Shown: in pieces, positions 1-64,000 of the stretch | How the letters are laid out: each line of letters starts with the position of its first letter | Position numbering within the stretch: the first letter of the stretch is position 1 | Assembly: GCA_028283855.1 (NCBI GenBank) | Contig: JAPWJX010000003.1 | Span: forward strand, 434,001 to 498,000 | Reading direction: 5' to 3' | Length of the DNA stretch: 64,000 nt | Origin: Verrucomicrobium sp. | Lineage (GTDB): Bacteria; Verrucomicrobiota; Verrucomicrobiia; Methylacidiphilales; GAS474 | The notes under the pieces: model-generated | What the model was told of the DNA's origin: nothing | The model's database searches: none | What the model saw: only the letters and a program-made list of their open reading frames with translations | Program-made: the position numbers and the translations under genes

Positions 1-224
1 TTCAGGCTCACGTTGCGCCGGGCCAGCTTGCCCAGGACGACTTCCTCCAGCGCCTTGAGCTTGAAGCCGTCGACGGCGCGGAGCTTGATCTCGTTCTTTT
101 CGTGGACGATTTCCGCGCCCGCGTCCTTGAAGTCGAAGCGGGTGGCGATTTCCTTGCGGGCCTGGTCGAGGGCGTTGATGACCTCGGCCTCGTCGACCTC
201 GGAAACGACGTCGAAGGACGGCAT
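1..224 (-). CDS. yajQ: YajQ/DUF520 family nucleotide-binding protein (3' part cut by window)
   Basis: The N-terminal 74 codons read MPSFDVVSEVDEAEV, then ALDQARKEIATRFDFKDAG. This is the highly conserved start of the YajQ (DUF520) family, whose members bind nucleotides, in some species cyclic-di-GMP. The ATG at 222-224 gives the canonical MPSFDVVSEV start. The gene runs off the left edge, so roughly half of a protein of usual length about 160 residues is visible. It lies 19 bases downstream of infA on the same strand and may be cotranscribed with it. The family assignment is firm; the cellular role here is not known. Confidence 0.9.
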   Translation of the reverse strand, partial: MPSFDVVSEVDEAEVINALDQARKEIATRFDFKDAGAEIVHEKNEIKLRAVDGFKLKALEEVVLGKLARRNVSL

Positions 225-243
225 GGGAAAAGAGGGGCGGCGC

Positions 244-525
244 CTAGCGGCGGCGGCGCTGCGGCTGGCCGGGACGGCGGCGCGCGGCGGGGGCGTTCGG
301 GTCGACGGGGCGGTCGAGGCGGAAGAGGATGCGGGCCTTTTCCAGGTCGTGCGGGGACATCTCCAGCTTGACCCGGTCGCCGTGGGTGAGGCGGACGAAG
401 TGCTTGCGCATTTTGCCGGAAATGTGGGCCAGGACCACGTGCTTGTTGTCCAGCTCCACGCGGAACATCGTCCCGGGCAAGATGGTGATGATCTTGCCCT
501 CCAGTTCAATCATGTTTTCCGACAT
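244..525 (-). CDS. infA: translation initiation factor IF-1 with basic C-terminal tail
   Basis: The 93-residue product has the single S1/OB fold of IF-1: [20 protein letters not shown], then [15 protein letters not shown] and [22 protein letters not shown]-1 binds the ribosomal A site on the 30S subunit during initiation. The ATG at 523-525 gives [11 protein letters not shown]; the frame stays open further upstream, but those residues do not match the family. Usual length is about 72 residues. Here a roughly 20-residue tail follows, rich in Pro and Arg and ending in QRRRR. It sits between yajQ and the tail-specific protease gene on the same strand. Confidence 0.93.
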
Positions 526-567
526 CGGACGGGGATGCTGCCCGGAAAGGCCGCGGGGCGTCAACAA

Positions 568-2841
568 CTACCGCTTCGGCTTCTCGCCCGCGGAGAGGGA
601 GTTGTAGTCGCCGAAGATGTTGACCGTCTCGTCCAGATCGACGTCGCGCGCGATGGCGGTCGGGGAGTTGCCGCCCGCGTCCTCCTCGTCCTCGATCCCC
701 TCGGCGGCGGGGCTGTGGCCGTTCTTCGGCTTTTCCTTCTTGTCCTTGGCGTCCTTGGGCGGGGTGGCGCGGGTGACCGGCTTGGGGGACTCCCCCTTTT
801 CCAGCATGGTCAGGTCCAGGACGTAGACCTTGTGGTTGGAGGGGGGCAGGGAGGCCAGCTCCTTGTCCCGCTTTTCCTTGAGGTCCTTCGACTGGTCCCG
901 CTCGGCGCGGCGCTTGTCCAGGTTGAGGGAGAGGGTCTTGTCCGTCATCCGCTGGCGCAGGAGGGCGATCTCCTGCTTGAGGTAGTCGAACTCCGGGTTC
1001 TTCCCGATGCGGGCCACGGAGCGGTCCTGCAGCGTTTTGACGAAGGGGCACGGGGGCGTCAGGCGCTTGAACTTGGCCGGTTCCACCTGGTCGGGCGGCA
1101 GGGCGTTGGGGAGCGTCGCCTCGCCGATCGGAAGGTAGTCTTCCAGGGAGGGCAGGACGATGTCGGAGGAGACGCCCTTGTATTGCGTCGTGTCGCCGGT
1201 GATGCGGTAGAACTTCTGCACGGTCAGCTTCAGCTCGCCCGGATCGCTGGTGAAGCCCCAGTTGATGTCCTTCAGGTTGATGAGGGTCTGCACCGTCCCC
1301 TTGCCGAAGGTGGTCTTGTCCCCGACGACCAGCGCGCGGCCGTAATCCTGGAGCGCCGCGGCGACGATTTCCGAGGCGGACGCGCTCGACTTGCCCGCCA
1401 TGACGATGAGGGGGCCGGTCCAGGTCAGGTTCTGGTCGGTGATGGGGAAGGCCTTCACGACGCCCTGGGGGTTCTTCACCTGCACGACGGGGCCGCGCGG
1501 GACGAAGATGGAAATGAGCTGGATGGCTTCTTCCAGGATGCCGCCGCCGTCCCGCCGCAGGTCCAGGATGAGGCCGTCGATCTTCTCCTCCTTGAGGCGG
1601 TCGATCAGGCGGGCGACGTCGTTGGCCGCCCCCTCGTAAAACTCCGGCAGGATGACGACGCCGCAGCGCTGCACGGTCCCGTTCGGGCCCTGGCGCTCGT
1701 AGATGCGGGCCTTGGCCTTCTGCTCGGTCAGCTTCACCTCGTCGCGAACCAGGGTGACGTCGTGGCGGACGCCCTCGGCGGCGTCGGAGGGAAGGATGGT
1801 CAGCGTCACCTTCGTGTTCCGCTCGCCGCGGATCATCTCGACGACCTTGGCCAGCTTCATGTCGATGACGTCGACGGGCTTGCCCCCCTCCTGGGTGACG
1901 GCGACGATGCGGTCGTTCGCCTTCAGGCGGCCGTCCAGGTCGGCCGGGCCGCCGGGGACCAGGCTGACGATGGTGGGGTAGCCGTCCTCCGTCTTGAGGA
2001 CGGCGCCGATGCCCTTCAGGGCCATCTTGATGCTGCTGATCTGGAAGTTCTCCGCGTCCTCCGGCGTCAGGTAGTCGGAGTGGGGGTCGTAGGCATGGGT
2101 GAGGGCGGAGAGGTAGGTGCCCAGCAGCTCCGTGTGGTCGACTTCCTTCATCGACTTCACCAGACGGGCGTAGCGGCGGGAGATCGTCTTGACGGTCTCC
2201 TCCGGCTTTTCGTCGGCCAGGAGCCCTTGGAGCAGCTCGTACTTGATCTGGAGGCGCCAGAGCTCGCGCGCCTCGGCCTCGTCCTTCGGCCAGGGGGCCT
2301 TGCTCCGGTCGGTGGAGAAGCTCTCGTCGACGGAGAAGTCGGGCTTGGCCTTGAGCAGTTCCTCGACCTGCGCCTGGCGCTCCTTCAGCCGTTGGACGAA
2401 GCGGTTGTAGACCTCCCGCGCGGGGGAGATGTCGCCCGCCAGAGTCAGCCGGTTGAGGCGGCCGCCGTACTTGGCGTTGAACTCGTCCAGGTCGCCCTGG
2501 AGGAAGACCATGTGGCGGTAGTCGAGCGCGTCGAGGTAAGTCTTCAGGAAAAGGTGGGACATCGCCTCGTCGAAGGTCCGCTGGGAATAGTGGGCGCGTT
2601 CCAGGATCTGGGCGACGACCTCGCCGATCTTTCCGTCCTCCACCTCCGCCGCCGTCCGCTGGCTGGCGCGGGAGGGGACGTCGGAGTGGCTCCGTTCCGC
2701 GTTCGGCGGGGTCTGCGGCACCTTCTCCGGGTCGGGAACGCGGAGGCCGCCGCTCCCGTCCGCCGCCCAGGCCAGCGCCCATCCGGCGCCGGCGAGAAGG
2801 AGAAGGGAGAGGAAGGCGCGGAAGGAAAGGAGGCGTTTCAC
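568..2841 (-). CDS. prc: tail-specific (C-terminal processing) protease, S41 family
   Basis: This 757-residue protein is a periplasmic Prc/Tsp-type protease that degrades proteins from their C-terminal tails. An N-terminal signal peptide or anchor (MKRLLSFRAFLSLLLLAGAG) precedes a helical domain at about 65-260. A PDZ domain follows at about 260-350, including GIGAVLKTEDGYPTIVSLVPGGPADLDG split over it. The S41 catalytic core contains GKSSASASEIVAAALQDYGR and FGKGTVQ. By comparison with E. coli Prc, Ser488 and Lys514 are the likely catalytic dyad. The C-terminal DUF3340-like region is rich in Lys and Glu. It is the first gene of a short minus-strand run with infA and yajQ, and serS ends 11 bases upstream. 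Length and order match the family. Confidence 0.93.
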   Translation of the reverse strand: MKRLLSFRAFLSLLLLAGAGWALAWAADGSGGLRVPDPEKVPQTPPNAERSHSDVPSRASQRTAAEVEDGKIGEVVAQILERAHYSQRTFDEAMSHLFLKTYLDALDYRHMVFLQGDLDEFNAKYGGRLNRLTLAGDISPAREVYNRFVQRLKERQAQVEELLKAKPDFSVDESFSTDRSKAPWPKDEAEARELWRLQIKYELLQGLLADEKPEETVKTISRRYARLVKSMKEVDHTELLGTYLSALTHAYDPHSDYLTPEDAENFQISSIKMALKGIGAVLKTEDGYPTIVSLVPGGPADLDGRLKANDRIVAVTQEGGKPVDVIDMKLAKVVEMIRGERNTKVTLTILPSDAAEGVRHDVTLVRDEVKLTEQKAKARIYERQGPNGTVQRCGVVILPEFYEGAANDVARLIDRLKEEKIDGLILDLRRDGGGILEEAIQLISIFVPRGPVVQVKNPQGVVKAFPITDQNLTWTGPLIVMAGKSSASASEIVAAALQDYGRALVVGDKTTFGKGTVQTLINLKDINWGFTSDPGELKLTVQKFYRITGDTTQYKGVSSDIVLPSLEDYLPIGEATLPNALPPDQVEPAKFKRLTPPCPFVKTLQDRSVARIGKNPEFDYLKQEIALLRQRMTDKTLSLNLDKRRAERDQSKDLKEKRDKELASLPPSNHKVYVLDLTMLEKGESPKPVTRATPPKDAKDKKEKPKNGHSPAAEGIEDEEDAGGNSPTAIARDVDLDETVNIFGDYNSLSAGEKPKR

Positions 2842-2852
2842 GGGAGTTTTTT

Positions 2853-4130
2853 CTAGAGGGTTTCGAGCCCCAGATAGGGGCGGAGCGGTTCCGGCACGCG
2901 GACGGAGCCGTCCGGTTGCTGGTGGGTTTCCAGGAGGGCGACGAAGAGGCGCGCCAGCGCCGTGCCCGACCCGTTGAGCGTGTGGCAGAAGGCGTTCTTA
3001 CCCTCCGCCGTCTTGTAGCGCAGGCCCATGCGGCGGGCCTGGAAGTCTTCGAAGTTGCTGCAGGAGGAAACCTCCAGCCAGGTGTCGAGGCCGGGGGCCC
3101 AGACTTCCAGGTCGTAGCACTTGGCGGCGCCGAAGCCGACGTCCCCCGTGGCCAGGGTCAGCACGCGGTAGTGGAGGCCGAGGGCCTGGAGAATCCCCTC
3201 CGCCTGGGCGACGAGGTGCTCCAACGCGGCGTAGGACTCCTCCGGGCGGACGATCTGGACCATCTCCACCTTGTCGAACTGGTGGACGCGGATCATGCCG
3301 CGCGTGTCGCGCCCGGCGGAGCCCGCCTCCCGGCGAAAGCACGGCGTGTAGGCCACGCGCCGGACGGGAAGCTGGTCGGCGGAAAGGATCTCCTCCCGGA
3401 AGAGGTTCGTGACAGGGACCTCCGCCGTGGGGATGAGGTAAAGGTTCTCCTCCGCCAGGCGGTACATGTCCTCGGCGAATTTGGGCAGCTGGCCCGTGCC
3501 CACCATGCACTCCTCCCGCACCAGGAAGGGGACGGCGACCTCCTCATAGGCGTCAAAGCCGGCGGCGGGCCGGGTGTGGAAGTCCAGGAGGTAATTGATG
3601 AGCGCCCGCTCCAGCCGCGCGCCCGCGCCGCGGAAGACGACGAAGCCGGAGCCGGAGACCTTCGCCCCCGCGGGCAGGTCCAGGAGGCCGCGCGCCGCGC
3701 CGATGTCCATGTGGGTCTTCGGCGCGAAGGAAAATTGCGGCGGCGCGCCCCAGGTGCGCTCCACCCGGTTGGCGGCGGCGTCCCCGACGGGCAGGGAGGC
3801 ATGGGGCAGATTGGGCACGGTCAAAAGGAGGGCCTTCTGCTCCTCCTCCACCCCGGCGACCGCCGCGTCCAGGGCGGCGATCTCGTCGGAAACCTGCTTC
3901 ATGCGCGCCAGGAGGGCCTCGTCGGTCCGGCCCTGGGCCTTCATCTGGCCGATTTCCTTGCTCGCCTTGTTCCGCTCCGCCTTGAGGGCTTCCACCTTTT
4001 GGAGGAGTTCCCGGCGGCGGGCGTCATGGGAAAGGACGTCGGCCACCTGGGCCGCGCCGTCGAGGCCGCGGGTCGAAAGGCGGCGGCCCGCCTCCTCGGC
4101 GTGGTCGCGTAGATACTTCAGGTCGAGCAT
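2853..4130 (-). CDS. serS: seryl-tRNA synthetase
   Basis: This class II aminoacyl-tRNA synthetase charges tRNA-Ser. The N-terminal coiled-coil arm (about 30-105, rich in Lys/Glu/Arg) is followed by motif 2 (CFRREAGSAGRDTRGMIRVH) and motif 3 (LNGSGTALARLFVALLE). The SSCSNFEDFQARRMGLRY block is typical of SerRS. The ATG at 4128-4130 gives MLDLKYLRDH, the canonical N-terminus; an in-frame ATG 18 codons upstream adds residues that do not belong to the family. The product has 425 residues, as usual. It lies on the minus strand, upstream of the tail-specific protease gene. Confidence 0.97.
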   Translation of the reverse strand: MLDLKYLRDHAEEAGRRLSTRGLDGAAQVADVLSHDARRRELLQKVEALKAERNKASKEIGQMKAQGRTDEALLARMKQVSDEIAALDAAVAGVEEEQKALLLTVPNLPHASLPVGDAAANRVERTWGAPPQFSFAPKTHMDIGAARGLLDLPAGAKVSGSGFVVFRGAGARLERALINYLLDFHTRPAAGFDAYEEVAVPFLVREECMVGTGQLPKFAEDMYRLAEENLYLIPTAEVPVTNLFREEILSADQLPVRRVAYTPCFRREAGSAGRDTRGMIRVHQFDKVEMVQIVRPEESYAALEHLVAQAEGILQALGLHYRVLTLATGDVGFGAAKCYDLEVWAPGLDTWLEVSSCSNFEDFQARRMGLRYKTAEGKNAFCHTLNGSGTALARLFVALLETHQQPDGSVRVPEPLRPYLGLETL

Positions 4131-4192
4131 GAAAGAGAGCGGCAGTAGAGCAAATTCCCCCGCATCCCGCAAGGGGCCGTCCACCCTCCCCG

Positions 4193-4420
4193 CTACTCAC
4201 CCGCCAAAGAGGAAAGCCGGGCCGCCGGGGGGCGGAACTGCGGGACCGGCACCGCCGCGTCCGGCAACGCGGGCAGCGGCGGCAAGGCCGGTGCCGTCAC
4301 CGCCAGGGAATCGAGGGAAAGAGAGGACGCCTGCCGGGATCCGCCGTGGAAAACGAAAAGGGCGGCGCAAACCGCCGCCGCGACGCCCAGACCGCCCAGC
4401 CACCAAGCTCGCTCACGCAT
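4193..4420 (-). CDS. small hypothetical membrane-anchored protein
   Basis: This 75-residue open frame encodes MRERAWWLGGLGVAAAVCAA, then FVFHGG: a basic start and one hydrophobic segment (about 7-25), followed by a tail rich in Pro, Ala and Leu. That is the layout of a single-pass inner-membrane or exported protein. I recognise no family. It sits between the ATPase gene and serS on the same strand, 42 bases after the ATPase stop. A 6-base inverted repeat lies directly upstream of its ATG, and no clear ribosome binding site is seen. It could be a real small gene or a chance frame. Confidence 0.5.
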   Translation of the reverse strand: MRERAWWLGGLGVAAAVCAALFVFHGGSRQASSLSLDSLAVTAPALPPLPALPDAAVPVPQFRPPAARLSSLAGE

Positions 4421-4448
4421 GGTGTATTAATGTACACCTTTTGGTGCA
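4421..4448. promoter_or_regulatory. inverted-repeat operator candidate with three half-sites
   Basis: GGTGTA, six bases, TACACC, four bases, GGTGCA: two perfectly inverted 6-base half-sites and a third with one mismatch. They lie in the 42-base gap between the ATPase stop and the start of the 75-residue protein. The spacing resembles a dimer-binding operator, but no regulator gene is nearby. Alternatively the repeats form a small hairpin in the transcript. Confidence 0.35.
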
Positions 4449-4462
4449 TTGTGGCGAGGCTT

Positions 4463-6595
4463 TTATTTGCGCGCCCGCCAGAGGGAGAGCCGCCAGGCGT
4501 TCCCCATCACGCAGAGGTCGGAAAGGCTCATGGCCACCGCGGCGGCCACCGGGGGCACCCGCCCGGCCATCGCCAGGGGAATGAGGACGACGTTATAGGC
4601 CAGGGCCCAAAAGAGATTCTGCACGATCGCCCGGCGCGTGGCGATGGAGAGGGCCAAGACCTCCGGCAACGCCTCCAGCTCCCGCTCCCGGCGAAGCAGA
4701 ACCACGTCGGCCGCTTCCCGGGCCAGATCGCTGGCCCCCAGGACGGCGACGCCCAGATCGGCCTGGGCCAAGGCGGGCCCGTCGTTGAGCCCGTCCCCGA
4801 CGAAGGCGACGCGGCGCCCCTCCTTCTGGAGCCGGGCGACGATCTCCGCCTTCCCCTCCGGACGGACGGGCGCGAAGACCCGCTCCGGGGCGATGCCGAG
4901 GTCGTGCGCCAGCTTCTCCGCCGCCACCGCGGTATCGCCGGAGACGACGTAGGCCGCGTATCCCTCCGCCTCCAGCCGGCGCAAGACCGCCGCCGCCTCC
5001 GGCCGGGGCCGGTGCGGATTAAAATGGATCAGGGCCAGCAGCTCGTGCCCCAGGGAAAGAGCGACGTCCCCCGGCGCCAGCCCGGCATAGGGCGGGACGA
5101 AGACGCCGTGCGCCTGGACCCAGGCGGGATTGCCCAGGCGGGCCGTCTCCCCCTGATAGATCGCGGAAACGCCCGCGCCGGTCTCTTCCTTCCACTCCGT
5201 CAGCTTGATCTGCGCCGCATAGGCGAAGTGGGCGACGACGGTGCGGCTGGCAGGATGGGTGCTGGAGGAAGCCAGCGCCCGCGCAAGGGCGGCCGCCTCG
5301 TCCCGGCCCATCCGGTGGGTGAGCAGCTGCACCTTTTCCACCACCGCCTCCGGCTCGGTCAAAGTGCCGGTCTTGTCGAAGAGGACGGCGTCGATCCGGC
5401 CCGCCTTTTCCAGCGCCCGCGCGTCGCGGAAAAGGATGCCCCGCCGCGCGGCGGCGTTCGTGGCGGCCAACAGTGTCGCGGGCGTCGCCAGGCCCAGCGC
5501 GCACGGGCAGGCGACGACGACGACCGAGACGGCGACGACCAGCGCCGGTTCCCACGGCAGGCGTGCCACGTCGACCCAATAGAGAAAAGTCAGCGCGGCC
5601 AGGAGGACGACGACGGGGACGAAGACGGCGCTGACCTGGTCGGCCAGCTTCTCCACCGCCGCACGGCTGGCCAGCGCCCGCTCCACGGAGGCGACGATGC
5701 GCGCCAGGGCCGTCTCCCGCCCCAGCCCCGTGACGCGGACGACCAGCCGGTGCGTGCTGAGCGTCCCCGCGTAGACGGGAGAGCCGGGCCCCTTCTCGAC
5801 CGGCGCGGCCTCGCCCGTCAGCAGGCTCTCGTCGACCTGGCCGTGGTTCTCGAAAACGACGCCGTCGATCGGGATGCGGTCACCCGGCTTGATGAGGATC
5901 AAGTCGTCCGGGGCCAGGTCGGAGACGGCGGTCTCCTCCTCCTCGCCGGAGGGGCGGAGCCGCCGCGCCCAGGCGGGCGCCAGGTCGAAGAGCCGCCGGA
6001 GCGTCGCGTTCGCGCGGGCGGAAATCCGCCCTTCCAGCCAATGTCCGATCCCGATGAGGGAGACGATCGCCGCCGCCTCCATGAAGTAGAGGTGGAATTG
6101 GTGGCCGGGCCGCAGGAGGCCGTGCACGGAAAGCCCCCAGGCGGCCAGGCTGCCGACGGTCACCAGGGTGTCCATCGTCATCCGGCCCCGGGCGAGCTGC
6201 CGCGCCGCCCCCCGGTAGAACGGGACGCCGACCCACAGGAGGACCGGCAGCGTGATCCAGAAGGAAAAAATCCCGTACCAAGGGCGGTGGTCGAGGCCCA
6301 GGCCCCATTCCAGGAACATGAGGAGGGCGGTGACCGGCAGGCCCAGGCGGAGCGCGCCGTTCCATTGCGTTTCCCCCTTCCCCTTGGCGGGCAGGGCCCG
6401 GTATCCGGCGCGGCGGACGGCGTGGAAGAGCGCCTCGGAAGAGCCCGGCTCCCCCGCCCAGCCGACGCGGGCCTCCTGGCCCCCCAGATCGACGACGACG
6501 CGGGCGACGCCGGGGACCGCCCGCAGCGCCTCCTCCACGGTGCGCGCGCACCCCGCGCAGGTCATCCCCTCGATCCGCAGGCGGGTCTCGTCCAT
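4463..6595 (-). CDS. copA: copper-translocating P-type ATPase (P1B)
   Basis: This 710-residue heavy-metal ATPase pumps Cu+ across the inner membrane. An N-terminal metal-binding HMA domain carries GMTCAGC (Cys13, Cys16). Then come transmembrane helices, the actuator TGE (260-262), the transport motif CPC (363-365) in VVVACPCALGLATP, and the phosphorylation site DKTGT (Asp407). The HP dipeptide (447-448) and GDGLNDGPAL (600-609) complete the P-ATPase set. The CPC motif with a CxxC HMA domain indicates Cu+/Ag+. The start at 6593-6595 gives MDETRLRIEG. The open frame continues upstream, but those codons overlap the promoter and a divergent gene. No chaperone or regulator gene is adjacent. Confidence 0.93.
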   Translation of the reverse strand: MDETRLRIEGMTCAGCARTVEEALRAVPGVARVVVDLGGQEARVGWAGEPGSSEALFHAVRRAGYRALPAKGKGETQWNGALRLGLPVTALLMFLEWGLGLDHRPWYGIFSFWITLPVLLWVGVPFYRGAARQLARGRMTMDTLVTVGSLAAWGLSVHGLLRPGHQFHLYFMEAAAIVSLIGIGHWLEGRISARANATLRRLFDLAPAWARRLRPSGEEEETAVSDLAPDDLILIKPGDRIPIDGVVFENHGQVDESLLTGEAAPVEKGPGSPVYAGTLSTHRLVVRVTGLGRETALARIVASVERALASRAAVEKLADQVSAVFVPVVVLLAALTFLYWVDVARLPWEPALVVAVSVVVVACPCALGLATPATLLAATNAAARRGILFRDARALEKAGRIDAVLFDKTGTLTEPEAVVEKVQLLTHRMGRDEAAALARALASSSTHPASRTVVAHFAYAAQIKLTEWKEETGAGVSAIYQGETARLGNPAWVQAHGVFVPPYAGLAPGDVALSLGHELLALIHFNPHRPRPEAAAVLRRLEAEGYAAYVVSGDTAVAAEKLAHDLGIAPERVFAPVRPEGKAEIVARLQKEGRRVAFVGDGLNDGPALAQADLGVAVLGASDLAREAADVVLLRRERELEALPEVLALSIATRRAIVQNLFWALAYNVVLIPLAMAGRVPPVAAAVAMSLSDLCVMGNAWRLSLWRARK

Positions 6596-6601
6596 AAATG
6601 A

Positions 6602-6632
6602 GTATTCAATCCTATATAGGAATAGCATGCAA
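6602..6632 (-). promoter_or_regulatory. possible MerR-type promoter for the copper ATPase
   Basis: On the minus strand, TTGCAT (6627-6632) and GAATAC (6602-6607) are separated by 19 bases, and a perfect 12-base palindrome (TCCTATATAGGA, 6610-6621) lies inside that spacer. A long 19-base spacer with a central dyad is the known layout of promoters controlled by MerR-family regulators such as CueR. Transcription would begin about at the ATG, giving a leaderless message. This is inference from spacing; the palindrome could equally serve the divergent U32 gene. Confidence 0.4.
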
Positions 6633-6661
6633 CTGGGCCCGATTGACCCTATCGTACCCCG

Positions 6662-9121
6662 ATGACCGCCGCGCCCGCCCCCGAACTCCTCGCCCCCGCG
6701 GGCGACTGGGATTGCGTCCGCGCCGCCGTCGCCAACGGGGCAGACGCCGTCTACTTCGGCCTGACCAAGTTCAACGCCCGGCTGCGGGCCGACAACTTCA
6801 CCCTGGAAGACCTGCCGAAGATCGTCGCCTACCTCCACGAGCGCGGCGTGAAGGGCTACGTGACGATGAACACCCTCCTCTTCCCCGGCGAGCTGGCGGA
6901 GGCGGAACAATTCCTCCTGGCCCTCGACCGGGCGGGGACCGACGCCATCATCGTCCAGGACCTGGGCCTGGCCGCCCTGGCCGCCGCCGCCGCGCCCGGC
7001 CTGGAAGTCCACGCCTCCACCCAGATGACCATCACCTCGCCCGAAGGGGCGCAGATCGCCGCGCGGCTGGGCGTCACCCGCGTCGTCCTGGCGCGGGAGC
7101 TTTCCTTGAGGGAAATGGAGCGCTTCCAGCACGAGGCCGGCTCGCTGCCGCTGGAAGTCTTCGTCCACGGCGCGCTCTGCGTCGCCTACTCCGGCCAGTG
7201 CCTGACCAGCGAGTCGCTGGGCCAGCGCAGCGCCAACCGGGGGGAATGCGCCCAGGCCTGCCGCCTTCCCTACGACCTCATCGTCGACGGCGCGCTGAAA
7301 GACCTGGGCGACAAACGCTACCTCCTCTCCCCGCAGGACCTCGCCGCCGTGGCGGAGATCCCGCAGCTGATCGAGCGCGGCGTCGCCAGCTTCAAGATCG
7401 AAGGCCGCCTCAAGTCCCCCGAATACGTCGCCGCCGTCTGCCAGGTCTACCGCAAGGCGATCGACGCCTCCCTGGCCGGACGCCCCGCCGCCCCCGACGC
7501 CGACGACCGGCGCAAGCTGGAACTGACCTTCTCCCGCGGCCTCTTCTCCGGCTGGATGCACGGCGTCGACCACCAGCAGCTCGTCCACGGCCGCCATTCC
7601 AACAAACGCGGCCCCCTGGCCGGGCGCGTCGCCGCCGTCGATGCGCGGCGGCAAACCGTGGAAATCGAATGGGAGGGCGAGCCCCTGCGCCCCGGCGACG
7701 GCATCCTCTTCGACGACGGCGGCGACCAGAACGCCCAGCAGGGCGGCCGCCTCTGGCAGGTGGCGGGAGGCCGGATTTCCTTCGAGCGGGGCCGGATCGA
7801 CTTCGCCCGCCTCGCCCCCGGCCAGGCCGTCTACCAAACGGACGACCCCCGGCTCGACGCCGCCCTGCGCCGCACCTTCGCCCAGGACGCCCCGCCCGCC
7901 GACCGGCCCCTTTCCTTCACCGTCTCCGGCAAGGCCGGCACGCCCCTGCGCCTCCGCGCGGAGGCGGGCGTCGGCGGCGTGGAACTCGATTCGGCCATGC
8001 CCCTGGAACCGGCCCGCACCCAGCCCCTCGACACGGCGCGGCTCCGCGCCCAGCTGGGGCGGCTCGGGGGCAGCGGCTTCACCCTGGCCGCGCTGGAAAA
8101 CGGATTGGAAGGCCAGGTCGTCCTCCCCGTCGCGGAACTCAACCGCCTCCGCCGCGAGGCCGTCGCCGCGCTGGGAAAAGCCGCGCCCGCTCCCGCCGCC
8201 ATCCGCGCGCCGTCCGCGCCCGTCCTGCAGCGGCTCCTTCCCGCGCGTCCCGCGCCGCAGCCCGGCCCCGCCGCCTGCGCCGTCCTCTGCCGCTCCCTGG
8301 AACAGCTCGGCGCCCTCCTGGAAGCGGGCGCGCGGACCCTCTACGTCGATTTCGAGGACATCCGCCGCTATAAAGAGGCTGTTTCCCTTGTCCGGGAAAC
8401 CCCCGGCGCGCTCGTCTACCTCGCCACCCCGCGCATCCAGAAATCGGGCGAGCAGGGCTTCTTCAAACTGATCGAGAACGCCGCCCCGGACGGCGTCCTC
8501 ATCCGCAACCTGGGCGCGCTCCACCACTTCCGCGCGTCCCCCCTGCGGAAAGTCGGCGACTTCTCCCTCAACGTCGCCAACCCCCTCACCGCGCAGCTCC
8601 TCATGGCGCCGGAGTGGGGCCTGGAGCGGGTCACCGCCTCCTACGACCTCAACGCCCGCCAGCTGGCCGACCTCCTGGCCGCTTGCCCGCCGGAATGGCT
8701 GGAAGTCGTCCTCCACCAGCACATGCCCATGTTCCACATGGAGCACTGCGTCTTCGCCGCCTTCCTTTCCGAAGGGAAAGACCACACCACCTGCGGCCGC
8801 CCGTGCGACCGCCACCAGATCGCCGTCCGCGACCGCGTGGGGGCTACCCACCCCGTCCTGGCCGACGTCGGCTGCCGCAACACCGTCTACCACGGCCGCG
8901 CCCAGAGCGGCGCCGCCTTCCTGGAAGAGTTCCGCGCCCTCGGCGCGCGGCACTTCCGGCTGGAACTGCTGCGGGAAGACGCCGCCGCCACGCGCCGGGT
9001 CTACGAGAGCTACGTCCGCCTCCTGGCGGGCGACCTCTCCCCCGCCACCCTCCGCGCCCAGCTCCAGGTGGCCGACCAGCTCGGCGTCACCAGCGGAACG
9101 TTGACCGTCCTCGGCAAATAG
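6662..9121 (+). CDS. U32 peptidase-family protein, RlhA/YhbU-like RNA hydroxylation factor
   Basis: This 819-residue protein opens with ELLAPAGDWDCVRAAVANGA and DAVYFGL, the TIM-barrel-like start of family U32. The U32 signature EVFVHGALCVAYSGQCLTSE lies at about residue 168, with further conserved cysteines in ANRGECAQACRLPYDL. Despite the peptidase name, characterised members (RlhA, TrhP) support hydroxylation of 23S rRNA or tRNA. The length and the C-terminal half, with clustered cysteines in FHMEHCVFAAF and CGRPCDRH, fit the larger RlhA-like/DUF3656 type rather than the short TrhP type. It is divergent from the ATPase gene across a 66-base gap. Which RNA it modifies cannot be told from sequence. 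Confidence 0.85.
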   Translation: MTAAPAPELLAPAGDWDCVRAAVANGADAVYFGLTKFNARLRADNFTLEDLPKIVAYLHERGVKGYVTMNTLLFPGELAEAEQFLLALDRAGTDAIIVQDLGLAALAAAAAPGLEVHASTQMTITSPEGAQIAARLGVTRVVLARELSLREMERFQHEAGSLPLEVFVHGALCVAYSGQCLTSESLGQRSANRGECAQACRLPYDLIVDGALKDLGDKRYLLSPQDLAAVAEIPQLIERGVASFKIEGRLKSPEYVAAVCQVYRKAIDASLAGRPAAPDADDRRKLELTFSRGLFSGWMHGVDHQQLVHGRHSNKRGPLAGRVAAVDARRQTVEIEWEGEPLRPGDGILFDDGGDQNAQQGGRLWQVAGGRISFERGRIDFARLAPGQAVYQTDDPRLDAALRRTFAQDAPPADRPLSFTVSGKAGTPLRLRAEAGVGGVELDSAMPLEPARTQPLDTARLRAQLGRLGGSGFTLAALENGLEGQVVLPVAELNRLRREAVAALGKAAPAPAAIRAPSAPVLQRLLPARPAPQPGPAACAVLCRSLEQLGALLEAGARTLYVDFEDIRRYKEAVSLVRETPGALVYLATPRIQKSGEQGFFKLIENAAPDGVLIRNLGALHHFRASPLRKVGDFSLNVANPLTAQLLMAPEWGLERVTASYDLNARQLADLLAACPPEWLEVVLHQHMPMFHMEHCVFAAFLSEGKDHTTCGRPCDRHQIAVRDRVGATHPVLADVGCRNTVYHGRAQSGAAFLEEFRALGARHFRLELLREDAAATRRVYESYVRLLAGDLSPATLRAQLQVADQLGVTSGTLTVLGK

Positions 9122-9136
9122 CTTTTAAATCGTTCC

Positions 9137-9670
9137 ATGGCCCCGGAAATCACGCCGCTGCGCACCGCCCTCCTCAACGCCGTCACCGTCCTGGGCCGCT
9201 CCGCCGCCGAGTCGGCCAAAGACCTGGGCCGCGCGATCCGGGAAAACCCGCCGCTCCTCGGCAAAGTCCTCCTCAAGGCGCTGCCGGGCGTCGGCTTCGC
9301 GCCCGCCGCCGTCGACACCCGCCTGGCTTACGAGAACTGGCGCGCCTTCCGCGCGTGGGACGAAAACCGCCCCACCAAAGACGACGCCCACATCGAAACC
9401 CGCTCCACCCTGGCCGCGGAATTCCTCGTCAAGGGCGCGCAGGCCGCGCTGCTGACCGCCAGCGCCTTCTCCGCCGCCGTCGGGGCCAACCTCGTCCACC
9501 ATCAGCACCCCGTGGCCGCCGCGCCCTTCCTGGCCGCCGGCGCGGCGGGGCAGGCCGCCGCCCTCCTCTTCCTGGAAGCGGAGGCGGTGCCGGAAGTCGC
9601 CGCCGCGCGGCGCTCCTCCCGCGTCCTGCTGCGCCAAGCCGCTGCCGGTCCCGGCCGCGTCCGGGACTAG
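9137..9670 (+). CDS. small hydrophobic helical protein, distant member of the 22-25 kb family
   Basis: This 177-residue protein is of unknown function. It carries VLLKALPGVG (about 44-53), the same motif seen in the 22-25 kb proteins (for example ALLKAVPVVG). A polar stretch follows (DENRPTKDDAHIE), then two hydrophobic Ala-rich segments (about 99-120 and 123-145). There is no signal peptide. It begins 15 bases after the U32 gene and its stop overlaps the recQ stop on the other strand. The Ala-rich composition could make the similarity to the other proteins partly convergent. Confidence 0.6.
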   Translation: MAPEITPLRTALLNAVTVLGRSAAESAKDLGRAIRENPPLLGKVLLKALPGVGFAPAAVDTRLAYENWRAFRAWDENRPTKDDAHIETRSTLAAEFLVKGAQAALLTASAFSAAVGANLVHHQHPVAAAPFLAAGAAGQAAALLFLEAEAVPEVAAARRSSRVLLRQAAAGPGRVRD

Positions 9671-11484
9671 CTCTCCCGCAGATAATCCCGCACGGAGGCG
9701 GCGAAGGCGGCGCCGAATTCCTCCAGTTTCTTCTGCCCCACGCCGCTCACCCGGCGCATGGCGTCGAGGTCCGTCGGCTGGTCGCGCGCCATGATGCGCA
9801 GCGTCACGTCGGAAAAGATCACGTAGGCGGGCACGTCCCGCGCGTCGGCCAGCTCCTTGCGCAGGACGCGCAGGCGGTTGAAGAGGATCTCGTCGCAGGA
9901 AATGGCGCCCCGGTCCCGCCTGTCAGGCCGCGCCTTCGCCTGGGCCAGCGGCTTGGTGAGGGAGATGGGCGTCCGCTCCCGCAGGACGGCGCCCCCCTCC
10001 GGCGTCAGCTCCAGGACGGAGAACTGCCCCTCGCTCTGGCGCAGATAGCCCGCGCGCAAAAGCTGGCGGCCGATCTCCTGCCACTGGGCGCGCGGCAGCT
10101 CCTTGCCGATGCCGTAGGTGGAGAGCTTGTCGTGGCCCCAGCGCTTCACCTTCTCGCTCTGCGCGCCGGTCAGCACCTCGACGACGTGGGCCAGCCCCAC
10201 GGAAAAGCCGCCGCCCTGCTTGATCCGGTAGACGCAGGAGAGGAGCTTTTGGGCGGGGATCGTCCCGTCGTACGTCTCGCGCGGCTCCAGGCAGTTGTCG
10301 CACGCGCCGCAGCCGCCCGGCTCCACCGCCTCGCCGAAGTATTCCAAAAGCGCCGCCCGGCGGCAGCCGCTGGCCTCCGCGTAATGAAGCATTTGCTGGA
10401 GCTGGGCCGAGGCGACGCGGCGCTCCTCCTCGCTCCCCTTCTCCTCGATGAATCGGCGCTGCTTCACCGCGTCCCCGGCGCTGAAGAAAAGAAGGCATTC
10501 GGCGGGCAGGCCGTCGCGGCCCGCGCGGCCCGTTTCCTGGTAGTATCCCTCGATGTTCTTCGGCAGGTCGTAGTGGACGACGTAGCGCACGTTCGGCTTG
10601 TTGATGCCCATGCCGAAGGCGATCGTCGCGCAGACGACGCGCACCTCGTCCCTTAGAAAAAGCTCCTGGGACCGGGCGCGCTCGGCGGCGTCGAGGCCCG
10701 CATGGTACGCGCGGGCGGGCACGCCGTCCGCCTGGAGCTTCTGCGCGACGGCCTCCGCCCCCTTCCGGCTCTGGCAGTAGACGATGCCCGCCTCCCCGCG
10801 CCGGGGGCCGCTCTCCAGCCACTCGACGAGCTGGTCGTACGCGCCGCTCTTCGGCGTGACGCGGTAGGTCAGGTTGGGCCGGTTGAAGCTGGCGACGAAG
10901 TGGCGCGCCTTCTCCAGCCCCAGGAGGGCGGCGATGTCCCCGCGCACGCGCGGGGTGGCGGTGGCGGTCAGGGCCAGGACGGGGACCTTCGGGAAGCGGC
11001 GGCGGAGCGTGGAGATCTGCCGGTATTCGGGCCGGAAATCGTGCCCCCACTCGCTGATGCAATGCGCCTCGTCGACCGCCAGAAGGGAGAGGCCCCACGC
11101 CTCCAGGTTCTCCAGGAGGCCCGGCAGCATGAGCCGCTCCGGCGCGGCGTAGAGAAGCTTGTATTCCCCCCGGTGGAGGCCGCGCAGGCGGGCGCGGGCC
11201 TCCGCCTCGTCCAGGGTGGAATTGAGATAGGTGGCCGCCACGCCCGCCGCCTGGAGACTGTCCACCTGGTCCTTCATGAGGGCGATGAGCGGGGAGACGA
11301 CGACGGTGAGCCCCGGCAGGACCAGAGCAGGCAGCTGGAAGCAGAGGGACTTGCCGCCGCCCGTCGGCAGGAGGGCCAGGGCGTCGCGGCCCGCCAGGAT
11401 CTCCTCCATGATCTCCCGCTGGAGCGGGCGGAAGGAGTCGAACCCGAAGGTCTCCTTGAGGGCGGCGGCGAGGCGGTCGGGCAT
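9667..11484 (-). CDS. recQ: ATP-dependent DNA helicase RecQ
   Basis: This 605-residue superfamily 2 helicase unwinds DNA 3' to 5' in recombination and repair. It has Walker A (LLPTGGGKSLCFQLPAL), a DEAH box (AVDEAHCISEWGHDFRPEY) and motif VI (QETGRAGRDGLPAECLLFF). The RecQ zinc-binding cysteines are in EASGCRRAALLEYF and GGCGACDNCLEP. A winged-helix domain follows, and a C-terminal HRDC domain contains RVSGVGQKKLEEFG. The ATG at 11482-11484 gives MPDRLAAALKETFGFDSFR, matching the usual N-terminus; 65 upstream in-frame codons do not. All canonical domains are present. It is divergent from the thioredoxin-like gene. Confidence 0.96.
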   Translation of the reverse strand: MPDRLAAALKETFGFDSFRPLQREIMEEILAGRDALALLPTGGGKSLCFQLPALVLPGLTVVVSPLIALMKDQVDSLQAAGVAATYLNSTLDEAEARARLRGLHRGEYKLLYAAPERLMLPGLLENLEAWGLSLLAVDEAHCISEWGHDFRPEYRQISTLRRRFPKVPVLALTATATPRVRGDIAALLGLEKARHFVASFNRPNLTYRVTPKSGAYDQLVEWLESGPRRGEAGIVYCQSRKGAEAVAQKLQADGVPARAYHAGLDAAERARSQELFLRDEVRVVCATIAFGMGINKPNVRYVVHYDLPKNIEGYYQETGRAGRDGLPAECLLFFSAGDAVKQRRFIEEKGSEEERRVASAQLQQMLHYAEASGCRRAALLEYFGEAVEPGGCGACDNCLEPRETYDGTIPAQKLLSCVYRIKQGGGFSVGLAHVVEVLTGAQSEKVKRWGHDKLSTYGIGKELPRAQWQEIGRQLLRAGYLRQSEGQFSVLELTPEGGAVLRERTPISLTKPLAQAKARPDRRDRGAISCDEILFNRLRVLRKELADARDVPAYVIFSDVTLRIMARDQPTDLDAMRRVSGVGQKKLEEFGAAFAASVRDYLRES

Positions 11485-11554
11485 AAGTCGGGACCCGCCA
11501 TTTTCCACAAGGGCGAATTGATCTCCAACGGAAATCGCTCTACCTTCGCGCTTC

Positions 11555-12112
11555 ATGGCCCTGACCCCCTCGACCATGCTTCCGCTGGGCACCGCTGCGC
11601 CCGACTTTTCCCTCCCCGACGTCGTCACCGGCAAGACCGTCGCCCGGGCCTCCTTCGACGGCCAGGCCCTCCTGGTCATCTTCCTCTGCCGCCACTGCCC
11701 CTACGTGAAGCACGTCGAGCACGAGCTTTCCAAGCTGGGCTACGACTACGCGGCGGGGAACATCGCCATCGTCGGCATCAGCGCGAACGACGCGGAGGCC
11801 TACCCCGCCGACGCCCCGGCATCCCTGGCCGAATGGGCCAAGGCCGCCGACATCGCCTTCCCCATCCTCTACGACGAGACCCAGGCCGTCGCCCGCGCCT
11901 ACCACGCCGCCTGCACCCCCGATTTCTTCCTCTTCGACGCCGCGCACAAGCTGGCCTACCGCGGCCAGCTGGACAACAGCCGCCCCGGCAACGGCATCCC
12001 CGTCACCGGGGCCGACCTCCGCTACGCCATGTGCGCCGTCCTGGACGGCCGCCACCCCAGCTCCCTGCAAAAGCCGAGCCTGGGGTGCAACATCAAGTGG
12101 AAGGCCGCTTAG
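11555..12112 (+). CDS. thioredoxin-fold redoxin (PRX-like family)
   Basis: This 185-residue thioredoxin-fold protein begins LPLGTAAPDFSLPDVVTG, the AhpC/TSA-Redoxin start. The active site is CRHCPYVKHVEHE (a CxxC at about 45-48), preceded by LLVIFL. The rest (FPILYDETQAVARAYHAACT, then PDFFLFDAAHKLAYRG) follows the PRX-like-1 group. It has no signal peptide, so a cytoplasmic thiol-disulfide or peroxide-related role is likely. The substrate is unknown. It is divergent from recQ with 70 bases between the starts. MLPLG, seven codons in, is a possible alternative start. Confidence 0.85.
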   Translation: MALTPSTMLPLGTAAPDFSLPDVVTGKTVARASFDGQALLVIFLCRHCPYVKHVEHELSKLGYDYAAGNIAIVGISANDAEAYPADAPASLAEWAKAADIAFPILYDETQAVARAYHAACTPDFFLFDAAHKLAYRGQLDNSRPGNGIPVTGADLRYAMCAVLDGRHPSSLQKPSLGCNIKWKAA

Positions 12113-12167
12113 CCCTTCCGTATTACGCCCTTGCGGAGCCGGGGGCGGCTGGTACCGTGGACGGACT

Positions 12168-13082
12168 ATGAAGCGTTTGCTCCTGATCGCCGGGCTCTCC
12201 GGCCTCCTCGCCCTCGGAGGATGCCAAAAGGACGACAAGACCCTGGCCGCCGAAGACGACACCAATCCCTACTTCCACGCCGCGCTCACCGCCATCCAGG
12301 AGCGCAACTTCACCGAGGCCGCCCGCTCCTACGAGGCCGCCCTGCGCGCCAACCCGAACGTCGCCCAGGCCCACTACGAGCTGGGCCTCCTCGACTCCGA
12401 CCACCTGAACGACCCGCTCGGCGCGATGTACCACCTGGCCCAGTACCTCAAGGCCCGGCCCACCGCAGACAACGCCGCCAAGGCCCAGGAGCGGCTGAAC
12501 TCCGCGGAAATCAACTTCGCCGCCACCCTGCCGAACTCCCCCGTGCAGAACGCGCAGGCCTTCGCCGCCCTGCAGAGCGACAACCAGAACCTGCGCAACG
12601 AGTTCGAGGCCGCCAACCAGCGGATCAACGACCTCTCCGCCAAGCTCGCCGCCACGCAAAAGGAGCTGGCCGCCGCCGCGCCCAACATCACCCCCGCCGA
12701 CACCAACGCCCCCGGCGCCGCCCCGGCGCCCGCGCCCGCCGCGGAAACGGCCCCCGCCGCCGGCACCCCGCCGCCGCCCGTGCCCGCCACGGTCATTCCC
12801 GCGCCCGTCCCGGCCCCGTCGGCCACCGTCGGCCAGACCTACGCCATCGCCCCCGGCGACACCCTCTGGAAAATCGCCAAGAAATTCTACCCCGGACACA
12901 TCAACGAGGGCATCGAGCGAATCAAGCTGGCCAACGCCGCCGCGCTGCCCGCCGGAAAGCCGCTGAAGATCGGCGCCCAGATCGTCATCCCCGCGGCGGG
13001 CGCGCCGCTGCCGCCGCCCGCTCCGGCCATCCCAGCCGCCGACGCGCCCCCCGCGCCGGAACCGCAACCCACCGCCCCCTAA
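12168..13082 (+). CDS. LysM-domain lipoprotein with TPR and coiled coil
   Basis: A lipoprotein signal (MKRLLLIAGLSGLLALGGC, lipobox LGGC with Cys19) begins this 304-residue protein. A TPR-like pair of helices follows (about 33-100: ALTAIQERNFTEAARSYEAA), then a coiled coil (about 120-170) and an Ala/Pro-rich linker. A LysM domain (about 222-280: YAIAPGDTLWKIAKKFYPGH) binds peptidoglycan. The protein is therefore likely lipid-anchored in the periplasm with its C-terminus on the cell wall. It is first of four tightly spaced plus-strand genes encoding envelope proteins. The precise role is unknown; structural tethering is inference. Confidence 0.85.
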   Translation: MKRLLLIAGLSGLLALGGCQKDDKTLAAEDDTNPYFHAALTAIQERNFTEAARSYEAALRANPNVAQAHYELGLLDSDHLNDPLGAMYHLAQYLKARPTADNAAKAQERLNSAEINFAATLPNSPVQNAQAFAALQSDNQNLRNEFEAANQRINDLSAKLAATQKELAAAAPNITPADTNAPGAAPAPAPAAETAPAAGTPPPPVPATVIPAPVPAPSATVGQTYAIAPGDTLWKIAKKFYPGHINEGIERIKLANAAALPAGKPLKIGAQIVIPAAGAPLPPPAPAIPAADAPPAPEPQPTAP

Positions 13083-13088
13083 TCCGCC

Positions 13089-13706
13089 ATGCCCCCCGCC
13101 AAGCCCTTTGATCCCCGCGAGGACGAGCTGCTGCCGCCCGAGCGCGAGCACCTCTCCGTCGATGACGTCAACCTGAAGGTCCAGCAGGCCGAGGAAGTCC
13201 TCCTCGACCTGGAACGCCGCCGCGAGCAGATCGAGCGGCAGAAGCGCCAGCTGGAAGAAATCCGCCGCAAGCAGTACGAGTTCGAGGAAGGCCAGCGCCA
13301 GGTCCTCGAGCGGCTCAAGCGCGGCCTGGTCCTCCTGACCCAGCAGGAATTCGAGCTGAAGCGGGAGGGAGAGGAAGTCACAACCATCCGCACCTCCTTC
13401 ACCGAGCACCTCCGCCAGCTGGAAACCATCCGCCCCCAGACCTGGGATCCCGCCGATTTGGAGCACGAGCTGACCCACGCCCTGGCCATCGTCGACCAGG
13501 CCAAGGGCGCCTACTCCCAGGCGCAGACCCGCCTGGAGACCGCCTCCGTCCGCCACCACGCCCACCTGGAAGACGGCACCTTCGCCGAGGGCGGCGCGCC
13601 CATCTCCGCTTTCTGGAACAAAGTCGGCGCCGGCTTCGCCTATTCCCTGCCGCTCCTCATCGGCCTCTTCCTCCTGGGCCTCTTCGTCCGGATCCTGTTC
13701 AAGTAA
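13089..13706 (+). CDS. tail-anchored coiled-coil membrane protein
   Basis: This 205-residue protein is of unknown function. A long, strongly charged coiled coil (about 25-100: VQQAEEVLLDLERRREQIER and onward) is followed by a second helical region. A C-terminal hydrophobic segment (about 180-203: SLPLLIGLFLLGLFVRILFK) ends the protein, so it is probably tail-anchored in the inner membrane with a cytoplasmic coiled coil. It starts 6 bases after the LysM lipoprotein gene, and its stop overlaps the start of the next gene by one base (TAATG), indicating translational coupling. Confidence 0.75.
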   Translation: MPPAKPFDPREDELLPPEREHLSVDDVNLKVQQAEEVLLDLERRREQIERQKRQLEEIRRKQYEFEEGQRQVLERLKRGLVLLTQQEFELKREGEEVTTIRTSFTEHLRQLETIRPQTWDPADLEHELTHALAIVDQAKGAYSQAQTRLETASVRHHAHLEDGTFAEGGAPISAFWNKVGAGFAYSLPLLIGLFLLGLFVRILFK

Positions 13707-14014
13707 TGGCGTTCGGCGCGGACCCCTTCAAGCGCCGCGCGCGCGACCTGGACAAGGAAGAGCAGGCCCTGGCGGACCACCTGGCCTCCCTGCGCGAGGA
13801 GCTCGACCGGCTCAAGAACCCCCCCAAGCCGGAGCCGAAGCCCCCCGTTTGGAAGCCCGAACTGCGCCCCAGCGACGCGCGCCGCATCGAGCGGGAGTCG
13901 GTCCGCCGCGCCGAGCGCGTCCACGGCGCGCAGCGCCGCCGGGACCGCATCCGCTTCTTCGTCTCCGCCGGGCTGCTCCTGCTCCTCCTCCTCTGGCTCG
14001 TCAAACGCATGTGA
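13706..14014 (+). CDS. small tail-anchored coiled-coil protein
   Basis: This 102-residue protein repeats the plan of its upstream neighbour at half size. It has a charged helical N-terminal half (RRARDLDKEEQALADHLASL), a Pro/Lys linker (about 35-50: PPKPEPKPPVWKPE) and a C-terminal transmembrane segment (FFVSAGLLLLLLLWLVKRM). It overlaps the preceding stop by one base, and the next gene begins one base after its TGA. The tight spacing supports a common function. No known family is recognised. Confidence 0.7.
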   Translation: MAFGADPFKRRARDLDKEEQALADHLASLREELDRLKNPPKPEPKPPVWKPELRPSDARRIERESVRRAERVHGAQRRRDRIRFFVSAGLLLLLLLWLVKRM

Positions 14015-14015
14015 G

Positions 14016-14477
14016 ATGGAAACACCGCCCCCCAATGAAGCCGCCGTCCTGAGCCGCCTGCGCGGCGCCTACGGCCCCTCCGCGCGCGACCGGGTCGGCC
14101 GCTGGATCTTCGCCCTCTTCTTCCTGGGATTCTGCGCGCCCCTCTGCTGGATCTTCGCCGCCGGGCAGATGCCGCCGCCCCCCGGCCATCTCCCCACCGT
14201 CCTGGCCACCTGGATGCTGATGCCCTTTTCCATCGCCCTGGGGCTCTTCGCCCTCCTGGTTCCCCACCCCACCTACTTCTTCACGGGGGATGCCGTCGTC
14301 GCCCGGCGCGGGCGGAAGGAATTGTGGAAAGCCCCGCTTTCCGAAATCGCGCGCGCCGAGCGGCTCGACGAAAAATCGAACGAGCAGGTCCTCCTCCTCG
14401 CCGCCGCCGACGGCCGGGAATGGCGGCTTAACCTCTATCCCGAGCTGCGCCGCGCCTGGCGCGCGGCGCTTCACTAA
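14016..14477 (+). CDS. two-helix membrane protein with C-terminal PH-like region
   Basis: This 153-residue protein has two hydrophobic segments (about 30-50, WIFALFFLGFCAPLCWIFAA, and about 62-84). A C-terminal soluble part reads YFFTGDAVVARRGRKELWKA, then DGREWRLNLYP. Alternating beta-strand-like residues around a basic patch resemble bacterial PH-like (YcxB/DUF-type) domains, though this is weak. It is last in the four-gene envelope operon. Its 3' end overlaps the next, convergent gene by 50 bases. Confidence 0.65.
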   Translation: METPPPNEAAVLSRLRGAYGPSARDRVGRWIFALFFLGFCAPLCWIFAAGQMPPPPGHLPTVLATWMLMPFSIALGLFALLVPHPTYFFTGDAVVARRGRKELWKAPLSEIARAERLDEKSNEQVLLLAAADGREWRLNLYPELRRAWRAALH

Positions 14478-15015
14478 CCGGCGCTCCGGGCCGCTCCGGG
14501 TGGAGCCGCGCCCATTCCCGCAAGTCGCGGACGATCGGCGCCTGCCACAGGCGCGCGTCCTTGTCCCACGCGGCGGTGAGCAGGGAGACGCAGCAAGCGG
14601 TGACGAAGGCCTCCCCCATGCCGCGCAGATGGGTCCGCGTGGAAGCGGCGGCGATGCCGTGCCGCACCAGGTCGGTCGCGAATGTCCCGGCCTCGTAAAG
14701 ATTGTAGCCCGCCGCGCCGAGGCCCAGGAAACCGTAGGCGCGGGTGCGGACGCCCAAGCCCTTCAGGGCGGCGCCGTGCTTGGAGACAATCGCCTCCGTC
14801 CGCTCCCGATCCTCCGGCGCCACGCGTCCCCGGCGGAAGGTGACGGAAACGCCGCCGTTCTTTTCCTCGATGAGGTCCGGTTCCCGCGTCAGCGCGTGGC
14901 CGACGGAGGCGAGCACCGCCCCCTTGAACCCCTGGCGCACCGCGCCCCAGACGGGAAGCCCGTCCTGGAGGCCGTTGAGGAACGCCCGCGTATCGTCCTG
15001 ATAAGCGCTGCCCAT
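14428..15015 (-). CDS. small helical protein, possible distant member of the small-protein family
   Basis: This 195-residue protein is of unknown function. The N-terminal part contains GLPVWGAVRQGFKGAVLASV (about 19-38), a loose version of the P-x-x-G motif of the 22-25 kb proteins. A charged region follows (DLIEEKNGGVSVTFRRGRVA), then hydrophobic Ala/Gly-rich helices (about 105-150: YGFLGLGAAGYNLYEAGTFA). No signal peptide is seen. It ends inside the convergent upstream gene (50-base overlap) and lies 10 bases downstream of smc, so it may be read from the smc transcript. Membership in the family is uncertain. Confidence 0.55.
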   Translation of the reverse strand: MGSAYQDDTRAFLNGLQDGLPVWGAVRQGFKGAVLASVGHALTREPDLIEEKNGGVSVTFRRGRVAPEDRERTEAIVSKHGAALKGLGVRTRAYGFLGLGAAGYNLYEAGTFATDLVRHGIAAASTRTHLRGMGEAFVTACCVSLLTAAWDKDARLWQAPIVRDLREWARLHPERPGAPVSEAPRARRGAARDRG

Positions 15016-15025
15016 AAGAAAAAGC

Positions 15026-18000
15026 CTACGCCGTCAGCGCGGGATCGGATTCGTCTTCCTCGCCCGGGACCGCCTCGGCCTCCGGTTCCGGCCCGGCGTC
15101 CTCCCCCTTCACGGGGATGACGGGGGCGGCGACGCGCTCCGGCGCGGGAGTCCCGGCGTGCGCCGCCTTCTCCTCCGCGGTCAGCTTGATGGACATCAGC
15201 TTGGAAACGCCGCGCTCCGGCATCGTCACGCCAAAGAGCGCGTCCGCCATGCTGATCGTCCGCTTGTTGTGCGTGATGACCACGAACTGGGAGTGCTCCG
15301 TGAAGCGCTGCACCATGCGGATGAAGCGGTTGATGTTCGACTCGTCGAGCGGCGCGTCCATTTCGTCGAGCACGCAGAACGGGCTCGGCTTCACCTTGTA
15401 GATGGCGAAGAGGAGGGAGACGGCGGTCATCGTCTTCTCGCCGCCGGAAAGGAGCGTGACGCTCTGCAGCTGCTTGCCCGGGGGCTTCGCCACGATCTCG
15501 ATGCCGGACTCGAGCGGGTCGGTCTCGTCGGCCAGGACCAGGGTCGCCTTGCCGCCGCCGAACAGCTCGGAAAAGATCTCCTGGAAGTTCACCTTGATCC
15601 GCTCGAACGTCTCGGCGAAGAGGGTCTTCGTCGTCTCGTTGATCTCCTGGATGGTGGCCAGGAGCTGGTCCTTGCCGCCGCGCAGGTCGTTCTCCTGCCC
15701 TTCCAGGAAGGTGAGGCGCTGGGAAAGCTCCTCGAACTCGGCGATGGCGTCCAGGTTGACCGAGCCCATCGCGTCGAGCTTCTGCCGCTGGTCGGCCACC
15801 TCCGCGCCCAGGACGTCCCAGTCGGTCGCGGCCTCCTCCTCGGAGAGGGGGGGCAGGTCGGCCAGGACGCTCTGGTAGGCGCTCTGCACCCGCTCGTTGA
15901 GGTGGGTCAGGTGCATGCGGCGCTCCGTGAGCTTGATCTCGCAGGAGGCGTGGAGGGACTGCGCCTCGGAGAGGCTGCGGCGCTGCATCCGCAGGCCTTC
16001 CTCCCGCTGGGCGATGAAGGCCTGCTGCTCGGCGCGGCGGGACTGCACTTCCTGCAGGGCGGTTTCCTGCTGGGCGGAGCGGGCCTCCGCCTCCTCCCGC
16101 TCCATCGTGGCGGCCTCGATCTCCGCGTGGGCCTGCTCGATGCGGGCGGTGTAGTCCTGCGCCTCGCGGCCGCGGGTGGCGGCCAGGTCGCGCAGCTCGG
16201 CGGCGCGGTGCTCCGCGCTGGCGCGCTGCTGCTCGGTCGACTGGCATTCCGCGGTCAGCGTGGCCAGGGCGATCTGGCTTTCGACGAGGGTCTGGCGCAG
16301 CGCGGCGGCCTCCGCCTCCAGCGCGGCGCTCTCCGCCTGAAGGGCGGCGAGCTCCTCTTCCAGGCGGGCGGCTTCCGCCTCCCCGGAGGAAAGCTCCTCC
16401 TCCACGCGGGCGTGGCGGGCGGCGTCCTCCTCCGCCTGGGCGGCCAGGCGGGCCTGCTCCTGGGCGGAGCGGGCGCGGGCGTTGTCCAGCTCCCGGACGG
16501 AATTGGCCAGCGTCTGCTGGGTGTGGCGGCGGGTGGTGGCGGTGATTTCCGCGTCCTTCGCGGCGGAGCGCGCCTCGTCCAAGGCGGCGTGCGCGGCCTG
16601 GAGCGCCTCGGCGGCCTGCAGGGAAGCCTCATGGGCCTCCTGCGCCGCGGCCTGGGCGGCGGCCAGCTCGGCCTCCAGCGCCAGGCGCTCGGGGCGGCGG
16701 CGGAGAATGGCCAGCGGATCGGCGGCGGGGCGTCCGGCCTGGATCAGGCCGCCGCGGGTCAGCAGCGCGCCGCGGTCCCCGTTGGCGCCGTGGACGGCGA
16801 CGACGGCTTGGAGATAGACCGCCTTCAACTCCCAGGCCTGCGCCAGGTCGGAGACGACGTGGGCGTCGGCCAAAAGGGCGTCGAGCAGGGTGCCCAGCGC
16901 CTCGGTGAACTCAGGCGAGCGGGCCTCCGAAGGGACGACCTCGATGAAGCGTCGGGCCGCCGTCGGCGCGGCGAGGGAGGGCCCGGCGGGACGGGCCAGC
17001 CGCAGCGGGGCCAGGAGAACCTGCCCCTCCTGCGCGCCGGTGCGGGCGAAGGCGGCGAGGACTTCCTCCGCCGCGCCCTGGTCCTCGATGACCAGGCTGT
17101 GGAGCGCGTCGCCGAGGAGAAGGGCCATCGTCTCCTCATACCCGGGGGCCACGGCGCAGGCGTCGGCCAGGGTGCCGTGGAGGCGCGCGGCGATCTCCCC
17201 GCGCGCGCCGCAGGCCAGCAGATGCTGGGCGGCGGGGGGAGAGCCGGCGTGGCTCTCTTCCAATTGGTGCAGCGCGTCGAGCTTGGCCTGCAGGCGGCTC
17301 TGCGCGGAAGCGGCCTCCCGCTCGGCGCGCTCGGCGTCCTTGGCCCGGGGCTGGGCGGCGGCCAGGCTCTCCTGCGCGGCGGAGAGGGCGGCGCGGGCGG
17401 CCTCCCAGGCGGCCTCCGCCTCCAGGCTCTCCATTTCCTGCGCGGCGCGCTCGGCCTCCGCCACGTCGCGGCGTCCGGCGACGGCGGCGACTTCCTCCCG
17501 CAGCGCCTCGGCGCGGGCCATCAAATTGTGCTGCTGGGCCTCCAAGGCCACGCGCTGGTGGCGGAGGTTGGCCAGCTCGGACTGGCGGCGGCCCAGCTCG
17601 GACTGGCGCTCGCCGCGGAGGGCGTTCTTCTCGGCGGCCAGCTCCTGGCGGGACTGGACGGCCTCCTCCCGCTGGCGGTGGACCGCCGCGGCGTCCGCGC
17701 GGGAGGCGGACTGGGACTCGAGGCGGGCGGCCAGGGAGCGGGCCTGCTCCTCCTGGATGCGGACCTTCTCCTCCGTCCCGGCGATCTCCAGGCGGCAATG
17801 CTCGCGCAGGATGGTGAACTCCTCCACGCGGGTCTGGGCGGTGCCGACGCGCTGCGCGGCGCGCTCGCCCGCGTTGCGGGCCTGGTTGAGGGCCTCGCGG
17901 ATCGTGCCGGTTTCCTGCTCCAAAATTTCAAGCTCCCCGCGCAGGGAGGCCAGGGCGTACTCCTCCTCCTCCACGGCGACGGCCAGGGCCTGTCCGCTCT

Positions 18001-18757
18001 CCTGGGCGGAATCGGCCTGCGTCTGCAGCGCGTTGATTTCCGACGTGAGCTGGCCGAACTGGTAGCGCGCAAAGCGCAGCTCCCCCTCCTGCAGGGCGGC
18101 GTGGAGCTCCTGGTAGCGGCGGGCCTTGCTGGCCTGGCGCTGGAGGGAGCCGATCTGGCGGCGCACCTCGCCGATGACGTCGACCAGGCGCAGGAGGTTG
18201 GCCTCCGTCTGCTCCAGCTTCCGCATCGCCTCCTTCTTCTGGCTCTTGTACTTCGTGATGCCGGCGGCTTCCTCGAAGATGGCGCGGCGGTCCTCCGGGC
18301 GGGCGGAGAGAATCTGGTCGATCTTCCCCTGCTCCATGATGGAGTAGGCGGTCCGGCCGATGCCGGTGTCCATGAAGAGCTGGTGGATGTCCCGCAGGCG
18401 GCAGGGGGTCTGGTTGATCTCGTACTCGCTGTTGCCGTCGCGGAAGAGGCGGCGGGTGATCGTCACCTCGTTGAAGGCGGTGCCCAGCTGGTGCTCGCAG
18501 TCGCCGAAGGTCAGGGAGACCTCCGCCATGCCCAGAGGCTTGCGGGTGTCGCTGCCGCTGAAAATAACGTCCTGCATCTGGCCGCCGCGCAGCGCCTTGG
18601 CCGACTGCTCGCCCAGCACCCAGCGGATCGAGTCGAGGACGTTGCTCTTGCCGCACCCGTTGGGGCCGACGATGGCGGTCACCCCGCGGTGGAATTGGAC
18701 TTCGGTCTTGTCGGCAAACGACTTGAAGCCGACGACGTTGAGCGCTTTCAGATACAT
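15026..18757 (-). CDS. smc: chromosome segregation protein SMC
   Basis: This 1243-residue SMC ATPase compacts and segregates the chromosome with ScpA/ScpB. The Walker A is GPNGCGKSNVLDSIRWVLGE near residue 32. Two long coiled-coil arms (Ala/Glu/Gln-rich) flank a hinge at roughly 505-670 (LLACGARGEIAARLHGTL and neighbours). The C-terminal ABC signature LLSGGEKTMTAVSLLFAIYK and Walker B FCVLDEMDAPLDESN complete the head. The ATG at 18755-18757 gives MYLKALNVVGFKSFADKT, the canonical start; 13 upstream codons were excluded. A short acidic tail (PGEEDESDPALTA) ends the protein. An 8-base inverted repeat lies 46 bases upstream. Confidence 0.97.
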   Translation of the reverse strand: MYLKALNVVGFKSFADKTEVQFHRGVTAIVGPNGCGKSNVLDSIRWVLGEQSAKALRGGQMQDVIFSGSDTRKPLGMAEVSLTFGDCEHQLGTAFNEVTITRRLFRDGNSEYEINQTPCRLRDIHQLFMDTGIGRTAYSIMEQGKIDQILSARPEDRRAIFEEAAGITKYKSQKKEAMRKLEQTEANLLRLVDVIGEVRRQIGSLQRQASKARRYQELHAALQEGELRFARYQFGQLTSEINALQTQADSAQESGQALAVAVEEEEYALASLRGELEILEQETGTIREALNQARNAGERAAQRVGTAQTRVEEFTILREHCRLEIAGTEEKVRIQEEQARSLAARLESQSASRADAAAVHRQREEAVQSRQELAAEKNALRGERQSELGRRQSELANLRHQRVALEAQQHNLMARAEALREEVAAVAGRRDVAEAERAAQEMESLEAEAAWEAARAALSAAQESLAAAQPRAKDAERAEREAASAQSRLQAKLDALHQLEESHAGSPPAAQHLLACGARGEIAARLHGTLADACAVAPGYEETMALLLGDALHSLVIEDQGAAEEVLAAFARTGAQEGQVLLAPLRLARPAGPSLAAPTAARRFIEVVPSEARSPEFTEALGTLLDALLADAHVVSDLAQAWELKAVYLQAVVAVHGANGDRGALLTRGGLIQAGRPAADPLAILRRRPERLALEAELAAAQAAAQEAHEASLQAAEALQAAHAALDEARSAAKDAEITATTRRHTQQTLANSVRELDNARARSAQEQARLAAQAEEDAARHARVEEELSSGEAEAARLEEELAALQAESAALEAEAAALRQTLVESQIALATLTAECQSTEQQRASAEHRAAELRDLAATRGREAQDYTARIEQAHAEIEAATMEREEAEARSAQQETALQEVQSRRAEQQAFIAQREEGLRMQRRSLSEAQSLHASCEIKLTERRMHLTHLNERVQSAYQSVLADLPPLSEEEAATDWDVLGAEVADQRQKLDAMGSVNLDAIAEFEELSQRLTFLEGQENDLRGGKDQLLATIQEINETTKTLFAETFERIKVNFQEIFSELFGGGKATLVLADETDPLESGIEIVAKPPGKQLQSVTLLSGGEKTMTAVSLLFAIYKVKPSPFCVLDEMDAPLDESNINRFIRMVQRFTEHSQFVVITHNKRTISMADALFGVTMPERGVSKLMSIKLTAEEKAAHAGTPAPERVAAPVIPVKGEDAGPEPEAEAVPGEEDESDPALTA

Positions 18758-18802
18758 GCGCCCGTCAGAGTACAGAGGGGGTCCCCTCCCCTTCAAGGTA
18801 AA

Positions 18803-18822
18803 TTACCCCACTAATGGGGTAA
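18803..18822. repeat. 8-base inverted repeat upstream of smc
   Basis: TTACCCCA, CTAA, TGGGGTAA: perfect 8-base arms with a 4-base loop, in the 76-base gap between the 74-residue gene and smc. It could be an operator for smc, or a weak terminator or attenuator for the upstream minus-strand genes. The minus-strand run after the hairpin (TTTACCTT) is not a strong T tract; on the plus strand CGTTTTT follows. Confidence 0.45.
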
Positions 18823-18833
18823 CGTTTTTACGG

Positions 18834-19058
18834 TTAATCTATGGATTGTGGGTCTTCCCGGGGAGAGGAGGTATCCCGATTGAGCAACGCCATCCCCTTA
18901 AAAGCGTGTACAAAGGGGGCGAACCCGATGGCCGCCACGGGATCGGCCGGGGTGTACCCGTAGGCTTTGCTGACCAAATCACTGTGGCCGTACGTGCGGC
19001 GGGGCCAGAGCAAGGTGCCCCACCGACCGCCGTGCGCCGAAAAACGACGAGGAATCAT
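18834..19058 (-). CDS. small protein of unknown function
   Basis: This 74-residue protein has a basic N-terminus (MIPRRFSAHGGRWGTLLWPR) and a middle part GYTPADPVAAIGFAPFVHAF. The start at 19056-19058 is chosen because a strong ribosome binding site (AAGGAGA) precedes it by 5 bases; the frame is open for 21 more codons upstream. It follows a 40-residue reading frame by 13 bases on the same strand. The stretch around FAPFVHAFKG loosely resembles the small proteins at 22-25 kb. No family is recognised. Confidence 0.55.
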   Translation of the reverse strand: MIPRRFSAHGGRWGTLLWPRRTYGHSDLVSKAYGYTPADPVAAIGFAPFVHAFKGMALLNRDTSSPREDPQSID

Positions 19059-19071
19059 GGCTTCTCCTTTC

Positions 19072-19194
19072 TTATTTCCGCTTCCTCCGCCGGGGAGCCA
19101 GCGAAAGGGCGATTTCCGCAAGAGTCAACGGAGCCCGATGGGAGATCTGGCGCAGGGCCTTTCCGTTGGAGCCGACGATTTGATAGGTGATCAT
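19072..19194 (-). CDS. tiny protein of unknown function
   Basis: This 40-codon frame encodes MITYQIVGSNGKALRQISHR, then APLTLAEIALSLAPRRRKRK. The balanced composition and the amphipathic LTLAEIALSL segment look more like a protein than antisense noise. Its stop lies 13 bases before the ATG of the 74-residue gene and the good ribosome binding site, suggesting a two-gene operon. No ribosome binding site of its own is clear, so a leaderless or weakly translated start is likely. The basic tail PRRRKRK might bind nucleic acid, which is speculative. Confidence 0.4.
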   Translation of the reverse strand: MITYQIVGSNGKALRQISHRAPLTLAEIALSLAPRRRKRK

Positions 19195-19505
19195 GATGGG
19201 GTGGGTTAGGCTTGGTAAAAGGGATTCCGGCGGGGGGACCGGCTAATCGGGCCAGGCAGCCAGCGGCGCTTCAGATGGGTCGTATTCATGGTGGTACGGG
19301 AGGAGGAACCGGTTCCATGCCAACCCTTCTTCCAACGAATCAAGCCCTTCTCCATAAACAAGATGCGGTTTTATTTCTTTTCCACCCCCCAGCGGTTTTA
19401 TTGCAAGTTGCAATCTATTTCACAAACCGAAAGGTACTCCGCAATGCTTTACGTATGTTTTCTATATGTTGGACATTTTTGAAACATAGATTAACCTACT
19501 TTTGA
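19195..19505. other. 311-base intergenic region, AT-rich in its right half
   Basis: No convincing gene is seen. The right half (about 19340-19505) is clearly richer in A and T than its surroundings. On the plus strand TTGGAC (19469-19474) and TAACCT (19492-19497) are 17 bases apart. They could drive the receiver-PAS gene at 19506, in which case its message would be nearly leaderless. Plus-strand open frames here are short, start without ribosome binding sites and have no familiar composition. Confidence 0.4.
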
Positions 19506-20723
19506 ATGAGTCGATTGCCCACGCGGCGCGTCGCCCCCCGGGCCACTCCGGCCCGTCGACCACGCAAGGAAACGCCTATTTGGCCGGAAAAAACCCGCCC
19601 GCTGCGGGTCTTGATTTGGGACGATCGTCCCGCCAGCGCCCGGCGCTGCGCGGCCCGGCTGGAAGCGGCCGGATTCCGCTGCAAGACGGCCCACGCCGCC
19701 ACAAAGCCGGAATTCCAAAAGCTGCTGACGTCAAGCGGGTGGGAACTGCTGCTTTGCGCCGACGCTTTCCTGGGAGAAGACCCGGCCGCGTTGGTCCGGG
19801 AGGCCGGCGTCCCGGCTCCCCTCCTCTATTTCGTTCGCGCCGGGGAGCGCGGGGGAAAGACCCCCTCCCCCGCCCGGCAGGCGGAGGCGCTCCGCGCCGG
19901 AGCCGCCGACTACCTGCTGCCGGAAGACTGGGACCGGCTGCCCTGCGTCATCGAACGCGCCCTCCGCCTCGGCCGCCTGGAAGAGGCCCATCAACGGGCG
20001 GATGCCGCCCGGGCGGGCGCGGAGCGGCGGCTGCAAACGGTCCTCGACCACAATCCCGACATCCTGCTGGTGATCCAGGCGGTGACCGGCACCATCCTGC
20101 GGGCCAACCGCGCCGTCCAGAATCTCCTGGGCTACCAAGAGGAGGAGCTGGCCGGGCGCCATTTCTCCGCCCTCTTCCCCCTGGAAAACGAGCCCGCCGT
20201 GGGCGACCTGATGGCCCGCTTCCGGGTGCGGGGCGGCGTCTTCGAGGGGCAGCGCTTCCTTTGCGTCGACGGCAGCGTCCGCCCCCTCGACGTGACGGCG
20301 GAAATCGTCGCCTGGGGCCAAACGCAGGCGATCCTGGTGACCCTTCACGACGCGGAAGCGCGGGAATCCCTGGAGCGGCAGGCCTTTTGGAACGGCCACA
20401 GCGCCGCCCGCTGCCTCGACCCGCTGCTTTGGACGGAAGCCGACGGGCTCATCTGCCACCTGAACGAGGCGGCCTGCCGCCTCCTGGGCTACCGGCCGGA
20501 AGAACTTCTGGGCCGGCCCCTGGCGGAAATCGACCCCGGCTTCGGAGCGGGACTCTGGCCTCTGCATTGGGAGGAGGTGAAGGCGCGGGGGCGCTTTCTC
20601 CTCACCACCCGCCTCAAGCGGAAAGAGGGGGACAGCCTGGCCGTGGAGGCGGAAGTCCTCCACCTGCGGCACAACGGGAGGGACTACCACTGCCTCCTGG
20701 CGCGGACCCCGGAGAGCGCGTGA
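19506..20723 (+). CDS. orphan signalling protein: degenerate receiver plus two PAS domains
   Basis: The 405-residue protein starts with a receiver-like domain (about 33-150: RPLRVLIWDDRPASARRCAA, acidic pair Asp39/Asp40, putative acceptor Asp86 in LLLCADAFLG). The conserved Lys of active receivers is missing: the usual YLxKP is YLLPED. Two PAS domains follow at about 178-290 (LQTVLDHNPDILLVIQAV, NLLGYQEEELAGRHFSALF) and about 300-400 (LLGYRPEELLGRPLAEIDPG). There is no kinase, cyclase or DNA-binding output. It may act as a sensor adaptor or titrating partner; a partner kinase is not in the window. It converges on the frameshifted gene to its right. Confidence 0.8.
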   Translation: MSRLPTRRVAPRATPARRPRKETPIWPEKTRPLRVLIWDDRPASARRCAARLEAAGFRCKTAHAATKPEFQKLLTSSGWELLLCADAFLGEDPAALVREAGVPAPLLYFVRAGERGGKTPSPARQAEALRAGAADYLLPEDWDRLPCVIERALRLGRLEEAHQRADAARAGAERRLQTVLDHNPDILLVIQAVTGTILRANRAVQNLLGYQEEELAGRHFSALFPLENEPAVGDLMARFRVRGGVFEGQRFLCVDGSVRPLDVTAEIVAWGQTQAILVTLHDAEARESLERQAFWNGHSAARCLDPLLWTEADGLICHLNEAACRLLGYRPEELLGRPLAEIDPGFGAGLWPLHWEEVKARGRFLLTTRLKRKEGDSLAVEAEVLHLRHNGRDYHCLLARTPESA

Positions 20724-20792
20724 GCGGGAAAAAGCCCCGCCGCGCGAAAGGGGCGGAGGCAAAAGGAAAAGAAAAGCCGCCGGAACCCCCGG

Positions 20793-21072
20793 TCAGCCCT
20801 CGTTCCAGACCCGTTCTTTTTTGGTCTCCCACTCCTCCCGAATTGCCGGAAGGTCGCGGCTGATCATGGCGGCGGACTTCCTCCGCTTCCGCCGGATTGC
20901 CGGAAAGCTCCGCCTGGGCCAGGAGGCCCTGCAGGAACGTCTCCCGCTCCGCCAGGCGGGCTTGGTAGAGGGAATTGATCTCGGCCAGGCGGGCCTTCTG
21001 GTCCGGGGTCAGGGGCCGGCTGGGCTCCTTCTTGGCCAGGCGCTCCATGGCCAGCTCATAGGCCGACTTCAT
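20793..21072 (-). pseudogene. small coiled-coil protein gene with apparent frameshift
   Basis: The frame from 21072 encodes MKSAYELAMERLAKKEPSRP, then LTPDQKARLAEINSLYQARL and a charged helix ending NPAEAEEVRR. This layout is familiar from short verrucomicrobial proteins of about 90 residues. At 20865-20872 the reading shifts by one base. In the +1 frame, starting at an ATG (20865-20867), the charged helix resumes as MISRDLPAIREEWETKKERV, then WNEG and a stop at 20793. Without the shift the frame runs on into a long Gly/Pro/Ser-rich nonsense tail. It starts 8 bases after the 227-residue gene and is probably cotranscribed. It could be a real mutation, a sequencing error or a programmed shift. 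Confidence 0.65.
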
Positions 21073-21079
21073 AGGGGGA

Positions 21080-21763
21080 TCAGGCCGGGGCCTGCTGCTT
21101 GGAGAGGCGCTCCATTTCCTGAAGCGTCAGGAGGTGCTCCGCCGGAGCGTTGGCCCCGCTGAAGCGCTCCTCGATGCCCAGCATCTCGTCCACCACGCGG
21201 GCGCAGGCCTTCTCGATGATCGCGGGCTCCTCGAACATCCATTCCGGATGGTCCTGGGCCACGCGCAGGAGATGGTCCCGCAGCCCCTCGGCGCAGAACC
21301 AAAGGCCGTAACGGTGAAGGGGGGAAAGCGCCAGCTCGATGGCGGACTGGTCCGCCGGCAGCCCGCGCAGGGAAAGCGTCAGGTTCATGCCGAAGATCTC
21401 CATGCCGCCCGCGATGAGGGCGGTGGAATACCAGGCCTTCACATGGTGCTGGAGGCCCGCCGTGGGCTCCCCGGCGGCCAGGATCTCGACCTGCTGGACG
21501 ATGATGTCATGCAGGCCCCAATGGTCCCGCAGGCACTGGAACTGGCGCAGGACCAGGTCAAAGGCCTCCACCGCATCCCGGCTGAAGCGGGCGCGCTCCG
21601 CGCGGAGGAGAGAGGTGTCGGGATAAAGGAAGAAGACGGCGTCGCCCGCCTGGTCAAACTTGGGAACGGAAGCGTTCCAATCCAGTAGGGCGGAAAAGCC
21701 GCTGTCGTCGGCGGGGGGCTGCTCGGGAGGAAGCGGGGGAGGTTGGACCGGCTCGGCGCTCAT
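21080..21763 (-). CDS. hypothetical protein, 227 residues
   Basis: A Pro-rich N-terminus (about 5-20) leads into a mostly helical soluble protein with balanced composition. Examples are LYPDTSLLRAERARFSRDAV, FDLVLRQFQCLRDHWGLHDI and LLTLQEMERLSKQQAPA. There is no signal peptide, membrane segment or recognised motif. It is the first of two minus-strand genes (8-base gap to the coiled-coil gene) and lies downstream of the small-protein run, separated from it by a strong terminator. Its own promoter is not obvious. I assign no function. Confidence 0.65.
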   Translation of the reverse strand: MSAEPVQPPPLPPEQPPADDSGFSALLDWNASVPKFDQAGDAVFFLYPDTSLLRAERARFSRDAVEAFDLVLRQFQCLRDHWGLHDIIVQQVEILAAGEPTAGLQHHVKAWYSTALIAGGMEIFGMNLTLSLRGLPADQSAIELALSPLHRYGLWFCAEGLRDHLLRVAQDHPEWMFEEPAIIEKACARVVDEMLGIEERFSGANAPAEHLLTLQEMERLSKQQAPA

Positions 21764-21896
21764 GGATAATGATTTACCTCGAGAAAATTGGGCGGGGGAC
21801 CCTTTCCCACCGCATTGCCCTTCTCTTATGGCTGTCCCTCTCTGGGATGCAAGGGAAAAAGGATCGGTGCCCGGCGGCTTTCCCCCCTAAAATTAT

Positions 21897-21927
21897 CCAG
21901 GGGCTGCGGGTTCTCCGCAGCCCCTGG
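21897..21927 (-). terminator. rho-independent terminator ending the small-protein operon
   Basis: A perfect 13-base stem (CCAGGGGCTGCGG pairing with CCGCAGCCCCTGG) with a 5-base loop is followed, on the minus strand, by ATAATTTTAG. It lies about 80 bases after the last gene of the 22.0-24.9 kb run and before the 227-residue gene. Confidence 0.8.
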
Positions 21928-21936
21928 CACGTATGG

Positions 21937-21956
21937 CCGCGGCGTCGCCGCCGCGG
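21937..21956. repeat. GC-only hairpin next to the terminator
   Basis: CCGCGGCG, TCGC, CGCCGCGG: a perfect 8-base stem immediately upstream (in the minus direction) of the terminator. Together they form a tandem hairpin at the 3' end of the small-protein operon. No T tract follows this hairpin. It may protect the transcript end from exonucleases. Confidence 0.5.
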
Positions 21957-22008
21957 TTTGATGCATCAAAAGGGATCGAAACCTAATCCAGAACCGGAGG
22001 CCGTCAAA

Positions 22009-22431
22009 TCAGCCCACCTCGGCGCCTTCGGGAATCCGGAAACCGGAAAGGGCCTGCGAGATGCCCGCGAAGGGATTGGCGCTGGGAGCCTGCGAGCGGG
22101 TCATGTCGCCCGCGCCGTTCCGGAGCGTCTGCTGGGTGGCGGACGGCTGCGGGGCCGCCTGGGGATTGAGGAGCTTGTCCGCCAGGGGCTGAAGGATGCC
22201 GATGGCTTCCTCCGCCATGACGCGCTGCATGGGGGAGGCTTTCGCCAGCTTCCAGCGCGCGACGGCCAGGGCGCCGTCCTTCAGCGCCTCGCGGAAATTG
22301 CCGTGGACGAGGGCGTTGGCCGCTTCCGCGCCGTCGACGACCGCCGCCGCCTTTTCCCAGTATCCGCCGATCGGGGAACCGGCCAAAAGCGCCTTGCCTT
22401 GTGTCTTGAGGAAGCTGCCCATGAAGCTCAT
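22009..22431 (-). CDS. small-protein family member (140 residues)
   Basis: Unknown function. The N-terminus MSFMGSFLKTQGKALLAGSP is followed by IGGYWEKAAAVVDGAEAANA and LVHGNFREALKDGALAVARW. It carries a loose form of the family motif (L15-L16-A-G-S-P20-I-G-G), then a GN-x3-AL helix like the GD-x3-AA helix of the neighbouring 133-residue protein. The C-terminal half is Pro/Gln/Asn-rich and probably disordered. A good ribosome binding site (AGGAGA, 5 bases before ATG) supports the start. It is last in the run and followed by a strong terminator. It has no signal peptide. Confidence 0.65.
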   Translation of the reverse strand: MSFMGSFLKTQGKALLAGSPIGGYWEKAAAVVDGAEAANALVHGNFREALKDGALAVARWKLAKASPMQRVMAEEAIGILQPLADKLLNPQAAPQPSATQQTLRNGAGDMTRSQAPSANPFAGISQALSGFRIPEGAEVG

Positions 22432-22485
22432 AAAAATCTCCTGAGGGGGGTTAAGAAAGGAAGAGCAGAAGGAGTGCCAGGCGGC

Positions 22486-22887
22486 TTACTGCTCCAGGCC
22501 GGGGATGCGATTTTCCAGGGCGCTGGTGAGCGCCTGAAGGGGATTGGCGAATTGGAACGGCACATTGCCGTAGCGGGGCGCGCGGCCGCGGGCGGCGTCT
22601 TGCGCCTTGGTCGTGAAGACCCGGTCCTCGGCCACGTTCAGGATGCCGACGAGCAGCTCGGTCTTCCCGGCGGCCCGGCCGGTGATCGCGGCGCGGGCGC
22701 GGAGGCCGCCCTCCAGCAGCTCCATGGCGGCGTGGCCCTTGTCGCCATGCTGGAAATCCTGGTAGGCGTGGCGGAAGTTGTTCAGCGCCGCAAGGCCCTC
22801 GAAACCGCGGCCGGCGACCGGCACTTCGGCCAAGACGGCCTTGCCGAGGGTTCCTGCGATTTCCGTGGTAAGAGAGGGTTGGCTCAT
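22486..22887 (-). CDS. small-protein family member (133 residues)
   Basis: Unknown function. The protein reads MSQPSLTTEIAGTLGKAVLA, then EVPVAGRGFEGLAALNNFRH and DFQHGDKGHAAMELLEGGL. The family motif appears as V18-L-A-E-V-P23-V-A-G26, about 20 residues before a GD-x3-AA amphipathic helix. The last 40 residues are more polar (RAPRYGNVPFQFANPLQALT). AGGA lies 8 bases before the ATG. A terminator-like hairpin separates it from the gene upstream, so it may have its own promoter or be reached by read-through. Confidence 0.65.
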   Translation of the reverse strand: MSQPSLTTEIAGTLGKAVLAEVPVAGRGFEGLAALNNFRHAYQDFQHGDKGHAAMELLEGGLRARAAITGRAAGKTELLVGILNVAEDRVFTTKAQDAARGRAPRYGNVPFQFANPLQALTSALENRIPGLEQ

Positions 22888-22960
22888 GGTCTTGGTCCTG
22901 GTTCTTTGGGTTTCTAAACCTCAATGAGCATCGGCAATGCCAGGTACGCGCCGGTACGTA

Positions 22961-22988
22961 AAAAACGCCGGGAAAGCCCGGCGTTTTT
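22961..22988 (-). terminator. terminator within the small-protein gene run
   Basis: AAAAACGCCGGG pairs with CCCGGCGTTTTT (12-base stem, 4-base loop). Both strands end in a T tract, so it can work in both directions. It lies 26 bases after the stop of the 159-residue gene and would partly separate the last two genes of the run from the first three. Confidence 0.75.
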
Positions 22989-23014
22989 CGCGTTTTAAAG
23001 AGAGGGGAAAAGAT

Positions 23015-23494
23015 CTACCGCTCGCGGCCCCGCTCGGACCGGGGGGAGAGCTGGAGCGTTCCCGCGTCGTAGGCGCGGCGCAGGACGATGTCCCCGGCTT
23101 CATTGGCCCGGCGGGTCGCCGCGATCCGGGTGTCCATTTCCCGCGCGACGCCGACAGCGTCCAAAAGAGCGCCCAAGCCCAGGGAGACGCCCATGGCGAC
23201 AAACTCGCGCGTGTTATGCGCCTTCATCGTGACCCCGGCCCACACCAGGCCCAGGCCCGTCACCGTGGCCATGGTCTGATTGAGCCGGACCTGGCCCTCC
23301 AGCTTCTTGGCGTCAGCTTCCTCCGTCTTGCCCTGCGCGCGGAGACGGGAGGACTCGATGTGGGCGTGGACGGACTGGGCCAGGGCCGTCACCGTGCCGA
23401 CGACGGGGACCGCCTTGAGCAGCGCGTGGTAGTAGGGCGCGTACTGCTGGAAGTGAGTCGGCGTCGGTTCCTGGACGGGGGCGGTGGTGCTCAT
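23015..23494 (-). CDS. small-protein family member (159 residues)
   Basis: Unknown function. The clearest family motif is here: HALLKAVPVVGTVTALAQSV (about 23-42), followed by a charged segment (SSRLRAQGKTEEADAKKLEG). A long hydrophobic stretch with glycines comes next (about 76-115: MATVTGLGLVWAGVTMKAHN, FVAMGVSLGLGALLDAVGVA), then a charged tail. A hydrophobic helical hairpin able to insert into a membrane is likely. The ATG at 23492-23494, with AAGGA 5 bases upstream, is preferred over an in-frame ATG 13 codons earlier. There is no cleavable signal peptide. Confidence 0.7.
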   Translation of the reverse strand: MSTTAPVQEPTPTHFQQYAPYYHALLKAVPVVGTVTALAQSVHAHIESSRLRAQGKTEEADAKKLEGQVRLNQTMATVTGLGLVWAGVTMKAHNTREFVAMGVSLGLGALLDAVGVAREMDTRIAATRRANEAGDIVLRRAYDAGTLQLSPRSERGRER

Positions 23495-23521
23495 GTGATC
23501 CTTGGCTCTGGGTTGAAAAGA

Positions 23522-23568
23522 GCCCGGGAACAAGCAAGTACCGGGCCAGCCCCGCCATGTGGCGGGGC
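23522..23568. repeat. tandem hairpins between small-protein genes
   Basis: Two inverted repeats lie in the gap between the 161- and 159-residue genes. GCCCGG (23522-23527) pairs with CCGGGC (23541-23546). GCCCCGCC (23549-23556) pairs with GGCGGGGC (23561-23568) over an ATGT loop. No T tract follows on the minus strand, so they look like RNA structure or processing sites rather than terminators. Confidence 0.5.
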
Positions 23569-23598
23569 CGACCGTGAAAAAACCCGCTTAAACGGCGT

Positions 23599-24084
23599 TT
23601 AGCGCGTCCGTTCCAAGATGGCGGGCAGCGGCGCCGCCACTTCCGGCAGAGACCGGGAGGCCCCCTCCAGGTCGAGGCGGGATTCCTCCCGGCGGATCGG
23701 CCCTTCGTAGAGGAAGGCGTCCGCCCCCTCGCTCACGATGGCCTGCGCCGCCTGGGCGCCCACGAGGACGGTAGCCGCCTCCCCGGGGCCGCCCAGCGCC
23801 CAGGCCGCCGCGGCGGCCGCCAGGGGGATCACCAATTCCAGGGCCTGGCGGCCCTTCGATTTGCCTTGGTCGGCGTAGAGCTCCTGCAGGGCGGCGTGAC
23901 CCTCGGCCTGGGCCTCGGCCGCCTTGGCCAGGCACTCCCGCCGCTGGGAGAGGGCCTTGAGGCAGCTGTAAACCGGCAGGCACTTGAGCCCGATCTGTCC
24001 GGCGATCTCGCCGGAGGTCAGGCGGGGCACGCCGGTTTCGAGCGTTTCGGCCGCGTTATCGTCGTCGCTAAGAAAAAAAGACAT
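23599..24084 (-). CDS. small-protein family member (161 residues)
   Basis: Unknown function. After a short acidic start (SDDDNAAETLE) the motif appears as I-G-L-K-C-L-P37-V-Y. A charged Ala-rich helix follows (about 50-80: ECLAKAAEAQAEGHAALQEL), then a hydrophobic Ala/Gly segment (about 88-115: LELVIPLAAAAAAWALGGPG). The Lys-Cys-[VL]-Pro tetrad is shared with the 251-residue neighbour (LLKCVPLVG). AAGGG sits directly before the ATG. It follows the 251-residue gene by 21 bases, so the two are probably cotranscribed. Confidence 0.65.
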   Translation of the reverse strand: MSFFLSDDDNAAETLETGVPRLTSGEIAGQIGLKCLPVYSCLKALSQRRECLAKAAEAQAEGHAALQELYADQGKSKGRQALELVIPLAAAAAAWALGGPGEAATVLVGAQAAQAIVSEGADAFLYEGPIRREESRLDLEGASRSLPEVAAPLPAILERTR

Positions 24085-24105
24085 CCCTTGGGTTCCCGGT
24101 TGAAG

Positions 24106-24861
24106 TTAGTTGAGGTCGTGCGCGCCGCTGGTGCTCGGGTGGAGGCCCAGCTGGATCAGGCCGCCGTTCTTGTGGCGGGAAGGCCGGATCCGCTCGAAGA
24201 GAGCCTTGCCGTGCTGGAGCGTGCGGCCCGCTTCCAGCGCCTTGCCGACGGCCTTGGGAGCGCCCAGGCCCTTCATGGCGTCGCCCAGGCCGGGGACGTC
24301 TTCCAGGAGGGAGCCCAGGACTTCCTTCTCCGCCAGGCGGGCGGCGGCGTGGGCTTCCTTCGACTTGCCCTCCGCGTAGAGCCGCTCGGCGTTCTTGATC
24401 CGCTTGTCGAAGTTTTCCATCTGCCGCTCGGCCGTCAGCGAGATGCCCCAGCTGGGCAGGATGTATTCGGAAACCCCGTGGTGGAAGGGAAGGCTGGCGT
24501 AGATCGCCACGTTGAAGGCGCCCGCCCCCGCGCGGACGAAGCCCTGCAGGGCGCGCATGCCGACGATGCCCCACTGCCGCTTGCGGGCGGCGACCGCCGC
24601 CTGGCCCATGTTGATCATCCCGTGCGTCACGCCGGTGAGCCCGCCGACCAGCGGCACGCACTTCAGCAGCGCGCCGCCGATGCCGGTTTCGGCCTTCGTT
24701 TCGCCTTGAGCCGGTTCCTCCTTCTTTTCGGAGCCGGGTTCGGGCTCCGGCGCGGCGGCAGGCGCCGCCAGCCGCCGCGGGGCGGCAGGGGAGCCGGCCC
24801 GGTCGGGTATAAGGTTGCCGAAGAAGAGACCTGTCGTGGGGATGGGGGGATTAAGAACCAT
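24106..24861 (-). CDS. small-protein family member, first and longest of the run (251 residues)
   Basis: Unknown function. A Pro/Ala/Glu-rich leader (about 20-58) precedes the motif ALLKCVPLVGGLTGVTHGMI (64-83). Hydrophobic and Gly-rich segments follow (about 100-125: ALQGFVRAGAGAFNVAIYAS). The C-terminal half is charged and helical (NFDKRIKNAERLYAEGKSKE) with a second P-G-x-G (DVPGLGDAMKGLG). There is no signal peptide and no ribosome binding site. A shared 12-base element lies 22 bases upstream of the ATG, so this gene probably heads the operon. Confidence 0.65.
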   Translation of the reverse strand: MVLNPPIPTTGLFFGNLIPDRAGSPAAPRRLAAPAAAPEPEPGSEKKEEPAQGETKAETGIGGALLKCVPLVGGLTGVTHGMINMGQAAVAARKRQWGIVGMRALQGFVRAGAGAFNVAIYASLPFHHGVSEYILPSWGISLTAERQMENFDKRIKNAERLYAEGKSKEAHAAARLAEKEVLGSLLEDVPGLGDAMKGLGAPKAVGKALEAGRTLQHGKALFERIRPSRHKNGGLIQLGLHPSTSGAHDLN

Positions 24862-24883
24862 AGGGGGGTTGGTGCTTATTAAG

Positions 24884-24895
24884 TAATTCGTCTAT
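24884..24895 (-). promoter_or_regulatory. shared upstream element, copy 1 (ATAGnCGAATTA)
   Basis: On the minus strand this reads ATAGACGAATTA, 22 bases upstream of the first gene of the small-protein run. The same 12 bases, with one variable position, precede genes at 36897 (also 22 bases) and 49871. The GAATTA end could be the -10 element of a promoter read by a particular sigma factor. No conserved -35 block is evident. Confidence 0.5.
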
Positions 24896-24909
24896 CCCGG
24901 ATGAGTATT

Positions 24910-24938
24910 TTGACGGATACGCCCTTTCGTATTATTAC
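24910..24938 (+). promoter_or_regulatory. sigma-70-type promoter for the Gfo/Idh gene
   Basis: TTGACG (24910-24915) and TATTAC (24933-24938) are separated by exactly 17 bases, in the 154-base gap upstream of the oxidoreductase gene. The local AT-rich composition supports a promoter. It would give a leader of about 70 bases. Confidence 0.55.
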
Positions 24939-25015
24939 TCTTTGCCGTACCAACCAAATCCTGATGAATTTAGGGTTTTTCCTGTAAGAATCGCACATTT
25001 GGGCCCAATTACCTT

Positions 25016-26179
25016 ATGACCAAAAAGATCCGCATGGGAATGGTGGGGGGAGGGGAGGGCGCCTTCATCGGTGCCGTTCACCGGATGGCCGCCGCGCTGG
25101 ACGGCCAGATCGAATTGGTCGCGGGCGCGTTCAGCTCCGATCCGGCCCGCTCCCGCGCCTCGGGCCGCGCGCTCTTCCTGCCGGAAGAGCGGTGCTACGG
25201 CTCCCACGCGGAGATGTTCGCCGCGGAGGCCGCGCGGCCCGCGGCGGAGCGGATCGAATTCGTCTCCATCGTCACGCCGAATTTCCTCCACTTCCCCGTC
25301 GCCGAAGCCGCGCTGCGCCACGGCTTCCCCGTCCTCTGCGACAAGCCGCTGACCCTCACGCTGGACGAGGCCGTCCGCCTGGCCGCGCTGGTGCGGGAGA
25401 CGGGGCTCCCCTTCGGCCTCACGCACAATTACACCGGCTATCCGATGGTGAAGGAGGCGCGCGCCCGCGTCGCCGCCGGGGACTTGGGCGCGGTGCGGAA
25501 AGTCGTCGCCGCCTATCCGCAGGGCTGGCTGGCCGCGCGGATCGAAGCCGGCGGCCAAAAGCAGGCCGACTGGCGCACCGACCCCGCGCGCGCGGGCCTG
25601 AGCTGCTGCATGGGCGACATCGGCACCCACGCGGAGAACCTGGCCGAATACGTCACCGGCCTCCGGCTGGAGGCGGTCTGCGCCGACCTCGCCACCTTCG
25701 TCCCCGGCCGCCCGCTGGACGACGACGGCAGCGTGCTTCTCCGCTTCCGCGGCAGCGCGCGCGGCGTCCTCCACGCCACCCAGGTGGCGGCGGGGGAGGA
25801 GAACGGCCTTTCCCTCCAGGTCTACGGGGAGAAAGGCTCCCTCCACTGGCGGCACGAGGAGCCGAATAGCCTCACCCTCCTCTGGCCCGACCGGCCCCGG
25901 GAGATCGTCCGCGCGGGCGCGGGCCCGCTCAGCGAGGCGGCCCGCCGCCACACGCGGCTGCCCGCCGGCCATCCGGAGGGATTCCTGGAAGCCTTCGCCA
26001 ACCTTTATCGCAACTTCGCCGCCGCGCTCCGCGCGCGCGCGGCGGGAGAGGCGCCCGATCCCGCGCTCGACTTCCCCGGCGTGGCGGACGGGGTGCGCGG
26101 CATGGCCTTCCTGGAAGCCGTCGTCGCCTCCTCCCTCGGCGAGAAGAAGTGGCAACCGGTCGCCGATCCGCTTAGCTAG
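25016..26179 (+). CDS. Gfo/Idh/MocA family oxidoreductase
   Basis: This 387-residue NAD(P)-dependent sugar dehydrogenase has a Rossmann domain that begins [20 protein letters not shown]. The family's catalytic-region signature is [20 protein letters not shown] (about 110), with the EKP/DKP Lys. The C-terminal alpha/beta substrate domain includes [17 protein letters not shown]. The next gene, 7 bases on, is a TIM-barrel sugar epimerase, and such pairs commonly act in sugar or polyol breakdown (for example inositol-like or keto-sugar pathways). The substrate cannot be told from sequence. It is probably cotranscribed with the following genes from the promoter at about 24.9 kb. Confidence 0.9.
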
Positions 26180-26186
26180 AGAACCC

Positions 26187-27191
26187 ATGCGCCCCGTCAC
26201 CCTCTTCACCGGCCAGTGGGCCGACCTGCCGCTGGAAACCCTGGCCGCCAAGGCGAAGGCCTTCGGCTACGACGGGCTGGAGCTGGCCTGCTGGGGCGAC
26301 CACTTCAACGTGGGCCGCGCCCTGCGCGAGCCGGGCTACGCCGCCGGGCAGCGGGCGCTCCTGGCCCGGCACGGCCTCCAAGTCCACGCGCTTTCCAACC
26401 ACCTCGTCGGCCAGGCGGTGGCCGACCGGATCGACGCCCGGCACCAGGCGATCCTGCCGCCCCACGTCTGGGGCGACGGCGACCCGGCGGGCGTCCGCCG
26501 CCGCGCGGCGGAGGAAATGATCGCCACCGCCCGGGCGGCCCGCCTCCTGGACGTCCCGGTGGTCAACGGCTTCACCGGCAGCCCGATCTGGCACCTCCTC
26601 TATTCCTTCCCCCCCGTCCCGCCCGCCGCGCTGGAGGAGGGCTTCGCGGAGACGGCCCGCGCGTGGAAGCCGGTCCTCGACGCCTTCCAGGCGGAGGGGA
26701 TCCGCTTCGCCCTGGAAGTCCACCCGACGGAGATCGCCTTCGACACCGCCAGCGCGGCCCGCTTCCTCGACGCCCTCGGCGGCCATCCCGCCTTCGGCTT
26801 CAACTACGACCCGAGCCACCTGGCCTACCAGGGCGTCGACTACCTCGGCTTCCTCGACCGCTTCGCCGGCCGGATCTTCCACGTCCACGTGAAGGACGTG
26901 GCCTGGGGCGCGCCGAACGAGGCGGGCGTCTTCGGCGGCCACCTCCCCTTCGGCGACGCGCGGCGCGCCTGGGACTTCCGCTCGCCGGGCCGGGGCGGCG
27001 TCGACTTCGAGGCGATCCTGCGGCGCCTCAACCGGATGGGCTACGCCGGGCCGCTCTCCGTCGAGTGGGAAGATCCCGGCATGGACCGGGAGCACGGCGC
27101 GGCGGAGGCCGCCGCCTTCGTCCGGCGGCTCGATTTCCCGCCCGCCGCCCAGGCCTTCGACGCCGCCTTCGAAAAGAATGCCAAGCGGTAG
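26187..27191 (+). CDS. sugar phosphate isomerase/epimerase (TIM barrel, AP-endonuclease-2 fold)
   Basis: The 334-residue protein opens [20 protein letters not shown], then [17 protein letters not shown], the typical first strands of the xylose-isomerase-like TIM barrel. Metal-binding residues characteristic of the fold appear in [28 protein letters not shown] and [12 protein letters not shown], with a final Glu in [11 protein letters not shown]. It is likely a cytoplasmic, metal-dependent sugar isomerase or epimerase acting with the Gfo/Idh enzyme just upstream (7-base gap). Its stop overlaps the aroE start by 14 bases. The substrate is unknown. Confidence 0.88.
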
Positions 27192-28062
27192 CCTCCTGAC
27201 TCTCGACGCGCTGCGGGCCGAAACGCCCGGCTCCAGCCAGGGCCGGGCCGATTACGCCGTCCTGGGCCACCCCGTCGGCCACTCCCTTTCCCCCCGCATG
27301 CACGCCGCCGCCTTCGCGGAGGCGGGGATCGCCGCCCGCTACGCCGCCCTCGACGCCCCGCCGGAACGGCTGGAGGAAGCGTTGGAACTCCTCGTCGAAA
27401 AAGGCTTCCGGGGCTGGAACGTCACCGTCCCCCACAAGCAGGCCGTCCACGCCTGGCTGGCGGCGCGCGGCACGCTCGCCCCCTCCGCCGTGGAGGCGGG
27501 CGCGGTGAACACCGTCGCGCGCGCGGAGGCGGGGGACCGGCTCACCGGCCACAGCACGGACGGCGCGGGCTGGGAGCGGGCCGTCCGGGAAGCCTTCGGC
27601 CTGGAGCTGCGGGGCCTCGACCTCCTTCTCCTCGGCGCGGGCGGCTCCGGCCTCACCCTGGCCCGCCGGGCCGCCGCCGCCGGGTGCCGGACGCTGCGCG
27701 TCGCCAACCGGAACCCGGAGCGGCTCGACGCCCTGCGCGGTCTTTCCTTCGAGGCTGTGCCCTGGGAGCCCGGCGCCCTGGCGGACGCCGCCGCGGCCAG
27801 CGCGCTGGTCGTCCAGACCACCACCCTCGGCCTTGGCGGAGCGGAAGAGGCGCCCCCCCTGGCCGCCTTTCCCGCCGGGCCCGCCTATTACGACATCGTC
27901 TACGGCGCGGCGCCGACGCCCTTCCTGCGCGCCGCCGACGCCGCCGGGGCGCGGACGGCCGACGGCCGCTCGATGCTCCTTCACCAGGGGGCCCTGGCCT
28001 GGGAGCTTTGGACCGGCCGCCCCGCCCCCCTGGAAACCATGCGCCGCGCCCTCTCTTCATGA
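27178..28062 (+). CDS. aroE: shikimate dehydrogenase
   Basis: This 294-residue enzyme reduces 3-dehydroshikimate to shikimate with NADPH in aromatic amino acid synthesis. The shikimate-binding motif [17 protein letters not shown], the catalytic Lys in [12 protein letters not shown] and the Asp of [12 protein letters not shown] are all present. The nucleotide-binding loop is [20 protein letters not shown], followed by the NRNPER segment typical of NADPH-binding AroE. A short N-terminal extension (about 22 residues) precedes the [11 protein letters not shown] core. It overlaps the epimerase gene by 14 bases and the prepilin peptidase gene by 4 (ATGA), implying translational coupling. Confidence 0.93.
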
Positions 28063-28910
28063 ACGACCCCCTCCTCTTCCTCTTTCCCCGGCTGGCCGAG
28101 GCGCACGCCGCCGCCCTCCCCATCCTCCTTCTCTATTACGCCGCCGTCGGCGCCTGCCTCGGCTCCTTCCTCAACGTCTGCGTCTATCGGATCCCGCTGG
28201 GCCTCTCCGTCCTCCGCCCGCCCTCCTCCTGCGCCGCCTGCGGGCGGCCGATCCCGATCCGCTACAACATCCCCATCTTCGGCTGGCTTTGGCTCCGGGG
28301 CCAAAGCGCCTGCTGCCGGACGCCGATCGACGCCCGCTATTTCTGGGTGGAGCTCCTTTCCGCGCTCGTCCTCCCCGCCCTCTTCCTGCGCTACGCCTGG
28401 CCGGAGGCCCTGGCTTACGGCTTCTTCTTCTTCCTCCTGGCGGCGGCCAGCCTCATCGACCTGGACCATTTCCTGATCCCCGACCGGATCAGCTGGGGCG
28501 GCATGGCGGCGGGCGTGGCCCTGGGCGCGCTGCTTCCCTCCCTCCACGGGGAGGCGTCCGCGCTGGGCGGCTTCAACGCGGCGCTGCGCGGGGCGTTCTG
28601 GGGCGGCGCGGTCCTGTGGCTCGTCGTCCTGGCAGGCGCGAAGGCGTTCAAGAAAGAGGCGATGGGCCTGGGCGACGTGAAGTTCCTGGCCGCCATCGGC
28701 GCGTTCCTCGGCTGGCGGAGCGTCTTCTTTGTCGTCGCGGTCTCCTCGATCCTCGGCTCCCTCTACGGCCTCCTCATGCTCCTGCGGCGCCGCTCCATCT
28801 GGGGAACGCGCATCCCCTACGGCCCGTTCCTGGCGCTCGCCGCCGCGCTCTGGCTTTTCGGCGGGAAGGAGCTGGCAACGGCCCTGTGGCGGGGCTGGAC
28901 GGTCCGCTAG
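28059..28910 (+). CDS. pilD: prepilin peptidase / N-methyltransferase (A24)
   Basis: This 283-residue polytopic membrane protease cleaves and methylates type IV prepilins or type II secretion pseudopilins. The N-terminal GACLGSFLNVCVYRIPLGLS, the cytoplasmic cysteine domain (CAACGRPI, Cys58/Cys61) and the two catalytic Asp motifs (SLIDLDHFLIPD and GLGDVKFLAAIGAFLGW) are all present. About seven further hydrophobic segments are seen. The second zinc pair is unusual: GQSACCRTPI gives adjacent Cys85/Cys86 where most members have CxxC, with Ser at the third position. Start ATGA overlaps the aroE stop. No pilin gene is in the window. Confidence 0.92.
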   Translation: MNDPLLFLFPRLAEAHAAALPILLLYYAAVGACLGSFLNVCVYRIPLGLSVLRPPSSCAACGRPIPIRYNIPIFGWLWLRGQSACCRTPIDARYFWVELLSALVLPALFLRYAWPEALAYGFFFFLLAAASLIDLDHFLIPDRISWGGMAAGVALGALLPSLHGEASALGGFNAALRGAFWGGAVLWLVVLAGAKAFKKEAMGLGDVKFLAAIGAFLGWRSVFFVVAVSSILGSLYGLLMLLRRRSIWGTRIPYGPFLALAAALWLFGGKELATALWRGWTVR

Positions 28911-29383
28911 GCCAGGGGAGCGGTCCAAACGGCCCCCCGACGCATCGTACCCCGCGATTTCCGGGGGTACCGGGGGGTCAAGGGTTTTGCCGAAAAAAAG
29001 TACGCGGCGGCGGGCTCAATTTTCTTGCGGGGTCCCGTACGATCCTTAGGGTCTCCCCTCCTGCTCATGATGGTTTTTGGAGTCGAGGTTTCGCGCGCAG
29101 TTCGGTCCGAAAAGGACAGCCTCCCTCCCTCTTCCCGCGCCCCGATTTTTCACGAAAAGTACATAAAAACAAAGGGTGTGAATAACTCGGGCTTTTCCCG
29201 CCGCGCGATGGCCGCCTTGTCGGAAAACCGCATCACGCCGATCGCCTTTTTGGGGGCGGCTTGCGGAAATTTAATTGGAAGTCTCTTTCGGAAAATGGGT
29301 TCTGAAAGCTTTTCCGAGTTGGCGCGGCAGGCCGAAAACGGCATCCGCCTTGCTTGGTAAAGAATCCCGGTCGCGAATAAGTT
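28911..29383. other. 473-base region upstream of dnaA with hairpins and a DnaA box
   Basis: No gene is evident. Near the left end, CCCCCCG (28933-28939) pairs with CGGGGGG (28971-28977), enclosing GTACCCC (28947-28953) paired with GGGGTAC (28964-28970). The segment at 28944-28955 can alternatively pair with 29027-29046 (GCGGGG plus TACGAT, with a 5-base bulge), so two exclusive folds are possible. A perfect DnaA box (TGTGAATAA on plus, TTATTCACA on minus) lies at 29177-29185, in an AT-richer stretch. The region probably holds the pilD terminator and the dnaA control region, and may be part of the origin. Confidence 0.5.
29177..29185 (-). promoter_or_regulatory. consensus DnaA box upstream of dnaA
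   Basis: TTATTCACA on the minus strand fits the TTATNCACA consensus at all nine positions. It is about 200 bases before the dnaA start. A near-match (TTACTCACA on minus, 8 of 9) overlaps the dnaA GTG at 29383-29391. DnaA binding here would autoregulate dnaA or contribute to origin function. Confidence 0.55.
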
Positions 29384-30799
29384 GTGAGTAAATCGTCTCC
29401 CGTCCTGCCGCCCAAGGAGTTATGGGCCGCCATCTGCGCCGAGCTTGCGGAGCTGGTTTCGGCCGACGCCGTCACCCGCTGGTTTGCCCCCCTCCACGTG
29501 GAGGCCGTCTCCGGCGCGACGCTCACCCTCCGCGCCACCAACAGCATTTACCAATACTGGGTCGAGGAGAACTACCTGCCCCAGCTCAAGTCGGTCGCCG
29601 GGCGGCTTCTTCAGCAGAAAAATCTTAAGATCAAGTTCGCCGCCCCCGCGGAGTCCGCCGCGCCCAAGGCCTCCCCGGCGGGCCCCGTCGAGTCGGTCCC
29701 CTTGACCGGCTCCCTTTTCCCCGACGACGGCAAGACTCCCGCCGAGTCCCCCCTGGCCCTGGCCGAATCGGCCGCGCCGACCGGCCTGAACCCCCGCCAC
29801 ACCTTCGACCTCTTCGTCGTGGGGCCGAACAACGAGTTCGCCGCCGCCGCCGCCAAGGCCGTCGCCGACGCCCCGGCGCGGAACTTCAACCCCCTCTTCA
29901 TCCACGGCAGCGTGGGCCTGGGCAAGACGCACCTGATGCAGGCCATCGGCAACCAGCTCTCCCAGAAGAAGAAGCACTTTAAGATCAAGTACGTCACCTC
30001 GGAACAGTTCACCAACGAGTTCATCGCCGCCATCCAGCACGGCGACCTGGCGAAGTTCCGCAAGCGCTACCGGCAGGTCGACGCCCTCCTGATCGACGAC
30101 GTCCAGTTCCTGGCCGGCAAGGACCGCTCCCAGGAAGAGTTCTTCCACACCTTCAATTCCCTCTTCGACGGCAGCAAGCAGATCGTCATGACCTGCGACA
30201 GCCCCCCCTCGGAGATCTCCAATATCGAAAAGCGGCTCTCCTCCCGCTTCGAATCCGGCCTGACCGCCGAGATCATGACCCCGGGCATCGAGACCCGGCT
30301 GGCCATCCTCCGGCACAAGATGGCCTCCATGAAGGTCTCCCTGCCGGACGAGATCCTCACCTTCATCGCCGACCGGGTGAAGACGAACATCCGCCGCCTG
30401 GAAGGGGCGCTGACCCGCGTCGGAGCCTACGCCTCCCTCCACGGCCGCGCGCTGACCCTGGCCCAGGCGGAGGTGCTCCTGAAAGACCTTCTCCAGCATG
30501 AGTCGTCCGCCGCCGTCACCATCGACGCCATCCAGCGCCGCGTGGCCGAGGCCTACGACATCCGCCTGGCCGACATGACCAGCAAGCGGCGGCCCGCCCA
30601 CATCGCCCTGCCCCGGATGGTCGCCATGTATCTGAGCCGCCGGCTGACCCGCTGCTCCCTGGTGGAGATTGGCGACGCCTTCGGCGGCCGCGACCACGGC
30701 ACGGTCATCCATGCCCAGAAGACGATCGACGCCAAGCTCACCGCCGACGGGGGCCTGCGCCAGCAGGTCGAGGCCCTGGTGGCGAAGCTTTCCACCTGA
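29384..30799 (+). CDS. dnaA: chromosomal replication initiator protein DnaA
   Basis: This 471-residue AAA+ initiator binds DnaA boxes and opens the origin. Domain I is at about 1-85 (LWAAICAELAELVSADAVTR). A Pro/Ala-rich linker follows, then domain III with Walker A (FIHGSVGLGKTHLMQAIGNQ, about 171-190) and Walker B (LLIDDVQFLAGKDRSQEEFF). Domain IV carries the DNA-binding signature GGRDHGTVIHAQKTID, where Gly replaces the commoner Thr in DHTTV. The start is GTG at 29384, matching the usual N-terminal length. A DnaA-box-like sequence overlaps the start codon, which suggests autoregulation. dnaN follows after a 491-base gap. Confidence 0.97.
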   Translation: MSKSSPVLPPKELWAAICAELAELVSADAVTRWFAPLHVEAVSGATLTLRATNSIYQYWVEENYLPQLKSVAGRLLQQKNLKIKFAAPAESAAPKASPAGPVESVPLTGSLFPDDGKTPAESPLALAESAAPTGLNPRHTFDLFVVGPNNEFAAAAAKAVADAPARNFNPLFIHGSVGLGKTHLMQAIGNQLSQKKKHFKIKYVTSEQFTNEFIAAIQHGDLAKFRKRYRQVDALLIDDVQFLAGKDRSQEEFFHTFNSLFDGSKQIVMTCDSPPSEISNIEKRLSSRFESGLTAEIMTPGIETRLAILRHKMASMKVSLPDEILTFIADRVKTNIRRLEGALTRVGAYASLHGRALTLAQAEVLLKDLLQHESSAAVTIDAIQRRVAEAYDIRLADMTSKRRPAHIALPRMVAMYLSRRLTRCSLVEIGDAFGGRDHGTVIHAQKTIDAKLTADGGLRQQVEALVAKLST

Positions 30800-31290
30800 G
30801 TTCTCCGGGCGCGGCCGGACGCCGCGCGAAGAGGACGTGGGAGGGACGACATCAATCCCACGGCCCCGTGCCGACGCACTCAACTGAGCCGGAACGGCAT
30901 AAGGCGGCCATAAGCCACGCGCCAGCGTGCGCGCAACGCCTCCCGGACAAAGGCTTACAGACGCAAGGGGGGACGGGCGTCCCCCCTTGGATCCCCCTCC
31001 CAGTCGGCCCGGCCCTGGCAGGATGGCCAATCGGTCCGGGTTACTCGCACACGGAGATGTGAAGAACTCCGGGAATGCGCCAATAAGGCCGATAACCGCC
31101 CTCTTTCCCGCGCGCCTCTCTATTCGCTTGCAACTTTTTCACATCTCGGGTGTCCTCTAACCGCGTGATCGGCAGTCCGTTAGGCCAGTTGGGCCACTCA
31201 TTCACACCGTGAAGAAGAAGGAGATCCCTTTACCATTTCAAAATCTCTTCTTAAAACGTGTGCCGTTCTGAATAGGTTCCCCCTTTTTAT
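30800..31290. other. dnaA-dnaN intergenic region, candidate oriC
   Basis: These 491 bases hold no convincing gene. Three 8-of-9 matches to the TTATNCACA DnaA box are visible: 31058-31066 (minus), 31135-31143 (TTTTTCACA) and 31198-31206 (TCATTCACA). The last 60 bases before dnaN are AT-rich for this genome and could be an unwinding element. A GC hairpin with 10-base arms (AAGGGGGGAC pairing with GTCCCCCCTT, 30965-30974 and 30979-30988) may end the dnaA transcript, though no T tract follows. Location between dnaA and dnaN is a common origin site; this remains inference. Confidence 0.5.
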
Positions 31291-32385
31291 ATGAAATGTA
31301 TCATCAGCAAGCAGGCTCTCCTGGATGGGCTCCAGGTTGTCCAGAACGTGGTCACCACGCGCACCACGCTCCCCATTCTCTCCAACGCCCTGCTGAAGGT
31401 CGATAACGGCAAGCTGATCGTCGCCGCGACCGACCTCGACGTCGGCGTCCGCGCGGTGGTCGACGCCACGGTCGAAAAGCCCGGCGCCACCACCCTCCCC
31501 GCCCGCCGCCTCTTTTCCATTGTCCGCGAGCTGCCCGCCGCCGAGGTGACCATCGAGGTCGACGCCAAGCACAACGCCCTCGTCCGCTCCGGCTCCTCCT
31601 ACTTCCGCATCCTGGGCCTGCCCGAGGAGGAATACCCCGCGTTTCCCAAGACGGACGGGGCCAAGGTCTTCAAGCTCACCCAGGGCGTGTTCCGGGAGAT
31701 GCTTAAGAAAACCTCCTACGCCATGTCCCAGGACGAGAGCCGCTACGTCCTCAACGGCGTCCTCCTCTCCTTCAAGGAGAACAAGCTCACCGTGGTGGCC
31801 ACCGACGGCCGCCGCCTGGCCCTGGTCGAGCAGGAGCTCGACTTCCCCCCCAGCAATGAGAGCGAGGTGATCCTCCCCACCAAGGCGGTCAACGAGCTGC
31901 AGCGCGTCCTGGGCGGCGACGAGCCCCTGACCGTCTACCTTTCCGAGAACCAGATCGTCTTCGACCTGGGAAAGATCGTCCTTCTCTCCAAGCTGATCGA
32001 CGGCAAGTACCCCAACTACCGCCAGGTCATCCCGGCGGAAGCCAAGGAGCGGATCGTCCTGGACCGGGAAATCCTGCTGGGCGCCGTCCACCGCGTCTCC
32101 CTGTTGGCCAGCGACAAGTCGACCTCCGTGAAATTCGGCTTCTCCAAGAACAACCTGGAGATCAGCGTGAACACGCCCGACGTCGGCGAGGCCAAGGAAT
32201 CGATCTCCGTCAATTACAAGGGGAAGGACTTCACCATCGCCTTCAATCCCTATTTCCTCCTGGATCCCTTGAAGAACCTCGACGCGGACGAGATCTACTT
32301 CGACTTCATCGACGAGCTTTCCCCCGGCGTCATCAAGTACCAGAAGCCCTTCCTCTACGTGATCATGCCGATGCGGACCGCCTAG
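31291..32385 (+). CDS. dnaN: DNA polymerase III beta subunit (sliding clamp)
   Basis: The 364-residue protein forms the ring clamp that tethers DNA polymerase III. It begins MKCIISKQALLDGLQVVQNV and TRTTLPILSNALLKVDNG, and ends in the typical VIMPMRTA, close to the family's VMPMRL end. Three clamp repeats of about 120 residues are evident, with FRILGLPEEEYPAFP in the first-to-second junction. ATG at 31291 gives the canonical start. It follows dnaA after a long intergenic region and precedes an aldo/keto reductase by 12 bases, an unusual neighbour in this cluster. Confidence 0.96.
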   Translation: MKCIISKQALLDGLQVVQNVVTTRTTLPILSNALLKVDNGKLIVAATDLDVGVRAVVDATVEKPGATTLPARRLFSIVRELPAAEVTIEVDAKHNALVRSGSSYFRILGLPEEEYPAFPKTDGAKVFKLTQGVFREMLKKTSYAMSQDESRYVLNGVLLSFKENKLTVVATDGRRLALVEQELDFPPSNESEVILPTKAVNELQRVLGGDEPLTVYLSENQIVFDLGKIVLLSKLIDGKYPNYRQVIPAEAKERIVLDREILLGAVHRVSLLASDKSTSVKFGFSKNNLEISVNTPDVGEAKESISVNYKGKDFTIAFNPYFLLDPLKNLDADEIYFDFIDELSPGVIKYQKPFLYVIMPMRTA

Positions 32386-32397
32386 GAGGCTTCGCGC

Positions 32398-33372
32398 ATG
32401 GAATACGCCCTTTGCGGCCGCAGCGGCCTGCGGCTGCCGCGCATTTCCCTGGGCCTGTGGCAGAACTTCGGCCGGCATCACCCCTTCGAAAACGGGCGGG
32501 CGATGCTCCGGCGGGCCTTTGAGCTGGGCGTCACCCACTTCGACCTGGCGAACAACTACGGCCCCCCGCCCGGCGCGGCGGAGGAAGCCTTCGGCCGCAT
32601 CCTCAAGCTCGACTTCGCGGGCCGCCGGGACGGGATGGTGATCGCCACCAAGGCCGGCTACCGGATGTGGGACGGCCCCTACGGGGACGGCGGCTCCCGC
32701 AAATACCTTTTGGCCAGCCTCGACCAAAGCCTGGCCCGGCTGGGCCTCGACTACGTCGACATCTTCTATTCCCACCGGCCCGACCCGGAGACGCCGCTGG
32801 AGGAGACAATGGGGGCGCTCGACCACGCCGTCCGCTCCGGCAAGGCGCTCTACGCCGGCATTTCCAACTATTCCCCGGAGCAGACTGCCGCCGCGTCCGC
32901 CATTCTCCGCCGTCTGGGCACCCCCTGCCTGATTCACCAGCCCCGCTACAGCCTCTTTTCCCGCGAGCCGGAAGCGGGCCTTTTCTCCACCCTGGAAGAG
33001 GAGGGGATCGGCTGCATCGTCTTTTCCCCCCTGGCCCAGGGCGTCCTGGGCGGGCGCTACCGGGAGGGGATCCCCGCCGACTCCCGCATCGGGCACGGCA
33101 GCGCCAGCCTCCGCCGGGACGACGCGCAGCTCGCCGCGCGCGTCGCCATTGCCCGGAAGCTGGAGCCGCTGGCCGCCCGCCGGGGCCAAAGCGTGGCCCA
33201 GCTGGCCGTTGGCTGGATCCTCCGCCAGAAGGCGGTGACCTCCGTCCTCATCGGGGCGAGCCAGGCCTCCCAAATCGAGGAACTCTGCGCCGTGCCGGAA
33301 CAGCCCCCGCTTTCCCCGGCGGAGCTGGCGGAGATCGAGGCGCTGGCCGCCCCGGCCGCAATAAATTTTTAG
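32398..33372 (+). CDS. aldo/keto reductase (YghZ/Kv-beta-like group)
   Basis: This 324-residue NADPH-dependent TIM-barrel reductase opens with MEYALCGRSGLRLPRISLGL. It has the catalytic Asp/Tyr pair in THFDLANNYGPPPGAAEEAF, the Lys in VIATKAGYRMW and the His in IFYSHRPDPETP. The GPPPGAAEE pattern and the SLARLGLDYVDIFYSHR and FSPLAQGVLGGRY segments match the YghZ (glyceraldehyde-3-phosphate/methylglyoxal reductase) and potassium-channel-beta group. The substrate here is unknown. It lies 12 bases after dnaN on the same strand and may be cotranscribed, although no functional link is apparent. Confidence 0.9.
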   Translation: MEYALCGRSGLRLPRISLGLWQNFGRHHPFENGRAMLRRAFELGVTHFDLANNYGPPPGAAEEAFGRILKLDFAGRRDGMVIATKAGYRMWDGPYGDGGSRKYLLASLDQSLARLGLDYVDIFYSHRPDPETPLEETMGALDHAVRSGKALYAGISNYSPEQTAAASAILRRLGTPCLIHQPRYSLFSREPEAGLFSTLEEEGIGCIVFSPLAQGVLGGRYREGIPADSRIGHGSASLRRDDAQLAARVAIARKLEPLAARRGQSVAQLAVGWILRQKAVTSVLIGASQASQIEELCAVPEQPPLSPAELAEIEALAAPAAINF

Positions 33373-33408
33373 GCTGCGCGGACGTCCGGTTCGGGCAAAA
33401 TAAAGACC

Positions 33409-34104
33409 ATGCATCCCCACGGCCACACGCGCGTTTTCCTCATCCGCCACGGCGCGACGACGCTTTCCGCCGAGGACCGCTTCGCCGGGGAGACCGACGT
33501 GCCGCTTTCCGACGAGGGCCGCCACCAGGTCCGCCGCCTGGCCAAGCGCCTCTCCGGGGAAAAGATCTCCGCCGTCTACGCCTCCCCCCTGGGGCGGACG
33601 ATGGAGACCGCCCGCATCCTGGCCGAGCCGCACCAGCTTGAAGTCCGGCCCCGCGACGCCTTCAAGGAAATCTCCCACGGCCGCTGGGAGGGCCTGACCC
33701 GCCGGGAAGCGCAGAACCAGTATCCCGAGGAAATGGCCAATTGGGAAAAGGACCCCTACACCTTCGCCCCGGAGGGCGGAGAAAGCGGCCTGGGCGTCAC
33801 CGCCCGCGCCCTGCCGGAACTCATCAACGTCGTCCGCGAGCACCAGGGGAAAGTCATCCTCATTGCCTCCCACAAGGCGACGATCCGCCTCCTCCTGAGC
33901 TCCCTCCTGGGCTTCGACCCGCGCCGCTACCGGGACAACCTCGACCAGAGCCCGGCGGCGCTCAACATCGTCGACTTCAAAGACCCGGCCCACTCCCGCC
34001 TGACCCTCTTCAACGACACCTCCCACTACGCCGAATCCGGCGGGGCGATCCCGGCCTTTCCGAAGAGCCGCCTCTCCAGCTGGTGGAGCTCCCTTAAGAG
34101 CTAA
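33409..34104 (+). CDS. histidine phosphatase (phosphoglycerate mutase-like) family protein
   Basis: The 231-residue protein has the phosphohistidine motif FLIRHGATTLSAEDRFAGE and downstream PLSDEGRHQVRRLAKRL. It also has the second Arg in ASPLGRTMETARIL and the second His in LIASHKATIRLLLSSLLG. This fits broad-specificity phosphatases of the PhoE/CobC/GpmB type rather than a glycolytic mutase. In the second motif SHK replaces the more usual SHG. The substrate is unknown. It starts 36 bases after the aldo/keto reductase gene, and its 3' end overlaps the convergent glutamine amidotransferase gene by 11 bases. Confidence 0.88.
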   Translation: MHPHGHTRVFLIRHGATTLSAEDRFAGETDVPLSDEGRHQVRRLAKRLSGEKISAVYASPLGRTMETARILAEPHQLEVRPRDAFKEISHGRWEGLTRREAQNQYPEEMANWEKDPYTFAPEGGESGLGVTARALPELINVVREHQGKVILIASHKATIRLLLSSLLGFDPRRYRDNLDQSPAALNIVDFKDPAHSRLTLFNDTSHYAESGGAIPAFPKSRLSSWWSSLKS

Positions 34105-34786
34105 GGAAGGCGTCGAGCCACGCCGTGAGGAGCCGCCGCGCCGCCGGGGCGTGGAGGACCGCCTGGGCTTTCAGCGCCGCCGCGTCCTGAACGTAGCGGC
34201 CCCCGCCCGCCAGCTCGGCCCCGCACGCACCGCTCAAGTCGCCCAGGGTTTCCGGGCCCAGCTCCGGGTGGAACTGCCAGCCCAGGACGCGATCCCCGTA
34301 AAGGAATCCCTGTTCCGCGCAGGCCGCGCTGCTCCCCAGGCGGAGCGCGCCGGGCGGAAGGGAGAAGGTGTCGCCGTGCCAATGAAGGACGGCCTGCTCC
34401 GCGGGCAAAAAGGGAAAGCGGGCGCGCGCTTCCGGCGTGAAGGAAACGGGGAACCAGCCGATCTCCCGCTCCCGGTTTTGCGTCACCCGCGCGCCGAGCG
34501 CGTCGGCCAAAAGCTGCGCGCCCAGGCAGACGCCCAGGAGCCGAGTGCCCCGGGCGATCTCCCCCTCCAGAAAACGGGTCTCCGCCGCCAGCCAGGGATG
34601 GTCCCGGTGCTGGTAGATGTTTTGCGGGCCGCCCATGAGGACGCAGGCGTCGAAGCTCCCGGGTTCCGGCAGCGGCGCGCCGTCCCAGAGCGGCACGGGC
34701 AGGAGAACGTGGCCCCGCGCGGCGGCCCAATCCCCGATCGCCGCGGGCCCCTCGAACGGGGCGTGGGTCAGGACGGCCAGGCGCAT
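34094..34786 (-). CDS. class I glutamine amidotransferase-like protein
   Basis: This 230-residue protein has the GATase-1 nucleophile elbow LLGVCLGAQLLADALGARV (Cys in CLGAQ), the oxyanion region VLMGGPQNIYQ and the catalytic His-Glu in GWQFHPELGPE. It is a stand-alone domain like GuaA-N-related proteins that may hydrolyse gamma-glutamyl compounds. No synthetase partner is adjacent, so its acceptor is unknown. It is the only minus-strand gene between dnaN and recF. It converges on the histidine phosphatase gene, and its start is 65 bases from recF on the opposite strand. Confidence 0.85.
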   Translation of the reverse strand: MRLAVLTHAPFEGPAAIGDWAAARGHVLLPVPLWDGAPLPEPGSFDACVLMGGPQNIYQHRDHPWLAAETRFLEGEIARGTRLLGVCLGAQLLADALGARVTQNREREIGWFPVSFTPEARARFPFLPAEQAVLHWHGDTFSLPPGALRLGSSAACAEQGFLYGDRVLGWQFHPELGPETLGDLSGACGAELAGGGRYVQDAAALKAQAVLHAPAARRLLTAWLDAFLSS

Positions 34787-34851
34787 GAGGGCAGCCTATC
34801 GGCGCGGCCAAGTTTGCCAAGCGCCCCGCGCCGGGGCATGGTGGCGGGCCG

Positions 34852-35901
34852 ATGCTCCGCCGCCTCCGGCTCCTCCGCTTCCGCTGCCACGAGCGGCTCG
34901 ACTGGGAGCCCGCGCCCGGCCGCAACGAATTGCGCGGAGCCAACGGCCGGGGCAAAACCTCCATCCTGGAGGCCGTCCACTACCTGGGCCGGCTGCGCTC
35001 CTTCCGCACCGGCCAGCCGCGGGAGCTGGCCCAGTTCCGGGAAGGGGAGCCGCCCGGATTCGCCATCGAGGCGGAGCACGAACGCGAGGGCCGCGTGGAA
35101 AAACTCGCCGTCCGCTGGGAGAACGGGACGCGCTGCTGGAGCATCGACGGCGACGAGACGGTGCCGCTGGCCGATTTTTGGGGACGCCTGCCCGCCGTCC
35201 TTTGCAGCGCGGAAGACGGCGTTCTCCTGCGCGGACCGGCGGCGCGCCGCCAGGCCTGGCTTGACAGCCTGCAGAGCTTCGCCGCGCCCGCCCACCTGCC
35301 CGCCGTCCAGCGGTACAATGCCGTCCTGCGCCAGCGCAACGCCTGGCTGCGCCAGCCGGGCCACCCGGAAGTCGGCGCGGTGCTGACCGCCCAGATTTTG
35401 GAGGCGGGGGAGCGGGTCGTCGCCGGGCGGCGCGCGGCGGCGGAGACGGCGGCCCGGCTGGCGGAGCCGCTCCTGGAAGCCTTCTTCGGCGGGAAGGGGA
35501 CCTGCGCCTTCCGCTACCGGCCGAACAAGGAAGCCCCCTCCGACCAGGAGCGCCGCCTGGGCCGCAGTCTGGCGGGGCCGCACCGGGACGAGTGGGAGAT
35601 CCTCTGGAACGGGAAGCCGGCGGGCCGCTTCGGATCAGAAGGGGAGCAGCGGCTGGCCGCCCTCCTTCTGCGCCTGATCGAGGCGCACCATCTTAAGATT
35701 TGCCGGGAGGCGTGGCCCCTCTTCCTCATCGACGACGCGCTGACGCCGCTCGATCCCGCGCGGCGGCTGACGTGGGAAATGCTCCTGCCGCCGGAGGCGC
35801 AGGTGATCCAGGCGGGCACCGCCGCGCCGGGCGAGGCCGGGCTGGCGGGGGCGGCCTTTTGGGAGGTCGGCCCGGGGCGGTGCGCGCCCGCGCGGGCCTG
35901 A
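34852..35901 (+). CDS. recF: DNA replication and repair protein RecF
   Basis: This 349-residue SMC-like ATPase loads RecA at gaps with RecO and RecR. Walker A is ELRGANGRGKTSILEAVHYL (about 25-44), followed by RSFRTGQPRELAQF, a typical RecF segment. The ABC signature appears as RFGSEGEQRLAALLLRL, where the usual SxGQ is SEGEQ, and Walker B as WPLFLIDDALTPLDPARR. The overall length and order match RecF. Its location downstream of dnaA-dnaN is the classic arrangement, here interrupted by three unrelated genes. It has its own start 65 bases from a divergent gene. Confidence 0.92.
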   Translation: MLRRLRLLRFRCHERLDWEPAPGRNELRGANGRGKTSILEAVHYLGRLRSFRTGQPRELAQFREGEPPGFAIEAEHEREGRVEKLAVRWENGTRCWSIDGDETVPLADFWGRLPAVLCSAEDGVLLRGPAARRQAWLDSLQSFAAPAHLPAVQRYNAVLRQRNAWLRQPGHPEVGAVLTAQILEAGERVVAGRRAAAETAARLAEPLLEAFFGGKGTCAFRYRPNKEAPSDQERRLGRSLAGPHRDEWEILWNGKPAGRFGSEGEQRLAALLLRLIEAHHLKICREAWPLFLIDDALTPLDPARRLTWEMLLPPEAQVIQAGTAAPGEAGLAGAAFWEVGPGRCAPARA

Positions 35902-35904
35902 AGA

Positions 35905-36897
35905 TCAGCGGGTGTGGGCGGCGTCCCACGCGTTTTCCGCGTTGGCATACCGCGCGCGGCGGAGTTCCAGGGCGGAGACGGTAAAAGGCTCGAAGCCTTC
36001 GTTCACGCAGGAATATTTGCCGCGCCCCGCGGGAGAGCAGGTGGTCTGGTACTCCTTGCCGTTTTCGTCTTCCCAGGTCACGGGGCTGTTCTGCGTCTCG
36101 GCTTTTCCCAGGAGATGGGCGATGCCGATTTCCCGCTCGTCGGCGATGGGGATGGGCGTTTCGCCTTTGTTGATAAAGTCGGCTCGGTTGAGGAGCACGG
36201 GCGAAATCACCGGGGTGATGTCGTTCGCAGCGGCTTGCTGTTCCGCGGGGGTATGAGCCGCATCCCAAGCTTTGGCGACCGATTCATAGCGAGCGTGCCT
36301 CGCTTCGTCGGCAGAGAGGAAGAAAGGCTTCTGAAATTGGGGCTGGTCTTGGGGCGCAATGGAGTTTCCGGTTTTGCCGGAAAACGCCTGGCCTAAGCGC
36401 GTGGCGGTGGAAGAAGAGCCTCCGGCGGAAAGAATCTTTTGTTCCAGCTCCGCTCTCACTTTGGGGTCGGCCGCATGGCTGGGATAGCAGGTGGCGGAAT
36501 CTCCAGAGATGCGGCAAATGACGGAAAGAGGCGCCCCGGCCCGCATGATTGTGAAGGGAAGCCCGCCGTTTTCGGCGCGCTGGAAGCGCTCCGCGATTTC
36601 CCGTTCCCGCCGGGAGGGGGCGGCCTCCAGGGGCTTGCCCTTTAAAAGGGCGTCTGAACGCAGGACCGGATCGCTATTCCGCAGGGGTTCCAGCCACGCT
36701 TTTCGTTCCGCCAAGGCTTCGTTTTTCTGTTGGTTTTGCCCCAGCCAGCCCGCAAACGCGAAAAAGCCGACGCCAGCCAGACCGGTAATGACCACGGCTT
36801 TAAGGAATTGAAACGGAGAACCGCCTCCTCCTTCAGGGGGGCCGCCCCCGACGCGCTGGTAGGTAAATCCGTCGCTGCCTCGATAAAGGTTGCTCAT
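35905..36897 (-). CDS. membrane-anchored protein with two C-terminal repeats, unknown function
   Basis: This 330-residue protein begins with a Gly/Pro-rich segment (about 16-27) and one transmembrane segment (about 32-51: LKAVVITGLAGVGFFAFAGW). The rest is probably outside the inner membrane. Two similar 26-residue units end in AWDAAHT: 191-216 (PFFLSADEARHARYESVAKA...) and 304-329 (PFTVSALELRRARYANAENA...). The second ends the protein. Two cysteine pairs (Cys128/Cys137, Cys287/Cys297) may form disulfides. Codon use is visibly less GC-rich than neighbouring genes. The shared ATAGnCGAATTA element lies 22 bases upstream of the ATG. No family is recognised. Confidence 0.65.
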   Translation of the reverse strand: MSNLYRGSDGFTYQRVGGGPPEGGGGSPFQFLKAVVITGLAGVGFFAFAGWLGQNQQKNEALAERKAWLEPLRNSDPVLRSDALLKGKPLEAAPSRREREIAERFQRAENGGLPFTIMRAGAPLSVICRISGDSATCYPSHAADPKVRAELEQKILSAGGSSSTATRLGQAFSGKTGNSIAPQDQPQFQKPFFLSADEARHARYESVAKAWDAAHTPAEQQAAANDITPVISPVLLNRADFINKGETPIPIADEREIGIAHLLGKAETQNSPVTWEDENGKEYQTTCSPAGRGKYSCVNEGFEPFTVSALELRRARYANAENAWDAAHTR

Positions 36898-36919
36898 AAA
36901 GCAATTGGTTGTGGGTACG

Positions 36920-36931
36920 TAATTCGCCTAT
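36920..36931 (-). promoter_or_regulatory. shared upstream element, copy 2 (ATAGnCGAATTA)
   Basis: The minus strand reads ATAGGCGAATTA, 22 bases before the ATG of the 330-residue repeat protein. Spacing is identical to the copy upstream of the small-protein run at 24.9 kb. No T-rich or palindromic structure is attached, so a promoter -10 region or single regulator site is likelier than a hairpin. Confidence 0.5.
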
Positions 36932-36978
36932 TGCTGCCCGAAATGCCCCGAAAAAGGCGGCGGTTTAAAGAGGGGAAG

Positions 36979-38232
36979 TTAATTCCCGGCCACCGCCGGG
37001 GCGGCCGCCTCGATCCGCAGGAGGTGGCGGACGGGTTGGACGGCGGCGGCGGCCGCGTCGAAAAGGGCGCGGTCCTCTTCCAGGGCGCGGGTGCGGATGG
37101 CTTCCAGCTTGGCGGCGTCCCCCGGGAAGCCCTCCGCGTAGGCGGCGTAATGATGAAGGAGGTCTTTGACCAGGAAGACTTCATGGGCCTGCTGCAGGCG
37201 GACGAGGGCGTCGACGCGGCGGAAGGGGGCGCTGAGGGGATTTTCCGGAAACTCCTGCGCCAGGTTGATGCCGCGTCCCAGGGAGGCCGCGTCGAAGTCC
37301 TTGGCCTGGCTTCCCCAGGTGACGCGCGCGCGGGGCGCGCCCAGCCCCCGGACGACGAGGACGAAGCGGTTCAGGTCGGCGGTAAAGGGCAGGACTTTGA
37401 GGACTCCCGCCGCTTCCGGCGGAACCAGGAAGGGGTAGCGGGAGCTTTCGACCTCCAGGACGCCGTCCTTGAAGGAAAGGATCTGGTGCCCGGGGGAGGC
37501 GGTGGCCTGCTGGGTGCCGCAGTCGAGGGTGAGGGTGGCGATCTCCCCGTCGCAGCCGAGGGCCTGGAGGAAGGCCTGCGCGATGACGAGTTGGCCCTCG
37601 GGCCCGGGATGGACGCCGTCGCCGCCGGCCAGGGAGTAATTGGCGCCGTAGGCGGCCTTGGCCTTCTCCATGGTCTGGAGCATGAGGGTGTGGACGTCGG
37701 CGAAGGAGAGGCCATCCGCCTGGGAGAGGTTGCGGGCGATTTCCCCCAGGGCGCCGAGGGTCTGGTTGTAGGCGACGGCGTCGACGTTGGGGCGGTGGAA
37801 GGCGGCAGGATCGACCGCGCCGGGGCCGCCGACGACCACGGAGCGGACGCCCGCCAGCCGCGCCGCGTCGATGATGCCGCGCAGGCTGCGGCGGTAGTCT
37901 TCCGCGGCGCTCCGGCGGACGGGGAGGTAGCCGCCGTCGTTCATGCCGTAGCAAAGGGTCAGGACGGTGGGCTGGAAGGGCAGGAGGTCGGTCCCCATGC
38001 GGGCCAGGAAGCCGGCGGCGGTCTCCCCGTTCCAGCCAAGCTGGACGACGCGCAGCCCCGGCACCGGCTGGCACATGAGGAGGTAGTCCTCCACGTAGGC
38101 GGAGTAGAGGCGCTGCTCGGTGATCGAGTCGCCGCAGAGGGCCAGGACGTCGTCCGGGCGGAGGAGAGACTCCGCCCTTGCGGCCAGGGAAAGCAGGGCC
38201 GGAAGGAGAAGGAGGAGAAGAAGCGGCCTCAT
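36979..38232 (-). CDS. secreted SGNH/GDSL hydrolase
   Basis: A signal peptide (MRPLLLLLLLPALLSLAARA) begins this 417-residue protein. The SGNH blocks are all present: block I LALCGDSITEQRLYSAYVED (Ser of GDS), block II Gly in QLGWNGETAAGF, block III Asn in LCYGMNDGGYLP and block V GGDGVHPGPEG (Asp and His). A C-terminal extension of about 180 residues follows. Such enzymes are esterases that often remove acetyl groups from polysaccharides; the substrate is unknown. Its start overlaps the stop of the upstream Pta-like gene by 4 bases, so it is in the same operon. Confidence 0.88.
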   Translation of the reverse strand: MRPLLLLLLLPALLSLAARAESLLRPDDVLALCGDSITEQRLYSAYVEDYLLMCQPVPGLRVVQLGWNGETAAGFLARMGTDLLPFQPTVLTLCYGMNDGGYLPVRRSAAEDYRRSLRGIIDAARLAGVRSVVVGGPGAVDPAAFHRPNVDAVAYNQTLGALGEIARNLSQADGLSFADVHTLMLQTMEKAKAAYGANYSLAGGDGVHPGPEGQLVIAQAFLQALGCDGEIATLTLDCGTQQATASPGHQILSFKDGVLEVESSRYPFLVPPEAAGVLKVLPFTADLNRFVLVVRGLGAPRARVTWGSQAKDFDAASLGRGINLAQEFPENPLSAPFRRVDALVRLQQAHEVFLVKDLLHHYAAYAEGFPGDAAKLEAIRTRALEEDRALFDAAAAAVQPVRHLLRIEAAAPAVAGN

Positions 38233-39353
38233 GCGCCGAGGTTTTCCTGCCCGGCGGAGATGAGGCGGTCGACGTCGACGTTTTCCTCCACCAGCCGCTG
38301 GATGAGGGAGATCTTTTCCCGGTCGGCGGATTCGGTCTTCACCGTCATGCGGTTGATCTGGCTGGCGGCGGTGTAGCTGTCGCAGGCGCAGGCGATGTAG
38401 GGGAGATCGGCCTGGCAGAGGAAGCGCAGGACGCCGGAGCTGGGGAGGATGCCGTCGACCAGGACGACGCCCGCCAGGAGGCCGCGCTTTTCCGAGCGGT
38501 AGATCTGCGCGGCGGTGAGGATCATGTCCTCCCGGTCGCCGGAGGTGATGAGGAGGCTCTGCTCCCCCAGGTATTTCTCCACCTGGTAGGAGGACATGGC
38601 GCCGATGACCACCTTGCCGACGGGGCGCCGCCGGTGGTCGGCCCCGGCGAGGAACTCGCCCTTCAGCTGGTGGCAGATCTGCTCCAGGGTGGGGCTGCGC
38701 AGCTCCTGGTGCAGCGGGATGGTGCCCAAAAGCGGCAGGCCCATGCGCTCGAGGCCCTCGCGGACGTAGGGGATGAGGTCGGCCTTTTCCGGCACGATCT
38801 TGTTGATGATCGCGCCGATGACTTTTACGCCGAATTTCTCGAAGAGGGCCAGGTTCATGGCGATCTCGTCGATGGGCCGGCCGATGCCGCCCTGGCTGAC
38901 GATGACGACCTGCGCGCCGAGGAGCTTGGCCACCTGCGCGTTGGAAAGCTCGAAGACGCTGCCCACGCCCGCGTGGCCGGTGCCCTCGATGATGACGAAG
39001 TCCTTTTCCCAGGCCGCCTCGTCGAAGGCCTCCCGGACGCGCTGGTGCAGGTCGGCCACGTTGCGGTTCTTGAGGAAGCGGCGGGTGAAGTCGGGCTCGA
39101 CGGCGATGGGGCTCATGGCGCGCAGCGGGGTGCGCACGCCGTAGGTGTCGTTCATGAGGACGGTGTCCTCGTCGACCTTCACCCCCTCCACCTCCACGAA
39201 GCGCTGGCCGACGGGCTTGATGTAGCCGATGCGGGAGAAACGCTTTTGCAGCGCGGCGAAGAGGCCCAGGGAGGTGGTGGTCTTCCCGTCGTCCTGCCGG
39301 GTGGCGGCGACGAAGATGCGCGGCGTGTGGTGGTTGCGGACCTCGGGGGACAT
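38229..39353 (-). CDS. Pta N-terminal-like protein (P-loop AAA_26 plus DRTGG domains)
   Basis: The 374-residue protein corresponds to the regulatory N-terminal half of long phosphotransacetylases. A dethiobiotin-synthetase-like P-loop domain opens IFVAATRQDDGKTTTSLGLF and contains FVIIEGTGHAGVGSVFELSN. A DRTGG domain follows at about 215-330 (GKVVIGAMSSYQVEKYLGEQ, LLITSGDREDMILTAAQIYR). The catalytic PTA domain is encoded by the gene directly upstream, whose TGA is immediately followed by this ATG with no gap. The two probably work together in acetyl-CoA/acetyl-phosphate conversion. In E. coli these parts are fused. Confidence 0.85.
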   Translation of the reverse strand: MSPEVRNHHTPRIFVAATRQDDGKTTTSLGLFAALQKRFSRIGYIKPVGQRFVEVEGVKVDEDTVLMNDTYGVRTPLRAMSPIAVEPDFTRRFLKNRNVADLHQRVREAFDEAAWEKDFVIIEGTGHAGVGSVFELSNAQVAKLLGAQVVIVSQGGIGRPIDEIAMNLALFEKFGVKVIGAIINKIVPEKADLIPYVREGLERMGLPLLGTIPLHQELRSPTLEQICHQLKGEFLAGADHRRRPVGKVVIGAMSSYQVEKYLGEQSLLITSGDREDMILTAAQIYRSEKRGLLAGVVLVDGILPSSGVLRFLCQADLPYIACACDSYTAASQINRMTVKTESADREKISLIQRLVEENVDVDRLISAGQENLGA

Positions 39354-40409
39354 TCAGTCGGCGGTGGGCACCGGCGCGCCCTGGTCGGGATAGAGGTTGC
39401 GGTAGGCGATGGCCTGCAGGGCGACGATGGCGGCCGCGCCCAGGATGTCCTGGACGGTGGCGCCCCGGGAGACTTCCGCCGCGGGCTTGTCCAGGCCCAG
39501 GAGGATCTGGCCGTAGGCGTCGGCGCGGGCCAGCCGCTCGACGAGCTTGGCGGCGATGTTGCCGCTGGCCAGGTCCGGGAAGACCAGGACGTTGGCCCGG
39601 CCCGCCACGGCGCCGTCCAGCCCCTTGACGCGGGCGACCTCCGGGACCAGGGCGGCGTCCGCCTGCAGCTCCCCGTCGATCTCGAAGCCCAGGCCCGCCG
39701 TGGCCGACCGCTCCCGCGCCAGCGCGGCGGCGGCGACGACCTTCTCCGCCTCCTCCGTCTGGGCGCTGCCCTTGGTGGAGTAGGAGAGGAAGGCGATGCG
39801 CGGCGGCCGGCCGGTGAGCTGCCGCATGAGGCGGCCGGACTCGATGGCGATGAGGGCCAGCTGCTCCACGCTGGGGCGCGGGATCACCGCGCAGTCGGCG
39901 AAGCAGAAGAGGCCCTCCTCCCCGTACGTCGAGTTGGGGACGTGCAGGAGCATGGCGCCGAAGATCGACTTGGTCCCCGGCAGGGGGCGGATGATCTGGA
40001 AGAGGGGCCGCAGGAGGCTGCCGGAAGCGGTGGTCAACCCGCCGACGAGGCCGTCCGCCTGCCCGTGGCCGATCATGAGGGAGGCGAAGTAGTTCGGGTT
40101 GGTGACGATGCGCATGGCCTCCGCCTGGGCCATCGACTTGTAGCGGGGCAGCGCGGTGAGGGATTTGAGGAAGAGGGGGATGTCCTCCGCCTCCCGCGGA
40201 TCGATCAGGTGGATGCGGTGGAGGGAGACGCCGTGGGCCTCCGCCTGGCGGGCGATCTCCGCCTTTTCCCCCAATAGGATGGCGACGCCCAGCTTCCTGG
40301 CGACATACTCCGCCGCCGCCTGGAGGACCCGCGGCTCGTGGCCGTCGGGGAAGACGATGCGCTTCGGGTGGCGCTCCACCTTGCCAAAGACCGATTCAAG
40401 GAGCTTCAT
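39354..40409 (-). CDS. pta: phosphate acetyltransferase, catalytic domain
   Basis: This 351-residue PTA_PTB-family enzyme interconverts acetyl-CoA and acetyl phosphate. Characteristic segments are RIVFPDGHEPRVLQAAAEYV, ADGLVGGLTTASGSLLRPLF, RIAFLSYSTKGSAQTEEAEK and VLVFPDLASGNIAAKLVERL. It matches the catalytic C-terminal domain of Pta; the P-loop/DRTGG part is in the abutting downstream gene. No acetate kinase gene is in the window. The ATG at 40407-40409 starts the canonical MKLLESVFGK. It is divergent from glnA across 125 bases that contain the glnA sigma-54 promoter. Confidence 0.92.
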   Translation of the reverse strand: MKLLESVFGKVERHPKRIVFPDGHEPRVLQAAAEYVARKLGVAILLGEKAEIARQAEAHGVSLHRIHLIDPREAEDIPLFLKSLTALPRYKSMAQAEAMRIVTNPNYFASLMIGHGQADGLVGGLTTASGSLLRPLFQIIRPLPGTKSIFGAMLLHVPNSTYGEEGLFCFADCAVIPRPSVEQLALIAIESGRLMRQLTGRPPRIAFLSYSTKGSAQTEEAEKVVAAAALARERSATAGLGFEIDGELQADAALVPEVARVKGLDGAVAGRANVLVFPDLASGNIAAKLVERLARADAYGQILLGLDKPAAEVSRGATVQDILGAAAIVALQAIAYRNLYPDQGAPVPTAD

Positions 40410-40481
40410 TTCCCGGGCGGAGTCTAAAGGTTATTTCGGCGGGTGTCATCTTCCGGGGAGCCGTTTTTCAGGTGGATTTGC

Positions 40482-40495
40482 GGCACGTGAATTGC
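40482..40495 (+). promoter_or_regulatory. sigma-54 promoter of glnA
   Basis: GGCAC (40482-40486), five bases, TTGC (40492-40495): the GG and GC dinucleotides are exactly ten bases apart, as required for the -24/-12 sigma-54 promoter. Transcription would start near 40507, about 28 bases before the glnA ATG. Such promoters need an enhancer-binding activator (NtrC type), whose sites should lie upstream, within pta or the gap. Confidence 0.75.
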
Positions 40496-40534
40496 TTGCA
40501 TGGGCGCTTTCGCTAACCCAACCAACGGAGAAAT

Positions 40535-41965
40535 ATGGCCAAATTCAAGCGGTGTACGTCGGGCAAGGAAGTCCTTGCCTACATTAAGGAAAACAACATC
40601 AAGCTGGTGGACTTCAAGTTCGCCGACCTCCTGGGCACCTGGCAGCACTTCACCACCACCCTGGACGAGGTGAGCGAGGAAATGTTCACCGAAGGCCTGG
40701 GCTTCGACGGCTCCTCCATCCGCGGCTGGCGCGGCATCGAGGCCTCCGACATGCTGGTCGTCCCCGATCCGGCCACCGCCTTCGTCGACCCCTTCAACAC
40801 GGAGCCGGTTCTCTCCCTGACCTGCACCGTCTACGACCCCATCTCCAAGCAGACTTACAACCGCGACCCGCGCGCCATCGCCATCCGCGCCGAGAAATAT
40901 CTGAAGGATACCGGCATCGGCGACACCGCCTACTTCGGCCCGGAGGCCGAGTTCTTCGTCTTTGACGACGCCCGCTTCGACTCCAAGCCGAACGCCGCCT
41001 TTTACTCTCTGGACTCCATCGAGGCCGTCTGGAACAGCGGCCGCGACGAAATGCCGAACCTGGCCGCCAAGATCCCCTACAAGGGCGGCTACCTCCCCGT
41101 CCCCCCCGCCGACACGCAGCAGGACCTCCGCAACGAGATGTGCCTGGTCATGGAAGCCCTGGGCATCCGCCTGGAGCGCCACCACCACGAGGTGGCCACC
41201 GCCGGCCAGGCGGAGATCGACATCCGCTTCGACACCCTGCTCCGCACGGGCGACGCGATGATGATCTACAAGTACGTCGTCAAGAACGTGGCCCGCAAGT
41301 ACGGCAAGACCGCCACCTTCATGCCGAAGCCCCTCTTCGGCGACAACGGCTCGGGCATGCACACCCACCAGTCCATCTGGAAGGACGGCAAGCCCCTCTT
41401 CGCCGGCGACGGCTACGCGGGCCTGAGCCAGACGGCCCTCTACTACATCGGCGGCATCATCAAGCACGCCAAGGCGCTGACCGCCATCACCAACCCGACG
41501 ACCAACAGCTTCAAGCGCCTGGTCCCGGGCTACGAGGCGCCGGTCAACTTCTGCTACTCGGCGCGCAACCGCTCCGCCGCGATCCGCATCCCGACCTATT
41601 CCGACAACCCGAAGGCCAAGCGCATCGAGTTCCGCACCCCGGACCCGGCGGCCAACATCTATCTGGCCTGCGCCGCCCAGCTCATGGCGGGCCTTGACGG
41701 CATCCAGAACAAAATCGACCCCGGCGCGGCTCTGGACAAGAACCTCTACGAGATGAGCCACGAGGAGCTGAAGAAGGTGCCCAGCGCGCCCGATTCCCTC
41801 ATCGGCGCCGTCCACGCGCTGGAAGAGGACCACGCCTTCCTGCTGAAGGGCGACGTCTTCACCACCGACGTGATCGAGACGTTGCTCGACCTGCGCCGGA
41901 AGGACTACGACACCCTGCGCCTGCGGCCGCACCCGATCGAGTTCTCCATGTACTACGACGTCTAA
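40535..41965 (+). CDS. glnA: glutamine synthetase type I
   Basis: This 476-residue enzyme makes glutamine from glutamate, ammonia and ATP. It shows [34 protein letters not shown], the ATP-binding [20 protein letters not shown] and the glutamate loop [20 protein letters not shown]. The adenylylation-site Tyr is present (KNLYEM, Tyr405), so control by GlnE is possible. The GSI-beta type and a dodecamer are expected. GGAG sits 4 bases before the ATG. A sigma-54 promoter lies upstream and a strong terminator downstream, so it is probably transcribed alone under nitrogen control. Confidence 0.97.
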
Positions 41966-41982
41966 GACGTCGCGGTTGCGAA

Positions 41983-42016
41983 AAAAAAGGCGCGCGGGAA
42001 ACCGCGCGCCTTTTTT
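41983..42016 (+). terminator. bidirectional terminator after glnA
   Basis: AAAAAA plus GGCGCGCGG, loop GAAA, CCGCGCGCC plus TTTTTT. This is a 15-base stem with T tracts on both strands. It ends glnA (plus) and the convergent minus-strand gene that finishes at 42034. Confidence 0.9.
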
Positions 42017-42033
42017 ATTGCCGCGGCGGGGCC

Positions 42034-42381
42034 CTACGGCCGCTTCTCGTACGCGGAGTAGGGGAAGAGGTAGTTCTTCCCGTCCCGCACCTGGACGGAG
42101 CCGGTGACCACGACCGGCGTGTCGATGCCCGCCCGGAAGTAGTCGTGCGGATGGAAGGAGGCGGGCAGGTAATAGATTTTGTCCGGCGCGTGGTCCTGCG
42201 GGACCTTCAGGACGCTGACCTCCCCGGATTGGTGCTCTCCGCCGACCCAATAGGTGCGGGTGCCCAGGCCCTCCAAAGTCACCGTCCGGCGCGCCGTCTG
42301 AACGACGGGGAATTCCGCCTTCGCCGCCCGGGCGGCTGGAAGGAAGGCCAGCAAGAGGCCCAGGACAAGGAGGCGCCTCAT
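42034..42381 (-). CDS. small exported protein of unknown function
   Basis: A signal peptide (MRRLLVLGLLLAFLPAARAA, cleavage likely after the Ala-rich end) precedes about 95 residues rich in beta-forming segments (TVTLEGLGTRTYWVGGEHQS, TPVVVTGSVQVRDGKNYLFP). VVTGSVQVRDGKNYLFPYSA resembles the end of small OB-fold periplasmic domains, but no family is certain. Its start overlaps the stop of the TPM-domain gene by 4 bases. It is therefore the last gene of the lemA-TPM-TPM operon and ends at a bidirectional terminator. Confidence 0.7.
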   Translation of the reverse strand: MRRLLVLGLLLAFLPAARAAKAEFPVVQTARRTVTLEGLGTRTYWVGGEHQSGEVSVLKVPQDHAPDKIYYLPASFHPHDYFRAGIDTPVVVTGSVQVRDGKNYLFPYSAYEKRP

Positions 42382-42782
42382 TGCGGGAAATGAGCCTTGA
42401 GGACCTCGCCCGCCTTGCCGATGGCGGCGACGAGGCCGCCGGTGAAATCCCCCTCCCGGAAGCGGGCGGCGGCCGCCGCGCCGATCGCCTCCCAGGCCGC
42501 CGTGCCCGCCTGGGCGTGGACGGCCTCATCCCCCAGGACGGCGTACGTGCGGGAGCGCGGCGCGACGAAGAGGAGGACGGCGTTGCGCTGGGCGTGGTGG
42601 AAGAGGCCGAAGCGCAGGAAGTGCCGCCGCGCGGCTTCCAGGGCGTCGGGCTCCGGCCGGGGGCTGACGTAGACGCGGACATGGCCGGTGGTGCCGGCTT
42701 CCGCCGCGGCCAGGGCGGCCAGGACCGCCGCATGGTCGATCTTTGCCAGGAATTTCCGGTGGCGGGAAAAGAGGGGCTTCAT
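42378..42782 (-). CDS. TPM-domain protein, short form without signal peptide
   Basis: The 134-residue protein has the TPM (TLP18.3/Psb32/MOLO-1) fold: AALAAAEAGTTGHVRVYVSP, RNAVLLFVAPRSRTYAVLGD and FREGDFTGGLVAAIGKAGEV. The start at 42780-42782 gives MKPLFSRHRKF; the frame is open further upstream, but that part overlaps the preceding gene. It starts 1 base after the longer TPM gene's stop and is part of the lemA operon. TPM proteins of this layout are common beside lemA. Their biochemical role is unclear, and phosphatase activity has been proposed for plant members. Confidence 0.85.
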   Translation of the reverse strand: MKPLFSRHRKFLAKIDHAAVLAALAAAEAGTTGHVRVYVSPRPEPDALEAARRHFLRFGLFHHAQRNAVLLFVAPRSRTYAVLGDEAVHAQAGTAAWEAIGAAAAARFREGDFTGGLVAAIGKAGEVLKAHFPQ

Positions 42783-42783
42783 T

Positions 42784-43539
42784 TTACCAGCTCCCCCCCG
42801 CGCCGCCGCCGCCGAAGCGGCCGCCGCCCCCGCTAAAGCCGTCTCCGTCGTCTCCCCGCCCCCAGCGTCCCAGCGTGTAGCCGGTGCCAAAGCCGGTGCC
42901 GAAGCCGCCCGCGCTGTAGTAGGCCCCGCCGCCCCGGCGGCGGATGAAGAAAGCCAGGATCAGCAGGGCGACCAAGATCCAAAAAGCCAGGGAGGAGCCC
43001 TGGTCGGCCTGGGCCTGGGCGGCGGTTTCCCCCGTCCCCTTGTATTCGCCGCGGCTGGCGGCGATCAGGGCCAGGACGCCCGCGCGGACCCCGCCGTCGC
43101 GGTCGTTCGCCCGCAGGCGGGGACGCATTTCCGTGTCGATGATGCGGTTGCATAGCACGTCGGTCACGGCCCCCTCCAAACCGTAGCCGACTTCGATGCG
43201 GATGCGGTGCTCGGCGACGAAGAGGAAAAGGATGAGGCCGTTGTCCTTCCCCTGCTGCCCCACCTTCCATTTTTGCGCGAGGCGGTCGGCGTATTCGTCC
43301 GCCGTTTCCTGGCCGGGCACGCGCGGATAAATGACGACGAGGATTTGGTTGGAGGTGGCTTTCTCGTTCTGCTGAAGGAGGGCCTCGATCTCCGCGCGGG
43401 CGGCGGGGCTAAGAAAGCCGACCGTGTCCGTGCAGTAGTTCTTCGGCGCGGGCGGAAGGCCGTCCGCGCCTGCCGCCGCGGCGGGCAGGCCGCCCAGGAG
43501 AAGCGGCAGAAGCAGGGCCAGGACGGAGAGAAGGCGCAT
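42784..43539 (-). CDS. TPM-domain membrane protein (YgcG-like)
   Basis: The 251-residue protein has a signal peptide (MRLLSVLALLLPLLLGGLPA) and a periplasmic TPM domain (about 35-155: NYCTDTVGFLSPAARAEIEA, KDNGLILFLFVAEHRIRIEV, GYGLEGAVTDVLCNRIID). A transmembrane helix follows (about 184-200), then a Gly-rich tail ending GGGGRFGGGGAGGSW. This is the standard YgcG plan. It lies between lemA (14-base gap) and the short TPM gene (1-base gap). The operon lemA-TPM-TPM is widespread and envelope-associated; its function is not settled. Confidence 0.9.
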   Translation of the reverse strand: MRLLSVLALLLPLLLGGLPAAAAGADGLPPAPKNYCTDTVGFLSPAARAEIEALLQQNEKATSNQILVVIYPRVPGQETADEYADRLAQKWKVGQQGKDNGLILFLFVAEHRIRIEVGYGLEGAVTDVLCNRIIDTEMRPRLRANDRDGGVRAGVLALIAASRGEYKGTGETAAQAQADQGSSLAFWILVALLILAFFIRRRGGGAYYSAGGFGTGFGTGYTLGRWGRGDDGDGFSGGGGRFGGGGAGGSW

Positions 43540-43553
43540 TGCGCGGGGCCGCG

Positions 43554-44213
43554 TTAGCGGGGGGCCGATCCGGGGCCGGTGACGGTGGTGTGGTGCGCGC
43601 CGCCGTCAAAGTTGAACCGGACGGAGGGGGGCCGTTCCGCGCCGGGCTCGGCGGTGAAGTAGGGCTTTTGCTGGAAGCCGAGCAGCCCGGCGTAGAGGAC
43701 GGCGGGGAAGGTCCGCAGGGAGGTGTTGTAGGCCTGGGCCGCTTCGTTGAAGCGGCGGCGTTCCACGGCGATGCGGTTTTCCGTTCCCTCCAGCTGGACC
43801 TGGAGGTCGCGGAAGCCGTCGGTGGCGCGCAGCTCCGGGTAGCGCTCCGCGACGACGAGGAGGCGGGAAAGGGTGGCGCCCAGGCGGCCCTGCGCGTTGC
43901 GGAAGGCGTCGATCTGGGCCTGGTTCTCCGGGCCGCTCGGCGGCAGGGTGACCTGGCCGACGCGCGCGCGGGCGTCGGTCACCGCGGTGAGGGTCGACTT
44001 CTCGAAATCGGCGGCGCCCTGAACGGTGGAAACGAGGTTCGGCACCAGGTCGGCCCGGCGCTGGTAGACGTTTTCCACCTGCGCCCACTGGGCCTCGACG
44101 GCCTGCTGCTTGCGGACCAGGCCGTTGTACCCCAGGACGAGGCCGCCGCCGGCGGCGATGAGGAGGAAAAGGAGGAGGCCGAGAAAAGCGAGCCCGAGGG
44201 ACTTGGCGTTCAT
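43554..44213 (-). CDS. lemA: LemA family protein
   Basis: The 219-residue protein has a single N-terminal transmembrane segment (LGLAFLGLLLFLLIAAGGGL). The LemA core follows: YNGLVRKQQAVEAQWAQVEN, VYQRRADLVPNLVSTVQGAA and ENRIAVERRRFNEAAQAYNT, ending near LGFQQKPYF. All are signature segments of the family. It is likely an inner-membrane protein with a helical periplasmic domain. It is first in an operon with two TPM-domain genes and a small exported protein. The family function is unknown. Confidence 0.93.
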   Translation of the reverse strand: MNAKSLGLAFLGLLLFLLIAAGGGLVLGYNGLVRKQQAVEAQWAQVENVYQRRADLVPNLVSTVQGAADFEKSTLTAVTDARARVGQVTLPPSGPENQAQIDAFRNAQGRLGATLSRLLVVAERYPELRATDGFRDLQVQLEGTENRIAVERRRFNEAAQAYNTSLRTFPAVLYAGLLGFQQKPYFTAEPGAERPPSVRFNFDGGAHHTTVTGPGSAPR

Positions 44214-44265
44214 GGGGAGAAAAATAAGCCCTGGCGGCGATTACACAAGACCGCGCGCGTACGGA

Positions 44266-46644
44266 TTAGACGGCCAGGGGCAGGGCGTCGTCCCCCTCCT
44301 GGGCGATTTTCCGCAGGGAAGGGTAGGAGCGGACGACTTGGTCGTAGATGTCGTCCTTGGCTTTCGGCAGGCGCAGGGTGACGACGCCGGCGAAGCGGAC
44401 GGGCCGCTTTTCCCCGTTGCGCGCGGTGGCTTGGAGGAGGAGGAAGGGCTCGTGCAGCCCGGCGGCCTGCATGGAGACGCCCGCCCGCAGGACGGTGTCC
44501 CATTTGAGGTCGCCCGCGCGGAGGCCTTCCGGGGGGCGGTGGAGGTTGGCGGCGCGGGAAACGGGCAGCTCGGAGCGGGTCCACCCTTCCTGCTCCAGCT
44601 GCGCGGCGGCGGAGGCTTCCAGGACGATGTTGAGCCGCCGCGGCGCGGGCCGGGGCTTGAGCCCGGCGGGAGGGGTGAAGGTGAAGACGCGGCTGTCCGG
44701 ATAGAAGGTGGCGGCCACGGCGGCGCGGGTGTATTCGAGGGAGGAGAGGGGGTCGACCGGGGCCAGGACGGCCAGCGTCCAGGAAATTTCCGCCGGGCCG
44801 CTGGCGACGGCGGCGGGTAATGGCAGGGGGAAGCGGGCCACGCTCTTCGGCGGCACGGCGTGGTCCAGGAGGATGGAGACGGTCTTCGGCGGGCAGCCGA
44901 GCATGGCGTCGGCGTCCTCCGGGCAGTAGCCGTGGCCCAGCGCGTAGTCGAACGCGCCGCGCTGCCCGTGCGGCGGGTGGCTGTGGTGGATCATGAGCGC
45001 GCGGACGAGGAGCGGGGAGAGGCCGGGGGAGCGGGCCAGGAGTTCCCCGCAGCGCCGGGCGACCAGCGGCGCGGCGTAGCTGGTGCCGTGGTCCAGGACG
45101 CGGTGGCCGGACCGCGCGGAGACGAGGTGGAAGGGGGTCCGCTCGCACCCGCCGAAGGCGGCCAGGTCGGGCTTTTCCTTGGCCCCTTCCCGGCCCGGCC
45201 CGCGGCAGGAGTAGGAGACGGCGTAGCGCTCCCCGCCGTAATGGCTGAAGGCGCCGACGGAGAGGCTGTTGACGGAGTCGGCGGGGGCCTGGATGCGGCC
45301 GCTTTCGGAGAGGGCGCCGTCGTTGCCCACGGCGACGATGGGCAGGACGTCGTGCTCGTAGGCCAGGCGGTCGAGCACGGTGGTGAAGCGGGAGAGGTTG
45401 TCGTCGGAGATCGGGCCGCGCGGGCCGAAGCTCAGGTTGAGGAGCTTGACCCGCTCCAGCTTCGGCACGACGCGCTCCAGGGTGTCGATCGCCTCGTAAA
45501 GATCGAAGTCGGTCGGGTTGGAGAGGGGGAAGACGCGGAAGCCGAGGAGGGAGACGGGCGGCGGCGGCAGGGCCGCCTCGGCGGCGTGGGGGTTGAGCGG
45601 CCCGTGGAGAAGCGCCCCGGCCACGGCGGTGCCGTGGGCGACGCAGTCCGGGTGGGGCGGCACGGGCGTTCCCTCCTCCTCCATCCGGGCGTGGCCGGCC
45701 AGGAGGGGCAGCTCCGGGTCGAAGCCGCCGTCGAAGACCGCCACGGTGACGGCGGCGCGCGGCGTGCGGGCGGGCGGCGGCTGGGGCGCGGCCAGCATGG
45801 GCGCGCCGCGCAGCATGGGAAAGGGAAGCCCCAGGGTCATCGGGCGGGCGGTGCGCAGGGGATTGTAGCCGCCCAGCGTGGCGAGGGCGGCGCGGCCCTG
45901 GGGCAGGCTGACGAACGTGGGCCCGCCCGGATAGGGCCGGAAGCGCGCGCGCCCCGGATCCGGGAAGAGGCCCGCGTCCGCCAGGCGGGCGAAGAGGTGT
46001 TCCCGCTGCGCTTCCAGCGGCAGGGGCGAAGGATGGAGGACCAGCTCGATCCGGGGGGGGCGGCCCTCTTCCTCCTCGGCGGCCAGGGCGGCGGGCTCGA
46101 CGCGTTCCTGCGGGGAAAGGAGGTCGATCCGCTCGATGCGCTGGAGATCGTGCCGGACGGCTTGGGAGAGCGCGCTCTCCGCCCGGTCCAGGACGGCCAG
46201 CAATTCCTCGACGAAGGGGTCGGGCGCGACGGCCAGAAAGACGAGCCGGGCGGGGGCCTCCGTCCGGCCCTGCTCCAGCTCCCGCCGCACTTCCGCGCTG
46301 GGGATGACGGCGGCCAGCGGGGCGCGCCAGGCCCGCGCGCCGACCTTGGCCGCCGCGGGCAGCAGGCGCAGGAGCGGGTCGGGCTCGAAGGCGGCGGAGA
46401 GAAAATCCGGGTGGAGACGGAGGGCCAGGACGAGCCGGCCGGGCGGCGCCTCCAGCGGCGGGATGGCGCGCAGCGTTTCCCGCAGGCCGGAGAGGCCGGA
46501 AATGAGCCGGTGGCGGGCCTCCGCGTAGGAGTGGGGCGGAGGTTTGGGGAAGCCGCGACCCCGCTTGGCCGCCGCTTCGATGAGGCTTTCTCCGCGCCCC
46601 AGGGCGGAGCGGTCCTGGTGGGTCCGGAAAAGATCCTCCTCCAT
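44266..46644 (-). CDS. subtilisin-like serine protease (S8), large N-terminal domain
   Basis: This 792-residue protein has the S8 triad Asp305 (VAVFDGGFDPELP), His337 (CVAHGTAVAGALLHGPL) and Ser522 (HGTSYAAPLVARR), with an Asn oxyanion residue near VAVGNDGALS. About 290 residues precede the catalytic domain and 220 follow. There is no signal peptide, which suggests a cytoplasmic enzyme. This layout resembles the S8 group found with AAA ATPases in bacterial defence-like loci, but no ATPase gene is adjacent here. It begins 18 bases after hldD on the same strand. Substrate unknown. Confidence 0.83.
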   Translation of the reverse strand: MEEDLFRTHQDRSALGRGESLIEAAAKRGRGFPKPPPHSYAEARHRLISGLSGLRETLRAIPPLEAPPGRLVLALRLHPDFLSAAFEPDPLLRLLPAAAKVGARAWRAPLAAVIPSAEVRRELEQGRTEAPARLVFLAVAPDPFVEELLAVLDRAESALSQAVRHDLQRIERIDLLSPQERVEPAALAAEEEEGRPPRIELVLHPSPLPLEAQREHLFARLADAGLFPDPGRARFRPYPGGPTFVSLPQGRAALATLGGYNPLRTARPMTLGLPFPMLRGAPMLAAPQPPPARTPRAAVTVAVFDGGFDPELPLLAGHARMEEEGTPVPPHPDCVAHGTAVAGALLHGPLNPHAAEAALPPPPVSLLGFRVFPLSNPTDFDLYEAIDTLERVVPKLERVKLLNLSFGPRGPISDDNLSRFTTVLDRLAYEHDVLPIVAVGNDGALSESGRIQAPADSVNSLSVGAFSHYGGERYAVSYSCRGPGREGAKEKPDLAAFGGCERTPFHLVSARSGHRVLDHGTSYAAPLVARRCGELLARSPGLSPLLVRALMIHHSHPPHGQRGAFDYALGHGYCPEDADAMLGCPPKTVSILLDHAVPPKSVARFPLPLPAAVASGPAEISWTLAVLAPVDPLSSLEYTRAAVAATFYPDSRVFTFTPPAGLKPRPAPRRLNIVLEASAAAQLEQEGWTRSELPVSRAANLHRPPEGLRAGDLKWDTVLRAGVSMQAAGLHEPFLLLQATARNGEKRPVRFAGVVTLRLPKAKDDIYDQVVRSYPSLRKIAQEGDDALPLAV

Positions 46645-46662
46645 CCGGTCCGAGCCTGCGGG

Positions 46663-47637
46663 CTATTGGGAATCCAGGGCTAGGTGGCTTTGCACGTAGT
46701 CGCGGACGCCTTCCTCCAGGCTGGAGAAGGGATGAAGATACCCGGCGCGGCGCAGCTTCCCCATGTCGGCCTCTGTGAAATATTGGTATTTTTCCCGCAG
46801 GATCTCCGGCATCTCGACGAAGCGGATGTCGGCCGGCCGGTTCATGGCGGCGAAGAGGGCGTTGGCCAGGTCGACCCACGTCCGCGCCTGGCCGGTGCCG
46901 CAGTTGAAAAGGCCGCCCGCCCGCGAGTCGAGGGCGAAGTGGAGGGTCACCGCCACGGCGTCCCGCACGTGGATGAAGTCCCGCTTCTGCGCGCCGTCCT
47001 GGTATTCGGGCCGGTAGGACTTGAACAGCTCCAGGTAGCCGCGCTCCCGGACCTGGTGGTAGGCCTTCTGCACCAGGGAGCGCATGGAGCCCTTGTGGTC
47101 CTCGAAGGGGCCGTAGACGTTGAAATACTTGAGCCCCACGATGCGGTCGAAGAGGCCGTGGCGGCGCGCCCAGAGGTCGAAGAGGTGCTTGGAGTAGCCG
47201 TACATGTTCAGCGGGCGCAGGCTGTCGAGATCGGCCTCGCTGTCGCGGTAGCCGCGCTCCCCGTCCCCGTAGGTGGCGGCGCTGGAGGCATAGACGAAGC
47301 GGGTCCCCCGCTTCAGGCTCCACTGGCAAAGCTCCTGGGTCAGGTGGGTGTTGTTTTCCAGCAGGTAATCGGCGTCCTTTTCCGTGGTGGCGCTGCACGC
47401 GCCCAGGTGGATGAGGGCCTCCGCCTTCGGCAGCTTTCCGGCGCGGACCTGCCCCAAAAACTTCTCCGGCAGGAGGACGTCCTCGAAGCGGAGGCCGGCG
47501 AGGTTCTGCCACTTCTCCTCCTGGCCCAGGTGGTCGACCAGGATGAGGTTTTCCCGCCCGCGGGCGTTGAGGGCGGCGACGGCGTTGCGCCCGATGAATC
47601 CGGCGGCGCCGGTGACGATGATCGGCTTGTCCTTCAT
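46663..47637 (-). CDS. hldD: ADP-L-glycero-D-manno-heptose 6-epimerase
   Basis: This 324-residue short-chain dehydrogenase-fold enzyme makes the heptose of the lipopolysaccharide inner core. NADP-binding IIVTGAAGFIGRNAVAALNA, the HldD-specific HLGACSATTEKDADYLLENN, the catalytic YxxxK in MYGYSKHLFDLWARR and FNVYGPFEDHKGSM are all present. The start ATG overlaps the stop of the heptose adenylyltransferase gene by 4 bases, so the two pathway steps are coupled. It indicates an outer membrane with heptose-containing lipopolysaccharide. Confidence 0.95.
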   Translation of the reverse strand: MKDKPIIVTGAAGFIGRNAVAALNARGRENLILVDHLGQEEKWQNLAGLRFEDVLLPEKFLGQVRAGKLPKAEALIHLGACSATTEKDADYLLENNTHLTQELCQWSLKRGTRFVYASSAATYGDGERGYRDSEADLDSLRPLNMYGYSKHLFDLWARRHGLFDRIVGLKYFNVYGPFEDHKGSMRSLVQKAYHQVRERGYLELFKSYRPEYQDGAQKRDFIHVRDAVAVTLHFALDSRAGGLFNCGTGQARTWVDLANALFAAMNRPADIRFVEMPEILREKYQYFTEADMGKLRRAGYLHPFSSLEEGVRDYVQSHLALDSQ

Positions 47638-48140
47638 TTCTTTCCGTAGACCTCGACGACGCGGGCGATGGTGTTGGTGGTGGAGCGGCCCTCGACCATG
47701 TTGGCCAGGACGACCTTGCCGCCCCGCGCCTCCACGACCTCGCGCCCGCTCACGTAATGGGCCCAGTCCTTCCCCTTCACCAGCACGTGGGGGAGAATCC
47801 GGGAGATCAGCTCCTTCGGCTCCTCCTCGCCGAAGAGGACGACGGCGTCGACGGCTTGGAGGGCGCCCAGGACGTAGGCCCGGTCCCCCTCGTTATTGAT
47901 CGGGCGGTTCTCCCCCTTGTTCCGGCGGACGGAGGCGTCCGTGTTCAGGCCGACGCACAGGGCGTCCCCCTGCTCCCGGGCGAAGCCCAGGTAGGTGACG
48001 TGGCCCCGGTGAAGGATGTCGAAGCAGCCGTTGGTGAAGACCAGCTTCCGGCCCTCCTTTTCCAACCCCTCCCGGAAGGCGGCGGCCTGGGCGGGGGTCA
48101 TGATCTTGGCTTCGGGGGAGATCATAGGCAAAGGCAGCAT
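47634..48140 (-). CDS. hldE: D-glycero-beta-D-manno-heptose 1-phosphate adenylyltransferase
   Basis: This 168-residue nucleotidyltransferase corresponds to the C-terminal (RfaE2) domain of HldE; the kinase domain is not in this window. Motifs KLVFTNGCFDILHRGHVTYL and NRPINNEGDRAYVLGALQAV, then VLVKGKDW, match the cytidylyltransferase-like fold. It activates heptose 1-phosphate with ATP before the HldD epimerisation. An in-frame ATG five codons in (48123-48125) is an equally good start. It overlaps hldD by 4 bases and is divergent from the Gfo/Idh gene at 48226. Confidence 0.93.
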   Translation of the reverse strand: MLPLPMISPEAKIMTPAQAAAFREGLEKEGRKLVFTNGCFDILHRGHVTYLGFAREQGDALCVGLNTDASVRRNKGENRPINNEGDRAYVLGALQAVDAVVLFGEEEPKELISRILPHVLVKGKDWAHYVSGREVVEARGGKVVLANMVEGRSTTNTIARVVEVYGKK

Positions 48141-48178
48141 TTATATCGGGGGCGGGGCCGCCTTGGCAATAGCCCCGC

Positions 48179-48206
48179 TTGAATTGTCCCCGCGGAATAC
48201 TACTGT
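48179..48206 (+). promoter_or_regulatory. possible promoter of the second Gfo/Idh gene
   Basis: TTGAAT (48179-48184) and TACTGT (48201-48206) are 16 bases apart in the 85-base divergent gap upstream of the oxidoreductase. The match to sigma-70 consensus is modest. The start codon is about 20 bases downstream. Confidence 0.35.
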
Positions 48207-48225
48207 ACGGCAGACATCCACAGGT

Positions 48226-49311
48226 ATGGCGAAACCCCTTAAGGTCGGGATCATCGGCGCGGGCGGCATCGTGAGGGGGGCCCACCTCAAACCCGGCTGG
48301 CTGGCCGTCCCCGATTGCGAGGTGGCCGCGATCTGCGACATCCACCCCGAGGCGGCGCAAAAGCTGGCCGACGATTTCAACATCCCCCGCGTCTTCGCCG
48401 ATTTCCGCGAGATGCTGGCCATGCCGGACCTCGACGCCGTCGACATCTGCACGCCGAACAAAGTCCACACCCCCGCCGTCATCGCCGCGCTGGAGGCGGG
48501 CAAGGACGTCCTGTGCGAAAAGCCGCTGGCTGTCTCCGTGGAGGAGATCCTGCAGATCCGCGCCGTCCTGCGGAAGACCGACCGCATCCTCATGACGGCG
48601 CAGCACCACCGCTTCAGCCCGGAGTCCCTGGCCATCAAGGCGTGGGTCGACTCCGGCGCGCTGGGGGAGCTTTACCACGCCCGCGTCAACGCCACCCGGC
48701 GCAACCACCTTCCCATCAACCCCGGCTTCATCGACCCGAAGCTTTCCGGCGGCGGCCCCTGCATGGACATCGGCGTCCACGCGCTCGACACCGCGCTGTG
48801 GCTGATGGGCTTCCCCACGCCCGTGCGGGTGAGCGGGCGGGCCCACACCAACTTCGCCAAAGGCTTCGAGATCCCCGGCGCGTGGGGGGAGTGGGACCGC
48901 ACCCTCTTCGGCGTGGAAGACTTCGCCGGCGGCTACATCCACTTTTCCAACGGGGCGACGATGGTCCTGGAAGCCAGCTGGCTCCAGCACCAGGAAAAGG
49001 AGGAGCTGAACGCCACCCTGCAGGGAAAGAAGGCCTCCGTCCGCTGGCCGGACGGCCGCTTCCATACGGTGGTCAACCGGGCCCTGGTCGACGGTACCGT
49101 CCTGCCCATCGTGGGGCGCAAGCCCGCCCACACGGAGGAAATCCTGGCCTTCGCGGAGGCGGTCCGCCGGCGCTCCCCCTCCCCCGTTCCCATCGACCAG
49201 ACGCTCCTGGTCATCGCCATTTTGGAGGCGATCATGAAGTCGAGCGAATCGAACCGGGAGATCCTTCTCCCGGACTTTGCCGCGGCGGAGCCGCAGGCGC
49301 CCGCTCCTTAA
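48226..49311 (+). CDS. Gfo/Idh/MocA family oxidoreductase (second)
   Basis: This 361-residue protein has the Rossmann start PLKVGIIGAGGIVRGAHLKP, the VDICTPNKVHTPAVIAALEA block and the catalytic-region motif VLCEKPLAVSVEEILQIRAV, followed by DIGVHALDTALWLMGFP. It is an NAD(P)-dependent sugar or cyclitol dehydrogenase of unknown substrate. The ATG at 48226 gives MAKPLKVGIIGAG; the frame is open earlier, but those codons lie in the divergent promoter and the neighbouring gene. Its end overlaps the convergent small gene by 4 bases. It is only modestly similar to the Gfo/Idh protein at 25 kb, so the two are probably not a recent duplication. Confidence 0.9.
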   Translation: MAKPLKVGIIGAGGIVRGAHLKPGWLAVPDCEVAAICDIHPEAAQKLADDFNIPRVFADFREMLAMPDLDAVDICTPNKVHTPAVIAALEAGKDVLCEKPLAVSVEEILQIRAVLRKTDRILMTAQHHRFSPESLAIKAWVDSGALGELYHARVNATRRNHLPINPGFIDPKLSGGGPCMDIGVHALDTALWLMGFPTPVRVSGRAHTNFAKGFEIPGAWGEWDRTLFGVEDFAGGYIHFSNGATMVLEASWLQHQEKEELNATLQGKKASVRWPDGRFHTVVNRALVDGTVLPIVGRKPAHTEEILAFAEAVRRRSPSPVPIDQTLLVIAILEAIMKSSESNREILLPDFAAAEPQAPAP

Positions 49312-49871
49312 GCCTCCGCCACCGGCTCGCGGTAGTCGCCGCGCAGCGAGCGGATCGGATGGAGCACGGCCTTCTTGAAATCGACCCCGCCGAAGCGGTT
49401 CGATTCGGGCGTGGGCAGGCCGAATTCTTCCAGGGAGTCCTTGAAAGGGGAGAAACCGGCGAAGGAGCCGCCGTGGGCCTCGCCCTTGCCCTCGGGGCTG
49501 ACGCGGCCGGCGAGATGGGCGATGACCGGGCGCAGCGCGGCGCGGTGTCCCTCTTCCTCCTTGTTGTAGATCCGGTACATGACCAGCGCCTCGCGCAGGA
49601 CGATTTCACGATTCCGGTTGGTGATCTGGGCCTCGGCGAAGGCCTTCAGATCGTTGGCATACGCCTGCCCTCCCCGCATCAAGTTGTGGGAGACCGAATT
49701 TAGAAGGGGGTCTCCCATGCTAAAATCGCGGAGGAAGCCGCTGAGGGAGCTTCCGCTGTTCAACGCCTTGGAAATCGTTTTCAGCGCCCCGGGCGGCAGC
49801 GGCGCTTTGTTTTTAACCGCCTTTTCGATCCCGGTTTCCAGCGCCCAAAGACGATCCATGAAGGTGCTCAT
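49308..49871 (-). CDS. hypothetical protein, third gene with the shared upstream element
   Basis: Unknown 187-residue, mostly helical and soluble protein: MSTFMDRLWALETGIEKAVK, then LPPGALKTISKALNSGSSLS and YANDLKAFAEAQITNRNREI. The C-terminal part is richer in Gly/Pro. No signal peptide, membrane segment or recognised motif. The ATAGnCGAATTA element ends 6 bases before the ATG at 49871, or 18 bases before a second in-frame ATG at 49859, so a leaderless message or the later start are both possible. It converges on the Gfo/Idh gene. Confidence 0.6.
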   Translation of the reverse strand: MSTFMDRLWALETGIEKAVKNKAPLPPGALKTISKALNSGSSLSGFLRDFSMGDPLLNSVSHNLMRGGQAYANDLKAFAEAQITNRNREIVLREALVMYRIYNKEEEGHRAALRPVIAHLAGRVSPEGKGEAHGGSFAGFSPFKDSLEEFGLPTPESNRFGGVDFKKAVLHPIRSLRGDYREPVAEA

Positions 49872-49877
49872 AAACAA

Positions 49878-49889
49878 TAATTCGGCTAT
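49878..49889 (-). promoter_or_regulatory. shared upstream element, copy 3 (ATAGnCGAATTA)
   Basis: The minus strand reads ATAGCCGAATTA just upstream of the 187-residue gene. It is 6 bases from the first possible ATG, closer than at the other two copies (22 bases). Moving the start to the second ATG (49859) gives 18 bases, which is nearer to the others. Confidence 0.5.
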
Positions 49890-49913
49890 TCCCGGCCTTG
49901 GCAGCCCCTCTTC

Positions 49914-51194
49914 TTACACCAGCCCCACCGGCTGGAAGGCGTGGCCGGGGAGGATCCGCTCGATGTTCGGATTTCCCAGGTGGACGCGGACCACTTCCCC
50001 CAGGACGTCGCGGAAGTCGGTGGTGTGCAGGAGGTCGCGCCTTTCGTGGAGCTGTTCCGGTCCCAGGCCCGGCCAGTTGCCCAGGACGGGGCGAGGGCGG
50101 TTCTTGACCGGGCCGCCGACGGCCAGCATGCAGTTGGCCCAGCCGTGGTCGGTCCCCTTCGTTCCGTTTTCCTTCGCGGTGCGGCCAAAGTCGCTGAGCG
50201 TCAGCACCAGCACGTTCTCCATCCGGGAGCCCAGGTCCTGGTTGAAGGCGGCCAGGCCCTGGGCCAGCCCCTCCACCATGTTGCCGTAGTTGCCCGCCGC
50301 GCCGCCCTGGTTCTGGTGGGTGTCCCAGCCGCCGTAGTCGATCTCCGCCACCTCCAGGCCGACGCCCGCCTTGATGAGCCGGGCGACCTCCCGCAGCTTC
50401 CGGCCGAACTCGTTTTCCGGATAGGCCGCGCCGGGCTGGTAGGGCGCGGAGACGACGCCCCTCAGCTGCTCGATCCCGGAGAAGGTGGCCTGGGCGGTCT
50501 CCGCCAAAAGGTCGCGCGCCGCCCCGGCGTATTGGCCCGCCTCCCGCGGGCCGCAGCAGTAGGCGTGCTCCAGCGCCGCGCCGACCAGCGCCTGGTCCTG
50601 CGGCGCGGCGGTCTTGGGGAAGGCCAGGTCGTCGACGCCGCGCATGGAGTAGGCCGGGGCCTCCCCGCGCAGGATGCGGGGCAGCGTGTCGCCGACGGAG
50701 ACGGCGCGGATCGGGCCGCGGCCGGCGGAGGTCAGGAGGTGGCGGTTGAGCCACCCGTCGGAGGCGATGGTGTTGCCGATGACGCCGGTCTCCCAGGTGT
50801 CTTGCTCCTCGAAGTGGGAGCGGGTGTTCTTGTCGTAGCCGACGGCCTGGAGCGCCACGGCCCGGCCGGACTGGAAGAGGGGCCGGAGGGCCGCCGCGCG
50901 CGGATGGAGGCCGAAGTGGCCGTCCAGGTCGAGCGCCCCGTCGGCCGATCCGGGCGCGGCGATGGCGATCGACTGCCGCAGCTTGTAGTAGTCGGCGTCG
51001 CCATGGGGGACGACGAAGTTGAGCCCGTCCATGCCGCCGCGCAGGAAGACGACGACGAGGGTGCGGTCCGCCGCGACGGGGCGAATGTCCTTTTGCGAAA
51101 GCCCCGCCTGGGCCAGGAGGTCGAAGGGGGTGATCCCGCAGTAGAGGGCCAGGAGGCCGGAGGTCTTCAGGAAGTAGCGGCGCGTCAGGTGCAT
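49914..51194 (-). CDS. DUF1501 family protein with Tat-type signal
   Basis: This 426-residue protein begins MHLTRRYFLKTSGLLALYCG, a twin-arginine-like export signal. DUF1501 features follow: LVVVFLRGGMDGLNFVVPHG, LDGHFGLHPRAAALRPLF, DYGGWDTHQNQGG and LTLSDFGRTAKENGTKGTDHG. The Asp/His residues suggest an alkaline-phosphatase-like metal site, but activity is not established. The start at 51192-51194 is preceded by GGGAG; the frame is open upstream inside the DUF1800 gene. It lies 14 bases after that gene, the usual DUF1800-DUF1501 pairing. The pair is abundant in planctomycetes and verrucomicrobia. Confidence 0.92.
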   Translation of the reverse strand: MHLTRRYFLKTSGLLALYCGITPFDLLAQAGLSQKDIRPVAADRTLVVVFLRGGMDGLNFVVPHGDADYYKLRQSIAIAAPGSADGALDLDGHFGLHPRAAALRPLFQSGRAVALQAVGYDKNTRSHFEEQDTWETGVIGNTIASDGWLNRHLLTSAGRGPIRAVSVGDTLPRILRGEAPAYSMRGVDDLAFPKTAAPQDQALVGAALEHAYCCGPREAGQYAGAARDLLAETAQATFSGIEQLRGVVSAPYQPGAAYPENEFGRKLREVARLIKAGVGLEVAEIDYGGWDTHQNQGGAAGNYGNMVEGLAQGLAAFNQDLGSRMENVLVLTLSDFGRTAKENGTKGTDHGWANCMLAVGGPVKNRPRPVLGNWPGLGPEQLHERRDLLHTTDFRDVLGEVVRVHLGNPNIERILPGHAFQPVGLV

Positions 51195-51208
51195 GGATTT
51201 CTCCCGGG

Positions 51209-54200
51209 TTAGCGGAGGTTGGCCTCCGGCAGTTGGCAGAGGAAGGAGGCGAGGAGGGCGGCCCGCTGGGGCGGGGCGTCCTGGCTCTTGGAAAGGAGAT
51301 CCTCCGCCGCCTGCTGGGAGGCGGGGGAAAGGAGGCGGCCGGTCAGCCGCAGGGAGAGGAAGTCGATGGCCTGGCGGTCCCGCGCGGCGTCCCACTTCCC
51401 CTTCGGGTCGAGCCATTCCGGCGGCAGGAGGGAGGAGAGCCGCGCGTCGAGACGCCGGGCGAACTGCCAGCGCTGCAGGAGGGCGTTGGAGCCGGCGTAT
51501 TCCCGGTCCCCCTCCTTGTAGCCGTCCGGCGTGGGCCGGTCGAAGAGGCCCTGGCCCGACTGCTTGAGGAACGTGGCGGTGGCGCCCGCCTGGTCTGGGT
51601 CGGGCTCGTTGCCGCCCAGGCGCTGGAGGCGGACGGCGTAGTCGACCGGCTGGGCGAGGCGCAGCGGGGCCTTCCAGAATTCCGGCGCCTGGGCGATCTC
51701 CCGCAGGAGGGCCTGCATGTCTCCGCCGCTCTCCAGGTAGATCCTGGCCAGGCGGTCGACGAGCGGCTGCGGCGCGGGGACGCCGACGTAGTGCTCCGCC
51801 AGTTTGCGGGAGATGAAGGCGGCGGTGGCCGGATGGGCCGCCAGCATTTCCACGGCCAGGGAGACGCGGTCGAACCGCTCCGCCGGGGCCGAGGGCGGCA
51901 GTTCCAGGCCGAAGACCTCGCGCGGCTTGCCGTCGTTGAGCCGGGGGTCGAAGCGGAAGACGCGGTCCAGCTCGGGGCCGGGGACGCCCTGAAGGTCGGC
52001 CTCGCTGGAGAGGGTCCAGCCGTTGAGGACTCCGGCCAGGGTCGTCACGTCGGCCTGGGTGTAGCCGCCGTGGACGCCCAGGGTGTGCAGCTCCATGATC
52101 TCGCGGGCGTAGTTCTCGTTGAGCTTTCCGGCGTAGCTGTTGAACTGGTCCAGGTAGACGAGCATGGCGGGGCTGGTGGCGGAGAGGCGGAGCAGCTCCG
52201 GGAAGGGAGCGACGCCCGCCTGCCAGAAGCGGAGGTGCTCCCGCCATTTGGCCCCCTCCTTCACCTTGCTGACCCAGGTGGAGAAGTGGTTCTCCGTCCA
52301 GAGGACGAAGCGCGCGCGGACGGGGTTGGAGGTCAGGAGCAGCTGGTGCATGGCCCGCGCCGGGGCGCCCGCGCCGCGCGCCTCGGGAAAGGTGACGCCT
52401 GTCTCCTTGTCGAGGGCCTGGAGGGCGGGGCTGGAAAAATCCTCCGCCAGGCGGCGGCGGAGCCAGACGTCCTCCCCCTCCGTGAGGACGGCGGCCAGCT
52501 CCTCCGGCTCCGGCCCGTAGGCGAAGCGGTCCAAGAGCCGCACCGCGCGCGCGTAGGAGCCGGGCTCCCCGGAGAGCCGCGCGGGTACGGTGACGGTGAC
52601 GGCGGCGGACCCCGCCTCCCGCCCGTCCCGGTCCCGGGCGACGACGGCCAGCGTGTGCGGCCCCGGCTTCCAGCCGCGCAGGGAAAGGGGAAAGACGACC
52701 GGCCCGAGGTTGCGCGGCGGGCGCAGGTGGAGGCCCAGCGGCTTGCCATCGGCCACCACGTCGACCCAGGCGGTGCCGGTGGCGGCGAAGCCCCGCGCGA
52801 CGACCGCGTCGGCCGTTTCCAGGACGGCCCCCTCAAAGGGGTAGAGGAGCTGGACGGCGGGCGGCGGCGGCGCGGAACCGATCTCTTCCAGCCGCAGCGC
52901 GCGCAGGGAGAAGGAGGAGGGCTCCGGAGAGGCCAGGCCAATCCAAATCCGCTGGCCCGCCCGGCCATCCAGGTGGACGCGGCCCAAGGCGCACTCATAG
53001 CCCGTCACCGGCGCGCGGCCCAGCTGGACCGTCCCGTGCGGGGCGTGGATGCCGAAGGCGACCTCCGCCTTCGGCGCCTTGGGATCGGGCTTGGCGGTCT
53101 CCGCAAAGACGAGGAAGTCCCCGGCCAGCCCCGCGGGCAGTTCCAGAGCGGCGGAGGCGGCGGAGGCGAAGACGGCGGGCCGGTCGATCGGCGCGCGGGG
53201 CCCGGGCAGGAGGCCGGTCCAGCCCTTTTCCCCGGCGGTGAAGCGGAGGAAGCGGCGCGGCGGACCGGCCTGCCCTCCGGGCGCGTTTAGGACGATCCGC
53301 TGCGGCGGCGCCTCCGCGGCCAGGCCGCTGGGCAGGACGGAGCGGAGGGAGACGGTGTTCACGCCCGGCAGGAGGGAGCCGGGGGCGATGCGGAACCAGA
53401 GATCGGCGCCGGGCTGGGAGGCGATGCCGACGCCGTTGAGGAGCAGCTCGGTGCGGGCGGGCGCGGCCCCCGTGCCCGCGTTCTGCCACCAGGCCCGCGC
53501 GTGGAGAAGGACGGGGCCCGCCGCGGGCTGGTTGTCGAAGATCCGGTCAAAGCCGACGCGCAGCGGGGAGCCGGGACGGCCGATGACCGACATGTCGACG
53601 TCGTCCGCGCCGCTCGGATTGGCCGCCGGGCCGCTGCCCGCGCTCATGCCGCCGCCCATGGAGGGTTCCGCCGCGGCGGCCATCATGGGGGGCTCCTCCC
53701 CCGCCATCATCGCCATGCCGGGAGAAGGCGGGGCGGCGGCGTTCGCGTCGAGGCGGAGCAGCTCGTAGCGGTCCAGGAAGAGATCCCGCTTGTCCGGCCC
53801 CACGCGGAAGTCGTTCATGTAGGCGACGGTCAGGATGTGGGCCCCCGGCGGCAGCCGGAACGGCGTGCCGATGGGGACGCGGTGCCAATCGCCGGGAGAA
53901 AGGCGGGAGGAGGCGACCGGGGTGCGGTCCTCGTTGAAGCGGAGGCCGATGGTGGGAAGCGCGCCGCCGCCTTCCGTCCCCTTGGCGCGGAGGATGAGCT
54001 GGTAATAGCCGGGCGTGGGAACGTCGACCGCCAGGCACCAGCCGAGCTTGTTGTTGAAGGCGCCCAGGCGCTGGCCTCCGTCGGCCTCCGGATCCTTCTG
54101 GACGTCGGGCGGCTTCTCCCCGGCCTGGAGCGCGCGCGGGTCCGCGTTGCGCGCCGCGCAGGAGCCGGAGAGGAGCTGGCCGGGCTTCGGGCGGACGATG

Positions 54201-54859
54201 TTCAGCCAGAGCGGGTCGCCCTCCACGGCGGCCTGGCCGTCCCGCAGGACCGGGGTGAGGAGCGCGACGCCGGGAGGAAGCGCGTCCGCGTCGACCCGGA
54301 AGGTGAAGCGGCGGAAGCATTCCCCGGGTTGGGGCGGGGCGGCCAGGCCTGGCAGTTCCCGTCCGTCCGGAAGGCGGAGGGAGACCGTGCGCGGATCGTC
54401 GCCGGGCCGCGCGCTGAACAGCTCCGCGCAAACGGTGACCGGCCCCCACGCGTCGCAGCCCGCCGTGGGGCTGACCACCTGGGGCCGCGCGGGGTCAAGG
54501 CCGCCCGGCACGACGCGGGCCTCCAGGCGGCTCTTGTCCAGGAGGAGGGCGGCCTGGCCCGCCTGGCGCGGGTCGATCCGCAGGAAGCCCACAGTCCGCC
54601 CCGGCAGGACGGTGGGCGGCAGGAGGACGGCCAGCGTTCCGTCCGGCCCCTCCACGCGGAGCGGGTAGACGGTCTTTTCCTTCGGCGCGTGGGCGACCGC
54701 AAAGGGGACCACCTCCGCCGCCCCGGTGCGGAAGACCCGCGTGGCGGTCAGGAAATGGGGCTCCGGGACTTTTTCAGCCGGATCGGCAAAGAGAGGCGCG
54801 GATGCCCCCAATAGCGCACAGGCGAACGCGCAAGCCCGTGGAAGGAGAGGGAACCGCAT
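51209..54859 (-). CDS. large secreted DUF1800 protein with N-terminal binding domains
   Basis: This 1216-residue exported protein has a signal peptide (about 1-25), beta-rich N-terminal domains and a carbohydrate-binding-module-like region (about 225-372: GYYQLILRAKGTEGGGALPT). A Met-rich linker follows (382-405, nine Met). Further Ig-like and binding-like segments come next, then a C-terminal DUF1800 domain (about 765-1216: FVLWTENHFSTWVSKVKEGA, LNENYAREIMELHTLGVHGG, FISRKLAEHYVGVP). Most DUF1800 proteins are 450-600 residues, so this is an unusually long fusion. The domain's function is unknown. It is cotranscribed with the DUF1501 gene 14 bases downstream. Confidence 0.88.
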   Translation of the reverse strand: MRFPLLPRACAFACALLGASAPLFADPAEKVPEPHFLTATRVFRTGAAEVVPFAVAHAPKEKTVYPLRVEGPDGTLAVLLPPTVLPGRTVGFLRIDPRQAGQAALLLDKSRLEARVVPGGLDPARPQVVSPTAGCDAWGPVTVCAELFSARPGDDPRTVSLRLPDGRELPGLAAPPQPGECFRRFTFRVDADALPPGVALLTPVLRDGQAAVEGDPLWLNIVRPKPGQLLSGSCAARNADPRALQAGEKPPDVQKDPEADGGQRLGAFNNKLGWCLAVDVPTPGYYQLILRAKGTEGGGALPTIGLRFNEDRTPVASSRLSPGDWHRVPIGTPFRLPPGAHILTVAYMNDFRVGPDKRDLFLDRYELLRLDANAAAPPSPGMAMMAGEEPPMMAAAAEPSMGGGMSAGSGPAANPSGADDVDMSVIGRPGSPLRVGFDRIFDNQPAAGPVLLHARAWWQNAGTGAAPARTELLLNGVGIASQPGADLWFRIAPGSLLPGVNTVSLRSVLPSGLAAEAPPQRIVLNAPGGQAGPPRRFLRFTAGEKGWTGLLPGPRAPIDRPAVFASAASAALELPAGLAGDFLVFAETAKPDPKAPKAEVAFGIHAPHGTVQLGRAPVTGYECALGRVHLDGRAGQRIWIGLASPEPSSFSLRALRLEEIGSAPPPPAVQLLYPFEGAVLETADAVVARGFAATGTAWVDVVADGKPLGLHLRPPRNLGPVVFPLSLRGWKPGPHTLAVVARDRDGREAGSAAVTVTVPARLSGEPGSYARAVRLLDRFAYGPEPEELAAVLTEGEDVWLRRRLAEDFSSPALQALDKETGVTFPEARGAGAPARAMHQLLLTSNPVRARFVLWTENHFSTWVSKVKEGAKWREHLRFWQAGVAPFPELLRLSATSPAMLVYLDQFNSYAGKLNENYAREIMELHTLGVHGGYTQADVTTLAGVLNGWTLSSEADLQGVPGPELDRVFRFDPRLNDGKPREVFGLELPPSAPAERFDRVSLAVEMLAAHPATAAFISRKLAEHYVGVPAPQPLVDRLARIYLESGGDMQALLREIAQAPEFWKAPLRLAQPVDYAVRLQRLGGNEPDPDQAGATATFLKQSGQGLFDRPTPDGYKEGDREYAGSNALLQRWQFARRLDARLSSLLPPEWLDPKGKWDAARDRQAIDFLSLRLTGRLLSPASQQAAEDLLSKSQDAPPQRAALLASFLCQLPEANLR

Positions 54860-54911
54860 AAGGGATTCAACCAGCCGTGTTATATCAATGTTGCGCCGCG
54901 GCGGCTAAAAA

Positions 54912-55487
54912 TCAAGCAGCGCGGAGGACGGCGGCGACGGTTTCCAGGGGCAGGCCGATGACGTTGGTCAGGGAGCCCCGGACATCGGCGATGAGGGAGT
55001 CCCCCTGTTCCTGGACGGCGTAGCTGCCCGCCTTGTCCATCACGTCGACGGCGTCGAGGTAGCGGGCGATCCGCGCGTCCGAAAGGGGGTGGAAGAGGAC
55101 GTGGCTGGAGGTGACGGCGCTCCGTTCCCGCCCGTCCGGCAACACCAGAACGACGGCCGTCTGTACGGTATGCCGCCGTCCGGCCAGGGTGCGGAGGGTG
55201 GCCGCGGCGTCGGCCCGGTCGCGCGGCTTGCCGAAAATGCGTCCGCCCAGGCTCACCGTGGTGTCGGCGGCCAGGATGCGGCGGCGGGGGAAGAGGCGCG
55301 CGGCGGCGCGGGCCTTGCCCAGGGCGTTGTGCCAGGCGAATTCGTGCGGGGAAAGGGCCCGGTTGTCCCGCTCTGTCCGCTCCTCGAACGGGAGCGAGCC
55401 GGCCAGTTGAAAGGGGACGCCCAGGAGGCCCAGGAGCTTCCGCCGCTGCGGCGAGCCGGAGGCTAGCAGGAGCGGCGGAATTTCCAT
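54912..55487 (-). CDS. maf: Maf family nucleoside triphosphate pyrophosphatase
   Basis: The 191-residue protein shows the Maf motifs LLASGSPQRRKLLGLLGVPF, RILAADTTVSLGGRIFGKPR and VMDKAGSYAVQEQG, then IGLPLETV at the C-terminus. Maf proteins hydrolyse non-canonical or excess nucleoside triphosphates (dTTP/UTP for the YhdE group), a house-cleaning role. The length is usual. It starts 4 bases after the hpf stop on the same strand and is probably cotranscribed. The exact nucleotide preference cannot be told from sequence. Confidence 0.93.
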   Translation of the reverse strand: MEIPPLLLASGSPQRRKLLGLLGVPFQLAGSLPFEERTERDNRALSPHEFAWHNALGKARAAARLFPRRRILAADTTVSLGGRIFGKPRDRADAAATLRTLAGRRHTVQTAVVLVLPDGRERSAVTSSHVLFHPLSDARIARYLDAVDVMDKAGSYAVQEQGDSLIADVRGSLTNVIGLPLETVAAVLRAA

Positions 55488-55491
55488 GAAG

Positions 55492-55845
55492 CTAGACGCG
55501 GGCGACGACGCGCTTGGTCTTGGCCACGCGGCCCGCCACGCGGCGCTTGTCGGCGCGCGCGCCCTTCTTCTTGCGGAGCTGCTGCTCCAGCCGCTTGGCG
55601 ACGAGGTCGACAGCCTGGTAGAGCTCGTGGCCGCGGTCTTCCGCGTGCAGGTCGGGGCCGGGGACGGCCAGGTGGACCTTCACCACGAAGGCGTGCTTGT
55701 TGGCCCGCGAGGTGTCGTGAAAGATCGCGACGTGGGCGCCGATGATCCCGTCGGCGAAGTGCTCCAGATGCTCCAGTTTCTCGGCGATGTGGCCGTGGAT
55801 GGCCGCCGTCAGCTTGATGTCGCGCGGACTGATGTGGATTTGCAT
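55492..55845 (-). CDS. hpf: ribosome hibernation promoting factor, short form
   Basis: The 117-residue protein begins MQIHISPRDIKLTAAIHGHI, then AEKLEHLEHFADGIIGAHVA and KHAFVVKVHLAVPGPDLHAE, and DRGHELYQAVDLVAKRLEQQ: the S30EA fold of HPF/RaiA. A basic tail (about 96-117) follows. It lacks the C-terminal dimerisation domain of long HPF, so it belongs to the short form that binds 30S subunits in stationary phase. The ATG at 55843-55845 is preferred to one 31 codons upstream. It is followed by maf and divergent from cimA. Confidence 0.92.
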   Translation of the reverse strand: MQIHISPRDIKLTAAIHGHIAEKLEHLEHFADGIIGAHVAIFHDTSRANKHAFVVKVHLAVPGPDLHAEDRGHELYQAVDLVAKRLEQQLRKKKGARADKRRVAGRVAKTKRVVARV

Positions 55846-55936
55846 ACGCCCTACGTTCGCACTCCGGCGCGGCGTTGTCGAGGGAGCTTCAAATTGGCGT
55901 GCATTAGCCGTGCCAAAACGGCAGGCTGACCGGCCC

Positions 55937-57508
55937 ATGAACGCCGCCGTCCAGCTCTATGACACGACCCTGCGGGACGGCTCCCAGGCGGAGGGAATCC
56001 ACTTTTCCACCGCCGACAAGCTTCACCTGGCCGCCCGGCTCGACGCCTTCGGCGTCCACTATATCGAGGGGGGATGGCCCGGCTCCAACCCCAAGGACAT
56101 CGAGTTCTTCGAGCGGGCCAAAGGGCACCATTTTCAGAACGCCCGGCTGGCCGCCTTCGGCAGCACGCGCCGGGCCGGGGTCGCCGTGGAGGAGGACCCC
56201 CAGGTCCGCCTCCTCCTGGAGGCGCAAACCCCCGTCGTCACCATCTACGGGAAAACCTCCCTCCTCCACGTCCGGGAAGTCCTCCGCACCACGCCGGAGG
56301 AAAACCTGGCCATGATCGCCGACACCGTCTCCTACCTGAAATCCCAGGGCCGGGAGGTCATCTACGACGCCGAGCACGCCTTCGACGGCTACAAGGAAGA
56401 CCCCGCCTACGCCATGGCCTGCCTGCAGGCGGCCCGCCGGGCGGGGGCCGACGTCGTCGTCCTTTGCGACACCAACGGCGGCTCCCTCCCCGGCTTCGTC
56501 GCCGAGGTGACCCGGGCGGCGGTGGCGCAGGTCGGCGGGGCCGTCGGCATCCACACCCACGACGACGCCGGGCTGGGCGTCGCCAACGCGCTGGCCGCCG
56601 TGGAGGCCGGGGCCGTCCACGTCCAGGGCACCGCCAACGGCTACGGGGAGCGGACCGGCAACTGCAACCTGACCACCGTCATCCCCAACCTTCAGCTGAA
56701 GATGGGACGCCCCGTCCTCCCCCCGGAAAAGCTTGCGCAGCTCCGCGACCTCTCCCTCTACATCGACGAGACGGCCAACCAGCGCCCGAACCCGCGCGCC
56801 CCCTTCGTCGGCCAGGCCTCCTTCGCCCACAAAGGGGGGACCCACGTCAACGCGGTCAACAAGCTCATCTCCAGCTACGAGCACATCGCGCCGGAGACGG
56901 TCGGCAATGTCCGCCGCATCCTGGTGGGCGAGCTTTCCGGCCGCACCAACGTCATGATGAAGGCGCGGGAGCTGAACCTCTCCCTGGACGAGAAGGCGCC
57001 GGAGACCCGCGAGATCCTGGAGACGATCAAGCGGCTGGAAAACGAGGGGTACGAATTCGAGGGGGCCGACGCCTCCTTCGAGCTCTTGGCGCGCAAGGCC
57101 CTCCAGCACCACCCGGCCTTCTTCTCCCTCATCGAATACCACGTCTCCTTCCGCCGCCGCCCGGACGGGCCGGAGGATTGCGAGGCGACGGTGAAGCTCT
57201 CCGTCGGCGAGGAAAAGACCTACACCGTCGCCGAGGGGGACGGCCCGGTCAACGCGCTCGACGCCGCGCTGCGCGAGGCCTTGCGGAAGTTCTACCCGCA
57301 GATCGCCCCCGTGCGGCTGACCGATTACAAGGTCCGCATCGTCGATTCCTCCTCCGGCACCGGCGCGAAGGTCCGCGTCCTCATCGAGTCGACCGACGGC
57401 GAGACGGCGTGGACGACCGTCGGCGTCTCGGCGAACATCATCGAGGCGTCCTGGATCGCCCTGCGCGACGCGCTGGAATACTTCCTCCTGCGCGGGGAAG
57501 CGGTCTAA
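55937..57508 (+). CDS. cimA: citramalate synthase
   Basis: This 523-residue protein of the 2-isopropylmalate synthase (DRE-TIM) family condenses pyruvate with acetyl-CoA to citramalate, the first step of the threonine-independent route to isoleucine. The metal-binding DTTLRDGSQAEGIHFSTADK, the GIHTHDDAGLGVANALAAVE block and the GTANGYGERTGNCNLTTVIP block are present. A C-terminal LeuA-like allosteric domain spans about 385-515. The YIEGGWPGSNPKDIEFFERA segment is typical of the CimA subgroup. ATG at 55937 gives MNAAVQLYDTTLRDGSQ. Its stop overlaps the valS stop by 4 bases, convergently. Confidence 0.93.
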   Translation: MNAAVQLYDTTLRDGSQAEGIHFSTADKLHLAARLDAFGVHYIEGGWPGSNPKDIEFFERAKGHHFQNARLAAFGSTRRAGVAVEEDPQVRLLLEAQTPVVTIYGKTSLLHVREVLRTTPEENLAMIADTVSYLKSQGREVIYDAEHAFDGYKEDPAYAMACLQAARRAGADVVVLCDTNGGSLPGFVAEVTRAAVAQVGGAVGIHTHDDAGLGVANALAAVEAGAVHVQGTANGYGERTGNCNLTTVIPNLQLKMGRPVLPPEKLAQLRDLSLYIDETANQRPNPRAPFVGQASFAHKGGTHVNAVNKLISSYEHIAPETVGNVRRILVGELSGRTNVMMKARELNLSLDEKAPETREILETIKRLENEGYEFEGADASFELLARKALQHHPAFFSLIEYHVSFRRRPDGPEDCEATVKLSVGEEKTYTVAEGDGPVNALDAALREALRKFYPQIAPVRLTDYKVRIVDSSSGTGAKVRVLIESTDGETAWTTVGVSANIIEASWIALRDALEYFLLRGEAV

Positions 57509-60108
57509 CCTAGCGCCGCCAGCTGCGCGGCGAACTGGGCGCGGTTCCGCTGGAGGGTTTCCAGCCGGTCGCGCCACTCCTGCACCCGCTCCGCGGGGGC
57601 CTTCGCCACCACGTCGGGATTGGAAAGTTTCTTCTCCGTCTGCGCGATGTCGGCTTCGGCCTTTTCCAGCTCCTTCGCCAGGCGCTTCTTCTCCGCCTCG
57701 GGGTCGATGAGGCCTTCCAGGGGGAGGTAGAGGTCGCCCAGCGGGGTGGGAACGAAGGGGGCCTTTTCCGACGCGGCGGCGTGGCCGATTTCGGACGCGC
57801 CCAGGAGCGTCTCCAGCACCTTCTGCGCGGCGGCGGGCGCCGGAGAGGACAATAGGAAGCGGAGCTTCTGGCCGGGGGGCAGCCCGTATTGGCTGCGGAG
57901 GGCGCGGCCTTTCTCGGCGGTCTGGTAGACCTTCTCCGCCAGCGCGGCTTCCTCTTCCCCGGCGGCCGGGGCGTGCGACTCCGGCCAGCCGGCGAACTGG
58001 ATCGTCTCCGTGCCAAAGCCGAGGCCGAGCCACAGCTCCTCCGTGAGGAAGGGCATGAACGGGTGGAGGAGTCTTAAGACGCGGGCCAGGGTGTAGTCGA
58101 TCGCCGCCAGGGTCCCCGCGCGGGTGGGGGAGGCGGGGTCGGCGAAGTCGACCTTGGCCGCCTCGATCAGGCGGGCGCAGAACTCGTTCCAGACGAAGTC
58201 GTAGAGCGCGTTGGCGGCGACGCTGAATTGGTATTCCTCCAGCGCGCGGCGGACGACGGCGGTGGCGGCCTCCAGCCGCTGAAGCAGGAGCCGGGCGAAG
58301 GGGGAGAGCGCCAGCGCGTACGGATCGGCCTGCGGGTCGATGGGGCCCTGCATGGCGCGGAAGCGGCAGGCGTTCCAGAGCTTGTTGCCGAAGTTGCGCC
58401 CCTCCTCGATCTGCTTCTCGTCGAAGCGGATGTCCTGCCCCTGCGGCGCGATGCGCATGAGGCCGAAGCGGACGCCGTCGGCGCCGTACTTGGCGATGAG
58501 GTCGAGCGGGTCGGGGGAGTTGCCGAGCGACTTCGACATCTTCCGCCCCTTCTGGTCGCGGATGAGGCCGGTGAAGCAGACGTCGCGGAAGGGGATGTTC
58601 TCCTGCGGCAGCGCGCCGCCGGGCTGGAACTCGAGCCCGGCGATGATCATGCGCGCGACCCAGAGGAAGATGATGTCCGGCCCGGTGACGAGGACGTCGG
58701 TCGGGTAGAAGGCCCGCCGCTCGGCGGCGTCCATCGTCTCGTAGGCCCAGAGCCAGGAGGAGAACCAGGTGTCGAGGGTGTCGGGGTCCTGCTCCCAGCC
58801 CGCGCCGGGGGACTCCGCCTGACAGCGTTCCTCGCCGTCCTTGTACCAAACGGGGATGCGGTGGCCCCACCAGACCTGGCGGGAGATGCACCACGGCTCG
58901 ATGTTTTCCAGCCAGTGCGCGTAGACCTTTTCCCAGTGCTCCGGGAAGAAGCGGACGAGCTTTTCCCGCACGACGCGGAGGGCTTCCTCCGTCCGGGGAT
59001 AGTCGAGGAACCACTGCTCGGAGAGGCGGGGCTCGATGGGCACGTCGGCCCGCTCGCTGTAGCCGACGGTGTTGCTGTAGGGCTCTTCCTTTTCCAGGAG
59101 GCCGCGCTCGGCCAGGAGGAGGGCGGCCTTTTCCCGGGCTTCGAAGCGGTCCAGGCCGTGCAGTTCCGGCACGGCGGGGCAGTCGATCCGCGCCTCGGGC
59201 GTGAGGATTTCGACGGCGGGCAGATTGTGGCGGCGGCCGATCTCGAAGTCGACCTTGTCGTGCGCCGGGGTGACTTTCAGCACGCCGGTGCCGAACTTGG
59301 GGTCGAGGGCGTCGTCGGCGACGATGGGGATCTCCGCGCGCGGGAAGGGGCGGAAGGCGGTCTGGCCCACCAGGTCCTTATAGCGCGGGTCGTCCGGGTG
59401 GACGGCCAGGGCCACGTCGCCCGGGATCGTCTCCGGCCGCGTGGTGGCGACGACCAGGAACGTGCCGGGCTTTCCGGCCAGCTCGTAGCGGATGTGGTAG
59501 AGCTTGCCCTGCTGGGGCTTGGGGATGACCTCCTCGTCGGAAATGGCGGTGAGCGAGCCGGGGCACCAGTTGACCATCCGCTTGCCGCGCCGGATGAGGC
59601 CCTTCTTGTAGAGGGCGACGAAGACGTCCTGCACCGCCCGGCTGTAACCGGCGTCCAGGGTGAAGCGCTCCCGCTCCCAGTCGCAGGAGCAGCCGAGCTT
59701 CTTGAGCTGGCCGGTGATGATGCCGCCGTGCTTTTCCTTCCAGGCCCAGACGCGGGCCAGGAACTCCTCGCGCCCCAGGTCGTGCCGGGTCTTCTTCTCC
59801 TCCTTGCGCAGGGCCTTTTCCACGGCGGTCTGGGTGGCCAGGCCGGCGTGGTCGGTGCCGGGGAGCCAGAGAACTTCCTTCCCCTCCAGGCGGGCCTTGC
59901 GGCAGAGGATGTCCTGCAGCGTGTTGTTGAGGACGTGGCCCATGGTGAGGACGCCGGTGATGTTCGGCGGCGGGATGACGATGGCGTAGCCGGGGCGCTC
60001 CGGGGAGACGCGGGCGGGATCGGCGTGGTAGAGGCCTTTTTCCAGCCATCCGGCGTAGAGGCGGTCCTGGATGGCGGCGGGCTCGTAGGCTTTGGCGAGT
60101 TCGGGCAT
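57505..60108 (-). CDS. valS: valyl-tRNA synthetase
   Basis: This 867-residue class I synthetase charges tRNA-Val. The HIGH-type motif is PPPNITGVLTMGHVLNN and the KMSKS motif is KGRKMSKSLGN. The editing domain lies between about 170 and 380, and the C-terminal coiled coil (KRLAKELEKAEADIAQTEKK) is typical of ValRS. The ATG at 60106-60108 gives MPELAKAYEPAAIQDRLY; an earlier in-frame ATG adds 18 residues that do not belong. No strong ribosome binding site is seen. It is divergent from the OmpA-like gene, with 71 bases between the starts. Confidence 0.97.
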   Translation of the reverse strand: MPELAKAYEPAAIQDRLYAGWLEKGLYHADPARVSPERPGYAIVIPPPNITGVLTMGHVLNNTLQDILCRKARLEGKEVLWLPGTDHAGLATQTAVEKALRKEEKKTRHDLGREEFLARVWAWKEKHGGIITGQLKKLGCSCDWERERFTLDAGYSRAVQDVFVALYKKGLIRRGKRMVNWCPGSLTAISDEEVIPKPQQGKLYHIRYELAGKPGTFLVVATTRPETIPGDVALAVHPDDPRYKDLVGQTAFRPFPRAEIPIVADDALDPKFGTGVLKVTPAHDKVDFEIGRRHNLPAVEILTPEARIDCPAVPELHGLDRFEAREKAALLLAERGLLEKEEPYSNTVGYSERADVPIEPRLSEQWFLDYPRTEEALRVVREKLVRFFPEHWEKVYAHWLENIEPWCISRQVWWGHRIPVWYKDGEERCQAESPGAGWEQDPDTLDTWFSSWLWAYETMDAAERRAFYPTDVLVTGPDIIFLWVARMIIAGLEFQPGGALPQENIPFRDVCFTGLIRDQKGRKMSKSLGNSPDPLDLIAKYGADGVRFGLMRIAPQGQDIRFDEKQIEEGRNFGNKLWNACRFRAMQGPIDPQADPYALALSPFARLLLQRLEAATAVVRRALEEYQFSVAANALYDFVWNEFCARLIEAAKVDFADPASPTRAGTLAAIDYTLARVLRLLHPFMPFLTEELWLGLGFGTETIQFAGWPESHAPAAGEEEAALAEKVYQTAEKGRALRSQYGLPPGQKLRFLLSSPAPAAAQKVLETLLGASEIGHAAASEKAPFVPTPLGDLYLPLEGLIDPEAEKKRLAKELEKAEADIAQTEKKLSNPDVVAKAPAERVQEWRDRLETLQRNRAQFAAQLAALG

Positions 60109-60179
60109 GGGAGGACGGCGATCATCGTTTCCCCGCACGGTGCTTGCGAGAAAGATTTTCACGCTCTTAGATATCCGCC

Positions 60180-60974
60180 ATGACCGACGCCGCGCCGAAG
60201 CGCCCGCCCGCGCCCCCCATCTGGATGCCCACCGGAGGCCGCGGCGCGCTCCTCTTCTGGGGCGGGCTCTGCGCCGTCCTGGCCGCGCTCCTGGTCTGGA
60301 GCTACGGCGGCTGGGTTTCCCAGGAAAAGGCGGCCCGCCTCCTGCGGGACCAGGAGCAGATCCTCGGCGCGGAGAACCAGCAGCTGCGCGCGCAGATCGA
60401 CAAGCTTCAGGGCCAGCTGGCCCAGGAAGGCAACCTCCTCAAGAGCCGGGAGCAGGTCCTCCAGGCGGCCACGCAGACGCTCCAGGCCGTCCAGGCGCAG
60501 ACCGAGCAGCAGGGCCAGCAGAGCGCGGCGGCCAGGCAGGCGCAGAACGATCTTCACGTGGCGCTGACCAAGGCCTTCGTCTCTCAGGACGGCGTGACGG
60601 TCTGGACGGAAGGGGACGCGGTCCGCGTCCGCATCCTGGACGGAGCCCTCTTCGACTCGACCGACCCGGGCCCGAACAAGCAGGGCGCGGCCTTCCTGCA
60701 CAAATTGGCCGAGGTGGCGAAGGAAGCCCCCGCCGCCGAGATCCTGGTGGAGAGCTACATGGACACCCCGCCCGCCAAGGGGAAGCCCGCCGCGATGTTC
60801 AACCCCTGGGACCTTTCCCTGCGCCGGGGCAACGCGGTGGCCCGCGCCCTGGCGGAGGCGACCGATCCCGTCCGCGTCAGCCTGCGCCCCTACGGCGCGG
60901 CCAAGCCCCTTTCCGCCGCCGACCACGGAAAAAACCGCCGCATCGAGCTGACGCTGCACCCGCTGGCCAAGTAG
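60180..60974 (+). CDS. OmpA/MotB-domain membrane protein with coiled coil
   Basis: The 264-residue protein has one N-terminal transmembrane segment (about 23-45: LLFWGGLCAVLAALLVWSYG). A Gln-rich coiled coil follows (about 48-125). The C-terminal OmpA-like peptidoglycan-binding domain (about 135-262) contains DALF-like ILDGALFDSTDPGPNKQGAA, LSLRRGNAVARALAEA and GKNRRIELTLHP. This is the layout of MotB-like or TolR/OmpA-type wall-anchored inner-membrane proteins. No motA-like gene is adjacent, so a flagellar role is not supported. It converges on the lipoate ligase gene. Confidence 0.85.
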   Translation: MTDAAPKRPPAPPIWMPTGGRGALLFWGGLCAVLAALLVWSYGGWVSQEKAARLLRDQEQILGAENQQLRAQIDKLQGQLAQEGNLLKSREQVLQAATQTLQAVQAQTEQQGQQSAAARQAQNDLHVALTKAFVSQDGVTVWTEGDAVRVRILDGALFDSTDPGPNKQGAAFLHKLAEVAKEAPAAEILVESYMDTPPAKGKPAAMFNPWDLSLRRGNAVARALAEATDPVRVSLRPYGAAKPLSAADHGKNRRIELTLHPLAK

Positions 60975-60986
60975 GGGAGATTCGCC

Positions 60987-61649
60987 CTACCGCTGCCGGT
61001 TCCAGGCCTCGGTCCCGTAGCGTTCGCGGACCAGGGTTTCGGCCTCCGCCCGCTCCGCCTCCGTCGGCGCGCCGGGCTCCAGCGCGACGCCGAGCGCGGC
61101 GGCGAAGGCCTCCGGCAGCGCGGCGCGCAGGGCCTCGTTACGGGCGGGGTCCGGCAACAGGACGCTGCCCTGTTGGAGCATGCCCGCGCGCGTGCGGCGC
61201 TGGGCCGCCCCGGCGACTTTCCGGCCCGCGTGGACGACGTCGAAACGGACGGCGCGGTTGAAGCAGGCGTCGGCCTCTTCCGGGTCGCAGGAGGCGGCCA
61301 GCTCCGCCTCCACGCCGATGCGGCGGAGCGCGGCGGCGACCGCCTCATGGATGCGGGAATAGCTCTCCGCGGTGGAAAGGCCGCCGAGGGCGTCGTGCCG
61401 GGGAACGACGACGGTGTAAGTGACGTCCCGCGCGTGGTCGACGAGGCCGCCGCCCGTGTAGCGCCGGACGAAGGGCCGCCCCGCGGGGGCGACGGCCGCC
61501 TCCTGGAAATAGCCGAGGCTGACCGCCGGGTCCCGCCACTGGTAGATCCGCAGGACGCCGGACGCGGCGTGGCGCAGGAGCGCCTCGTCCAGGGCCATGT
61601 TCCAGGCCGCCTCCCCGGGCCCGTCGCGCAGGAGCCGCCAGGGGCTCAT
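60987..61649 (-). CDS. lipoate-protein ligase A family protein
   Basis: The 220-residue protein of the BPL/LplA/LipB fold has WNMALDEALLRHAASGVLRI, YQWRDPAVSLGYFQ and the lipoate-pocket motif RRYTGGGLVDHARDVTYTVV. The catalytic Lys is in VVHAGRKVAGAAQRR. It attaches lipoate or a similar acyl group to carrier lysines, or is an amidotransferase of the same fold. The short length lacks the accessory C-terminal domain of E. coli LplA, so the reaction may be limited to one half-step. The ATG at 61647-61649 overlaps the stop of the upstream gene by 4 bases. Confidence 0.88.
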   Translation of the reverse strand: MSPWRLLRDGPGEAAWNMALDEALLRHAASGVLRIYQWRDPAVSLGYFQEAAVAPAGRPFVRRYTGGGLVDHARDVTYTVVVPRHDALGGLSTAESYSRIHEAVAAALRRIGVEAELAASCDPEEADACFNRAVRFDVVHAGRKVAGAAQRRTRAGMLQQGSVLLPDPARNEALRAALPEAFAAALGVALEPGAPTEAERAEAETLVRERYGTEAWNRQR

Positions 61650-62458
61650 CCGTTGGCGGGCGCGGCCTTGGCCGCCTGCGGCGCGGAGGCCTTGGACGGG
61701 AAGAGCTTCTGCCAGGTCGATTTGATGAGGCCGGTTTTCTTCGGCTTTTCGGAGAAGGAGTGGGTGAGGAAGCCGAGGACTTTCTGCCAGGAGAGGGCCT
61801 CCTCCTCCTCCGCGGAGCCGCCGGGCAGGAGGTAGAGCTCCGCTTCCTTGTGGAGGGTTTCCAGCGATTTGCCGAAGCGCTCCCGCGCCTCCGGGGTGGA
61901 GGCGGCGTCCGAGGTGACGAAGAGGACCGGCGCGCCGAGGCGGGAGAGGTCCTGGGCGCCTTCCGGGAGCGGCCCGCCCAGGCAGGCGACGGCGTCCAGG
62001 GGCTCTCTCTCCGCCTCCGCGCGGAGGGCGGCCTCCACGGCCAAAGGCGCGCCCATGCCCCATCCGGCGACGCCGACGCGCGCGGCGCGGAAGCGCGGGC
62101 TCTGCCGCAGGAAGTTGACGGCGGCGGCGATGGTCCGCTGGGCCGACTCCGGGTCGAGCTGGCGGCGGAGGTCCTCCGCGCGGACGGTGTCGGGCGCGGT
62201 CTGGCCGTTGAAGAGGTCCGGGGCGACGGCGATGTAGCCCTCCTTCGCCAGCCGGTCGACGCGGTCCTTGTCGGCGTCGACCAGGCCGCGGCTGTCGTGG
62301 ATCACCACCACGCCGCCGCGCGGCGCCTGGGCGGGGATGGCGAAGTAGGCGACGTCGTCGCTGCCGAAGTCGTTCAGCTTAAGCAGGGTGCCGGGGCGGC
62401 CGTCTTCCGCGCGGGCGGCGCAGGCGGTAAGGAGCAGCAGGAAGAGAATGCGGCGCAT
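61646..62458 (-). CDS. dienelactone-hydrolase-like exported protein lacking catalytic residues
   Basis: The 270-residue protein has a signal peptide (MRRILFLLLLTACAARA) and an alpha/beta-hydrolase fold with dienelactone-hydrolase features: GGVVVIHDSRGLVDADKDRV and LAKEGYIAVAPDLFNGQTAP. At the nucleophile elbow the usual GWCMGG is GWGMGA (Gly134 where Cys or Ser is expected). The region where the catalytic His should lie (AELYLLPGGSAEEEEALSW) has none. It is therefore probably a non-enzymatic relative, or works by another mechanism. It begins 7 bases after gdhA's stop and overlaps the lipoate ligase gene by 4 bases. Confidence 0.82.
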   Translation of the reverse strand: MRRILFLLLLTACAARAEDGRPGTLLKLNDFGSDDVAYFAIPAQAPRGGVVVIHDSRGLVDADKDRVDRLAKEGYIAVAPDLFNGQTAPDTVRAEDLRRQLDPESAQRTIAAAVNFLRQSPRFRAARVGVAGWGMGAPLAVEAALRAEAEREPLDAVACLGGPLPEGAQDLSRLGAPVLFVTSDAASTPEARERFGKSLETLHKEAELYLLPGGSAEEEEALSWQKVLGFLTHSFSEKPKKTGLIKSTWQKLFPSKASAPQAAKAAPANG

Positions 62459-62465
62459 CGCTGTC

Positions 62466-63719
62466 CTACGGGAAGAGGCCGCGCGCGGCCTTGGCGTCGG
62501 AGACTTTCTTGATGCCGATGGAGAGGGCGGCGGTGCGGGTGGAAACCTTCCGTTCCTGCGCCAGCTTCAGCACGGTGGTGAAGGTGTGGCCCAGGAGGCG
62601 GTAGAGCTTGTCCATGACCTCCGCCTCCGTCCAAAAGAAGCTCTGCAGGCCCTGCACCCACTCAAAGTAGCTGACGACGACGCCGCCCGCGTTGCAGAGG
62701 ATGTCGGGGATGAGGAGGATCTCCGGGCGCTGCTCCAGGATGGCGTCGGCCTCCGGGGTGGTGGGGCCGTTGGCGCCCGCCAGGACGCGGCACTTCAGCT
62801 TGCCCGCGTTTTCCGCGGTGATGACCTGCTCCATGGCGGCGGGGATCAGGATGTCGCACGGCTGGATGAGCATCTCCGCGTTGGAGATCTGGTCGGCCTC
62901 CTTGTATTCGGCCAGGGTGCCGCCGGCGTCCAGGAAGCGGCGGAGGTCGTGGGGATCGATCCCCTTTTCGTTATAGAGGCCGCCGGAGATGTCGCTGATG
63001 CCGATGATGCGGGAGCCGTACTTGGCCAGGGCCAGCGCGGCGTAGGTGCCGACGTTGCCGAAGCCCTGGATGATGACGCGGGAATCGGTGGGGAGCTTGA
63101 GGAGGTTGGCCGCCTGGTTGGCCAAAAAGGCGATGCCGCGGCCGGTGGCTTCCTTCCGCCCGGCGGAGCCGCCCAGGCCGATCGGCTTGCCGGTGACGAC
63201 GCTGGGCACCGCGTGGCCGACGTGGGCGGAGTAGGTGTCCAGGAGCCAGGCCATGACCTGCTCGTTGGTGCCCATGTCGGGCGCGGGCACGTCGATGTGG
63301 GGGCCGATGAAGGGGATCAGCTCCTGGGTGTAGCGGCGGGTGACCGCCTCCAATTCCCGCAGGGAGAGGGTGCGCGGATCGCAGGTGACGCCGCCCTTGG
63401 CGCCGCCGTAGGGGAGGTCGACCAGGGCGCACTTCCAGCTCATCCACATGGCCAGCGCGGCCACCTCGCCGACGTCGACGGAGGGGGAGAAACGGATGCC
63501 GCCCTTCGTCGGCCCCAGGGTCAGGTGGTGCTGGACGCGGTGGCCGGAGAAAAGGCGGACCTCCCCGGAATCCATGCGGACGGGGACGGAGACGGAGATG
63601 ACCCGCTTCGGCCACTTCGCCCGCTCACGGGTGACCTGGGGGAGGTCGAGGAAATCGGCCGCGCGGTCGAACTGCTGGCAGGCCATCTGGAACACCGGAT
63701 TGTGGAGGAGGTAGTCCAT
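62466..63719 (-). CDS. gdhA: glutamate dehydrogenase
   Basis: This 417-residue enzyme interconverts 2-oxoglutarate plus ammonia with glutamate. The substrate-binding motif LGPTKGGIRFSPSVDVGEVA, the catalytic Lys in VDLPYGGAKGGVTCDPRTLS and DVPAPDMGTNEQVMAWLLDT are present. A Rossmann domain (VIIQGFGNVGTYAALALAKY) is followed by ANGPTTPEADAIL and the C-terminal RTAALSIGIKKVSDAKAARG. The size matches the hexameric bacterial GDH family. NAD or NADP preference cannot be judged. It is the first gene in a minus-strand run with the dienelactone-like and lipoate ligase genes. Confidence 0.95.
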   Translation of the reverse strand: MDYLLHNPVFQMACQQFDRAADFLDLPQVTRERAKWPKRVISVSVPVRMDSGEVRLFSGHRVQHHLTLGPTKGGIRFSPSVDVGEVAALAMWMSWKCALVDLPYGGAKGGVTCDPRTLSLRELEAVTRRYTQELIPFIGPHIDVPAPDMGTNEQVMAWLLDTYSAHVGHAVPSVVTGKPIGLGGSAGRKEATGRGIAFLANQAANLLKLPTDSRVIIQGFGNVGTYAALALAKYGSRIIGISDISGGLYNEKGIDPHDLRRFLDAGGTLAEYKEADQISNAEMLIQPCDILIPAAMEQVITAENAGKLKCRVLAGANGPTTPEADAILEQRPEILLIPDILCNAGGVVVSYFEWVQGLQSFFWTEAEVMDKLYRLLGHTFTTVLKLAQERKVSTRTAALSIGIKKVSDAKAARGLFP

Positions 63720-63722
63720 AAG

Positions 63723-64000
63723 TTAGAGGGTGAGAAAATTGCGCAGGAGGTCCTTGCCGGATTGGGTGAGGATCGACTCCGGGTGGAATTGGACGCCGTA
63801 GACGGGGTGGTCCTTGTGCTTGAGGCCCATGATCTCCTCCTCGGCGGTGTCGGCGGTGATCTCCAGGCAGGCGGGCAAGGTGGCCCGCTCGACGATGAGG
63901 GAGTGGTAGCGCGTCGCCTCGAAGGGGTTGGGCAGGCCTTTGAAGAGGCCCTGGCCGTTGTGGCGGATGGGGGAGGTCTTCCCGTGCATGAGGCGCGGGG
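63723..64000 (-). CDS. trpG: anthranilate/aminodeoxychorismate synthase glutamine amidotransferase (3' part)
   Basis: The last 92 or so codons of a class I glutamine amidotransferase are visible. They read [20 protein letters not shown], then [20 protein letters not shown] and [20 protein letters not shown], with the catalytic His-Glu of FHPES. The HGKTS segment and the C-terminal sequence are typical of TrpG/PabA, which supply ammonia for anthranilate or aminodeoxychorismate synthesis. The first half, with the nucleophilic Cys, is outside the window. It lies directly upstream of gdhA on the same strand with a 3-base gap. TrpG and PabA cannot be separated from this part. Confidence 0.88.

Follow-up and report, generated by a model that had tools for sequence, protein, structure and literature searches.

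A Net One-Base Frame Change in a Conserved Small-Protein Gene of a Verrucomicrobium sp. Assembly, Probably a Consensus Error

Introduction

Indels have been described as the most abundant type of nanopore sequencing error, nanopore metagenome assemblies are reported to carry indel frameshifts which raise the numbers of both genes and pseudogenes, and fewer genes are reportedly predicted once the frameshifts have been corrected (PMC8103633). The window considered in this work is a stretch of 64,000 nucleotides from the Verrucomicrobium sp. assembly GCA_028283855.1 (contig JAPWJX010000003.1, positions 434,001 to 498,000), and it contains a gene divided between two reading frames. The assembly was probably built on long reads, as suggested by its nine contigs for 2.56 Mb, by indels in both directions and by the location of several of these beside short one-base runs. 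The product of the divided gene belongs to a protein family that is conserved and widespread, yet unnamed and uncharacterised.

Experimental Section

The loci of relatives were obtained from the genome search (29 loci) and from a contig scan (the best 80 of 347 relatives), making 109 loci with 100 distinct proteins; some contigs occur in both sets. Seven further matching genomes without an assigned locus lie outside the 109 loci read, and three other scanned loci are the window's own.

A codon-model frame scan was run over 464 kb of the genome under study (G000); it is rough, and missed the window's own short site. Of its 26 frame-change calls, 25 were looked at (one at the slice edge was left out), and 15 were laid out together with the window site. 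Five of the 25 were proved with NCBIfam profiles, three were judged by eye to be frameshifts, and 17 were taken without proof as overlaps, gene ends or scan errors. When the same scan was applied to 400 kb of G002, a genome of the same genus, 51 calls were made; the 30 inspected resembled shadow reading frames and the run was discarded.

Results and Discussion

The Gene in Two Frames

The minus-strand ORF at 21072–20614 starts with an ATG at 21072 and codes for 152 amino acids, its family match being limited to the first 68 residues (21072–20869, MKSAYELAMERL...NPAEAEEVRR). In the frame displaced by one base, positions 20867–20796 of the minus strand code for the 24 residues MISRDLPAIREEWETKKERVWNEG, followed by a TGA at 20793–20795, exactly the low end of the interval given in the earlier note. 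The 68-residue and 24-residue pieces are one protein of about 92 residues, and their frames differ by a net one base. The features of the locus are as follows:

21080..21763, minus strand: upstream gene on the same strand, 227 amino acids; no Pfam match, found only in this genome among 30 searched
20869..21072, minus strand: first 68 codons of the small helical protein of about 92 residues (MKSAYELAMERL...EEVRR); profile positions 1–68 and genome matches
20860..20880, minus strand: frame-change zone, net one base, at the boundary between the two profile matches; exact base not assignable from the assembly
20793..20867, minus strand: last 24 codons plus TGA in the one-base-shifted frame (MISRDLPAIREEWETKKERVWNEG); profile positions 70–90, 15.6 bits
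20614..20868, minus strand: out-of-frame rest of the 152-amino-acid ORF, partly antisense to the PAS-domain gene at 19506–20723 (plus strand); no family match

With a profile made from the 100 distinct relatives, the first piece matched positions 1–67 with 99.9 bits, and the tail matched positions 70–90 with 15.6 bits alone and 12.9 bits when scored in the open stretch to which it naturally belongs. When all six frames of the entire window were scanned with the same profile, the second-ranked stretch reached 4.1 bits, so a chance match of the tail was ruled out and the join of the two pieces is not fortuitous. A frameshift dividing one short helical protein, as proposed in the earlier note, was thereby borne out in the sequence as given. 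The in-frame continuation, which the same note had called nonsense-like, was not reported against the family profile even at an E-value of 1000. The N-terminal pattern of the family (MK[ST]AYELAMERL) and the helix after it are present in the window gene, and the C-terminal helix and the size of about 90–95 residues usual in most relatives are present solely across the frame change (68 plus 24 residues). No second copy of the gene was found elsewhere in the genome by sequence and profile search. The site itself reads GTC CGC CGC CAT and lies outside any run of at least three of the same base, so it does not represent a classic homopolymer error.

The Family in Relatives

The first piece was matched in 37 of 60 genomes, its own included (36 of the 59 others, with 45–64% identity). 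The family profile was found in 74 of 193 Verrucomicrobiota genomes (a sample at least 90% complete, this genome included), the profile search giving no match in the other 119. In 71 of the 73 other matching genomes the profile was covered from position 1–2 to position 90–91 with no stop, the two exceptions being G160, at a contig end, and G103, with a decayed copy. The latter (L178, G103:C1:921000–921800) has an internal TAA and is without the family start. For G034 and G037, two genomes missed by the single-sequence search, the profile matched in part (positions 33–89 and 1–13, respectively); from locus length and sequence, both look like genes cut at contig ends. One scanned record, L051, is titled Betaproteobacteria and has the same size and the same protein as L011 (G028, a genome of this order), so its title is probably wrong.

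Comparison with intact homologues, a check proposed in the earlier note, gave a uniform result: in 109 of the 109 relative loci read (29 plus the best 80 of 347 relatives) the protein lies in a single frame, with a length of 89–115 residues. Tails close to that of the window gene occur among them, for example ...EEAEILQAELARDLRGIREEWETKKEKARASS. The split was therefore seen in this genome only.

Pfam searches gave weak matches only, the commonest being LTXXQ in 11 of 40 members (E-values up to 0.1, best 0.00015), and the first family member had no match. With NCBIfam the best E-value was 0.0025, for an ATP synthase subunit B' model (2 of 19 members), and the matches were weak and scattered; the best among PDB sequences was 0.077. 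The string MKSAYELAMERL was not found in the literature by exact-string matching.

Predicted Fold and Neighbouring Genes

The AlphaFold2 model of an intact relative (mean pLDDT 88.9, pTM 0.66) consists of a short helix (residues 4–14) and a helical hairpin (23–56 and 60–89), rather than the single continuous helix that had been suggested for the protein. On this model the last helix is interrupted about nine residues after its start, and translation of the assembled sequence would yield a product without most of it.

In 35 of 80 loci (the best 80 of 347 relatives; 37 by a cruder clustering) a ComEC-like gene (Pfam Competence) shares the strand of the small gene, and none was found in this window. 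At L103:1342–3285 the reading frame of a ComEC-like gene continues into the small gene with no intervening stop, which may reflect a fusion or a frame error in that record. In the window, at 22009–24861 of the minus strand, five small same-strand ORFs lie in a row and appear by eye to be diverged paralogues of one another. When window ORFs from 5–36 kb were compared with 37 kb of G002, only the adjacent SMC gene and its antisense frames were matched.

Translation across the Break

The two pieces adjoin each other and each matches the family, as would be expected if a programmed one-base ribosomal frameshift fused them into the full-length protein. This reading is very unlikely: the two-frame arrangement occurs in none of the 109 relative loci read, GTC CGC CGC CAT has no stop at the shift and, by the usual criteria for slippery sites applied by eye, no recognised slippery run, and the other breaks of the assembly (see below) lie in unrelated contexts with directions not all alike. 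A conserved programmed shift was rejected on the single frame of the 109 loci, a comparison without a close relative, since both genus mates were searched and had no gene.

The tail opens with an ATG at 20867, and a GGAGGA ends 11 bases upstream of it, features that would suit two separate products, the second one starting at this codon. The GGAGGA sits, however, within the protein's own codons, the 24 residues would be only part of one hairpin arm of the AlphaFold2 model, and the relatives are unsplit in the loci read. The ATG pointed out in the earlier note does exist but is private to this sequence: none of the 100 distinct relatives has Met at that column (81 Gln, 16 Glu and 3 Thr), and the adjacent column has Met in 6 of the 100. 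A pair of separate products is thus extremely improbable, and even taken jointly the translational readings have a very small chance of being right.

Absence of the Gene from Close Relatives

The two genomes of the same genus, G001 (82% complete) and G002 (one contig, 99% complete), gave no match with either the single sequence or the profile, and the 13 genomes of family f8 included among the relatives sampled were likewise all without a match. Since the gene is absent from these genomes and decayed, with an internal stop, in G103, it is dispensable. This dispensability in the genus, together with a site outside any homopolymer, makes credible a real and recent frameshift mutation, by which the gene would be a young pseudogene on its way to being lost as in the genus mates. 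Additional lesions or relaxed residues, which a pseudogene might be expected to show, were not found: the tail is free of stops and the family pattern is retained on both sides of the break, so pseudogenisation would have to be very recent. We regard this as the main rival to a sequence error, but an unlikely one.

Other Frame Breaks in the Assembly

Five tested genes of the same assembly were found split in two frames, with halves that, each searched alone, continue one NCBIfam profile:

C3:397156-399002 (L128:3156-5017), minus strand: glmS, broken at about C3:398022, profile positions 1–317 / 319–607
C3:122571-124119 (L137), minus strand: murJ, broken at about C3:123520, profile positions 5–171 / 191–503, 19 positions missing
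C3:155516 (L138), plus strand: bioA, profile positions 2–264 / 265–416
C3:1001382 (L144), plus strand: uup, profile positions 129–366 / 367–635
C3:545382 (L132), minus strand: PIG3-family quinone oxidoreductase, profile positions 1–134 / 139–322

The profile positions lost at the breaks are none or few, apart from the 19 in murJ. Loss of GlmS or MurJ function in such a manner would be expected to be lethal. No other full-length glmS was found in this genome, in which two further partial hits (positions 1–221 and 335–424) are presumably, by position, a glutaminase-domain paralogue and a sugar-isomerase domain, respectively; for murJ only the two halves were found. The genome is 95.59% complete, so extra copies of glmS or murJ may lie in the missing part. 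In the relatives, glmS was above the cut-off in 9 of 9 genomes searched, in one piece in eight and cut at contig ends in one (G001), and murJ was in a single piece in 4 of 4.

Among the six breaks formed by the window gene and the five proved ones, five show a net extra base (window gene, murJ, bioA, uup and the oxidoreductase) and one a net missing base (glmS); of the three judged by eye (C3:605363, C3:127518 and C3:1017164), one shows a net extra and two a net missing base. Several breaks adjoin runs of G, C or A, whereas the window site does not. The apparent frame change at C3:1017164 (minus strand, L144) adjoins nine consecutive A residues and lies in a gene without family assignment. Besides the window site there are about eight believable breaks in the 464 kb, around one per window-sized stretch.

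Because the same assembly breaks housekeeping genes in a like manner, error rather than biology is the most likely cause of the split: a one-base indel error of the consensus, arising in sequencing or assembly, very probably divides an intact gene. In the organism the gene would probably be whole and a normal helical-hairpin protein of about 92 residues would be made, the base difference presumably being absent from the real DNA. The breaks in glmS and murJ also speak against the young pseudogene, as these genes are not expected to be dispensable. That the lineage truly carries many intragenic one-base frame changes, those of glmS and murJ included, which are decoded by frequent ribosomal frameshifting, with the small protein made by such a shift here, is scarcely credible. 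Against a consensus error count the location of the site outside a homopolymer, the uneven directions of the breaks, and the lack of the gene in both genus mates and in 119 of 193 phylum genomes, which indicates that its genuine loss would be tolerated. Of the four options listed in the earlier note, sequence error is thus favoured by the housekeeping breaks, and a conserved programmed shift and two products are disfavoured by the relative loci; its interpretation is partly supported.

The assembly seems to hold about one indel-type break per 50–60 kb (8 or 9 over the 464 kb scanned, a rate with no clean control because the G002 scan was discarded); further split genes read from it, as well as unusual out-of-frame tails and seeming pseudogenes, should therefore be distrusted. 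A side result is the recognition of an unnamed small helical-hairpin protein in 74 of the 193 sampled phylum genomes.

Comparison with Known Systems

With the unnamed Verrucomicrobiota family typified by MKSAYELAMERL, the window gene shares the 68 N-terminal and 24 C-terminal residues, their order and spacing, and the MK-AYELA-E-L start, and it differs in being divided between two frames, in contrast to the single frame of the relatives in all the loci read. As compared with the indel frameshifts of long-read metagenome assemblies, the window site differs in having no homopolymer of at least three bases, and its assembly is itself only probably a long-read one; the features in common are frame shifts of a net single base that are spread through the genome and also affect housekeeping genes, which are whole in relatives.

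What the first reader, a model, noticed from the sequence alone, without database searches (positions are those of the whole stretch)
22009..24861. Run of five small paralogous-looking hydrophobic proteins with no known function
Five adjacent minus-strand genes (133-251 residues) share the loose motif L-L-[KA]-x-[VLS]-P-x-x-G (residues 65-73, 33-39, 25-33, 18-26 and 15-23 going from the first to the last gene). In each case the motif is followed by charged, then hydrophobic or Ala/Gly-rich helices. None has a signal peptide or a recognised domain. Terminators and hairpins punctuate the run. The layout of a P-x-x-G turn, an amphipathic helix with GD/GN and hydrophobic hairpins is similar to pre-toxin or pore-forming helical modules. 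That comparison is architectural only. This is the best candidate for an undescribed system in the window: a set of membrane-active or self-assembling small proteins made from one locus.
Basis: partly seen in the sequence, partly recalled or inferred. Interest (0 to 1): 0.8.

Follow-up and report, generated by a model that had tools for sequence, protein, structure and literature searches.

The report
Sigma-54-linked orphan small-protein family
Five neighbouring genes in a soil-type Verrucomicrobiota genome encode a real but extremely diverged family of small helical proteins with no relatives found elsewhere, and three of them carry their own sigma-54-type promoter, so the cell probably makes them only on a specific signal; what they do is not known.

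Summary
The five minus-strand genes exist and are coding. They form one very diverged family: A (22009-22431) and B (22486-22887) are clear paralogs (34% identity, shuffle p 2e-4). The summed similarity of all five is 6 sd above local shuffles, against about 0.6 for control quintets. Leave-one-out profiles recover C, B and E, but not A or D. E seems to hold the module twice. No homologue was found in 60 relatives, 388 phylum genomes, phages, plasmids, viral contigs, Pfam, NCBIfam, PHROGs, PADLOC or PDB. The 'hydrophobic' label fits C, D and E only moderately, and A and B not at all.

New finding: canonical -24/-12 (sigma-54) sites lie 48-55 bp upstream of the ATGs of C, B and A (about 0.003 expected). 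The same scan finds sites before glnA, hpf and flgF, the expected sigma-54 targets. So this is a lineage-specific paralog array with three genes probably under separate sigma-54 control. A role as membrane-associated helical proteins made on demand is inference. The pre-toxin or pore comparison has no sequence support, and no non-flagellar type III secretion marker was found. The genome is in the same genus as Verrucomicrobium sp. GAS474, in which no homologue was detected.

The parts
24106..24861 (-). gene E, 251 aa; module at residues ~60-110 (LLKCVPLVG) and a weaker second copy at ~176-220 (LLEDVPGLG)
   Evidence: internal repeat shuffle p 0.008
23599..24084 (-). gene D, 161 aa, 21 nt after E (probable E-D operon); degenerate motif LKCLPVYS, one hydrophobic stretch
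23015..23494 (-). gene C, 159 aa; LLKAVPVVG at residues 24-32, charged helix, hydrophobic stretch
   Evidence: leave-one-out profile E=2e-6; KD19 1.91
22486..22887 (-). gene B, 133 aa, paralog of A
   Evidence: 34% identity to A over full length, shuffle p 2e-4
22009..22431 (-). gene A, 140 aa, paralog of B; shared C-terminal ANP..(I/L)..AL..RIP
23533..23548 (-). sigma-54-type -24/-12 site TGGCCCGGTACTTGCT, 54 bp from the ATG of C (measured from the start of the site)
   Evidence: PWM 15.5 bits
22927..22942 (-). sigma-54-type site TGGCATTGCCGATGCT, 55 bp from the ATG of B
   Evidence: PWM 13.5 bits
22464..22479 (-). sigma-54-type site TGGCACTCCTTCTGCT, 48 bp from the ATG of A
   Evidence: PWM 13.8 bits
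23549..23568 (.). 20-bp perfect palindrome GCCCCGCCACATGGCGGGGC (9-bp arms, CA/TG centre) abutting the -24 element of C (activator site or hairpin, undecided)
22960..22989 (-). terminator-like hairpin with T run between C and B
   Evidence: -20.4 kcal/mol, z -5.0
21897..21927 (-). strong hairpin downstream of A

Best explanation
The locus is a lineage-specific tandem array made by repeated duplication and fast divergence of one small helical module (~50-70 residues: LLKxxPxxG, then a helix with [HQ]G...A...L.G..R). C, B and A are each transcribed from their own sigma-54 promoter, while E-D appear to be a separate unit without such a site. Mechanism proposed: an enhancer-binding activator responding to some signal (nitrogen, stationary phase, motility or surface state) opens the three promoters; the proteins stay in the cytoplasm (no signal peptide), fold as helical bundles and dock on the inner face of the membrane or on each other through the PxxG-capped amphipathic helix, with a more hydrophobic hairpin in C and D. 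Shown here: genes, family relationship, promoter-type sites, absence of detectable homologues. Inferred: actual sigma-54 use, membrane docking, oligomerisation and any physiological role.
For: Joint similarity of the five, z 5.9 against 0.56 (mean) for control quintets; the only two controls above 5 score 15-16, presumably because they contain a true paralog pair. P<0.001 also without A-B. Leave-one-out profiles rank C (2e-6), B (0.0045) and E (0.0086) first among non-members of 251 proteins. An a priori sigma-54 matrix gives 6 sites >=13 bits in the window against 1.4 in simulated sequence; three lie 48-55 bp upstream of C, B and A, where about 0.003 would be expected. The same scan finds glnA (40481), hpf (55900; PF02482), flgF (L016) and an NlpC/P60 gene. 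Orphan status.
Against: Only A-B is individually significant; A and D fail the leave-one-out test. Genome-wide, a 16-mer pattern drawn from these sites occurs about as often as its reversed control (25 vs 20), so sequence alone does not prove promoter use. No orthologue exists in which to test conservation of the sites. Membrane docking rests on hydropathy only; the structure models are low confidence.
Confidence: 0.55

Rival explanations
1. The proteins are delivered outside the cell as effectors acting on another organism's membrane, comparable in style to chlamydial inclusion membrane proteins, through a type IV-like system or the flagellar exporter.
For: Sigma-54 controls secreted effectors and Inc proteins in Chlamydia (PMC7482065), a distant cousin in the PVC group. 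The genome has a TrbI/VirB10-like type IV gene cluster with a weaker sigma-54-type site (10.8 bits) and flagellar export genes. Fast divergence and lineage restriction are typical of effectors.
Against: No dedicated type III system: the single SctV/FlhA match lies in a flagellar operon. No shared C-terminal signal among the five by eye. The type IV cluster may simply be conjugative. No sign of a host-associated life.
Confidence: 0.15
2. They are toxin or pre-toxin-type modules (pore formers, bacteriocin-like).
For: The PxxG turn followed by helices resembles pre-toxin segments architecturally.
Against: No match to any pre-toxin, toxin or defence family above cut-off; no immunity partner, signal peptide or secretion gene recognised next to them; low hydrophobicity of A and B.
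Confidence: 0.08
3. Unrelated orphan genes that look alike because of Ala/Gly/Leu-rich composition and helical periodicity.
For: Most single pairwise comparisons are not significant; the A and D leave-one-out tests fail.
Against: Composition-preserving and locally preserving shuffles and Ala-rich control quintets (max z 3.4) do not reach the observed 5.9; A-B is clear.
Confidence: 0.12
4. The -24/-12 sites are chance matches and the genes use ordinary promoters.
For: The GC-rich genome makes such strings common; the genome-wide 16-mer count is near its control; the -24 of C overlaps a hairpin.
Against: Three matches at nearly the same distance from three consecutive genes; no sigma-70-like site found in the region; the same matrix picks canonical sigma-54 targets.
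Confidence: 0.12

Closest known systems
Sigma-54-controlled membrane and secreted proteins of Chlamydia trachomatis (including Inc proteins; PMC7482065)
   Same: PVC-group bacterium; sigma-54-type promoters in front of small orphan proteins, some with hydrophobic stretches
   Different: No type III secretion system found here, no sequence similarity known, hydrophobic segments weaker, flagellated organism of a soil-isolate genus
Pre-toxin (PT-TG-like) segments of polymorphic toxins
   Same: P-x-x-G followed by helix (architecture only, recalled from memory)
   Different: No Pfam match, no toxin domain, no secretion or immunity context
Lineage-specific orphan paralog arrays in bacterial genomes
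   Same: Tandem, fast-diverging, no homologues found outside the lineage
   Different: Individual sigma-54-type sites on three consecutive members

Membership tests
One paralogous family (the five genes) | Sequence similarity beyond composition among the five | tested here: met
   Joint z 5.9, P<0.001; C, B, E pass leave-one-out, A and D do not, A linked through B
One paralogous family (gene 9137-9670 as sixth member) | Similarity beyond the LLKALPGVG motif | tested here: not met
   z 1.05, p 0.16 against the five; not found by the five-gene profile
Sigma-54-dependent genes | -24/-12 element at a proper distance upstream | tested here: met
   C, B, A; consensus as in PMC12316311
Sigma-54-dependent genes | rpoN and an enhancer-binding activator in the genome; transcription depends on them | not tested
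Chlamydial Inc-type proteins | Non-flagellar type III secretion system | tested here: not met
   Only one SctV-family match, below cut-off, inside a flagellar operon; genome 95.6% complete
Chlamydial Inc-type proteins | Long bilobed hydrophobic domain | tested here: not met
   C has two moderately hydrophobic stretches (1.91, 1.47) far apart; D and E one; A and B none
Pre-toxin / polymorphic toxin | Match to a pre-toxin or toxin family | tested here: not met
   No Pfam, NCBIfam or PADLOC match above cut-off
Pore-forming proteins | Membrane insertion or pore activity | not testable with these tools
   needs experiment

The most novel reading that the evidence does not exclude
A previously undescribed, signal-switched set of co-assembling membrane-docking proteins: sigma-54 turns on C, B and A, which combine with E and D into a membrane-remodelling or delivered assembly unique to this lineage.
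Probability: 0.12. Interest if true: 0.7.

Novelty: new variant of a known kind. Interest (0 to 1): 0.4.

Why it matters
Orphan protein families in poorly cultured phyla usually come with no functional handle. Separate sigma-54-type promoters on three consecutive paralogs give one: the genes can be grouped with other candidate sigma-54 targets of the same genome (glnA, hpf, flgF, an NlpC/P60 enzyme, another small hydrophobic orphan, a trio of larger orphan paralogs, a giant surface-type protein) and tested by their regulator. The activator's identity would point to when and why the proteins are made.

Tried and rejected
Database families (Pfam, NCBIfam, PHROGs, PADLOC, PDB sequences): only sub-threshold chance hits such as LrgB 0.011 and PglZ 0.0019. 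Weak hits in relatives (L004/L014, L039, L019) read out as MBL-fold, deacylase-like and transporter-like proteins, i.e. unrelated. The phylum search gave 2 hits at E<=0.01 in 388 genomes, about what chance gives. Sixth member at 9137-9670: motif only, rejected as member for now. Genes 14428-15015, 49308-49871, 21080-21763: not related. The sigma-54-preceded 116-aa protein in L152: not related by sequence. Type III secretion: the SctV match proved flagellar. Structural search of the model of C: best E 0.63, meaningless. Rfam: nothing above gathering score.

Full report
Where it is. The window is G000:C3:434001-498000 of a 2.56-Mb, 9-contig genome, 95.6% complete. Its genus-mate G002 has a single contig of 3,763,444 bp, the published length of Verrucomicrobium sp. 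GAS474, isolated from forest soil (PMC5786674), so this is a Verrucomicrobiota genome of that genus. The five genes sit between a PAS-domain gene (19506-20723) and a Gfo/Idh/MocA-like gene (25016-26179). In GAS474 and the other genus-mate the Gfo/Idh orthologue (73% identity) has other neighbours and no homologue of the tested proteins was detected, so the array was gained, or has evolved beyond recognition, in this lineage. Its GC (0.69-0.71) and codon usage match the surrounding genome.

Are the five related? Single BLASTP and HMM pair comparisons are mostly insignificant, so I tested the set as a whole. A and B align over their full length at 34% identity with a common N-terminal module and a common C-terminal ANPxxx(I/L)xxALxxRIP (shuffle p 2e-4). 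The sum of the ten pair scores is 445 against 323-335 in global and local shuffles (P<0.001), and stays at P<0.001 without A-B. Control quintets of other proteins from the genome have mean z 0.56; the two outliers at z 15-16 presumably hold true paralog pairs; Ala-rich controls reach at most 3.4; the cluster has 5.9. Leave-one-out profiles place C, B and E directly after the members used, among 251 proteins; A and D fail, and the C+E profile ranks D third and B fourth. E seems to contain the module twice. I conclude that the family is real and extremely diverged. The motif is over-represented (4 vs 0.12), but it is intact only in E, C and A, conservative in B and broken in D. A protein at 9137-9670 carries LLKALPGVG but is not otherwise similar.

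Homologues elsewhere. None in 60 relatives (E and C), 388 genomes of the phylum (profile), GTDB contigs (E), viral contigs, phages and plasmids, curated families or PDB. Records very near the window's genome are left out of some of these collections.

Physical nature. No signal-peptide-like N-termini by eye. C has two moderately hydrophobic stretches, D and E one each, A and B none strong enough to span a membrane. AlphaFold gives all-helical but low-confidence models (C pLDDT 60, B 47), and the Foldseek search of C found nothing significant. 'Membrane-active' therefore remains a guess.

Regulation, the new finding. Reading the upstream regions showed TGGC...TGC strings. A scan with a matrix of my own approximating the textbook sigma-54 consensus (compare TGGCAC-N5-7-TTGCT in PMC12316311) gave six sites >=13 bits in the window against 1.4 expected; three are at 48-55 bp upstream of C, B and A. 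From the background density about 0.003 sites would be expected in those positions for five genes. I noticed the strings before running the scan, but the matrix was not fitted to them. The same scan finds glnA (54 bp), hpf (about 73 bp) and, elsewhere in the genome, flgF (30 bp), all plausible or classical sigma-54 targets, plus an NlpC/P60 gene, a 116-aa hydrophobic orphan (27 bp) and larger orphan genes. E-D (21 nt apart) have no comparable site. Caution: a degenerate 16-mer taken from these sites occurs 25 times genome-wide against 20 for its reversed control, so individual hits mean little; it is the clustering and position that carry weight. rpoN itself was not searched for. A strong terminator-like hairpin separates C from B, in agreement with separate units, and a perfect 20-bp palindrome abuts the -24 of C, either an activator site or a hairpin.

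Interpretation. The best reading is a lineage-specific tandem paralog array with three members under individual sigma-54-type promoters. Docking of the helical proteins on the membrane or on each other is the most likely biochemical behaviour but is only inferred. An effector reading is possible, since sigma-54 controls Inc proteins and effectors in Chlamydia (PMC7482065) and this genome has a TrbI-like type IV gene cluster, but there is no dedicated type III system and no sign of delivery. The pre-toxin/pore reading has only architectural support.

Noticed in passing
window 40481-40496 (+), 55900-55915 (-); L016:13580 (+): Sigma-54-type sites upstream of glnA, hpf (PF02482) and flgF, the expected targets; used as positive controls.
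   Followed up: yes
L150:10007-10022 (-) and L152:8031-8046 (+): Sigma-54-type sites 40 bp before an NlpC/P60 protein and 27 bp before a 116-aa orphan with a hydrophobic hairpin; two short TPR-like paralogs flank the latter.
   Followed up: partly
L153:1661-2905 (-), 8262-9881 (+), 9895-11373 (+): Three larger orphan paralogs (414, 539, 492 aa), two of them preceded by weaker sigma-54-type sites (10.6 and 11.8 bits) and two with HEALH/HEGLH strings (possible zinc-protease motif); no Pfam match.
   Followed up: partly
L036 and L156, genome C3 about 412487-433500 (-), just upstream of the window: A giant 7,001-residue Gly/Ala/Thr-rich repeat protein with an N-terminal signal-like segment, 130 nt after a 13.7-bit sigma-54-type site.
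   Followed up: partly
L151 (genome C9:1-12000): TrbI/VirB10-like type IV secretion genes in a lower-GC (0.61) stretch, probably an integrated conjugative element, with weak sigma-54-like sites.
   Followed up: partly
window 9137-9670 (+): 177-aa orphan with LLKALPGVG and hydrophobic stretches, directly after a U32 peptidase gene; motif like the five, overall similarity not significant.
   Followed up: yes
window 20614-21072 (-): Conserved-looking start of a small protein (MKSAYELAMERL...) that runs into unlikely sequence around 20865: possible frameshift.
   Followed up: no
L155:36-2038 (+): P2-like phage tail genes (gpU-, gpX- and gpD-like by eye).
   Followed up: no
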